The position numbers and the translations under genes were made by a program. The notes under the pieces were generated by a model. That model worked only from the letters and a program-made list of their open reading frames with translations. It had not been told where the DNA came from and made no database searches. Below are positions 1 through 7,755 of a DNA stretch of 7,755 bases, piece after piece. Source of the stretch: JAHJDO01 sp030671985 [NCBI: bacterium] (GTDB lineage Bacteria > JAHJDO01); the NCBI GenBank assembly GCA_030671985.1, contig DAOVHI010000063.1, positions 1 through 7,755 of the forward strand, in the 5' to 3' direction. Position 1 is the stretch's first letter; the number at the start of each line of letters is the position of its first letter.

Positions 1-1
1 A

Positions 2-301
2 ATAAGAAATGGTGCGAAACTAGTTAAGAATGTTGAGTATATAGTTTCGGAACTCCAGCCGGCAACGTATGCGAATAAAATAGTGCGTAAAAAAACAGGA
101 AAGAACATATCTCTAAAGCCGGCGAATCTATCTCCTGAAGAAAAGAAGATATATGATGCTCTGTCTGATGAACCAGTTCATATAGATAAGATTATGGATA
201 AGACGCAATGCTCAATAGGCGCTCTATCGCAGATTCTCTTGACCTTGGAGCTTAAAAAGATTATAAAGCAAATTCCGGGAAAAATGTTTATAAGGATATA
301 A
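2..301 (+). CDS. dprA: DNA processing protein DprA, C-terminal part (5' end outside window)
   Basis: DprA (Smf) binds single-stranded DNA and loads RecA during natural transformation. Only the last ~99 codons are here. The reading frame is open from base 2. The first residues, around 'RNGAKLVKNVEYIVSEL', match the end of the DprA Rossmann-like domain. A basic linker follows, then a winged-helix domain from about 'LSPEEKKIYDAL' to the stop, with the typical 'IGALSQILLTLELK' recognition helix and a closing 'IPGKMFIRI' strand. An internal ATG at 83 would give a 72-residue ORF, but homology clearly extends upstream of it, so it is not the start. The TAA stop lies 3 nt before the topA ATG, so the two are probably co-transcribed. 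The dprA-topA neighbourhood is common in bacteria, which supports the call. Confidence 0.9.
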   Translation: MRNGAKLVKNVEYIVSELQPATYANKIVRKKTGKNISLKPANLSPEEKKIYDALSDEPVHIDKIMDKTQCSIGALSQILLTLELKKIIKQIPGKMFIRI

Positions 302-304
302 AAC

Positions 305-2404
305 ATGGCTAAATCACTTGTCATTGTTGAATCGCCTGCGAAGGCGAAAACGATTAACCGCTATTTGGGTTCGGGTTTTGTTGTAAAATCATCCATGGGG
401 CATATTATCGACTTGCCTGCAAAAGAATTCGGAGTAGACCTTGAGCATGATTTTAAACCTAAGTATGTTACCATAAAGGGCAAACAAAAAATCCTGAATG
501 AACTGGCTGCGCAGGCACGAAAATCTAATACAATCTATCTTGCGACTGACCCGGACAGAGAAGGAGAAGCAATATCCTGGCATTTGAAAAATTCAATATG
601 CAAGGATAAAAAAGTCTTTCGCGTTCTTCTTCCTGAAATTACCTCATCTTCGGTAAAATCCGCTTTTGATAATACGCTGGATATTAAAATGGATAAGGTG
701 AATGCTCAGCAAGCTAGAAGAATTCTGGACAGGGTTGTAGGATATAAGATCAGTCCCGTTTTATGGAAGAAAGTTGGAAAGAACTTAAGTGCCGGAAGAG
801 TTCAGTCTGTTACCGTCAGAATTATAATTGACAGAGAAAGAGAGATTGAAAAGTTCAAGCCCGAAGAGTATTGGTCGATAATAGCTGATCTTAAAACTTC
901 TGCCAATGGAAGCTTGAAGGCGAAGTTATCTAAGCTTAAGGTTACAAATAAGGCGCAGGCTGACAAAATAGTTGAAGATGTTGAAAATGCGGAATTTGCC
1001 GTATCTAAGACAAACATAAAAACTCAGAAAAGATCAGCTTCTCCTCCATTTATAACAAGCAGGCTTCAGCAGGAAGCAAGTTCAAAATTGCATTTTTCAT
1101 CTATGAGAACGATGAGAATTGCGCAGCAACTCTATGAAGGGATTGAAACGGGTAAAAGCACAGCAGGATTAATTACTTATATGCGTACAGATTCTGTACG
1201 CGTATCGGCGGAGGCTCTTAAAGCAGTAAGGAATTACATAAAAAATAAATACGGAGAACAGTATCTGCCGCCTAAATCTAATTTTTATAAAAGTAAAAAA
1301 AGCGCTCAAGACGCGCATGAGGCAATTCGCCCGACAAGCACTTCAAGAGATCCTGAAACAATTAAAAAATTTCTTACAAATGATCAGTTTAAATTATACA
1401 AACTTATATGGAATAAATTTGTTGCAAGCCAGATGTCGCCTGCAATTATTCAGTCCACAGCAGTAGAGATTAAAGCAGGTAACTATATTTTTACAGCTTC
1501 AGGATCAACTGTCCTATTTTTAGGATATATGGCAATCCGCGAAAATGATACTAAAAAGAACGAGCCGGAACTGCCTCTGCTAAAAGAGTGGGATATACTG
1601 AAATTACTAAAGCTGTTACCTGAACAACACTTTACAAAGCCGCCTTCTAGATATACGGAAGGCACCTTAATACGTGCGTTGGATGAGAAAGGCATAGGAA
1701 GACCCTCAACTTATGCGCCGACAATCAACACCATACAGAACAGAAAATACGTAACAAAGATAAAAGGATTCTTTCATCCTACAAATACAGGAGTACTTAC
1801 AAATAATTTTTTAATTGAAAAATTCTCTGACATTCTTGATATAAAGTTTACCGCAGATATGGAATCCTTTCTGGATCTGATTGAAAACGGTGAAAAAAAC
1901 TGGATTGATGTGCTCAAGCAGTTTTATGCGCGTTTTGAAAAGGATATTACACAAGCTGAAACTCCGGAAAAGACCGATGTGAAATGCGAGAAATGCGGAA
2001 AGTCTATGGTTATTAGATGGAGATTCGGCAAAAAATTCTATGCGTGCACTTCATTTCCAGAATGCAGACAAACAAAAGCTATTGAAAATGATGATCCGTT
2101 GATAAAAGATATATCTCCGCAAGAGACAGAACATAAGTGCGAGAAATGCGGAAGCTCTATGCTGATAAGAACATCCAGAAGAGGGCCGTTTCTGGCATGC
2201 AGCGGCTATCCTAAATGCAAGAACACAAAGAGCATTGATAAGGAAGGAAAGATCGTAGAAAGGAAGCCCCCTGAAGAATCGGATCAGGTCTGCGAAAAGT
2301 GCGGTAGCAAAATGCTGATAAAAACAAATCGGCGGGGACAAAAATTTCTAGCATGCGGCGGCTATCCTAAATGTAAAAACGCAAAGCCTCTGCCAAAATC
2401 ATAA
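305..2404 (+). CDS. topA: DNA topoisomerase I (type IA), omega protein
   Basis: Relaxes negative supercoils by cutting one strand through a 5'-phosphotyrosine link. The 699 residues read in order: a TOPRIM domain with catalytic Glu9 ('VIVESPAKAKTI') and the acidic DxDxE motif in 'TDPDREGEAISWHL' (Asp82, Asp84, Glu86); the core with 'LSAGRVQSV' at 161-169; the active-site Tyr292 in 'GLITYMRTDS'; 'AHEAIRPT' at 337-344; and 'YTEGTLIRALDEKGIGRPST' at 450-469. Three C-terminal tetracysteine zinc ribbons follow, with cysteines at 561/564/581/587, 612/615/632/638 and 663/666/684/690. The length fits a three-ribbon TopA. The ATG at 305 is chosen because the conserved N-terminus starts there and an AAGGA ribosome binding site lies 8 nt upstream (292-296), inside the end of dprA. 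All catalytic residues are present, so it should be active. Confidence 0.98.
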   Translation: MAKSLVIVESPAKAKTINRYLGSGFVVKSSMGHIIDLPAKEFGVDLEHDFKPKYVTIKGKQKILNELAAQARKSNTIYLATDPDREGEAISWHLKNSICKDKKVFRVLLPEITSSSVKSAFDNTLDIKMDKVNAQQARRILDRVVGYKISPVLWKKVGKNLSAGRVQSVTVRIIIDREREIEKFKPEEYWSIIADLKTSANGSLKAKLSKLKVTNKAQADKIVEDVENAEFAVSKTNIKTQKRSASPPFITSRLQQEASSKLHFSSMRTMRIAQQLYEGIETGKSTAGLITYMRTDSVRVSAEALKAVRNYIKNKYGEQYLPPKSNFYKSKKSAQDAHEAIRPTSTSRDPETIKKFLTNDQFKLYKLIWNKFVASQMSPAIIQSTAVEIKAGNYIFTASGSTVLFLGYMAIRENDTKKNEPELPLLKEWDILKLLKLLPEQHFTKPPSRYTEGTLIRALDEKGIGRPSTYAPTINTIQNRKYVTKIKGFFHPTNTGVLTNNFLIEKFSDILDIKFTADMESFLDLIENGEKNWIDVLKQFYARFEKDITQAETPEKTDVKCEKCGKSMVIRWRFGKKFYACTSFPECRQTKAIENDDPLIKDISPQETEHKCEKCGSSMLIRTSRRGPFLACSGYPKCKNTKSIDKEGKIVERKPPEESDQVCEKCGSKMLIKTNRRGQKFLACGGYPKCKNAKPLPKS

Positions 2405-2406
2405 GC

Positions 2407-2616
2407 ATGAAAAAGCTTCTTCTTCATTATTGCTGGGTAACTAAAGCTCAGAGAGCTGAGTTTTTTCCCATAGTGACAGTAGTCTTTGCTTTCGGAGTTT
2501 TTGGAGTATATTCATTCATAATAATCAGAAAACTCATTATGGAATTGGCAAGGCACAGCAACATAAGGAAAGAAGAAGGAAGGATAAAGAAGGATAAAGG
2601 GGTCAACTCCCTTTAA
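2407..2616 (+). CDS. doubtful small single-helix membrane protein, C-terminus supplied by a repeat
   Basis: The ORF has 69 codons and starts 2 nt after topA. It has no Shine-Dalgarno sequence, so only translational coupling could start it. Residues about 20-40 are strongly hydrophobic ('FPIVTVVFAFGVFGVYSF') and are followed by a basic tail, as expected for a one-pass inner-membrane peptide with the positive end inside. Two points argue against a normal gene. A terminator-like hairpin sits inside its first third. Its last residues, KGVNSL, and its stop codon come from the REP-like repeat at 2594-2621 rather than from the gene itself. It may be the truncated front of a gene hit by the transposon, or a chance ORF. 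No family is recognised. Confidence 0.35.
   Translation: MKKLLLHYCWVTKAQRAEFFPIVTVVFAFGVFGVYSFIIIRKLIMELARHSNIRKEEGRIKKDKGVNSL
2443..2466 (+). terminator. probable intrinsic terminator after topA
   Basis: CTCAG (2447-2451) and CTGAG (2456-2460) form a 5-bp stem around an AGAG loop. The stem can be extended by AAAG pairing with TTTT (one G-T wobble), and six T residues (2461-2466) follow immediately. It lies about 40 nt past the topA stop, a normal place for the terminator of a dprA-topA transcript. The G+C part of the stem is short, so termination may be partial. It falls inside the small ORF starting at 2407, which weakens that ORF. Confidence 0.6.
2580..2599 (+). repeat. 10-bp perfect tandem duplication at the left edge of the transposon
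   Basis: AAGGATAAAG occurs twice in a row (2580-2589 and 2590-2599), and the second copy runs into the GGGG of the left REP-like repeat. A different short tandem duplication sits at the right edge (3320-3335). It could be slippage or a trace of insertion or excision. Confidence 0.85.
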
Positions 2617-2621
2617 TCTTG
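2594..2621 (+). repeat. REP-like hairpin repeat, copy 1 (left end of RAYT element)
   Basis: The core is GGGGTCAACTCCC at 2599-2611. With flanking AAA and TTT it folds on this strand into a 7-bp stem (one G-T pair) with a TCAAC loop (2596-2614). All 28 bases recur perfectly, in the same orientation, at 4203-4230. A 17-bp inverted copy lies at 3305-3321. The repeat gives the KGVNSL-stop ending to any ORF entering in this frame, and its last bases form the start of the transposase -35 box. Confidence 0.9.
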
Positions 2622-2647
2622 ACATATAACAATCTGCCTGATACCAT
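2619..2647 (+). promoter_or_regulatory. sigma70-type promoter for the transposase, predicting a leaderless mRNA
   Basis: A perfect -35 box TTGACA (2619-2624) is followed by a 17-nt spacer and a -10-like TACCAT (2642-2647, 4 of 6 consensus). Transcription would start about 7 nt further on, at or beside the ATG at 2654. This fits the absence of any Shine-Dalgarno sequence before that ATG. The first three bases of the -35 box belong to the conserved repeat. Confidence 0.55.
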
Positions 2648-2653
2648 AGTTGC

Positions 2654-3316
2654 ATGCCAAGACAAGTACGAATAATCATACCGCATGAAGCTCATCATGT
2701 AACTCAACGTGGAAATTATCGTCAAGAGATATTTGAAGAAGAAGAAGATTTTAAACAATATCTTACGTGGCTTAAAGAATATTCAAGAAAATGCAAAATT
2801 GATATTCTTGCTTATTGCTTGATGACTAATCATGTGCATATTATTGGAATTCCAAACGATAAAGAATCTTTTGCAAAGGCATTCAATAGTCTTGCTATGA
2901 GATACTCACAGTATATAAATCGCAAAAGAGAATCATACGGTCATGTATGGCAGGGGAGATACTTTTCATGTGTCTTAGATGAAATATATCTATATCGTGC
3001 AATTCGGTACGTAGAACAAAATCCGGTAAGAGCAAAGATGGTAGAAAACGCATGGGATTATAAATGGTCAAGTGCGAGAACACATGTAGGAATAGAAGCA
3101 GATTCAACTATTCTACTGAAGAAGACATTTAATATGGATACAGAGGAGTGGAGACAGTATTTAAAAGAAGTTGATGAAGAAGCAGATAAAGAGGTGAGGT
3201 TAAAGACAAAAAGAGGTCTAGTAGCAGGAACAGAAGCATTTATCGAAAAGTTAGAGAAAAGATTGAAACGTTCACTAAAATGTTTAGGTCCTGGCAGACC
3301 TAAAAAAGGGAGTTGA
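2654..3316 (+). CDS. REP-associated tyrosine transposase (Y1_Tnp, IS200-like, RAYT)
   Basis: This is an HUH-type single-strand transposase that nicks at REP hairpins through a tyrosine. Residues 1-20 carry the family opening ending in 'HHVTQRGN'. The metal-binding HxH motif is His60 and His62 in 'MTNHVHII'. The block 'GHVWQGRYFSCVLDE' is at 96-110. The helix 'YLYRAIRYVEQNPVRA' (112-127) carries the likely catalytic tyrosine, probably Tyr119. 'YKWSSARTHVG' at 136-146 is another family signature. The basic C-terminus 'GPGRPKK' is typical of RAYTs. At 220 residues it is full length with no frame break, so it may still be active. The start at 2654 is set by the conserved N-terminus, although no ribosome binding site precedes it. 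The stop TGA is part of the right inverted repeat (GGGAGTTGACCCC). Confidence 0.92.
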   Translation: MPRQVRIIIPHEAHHVTQRGNYRQEIFEEEEDFKQYLTWLKEYSRKCKIDILAYCLMTNHVHIIGIPNDKESFAKAFNSLAMRYSQYINRKRESYGHVWQGRYFSCVLDEIYLYRAIRYVEQNPVRAKMVENAWDYKWSSARTHVGIEADSTILLKKTFNMDTEEWRQYLKEVDEEADKEVRLKTKRGLVAGTEAFIEKLEKRLKRSLKCLGPGRPKKGS

Positions 3317-3321
3317 CCCCT
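3305..3321 (-). repeat. REP-like repeat, inverted copy 2 (right end of RAYT element)
   Basis: This is the reverse complement of 17 bases of copy 1 (AGGGGTCAACTCCCTTT on the minus strand). It contains the TGA stop of the transposase, so the last codons of the gene lie inside the transposon end. It lacks the extra conserved TAATCTTG seen in the other two copies. Confidence 0.9.
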
Positions 3322-3335
3322 ATTTACCTATTTAC
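3320..3335 (+). repeat. 8-bp tandem duplication at the right edge of the transposon
   Basis: CTATTTAC is repeated directly (3320-3327, 3328-3335), overlapping the outer two bases of the right repeat. It mirrors the tandem duplication at the left edge but has a different sequence. Confidence 0.8.
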
Positions 3336-3473
3336 TGGCTAAAAATAGGGAATCCATATGTAATAGGAGCAGGTGTAGGGCTTGTTTTATGGGAAGTGTG
3401 GGGATACAAAGAACTTATAAGAAAAATAAAAAAACTTTGGAAGAAGACTGTTGTGGCTCCACTTTGCAAGTAG
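3321..3473 (+). pseudogene. orphan C-terminal coding tail cut off by the transposon
   Basis: An open frame runs from the transposon edge to a TAG at 3471-3473 with no ATG near its beginning. It reads 'WLKIGNPYVIGAGVGLVLWE', then 'VWGYKELIRKIKKLWKK', and ends 'VVAPLCK'. It has a Gly/Val-rich hydrophobic stretch followed by an amphipathic Lys/Trp-rich helix. This looks like real protein sequence that has lost its 5' end, and the RAYT element sits exactly where that end should be. It resembles the variable tail of a polymorphic toxin or Rhs protein in style only; no family is recognised. No matching front half is seen elsewhere in the window. Confidence 0.45.
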
Positions 3474-3513
3474 TGATCCGCAGCTATCTATATCTGATGA
3501 GCAAAGAGTATAT

Positions 3514-3525
3514 TTGTTTAAACAA
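3514..3525. promoter_or_regulatory. 12-bp perfect palindrome upstream of the small membrane protein gene
   Basis: TTGTTTAAACAA is a perfect palindrome 22 nt before the ATG at 3548 and just before its ribosome binding site. It could be an operator for a dimeric repressor. It is AT-rich and short, and no promoter hexamers are convincing around it, so the regulatory reading is weak. Confidence 0.25.
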
Positions 3526-3547
3526 TTAAACAGGAGGAGGCAAACAT

Positions 3548-3826
3548 ATGGAACTAAATAAAAAAGAAAGAAAATTATTATCTAAACTTAATAAGATGTG
3601 TAAGAGAAAAAGGCAATGGTATTCCGTCATAGTTTTAATGTTGTTTGTGTCCATCATATATTTGTTAATATTTATAAACTCAAGAGAAGGAGAGCACCTG
3701 TTAATGTCAATACTCTTTTTTTTCATGTCGCTATATGCATTAGATACGTTGAAAGTCGCACAATTATTAAAGAAGATTTATTCTATTAATCTTGATAAAA
3801 ATATTTCAACAAATTCATCTTCTTAA
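3548..3826 (+). CDS. small two-helix membrane protein, unknown function
   Basis: The 92-residue ORF has the strongest ribosome binding site in the accessory region: AGGAGGAGG at 3532-3540, 7 nt before the ATG. A basic, cytoplasmic-looking N-terminus (KKERK...KRKRQ) precedes two hydrophobic segments, about residues 24-44 (around 'YSVIVLMLFVSIIYLLIFI') and 51-70 (around 'LLMSILFFFMSLYALD'). A short charged loop separates them and a polar tail follows (ending NISTNSSS). The layout suggests a hairpin in the inner membrane. It lies 75 nt after the orphan coding tail and before an Rhs fragment, the place where an immunity protein of a polymorphic toxin would sit. That is inference from position only. 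No family is recognised. Confidence 0.65.
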   Translation: MELNKKERKLLSKLNKMCKRKRQWYSVIVLMLFVSIIYLLIFINSREGEHLLMSILFFFMSLYALDTLKVAQLLKKIYSINLDKNISTNSSS

Positions 3827-3892
3827 CTCATAATTCAGAGTGACATAACGCTTAATTATTGACTAAAATTTTGAATTTGACAGGAAAACTAA

Positions 3893-3985
3893 ATGCCACG
3901 AACCAACCTCGCTCTAAAACTCAAAGATTTTGAAGAAGATTATTGCTCCCCTTATATTGTAGATAATTTCTACAACACCCTACCT
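3893..3985 (+). repeat. 31-codon module, copy A
   Basis: This stretch aligns without gaps to 4265-4357: 17 of 31 residues are identical, including NLALKL, DFE, DYC, P, V and LP. Many base differences are synonymous (aac/aat, gct/gcg, cta/tta, ctc/cta, tat/tac, cta/ctg, cct/cca). Both copies are preceded by CTAAATG, with an in-frame TAA directly before the ATG. Confidence 0.7.
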
Positions 3986-4225
3986 GACAACATTGTTCAA
4001 TTTCCTATTTCAAAAACGAACGATGATATAAATCAATTGAGCGGTGAAGTTAAGGCAGACAGCGCCGCTCAGGAGCTTTACAGCTACAACTATAGCTTTG
4101 ATGCCGTAGGCAACAGACTCAATCTAAACAAGAACGTAGCTCCTTCAGCCACTAATATTCCCAATCCAGGCTTCTGGGATATGCCGAACTCAACATATTT
4201 TAATAAAGGGGTCAACTCCCTTTAA
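3893..4225 (+). pseudogene. Rhs-like fragment with a fused N-terminal module, ended by a REP-like repeat
   Basis: The ORF has 110 codons with an AGGA ribosome binding site (3882-3885) 7 nt before the ATG. Residues 1-31 form a module ('NLALKLKDFEEDYC...P...V...LP') that recurs at 4265. From about residue 42 the sequence is Rhs/YD-like: 'NDDINQLSGEV', then 'YSYNYSFDAVGNRLNLN' at 63-79, matching the Y-[ST]-[YF]-D-A-V-G-N-R-L signature of Rhs repeats. Whole Rhs proteins have well over a thousand residues, so this is a small piece. The last six residues, KGVNSL, and the stop come from the third REP-like repeat, so the original C-terminus is lost. It may still be expressed, but it is most likely debris of an Rhs gene. 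Confidence 0.6.
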
Positions 4226-4230
4226 TCTTG
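4203..4230 (+). repeat. solo REP-like hairpin repeat, copy 3
   Basis: Identical over 28 bases to 2594-2621 and in the same orientation, but with no transposase gene next to it. The next bases differ (GTAAGAG instead of ACATATA), so the TTGACA -35 box of copy 1 is absent. It is either a dispersed REP mobilised by the nearby RAYT or one end of a second, decayed element. It truncates the Rhs-like ORF. Confidence 0.9.
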
Positions 4231-4264
4231 GTAAGAGATAAAAGAAAAAAAACAAACAAGCTAA

Positions 4265-4357
4265 ATGATAATTGGTAATCTCGCGTTAAAACTAGAAGAT
4301 TTTGAAGACGATTACTGCTATCCTCATCTTGTAAACGATTACGAAGAAAATCTGCCA
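4265..4357 (+). repeat. 31-codon module, copy B
   Basis: Paralogue of the stretch at 3893-3985. The residues in common include NLALKL, DFE, DYC and the closing LP. The sequence after the LP is unrelated between the copies (Rhs-like in A, HTH remnant in B). Confidence 0.7.
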
Positions 4358-4455
4358 TTTCAAGAATTGAAAATCGTACTGAAGACATTAAAGTTTCCAC
4401 TCTTGAGAGAGTTGCTACCGCGTTAAACAAGCATTTGAAAATTAGTTTATCTTAG
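4265..4455 (+). pseudogene. broken gene: module copy B joined out of frame to an XRE-type HTH remnant
   Basis: An ATG at 4265 (no ribosome binding site) opens a 53-codon frame to a TAA at 4424-4426. Its first 31 residues (4265-4357) repeat the module seen at 3893. In another frame, 4351-4455 reads 'SAISRIENRTEDIKV', 'STLERVATALNK', 'HLKISLS', stop. This is the second half of a Cro/C1-type helix-turn-helix, as in HigA/RelB-like antitoxins and phage repressors. The first half (the HTH start and the usual 'LSQEELA' region) is missing. The simplest reading is a deletion or recombination joining the module to the tail of an antitoxin-like gene, leaving a frame change near 4345-4357. No function is expected unless a frameshift rescues it. 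Confidence 0.6.
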
Positions 4456-4761
4456 AAATCATTGCCGCATTATCTACTAAGAAATGGCTGGTAAAGAGCT
4501 CAATCTCAGAATTCTCCTTGACTTTAAAACCCTCCAAATATAGAATCAATTTAAGTGTAGTTTAACAAGAATATTTATTTAACTAACCGTAGGTGAAGCT
4601 ATAAAGATCGTCGGATTTTTCTAAATATTTAGTAGAAATAGTAATATGAATTCATGGAGATTTATAAAGATTAAAAAGAGGAAGAAGCAAAAATACTAAA
4701 GCATAAGAAGAATCTGATGTGTGTAGCTCCTGCGTGTTTACTATAAGGGGGTAACAGCATT
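4456..4761. other. mostly gene-free stretch before rny
   Basis: No convincing gene is seen. A frame without a start codon (4446-4565, containing 'STKKWLVKSSISEFSL') looks slightly protein-like and may be another remnant. A 17-codon basic ORF at 4646-4699 has no ribosome binding site. The useful contents are the promoter at 4518-4546 and the resulting leader of roughly 200 nt before rny. I found no tRNA, and no strong terminator hairpin in the leader. Confidence 0.5.
4518..4546 (+). promoter_or_regulatory. sigma70-type promoter for the rny operon
   Basis: TTGACT (4518-4523, 5 of 6 consensus), a 17-nt spacer, then TAGAAT (4541-4546, 5 of 6 consensus). The predicted start near 4553 leaves a 5' leader of about 209 nt before the rny ATG. 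It is the best-matching promoter in the window and marks where the core operon resumes after the accessory island. Confidence 0.6.
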
Positions 4762-6336
4762 ATGATTGAATTGTTAACTAGTTATGTTTTTTGGTTTGTA
4801 ACTGCGGGAGTTGGACTCGGTTTTGGTGCGGCAGGGTATGTAATTAGAAAATATGTGGCTGAGTCGAAGACAAAGAGAGCAGAAAAGTATGTTAAGGAAA
4901 TATTAAAAGATGCAGAAAAGGGGATTGAGACAAAGCGGAAGGAACTGGATCTAGAAGCAAAAGGTGAACTGTATAGGATAAGATCTGCATTTGAGCAAGA
5001 GACCAGCGCGAAAAGAAGAGAGCTTTCTGCTCTTGAGAGCAAGATAAACCAAAAAGAATCAAATCTGGATAGAAAAGTTGATCTGTGGGAAAGAAGAGAA
5101 CGGGAGATTACAAATAAAGAAAATAACATAAGGCAAAGAACAGAAGACATAAGCAAAAGACAGACAGAACTTACTCAAGTACTGGAAGAGGAAAAAAGAA
5201 GTCTCCAAAGAATTGCCGGACTTACCCAGGAAAAAGCCAAAGAAATATTTCTTGCCAAGATAGCTGAGGAAGCTAAATACGATGCGGCACTTTTAGCAAA
5301 GAAAATAGAAGACGAGTCTTTGGAAGAAGCTCAGAAAAAGGCCAAAGAAATCATAGCCATAGCAATTCAGAGATGCGCTGCGGAATACACCGCTGAATCA
5401 ACAGTGTCTGTTGTATCTTTACCAAACGACGAAATGAAAGGACGCATCATTGGCCGTGAGGGCAGGAATATTCGTGCGTTTGAAACAGCAACAGGCATAA
5501 ATATTATTGTTGATGATACTCCGGGAGCGGTTATACTTTCTGGCTTTGATCCTGTAAGAAGAGAAATTGCAAAAATCGCTTTGGAAAAACTTATTGCAGA
5601 TGGAAGAATCCATCCCGGCAGAATAGAAGAAATCGTAGAAAAAGCTGACAGAGAAGTTCAAATTACTATAAAAGAAGCTGGGGAACAGACTGCCTTAGAA
5701 GTTGGGGTTCAAGGACTCAACACAGAAGAGATAAAACTGATCGGGCGTCTGAAGTATAGAACAAGTTACGGACAGAATATATTGCAGCATTCAAAGGAGG
5801 CAGCTTATCTTGCAGGAGCAATGGCTGCAGAATTGGGACAGGATATAAAGACAGCAAAACGCGCGGGTCTCTTGCATGACATAGGTAAGGCTGTGGATCA
5901 TGAAGTAGAAGGTACACATGCATTGATAGGCGCAGACTTGGCAAAGAAGTACGGGGAACCGGATAATATAGTTTATGCAATCGCTTCACATCATGAAGAA
6001 AAACCAACGGATACTATTCTTTCCGTGCTTATTCAGGCAGCTGACGCAATCTCTGCGGCGCGGCCAGGAGTGAGGCGCGAAACATTTGAAAAATATGTAA
6101 AGCGGCTGGAAGAATTAGAAAGTATTGCAACATCATTTTCAGGGGTTAATAAAACATATGCAATTAATGCCGGCAGAGAAATCAGGGTCATGGTTGAGCC
6201 TGACAAGGTAAGCGATACGGAAAGCGTTAAACTTTTACGGGATATAAGTAAGAAAATAGAAGAAACCCTGAATTATCCGGGACAGATTAAGGTTACTTTG
6301 ATTCGCGAGACTAGAGTAGTTGATTACGCGAAATAG
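4762..6336 (+). CDS. rny: ribonuclease Y
   Basis: A membrane-anchored endoribonuclease that starts mRNA decay. At 524 residues it is close to the usual ~520. In order: a transmembrane anchor (about 5-28, '[20 protein letters not shown]'); a long Lys/Glu-rich coiled coil (about 33-210); a KH RNA-binding domain with the GxxG loop Gly231-Arg-Glu-Gly234 in '[15 protein letters not shown]'; and an HD phosphohydrolase domain with His343 ('[10 protein letters not shown]'), the metal-binding His372-Asp373 pair in '[12 protein letters not shown]', and 'IASHHEE' at 407-413. The C-terminal '[18 protein letters not shown]' is the family ending. AAGGGGG at 4745-4751 serves as ribosome binding site, 10 nt before the ATG. 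The next gene, a ymdB homologue, is its usual neighbour. Confidence 0.98.
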
Positions 6337-6344
6337 ATAGAAAA

Positions 6345-7133
6345 ATGGCCAAAATTAAAATTCTTTTTATTGGTGATATCGTTGGCAGAGCCGGGCGCTG
6401 CGCAGTAGAAAAACTGGTTCCAGCCTTATTGAATGCAGATAGCATAGACGTATGTATAGCAAATGGAGAGAATGCCGCTGGAGGTAAAGGCATTACGCAA
6501 AACATATCCAAACAGCTTTTTTCTTATGGAATCGATATTATAACATCAGGCAATCACATATGGAGCAATAAGGACATACTAGGTGCTTTGGACATAAACG
6601 GGAGAATACTGCGGCCTGCAAACTACCCTGACGGAGTCAAAGGTATTGGCTCTGCAATAGTTAAAAGCAAGAATGGACATGTAGTCGGAATCATAAATCT
6701 TATGGGACGTATTTTTATGCAACCTTTAGACTGTCCTTTTAAGGCAGCGGAGAGAGAGATAGAAAAATTAAAAAACAAAACGATGGTAAATATTATAGAT
6801 TTTCACGCTGAGGCAACATCTGAAAAGGTGGCTTTAGGCAGGTACTTAGATGGCAAAGTTACTGCAGTATTAGGAACTCATACCCATGTTCAAACTGCTG
6901 ACGAGAAGATTTTTTCTAGGGGCACGGCTTATATAACAGATGTTGGAATGACAGGTCCTCATGATTCAATAATAGGCGCAAAAAAAGACCCCATTCTTCA
7001 GCGTTTTCTAACACAAGTCCCTGTTAAAATCGAAGCTGCTTCAGATGATATTCAGCTGAATGGGGTAATTATCGAAGCGGATTGTGATTCCGGAAAAGCG
7101 TTATCTATTAAAAGAATAAGTAAGAAGCTATAG
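6345..7133 (+). CDS. ymdB: YmdB-family metallophosphoesterase (TIGR00282)
   Basis: A cytoplasmic two-metal phosphoesterase. The Bacillus subtilis homologue YmdB hydrolyses cyclic nucleotides (2',3'-cNMP) and influences biofilm and motility decisions. The 262 residues match the family length. Metal and catalytic residues are all visible: Asp11 in 'FIGDIVGRAG', Glu42-Asn43 in 'ANGENAAGGKGIT', Asn70-His71 in 'TSGNHIWSNKD', His154 in 'IIDFHAEATSEK', and His179/His181 in 'VLGTHTHVQTAD'. 'YITDVGMTGPHDSIIG' is also characteristic. It starts 8 nt after the rny stop with only a weak AG-rich stretch upstream, so translation is probably coupled to rny. The rny-ymdB pairing is widespread and suggests linked roles in RNA turnover. 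Confidence 0.95.
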   Translation: MAKIKILFIGDIVGRAGRCAVEKLVPALLNADSIDVCIANGENAAGGKGITQNISKQLFSYGIDIITSGNHIWSNKDILGALDINGRILRPANYPDGVKGIGSAIVKSKNGHVVGIINLMGRIFMQPLDCPFKAAEREIEKLKNKTMVNIIDFHAEATSEKVALGRYLDGKVTAVLGTHTHVQTADEKIFSRGTAYITDVGMTGPHDSIIGAKKDPILQRFLTQVPVKIEAASDDIQLNGVIIEADCDSGKALSIKRISKKL

Positions 7134-7136
7134 ACA

Positions 7137-7755
7137 ATTATTAATTTAAAATTCTCCCTCATCCTTTTATTCTCTATTTTCTTAGCCACAAGTTGTTCTC
7201 CCAAAGTCATTCGTTACGAAGAAACAAAACTCTTAATGGGCACAGAAGTAAATATCATCGTTGTTGGCAGCAACAGAACAATAATGCGCTCAGCAGTCCG
7301 GGCGGGGTTTAGAGAAATATCAAGAATAGAAGATATTATGAGCGCTTACAAACGGGATAGTGAACTATGCTTGCTAAATAAAACAGGTGGAGGCGGGCAA
7401 AAATTCAGTAGAGAACTTCTGTATGTGATAAATAAAGCCAGTTACGCTTCGGAATTATCAGATGGTGCATTTGATATTACATGTAAACCGTTAATTGATC
7501 TATGGCATAACGTTAGGAAAACAAAGAAACTTCCTGACGCGCAGAATATTTCAAATGCTTTATCTGTTGTTGGATATAGGGATATTTCAATAAAGGATAA
7601 TAGTGTTAAGTTTGATAAAGCAGGTATGAAAATTGGCTTGGGCGCGTTAGCCAAGGGATACGCAGTAGATATGGCTATAAATCTTATTAAGAATTATGAC
7701 ATTAATGGAGCTTTGATTGATGCAGGAGGTGATATCAGAGCTATTGGCAAACGAG
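7137..7755 (+). CDS. apbE: ApbE-like FAD:protein FMN transferase, lipoprotein (3' end outside window; non-standard start)
   Basis: ApbE transfers FMN from FAD onto threonines of exported redox proteins such as Rnf/Nqr subunits. The frame is open from just after the ymdB stop to the window end (about 206 codons). It begins with a lipoprotein signal: Lys5, a hydrophobic run 'FSLILLFSIFLATSC', and lipidated Cys20. The family blocks follow: 'LLMGTEVNIIV', 'ISRIEDIMSAYKRDSEL', 'SDGAFDITCKPLIDLW' at 108-123, 'IGLGALAKGYAVD' at 166-178, and 'LIDAGGDIRAIGK' at 193-205. No ATG, GTG or TTG lies in frame between the ymdB TAG and the signal peptide. The start is placed at ATT 7137 (ATT 7140 is equally possible); numbering follows that choice. 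The first in-frame ATG (7236) would remove the signal. The frame is the same as ymdB, separated by its stop codon. Confidence 0.85.
   Translation, partial: MINLKFSLILLFSIFLATSCSPKVIRYEETKLLMGTEVNIIVVGSNRTIMRSAVRAGFREISRIEDIMSAYKRDSELCLLNKTGGGGQKFSRELLYVINKASYASELSDGAFDITCKPLIDLWHNVRKTKKLPDAQNISNALSVVGYRDISIKDNSVKFDKAGMKIGLGALAKGYAVDMAINLIKNYDINGALIDAGGDIRAIGKR

What the first reader, a model, noticed from the sequence alone, without database searches (positions are those of the whole stretch)
3893..4357. A 31-residue module duplicated in front of two unrelated gene remnants
Copies at 3893-3985 and 4265-4357 share 17 of 31 residues, aligned without gaps from the ATG to an LP. At least seven codon differences are synonymous, which suggests selection on the protein. 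After the LP one copy continues into Rhs-like sequence and the other into an HTH remnant. Both have the context CTAAATG. A shared N-terminal piece on different bodies could be a sorting or docking tag, or the shared front of a recombining cassette family. I do not recognise the NLALKL-DFE-DYC motif.
Basis: partly seen in the sequence, partly recalled or inferred. Interest (0 to 1): 0.65.

Follow-up and report, generated by a model that had tools for sequence, protein, structure and literature searches.

The report
Shared start piece of Rhs toxin cassettes
The repeated 31-residue piece is the front of a roughly 40-residue start module that sits behind toxin-immunity genes in one small group of uncultured bacteria and gives spare Rhs toxin genes a beginning of their own; in this window both copies are relics.

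Summary
In detail: 17 of 31 residues identical, seven synonymous codon changes, score 93 against at most 33 in 200 shuffled windows. Ten more copies turned up, all in this genus (three of its five held genomes). The full module is about 40 residues. All 12 copies start directly after an in-frame stop codon; by my reading 8 of 12 follow a membrane-protein gene, presumably an immunity gene. Two copies head intact shorter Rhs genes (555 and 300 aa). In the clearest, the module joins at codon 41 a 1,252-bp second copy (82.7%) of the main Rhs gene on the same contig, with a different tip. So the module is the start of 'orphan' Rhs cassettes, which in enterobacteria usually lack start signals. Other copies are stubs running into rplP or topA tails, toxin-antitoxin or other genes. 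In the window W1 is a decayed Rhs cassette; W2 is a cut stub beside an out-of-frame HTH remnant. 'Shared front of a cassette family' is supported; a sorting tag is not. Islands sit inside ribosomal operons; at three of five sites 22-31 bp of host sequence is repeated exactly at the flanks, unexplained.

The parts
3893..4024 (+). W1: start module, full length (about 43 codons), SD-like AGGA starting 11 bases before the ATG, TAA immediately before the ATG
   Evidence: module HMM positions 1-44, 87 bits (the HMM was built with this copy in it)
4022..4135 (+). Rhs (YD-repeat) remnant in frame behind W1
   Evidence: W1 residues 44-81: 50-54% identical to three main Rhs proteins of G004 and G001; frame ends at 4225
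4265..4357 (+). W2: start module cut after residue 31, TAA immediately before the ATG, no SD-like core
   Evidence: module HMM positions 1-31, 62 bits
4351..4452 (+). C-terminal remnant of an HTH_3 (Xre-type) protein, in another frame than W2
   Evidence: PF01381 E 6.2e-4, profile 24-52 of 55, just under the curated cut-off; coordinates
4202..4306 (+). 105-bp repeat (REP-like palindrome plus module start), 90% identical to a copy on contig C123 of the same genome; likely point of a rearrangement
3548..3826 (+). 92-aa small membrane-protein-like ORF 66 bases before W1, in the position of an immunity gene
   Evidence: (only a sub-threshold 2TM match); function inferred from position
2407..2616 (+). 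69-aa ORF resembling the C-terminal half of the presumed immunity protein behind the 300-aa orphan Rhs of G004 (L018 2751-3176)
   Evidence: read side by side; no alignment run
2380..2401 (+). 22-bp topA tail, repeated exactly behind the module copy on contig C123 (L070)
2654..3316 (+). IS200/REP-associated-type transposase (Y1_Tnp) that has landed in the relic island
   Evidence: PF01797 E 2.4e-14; flanking inverted repeats

Best explanation
The module is the translation-start cap of 'orphan' Rhs toxin cassettes in one genus of uncultured bacteria. A full island reads: large Rhs gene with C-terminal toxin tip - immunity gene(s), stop codon - ATG module - second copy of the 3' half of the Rhs gene with another tip - its immunity gene - ATG module (stub) - next chromosomal gene. 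Shown: the order, the in-frame joins, the second Rhs copy, the stop-ATG junction, the codon pattern. Inferred: that the small membrane ORFs are immunity genes; that the ribosome which finishes them (or binds the AGGA in front) starts again at the module, so that the spare cassette is made as a non-exported protein; that the cassette's Rhs half lets it recombine with the main gene and swap tips; and that stubs persist because they pass translation on to the gene behind. In the window the island has decayed: W1 still carries a piece of Rhs, W2 was cut, probably when two module-bearing repeats recombined.
For: 12 copies in G000, G001 and G004, none accepted in G002 and G003, the same three-versus-two split as RHS_repeat. 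The module lies behind the presumed immunity gene(s) in 6 of 7 contigs with a visible main-Rhs 3' end. L017a: module joins at codon 41 a 1,252-bp, 82.7% copy of the main Rhs gene on the same contig, and the two tips differ after DPxGL; a 126-aa membrane-like ORF follows. L018a: module plus Rhs, then a 141-aa ORF. Stop codon directly before the ATG in 12 of 12 copies, SD-like core starting 10-17 bases upstream in 8 of 12, gap to the preceding ORF 9 bases or less in 5 of 12. Codon-position bias after parsimony correction: 31/18/37 changes, p 0.037 (6 copies, 31 codons) and 15/10/28, p 0.0075 (8 copies, 18 codons); pN/pS 0.35 and 0.30 in frame, 0.64-1.22 in the shifted frames.
Against: No expression data. 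Only two of 12 copies head an intact Rhs gene; the rest are stubs or relics. Four copies lack an SD-like core. One Rhs end (L069) has no module, nor has the right flank of the rpsP site, of which only 228 bases are held. Two accepted copies (L070, L018b) have E 0.015 and 0.029, no better than a dropped G002 row (E 0.012, three stops); they were kept for their place and, for L070, a 105-bp DNA match to W2. Before L017a stand a TPR-like and a 282-aa ORF, not a small membrane gene. Copies are related, so counts are not independent; selection could predate the decay into stubs. Immunity function rests on position only.
Confidence: 0.66

Rival explanations
1. Plain ancestry: one short Rhs gene with this N-terminus arose once, was duplicated behind many Rhs islands, and nearly all copies are now dead; the module has no role beyond having been that gene's start.
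For: W1 and L017a join Rhs at the same kind of YD-repeat position (...DINQL / ...NQLVQ); most copies are truncated; low pN/pS can date from before the decay.
Against: Stubs keep the ATG and the stop-ATG junction (12 of 12 copies; the profile search may favour copies that keep the start). Of 7 stubs with a same-strand, not visibly broken gene behind them, 5 overlap or run through that gene's start codon (L015, L018b, L019, L020, L068; not L016, L017b, read by eye; W2 and L070 left out because what follows is a remnant or lies on the other strand).
Confidence: 0.3
2. DNA anchor: the module is a homology block by which whole cassettes are gained and lost through module-module recombination; its protein sequence matters little.
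For: The arrays in L017 and L018 begin the orphan cassette with a module and end in another, as cassette insertion at a repeated site would leave; a 105-bp repeat holding the module start links two rearranged places in G000.
Against: Copies differ at about 28% of bases (389 differences over 15 pairs of 93 bases) and changes favour third codon positions; no recombinase was seen in the islands (by eye, no systematic search).
Confidence: 0.2
3. Right end of a mobile Rhs element: the whole island is copied into new sites with long target duplications, and the module is simply where its right end lies.
For: Exact repeats of host sequence at the two flanks: 31 bp at rplP|rpmC (12 module codons, 8 bases, then the repeat), 30 bp at rpsP, 22 bp at topA. 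Sites without an island: rplP|rpmC in G000, G002 and G003, rpsP in G001, topA in G002.
Against: No repeat at secY|adk and pilB|pilC (2 of 5 sites), and pilB|pilC is the only site whose two flanks lie on one contig; for the three repeats the flanks lie on different contigs, so the island between them is inferred. Repeat length varies; no module at the rpsP right flank; no transposase by reading in the complete island L068; the cut point inside the module varies.
Confidence: 0.15
4. Sorting, docking or chaperone-binding tag on different effector bodies.
For: A conserved N-terminus on otherwise different proteins.
Against: No known domain found on the module; the only intact bodies are Rhs; the low-confidence model says nothing about the module.
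Confidence: 0.07

Closest known systems
Orphan rhs-CT/rhsI modules of enterobacteria (PMC3150448, PMC3967940, PMC7043789; passages seen)
   Same: Displaced Rhs 3' fragment with another toxin tip and its own immunity gene behind a main rhs/immunity pair, sharing Rhs core sequence with the main gene.
   Different: Those fragments usually lack translation initiation signals (PMC3967940) or are started from an internal promoter and a CTG codon (PMC7043789); here a conserved ~40-codon start module, not matched in the main Rhs proteins, caps them.
Standalone toxin-immunity cassettes of polymorphic toxin systems (PMC3482391; 12 passages seen)
   Same: Cassettes that can replace the 3' end of a complete toxin gene together with its immunity gene.
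   Different: I saw no mention of a common N-terminal peptide on cassettes; 'start codon', 'N-terminal fragment' and 'direct repeat' do not occur in the held text (first 300,000 of 357,715 characters).
N-terminal regions and plugs of T6SS Rhs proteins (PMC8636562; passages seen)
   Same: N-terminal piece in front of the YD-repeat shell.
   Different: About 40 residues, no domain match; structure not resolved here.

Membership tests
Orphan rhs-CT/rhsI module | Lies downstream of a main rhs/immunity pair | tested here: met
   L017a and L018a; in the window no main rhs is left
Orphan rhs-CT/rhsI module | Shares Rhs core sequence with the main gene, tip diverges after DPxGL | tested here: met
   L017a: 1,252 bp at 82.7%, tips differ after DPLGL/DPFGL; L018a weaker, 49% over residues 52-253
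Orphan rhs-CT/rhsI module | Own immunity gene directly behind | tested here: inconclusive
   Membrane-like ORFs in the right place; immunity not testable here
Orphan rhs-CT/rhsI module | Usually lacks translation initiation signals (typical, not obligatory) | tested here: not met
   ATG with SD-like core and conserved module
Transposable element | Direct target repeats at both ends | tested here: inconclusive
   3 of 5 sites, 22-31 bp exact, flanks on different contigs
Transposable element | Encodes a transposase or integrase; fixed ends | tested here: not met
   No such ORF in the complete island L068 by reading its ORF list; the right end varies
T6SS marker or Rhs N-terminal domain (PAAR, MIX, FIX; names recalled) | Profile match on the module | tested here: not met
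   6 of 6 module-bearing proteins given to Pfam have no row on the module, at E up to 10

The most novel reading that the evidence does not exclude
Rhs toxin-immunity islands of this genus are themselves mobile: they enter essential operons (rplP|rpmC, rpsP, topA and others) by an unknown process that duplicates 20-50 bp of the target, and the module at their right end is a built-in translation relay which starts behind the last immunity gene, reads into the duplicated host tail in frame (rplP, topA) and hands the ribosome to the next essential gene.
Probability: 0.15. Interest if true: 0.78.

Novelty: new variant of a known kind. Interest (0 to 1): 0.5.

Why it matters
Here displaced Rhs cassettes carry a conserved start of their own, which bears on the open question whether orphan toxin genes are expressed or merely stored. 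The islands' place inside ribosomal protein operons, with exact repeats of host sequence at some flanks, raises a testable question on how such toxin loci arrive without breaking the host operon.

Tried and rejected
Known families for the module: Pfam, NCBIfam, PHROGs and PDB sequences gave nothing usable (best PDB row E 0.99). Viral contigs: 22 pattern stretches, none a relative. Genome contigs (84,980 species, one peptide pattern NLALKL[EK]xF[ES], so divergent forms would be missed): 17 stretches, 6 relatives, all in two MAGs. Wider genomes: 144 genomes searched with the W1 peptide; real matches in 3 genus genomes; 4 rows from other lineages (E 0.013-0.087) and one weak G000 row were dropped as unconvincing; the profile was run only on the 5 genus genomes.

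Rows dropped (16 matches at E up to 1): G002:C12 (E 0.012, three stops), G000:C16, G000:C120 and G001:C201, leaving 12. Two kept rows (G000:C123 E 0.015, G004:C24:3177 E 0.029) are no stronger by E-value than the dropped G002 row.

RpoA N-terminus (LKLKDFEMP) as the source of the module: 3.5-5.7 bits, chance level. Structure model of the 555-aa orphan: mean pLDDT 59, module under 50, so not used for a fold search. Promoter scan: 12 promoter-like sites against 5.3 expected, not interpreted. tblastn of the 555-aa orphan against plasmids: 1,502 records; the five rows listed begin at residue 36 or later, so they match the Rhs part.

In-frame count: with the very short L017b tail counted as Rhs, 8 of 11 joins are in frame (binomial 0.009); without it 7 of 10; L016 was left out. 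Copies share ancestry, so no weight is put on the p-value.

Full report
WHAT IS THERE. The window is the whole contig C34 (7,755 bases) of a 1.25-Mb genome, G000, whose phylum holds five genomes, all of one genus. Between topA (305-2404) and a ribonuclease Y-like ORF (4762-6336; both names from my reading, no profile run) lies a stretch of relics: an immunity-like ORF, a Y1_Tnp transposase with flanking repeats, a small membrane-like ORF, W1 with a piece of Rhs, a REP-like repeat, and W2 beside an HTH_3 remnant. The reported similarity is exactly as stated and far above shuffled sequence.

OTHER COPIES. A profile of eight copies found 16 matches at E up to 1 in the five genomes; four were dropped (see Tried and rejected) and 12 remain: 3 in G000, 4 in G001, 5 in G004. 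G003 has no match and G002 one dropped row. Two kept copies, L070 and L018b, are weak by E-value (0.015, 0.029) and were accepted for their place and, for L070, its DNA match to W2. RHS_repeat shows the same split, 3 of 5 genomes, with G000 holding a single match. A scan of 84,980 species with one peptide pattern found relatives only in two MAGs, CSMAG_1431 and CSMAG_2459, whose contig lengths equal those of G001 and G004 contigs. As far as searched, the module is private to this genus.

ANATOMY. The full module has about 40-43 codons, MIQGNLALKLEDFEEDYC-(variable)-LPDNIIQFP. In 12 of 12 copies the three bases before the ATG are TAA (11) or TAG (1); 8 of 12 have an SD-like core starting 10-17 bases upstream. 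In L018a, L018b and L068 that stop codon is the stop of the preceding ORF; L016 is 9 bases away and L017b overlaps the preceding ORF by 14. By reading, 8 of 12 copies follow a membrane-like ORF; L017a follows a 282-aa ORF, L019 an 827-aa Rhs-associated N-terminal fragment, and W2 and L070 follow the REP-like repeat. In 6 of 7 contigs with a visible 3' end of a large Rhs gene the module comes behind the presumed immunity gene(s); L069 is the exception.

TWO INTACT CASSETTES. In L017 the module heads a 555-aa ORF whose bases 121-1370 match the main Rhs gene of the same contig at 82.7% over 1,252 bp; the match starts at codon 41, and after DPxGL the tips differ. A 126-aa membrane-like ORF follows, and then the next module copy. 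In L018 the module heads a 300-aa Rhs ORF (49% identical to its upstream Rhs over residues 52-253), again followed by a membrane-like ORF (141 aa) and another module copy. W1 joins the module to Rhs sequence in frame (residues 44-81 50-54% identical to three main Rhs proteins). L019 keeps the module plus a short in-frame Rhs trace (GNLTNDGNW).

STUBS. The stub in L018b ends in frame in the tail of rplP (KLGVAS, stop overlapping the rpmC start), and the one on C123 (L070) ends in frame in the tail of topA (AKPLPKSN). L015 overlaps an MNT/HepT pair and L068 a HicB-like gene (Pfam). L019 overlaps an ORF that I read as PilT-like; its 70-aa fragment has no supporting Pfam match. L020 runs through the start of an ORF that I read as antitoxin-like, also without Pfam support. 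L016 and L017b do not reach the next start. W2 is cut, with the HTH remnant in another frame.

SELECTION. Differences favour third codon positions: 31/18/37 (6 copies, 31 codons; p 0.037) and 15/10/28 (8 copies, 18 codons; p 0.0075) on the most parsimonious trees. pN/pS is 0.35 and 0.30 in frame against 0.64-1.22 in the shifted frames. The evidence is moderate: the copies are few and related, and W1-W2 alone shows only 11/6/14.

ISLAND SITES. Against G000, G002 and G003, G004 has extra Rhs DNA at rplP|rpmC and secY|adk; in G001 an Rhs array ends in front of MNT/HepT-rplD, where G003 has MNT/HepT without Rhs and G000 and G002 have neither. Exact repeats of host sequence lie at both flanks at rplP|rpmC (31 bp), rpsP (30 bp; the left copy then joins the Rhs frame) and topA (22 bp), but not at secY|adk or pilB|pilC (gene names by reading). 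Only pilB|pilC has both flanks on one contig; for the others the island between the flanks is inferred across contigs. At the rpsP right flank (228 bases held) no module was found. G003 keeps a short signal-peptide-like trace before MNT/HepT, perhaps a scar. No mechanism for the repeats is known to me.

THE WINDOW'S HISTORY. In G002 four genes, among them an oxidoreductase and trpF (names by reading), lie between topA and the rny-like gene; in G000 three of them sit on C123 next to a module copy and a topA tail, and the fourth was not matched there. Window 4202-4306 and C123 share a 105-bp, 90% repeat (REP-like plus module start), and G002 sequence matched by C123 ends at 6784 while that matched by the window resumes at 6785. 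The simplest reading is recombination between two module-bearing repeats.

READING. The module works like a start cap for displaced Rhs cassettes. PMC3967940 (passages) says that orphan fragments usually lack translation initiation signals, and PMC7043789 (passages) reports an internal promoter and a CTG start for the Salmonella orphan; a conserved start module is therefore a variant. Three searches of the paper library listed 15 of 244, 10 of 656 and 8 of 181 papers; among those titles and abstract beginnings I saw no such module. Of five papers I saw passages only.

Noticed in passing
L018, L020, L015, L017, L067 (G004, G001): Large Rhs islands sit inside or at the edge of ribosomal protein and translation operons (rplP|rpmC, secY|adk, before rplD, before tuf, start of rpsP).
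   Followed up: partly
L067 reverse strand about 7253-7310: A large Rhs gene starts with the first codons of rpsP fused in frame to the usual second codon of Rhs; an intact rpsP lies on another contig (L101 229-681).
   Followed up: partly
window 2594-2621, 4203-4230; 2585-2614 with 3305-3334: Identical 28-bp REP-like element (GGGGTCAACTCCCTTT) beside the Y1_Tnp transposase and again beside W2; a relative lies in front of the C123 module copy.
   Followed up: partly
L015 5447-5466 and L068 10196-10215: The string TACGAAATACGAACAATGAA stands at the start of two unrelated toxin-antitoxin genes (MNT and HicB-like).
   Followed up: no
L015 4309-5265: Four small similar-looking membrane ORFs in a row behind one Rhs gene, perhaps an array of immunity genes.
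   Followed up: no
L086 about 1125-1240 (G003): Short ORF resembling a signal peptide also seen in L020 8485-8787 (65 bp, 88%), at a site where G001 has an Rhs island: possible scar of a lost island.
   Followed up: partly
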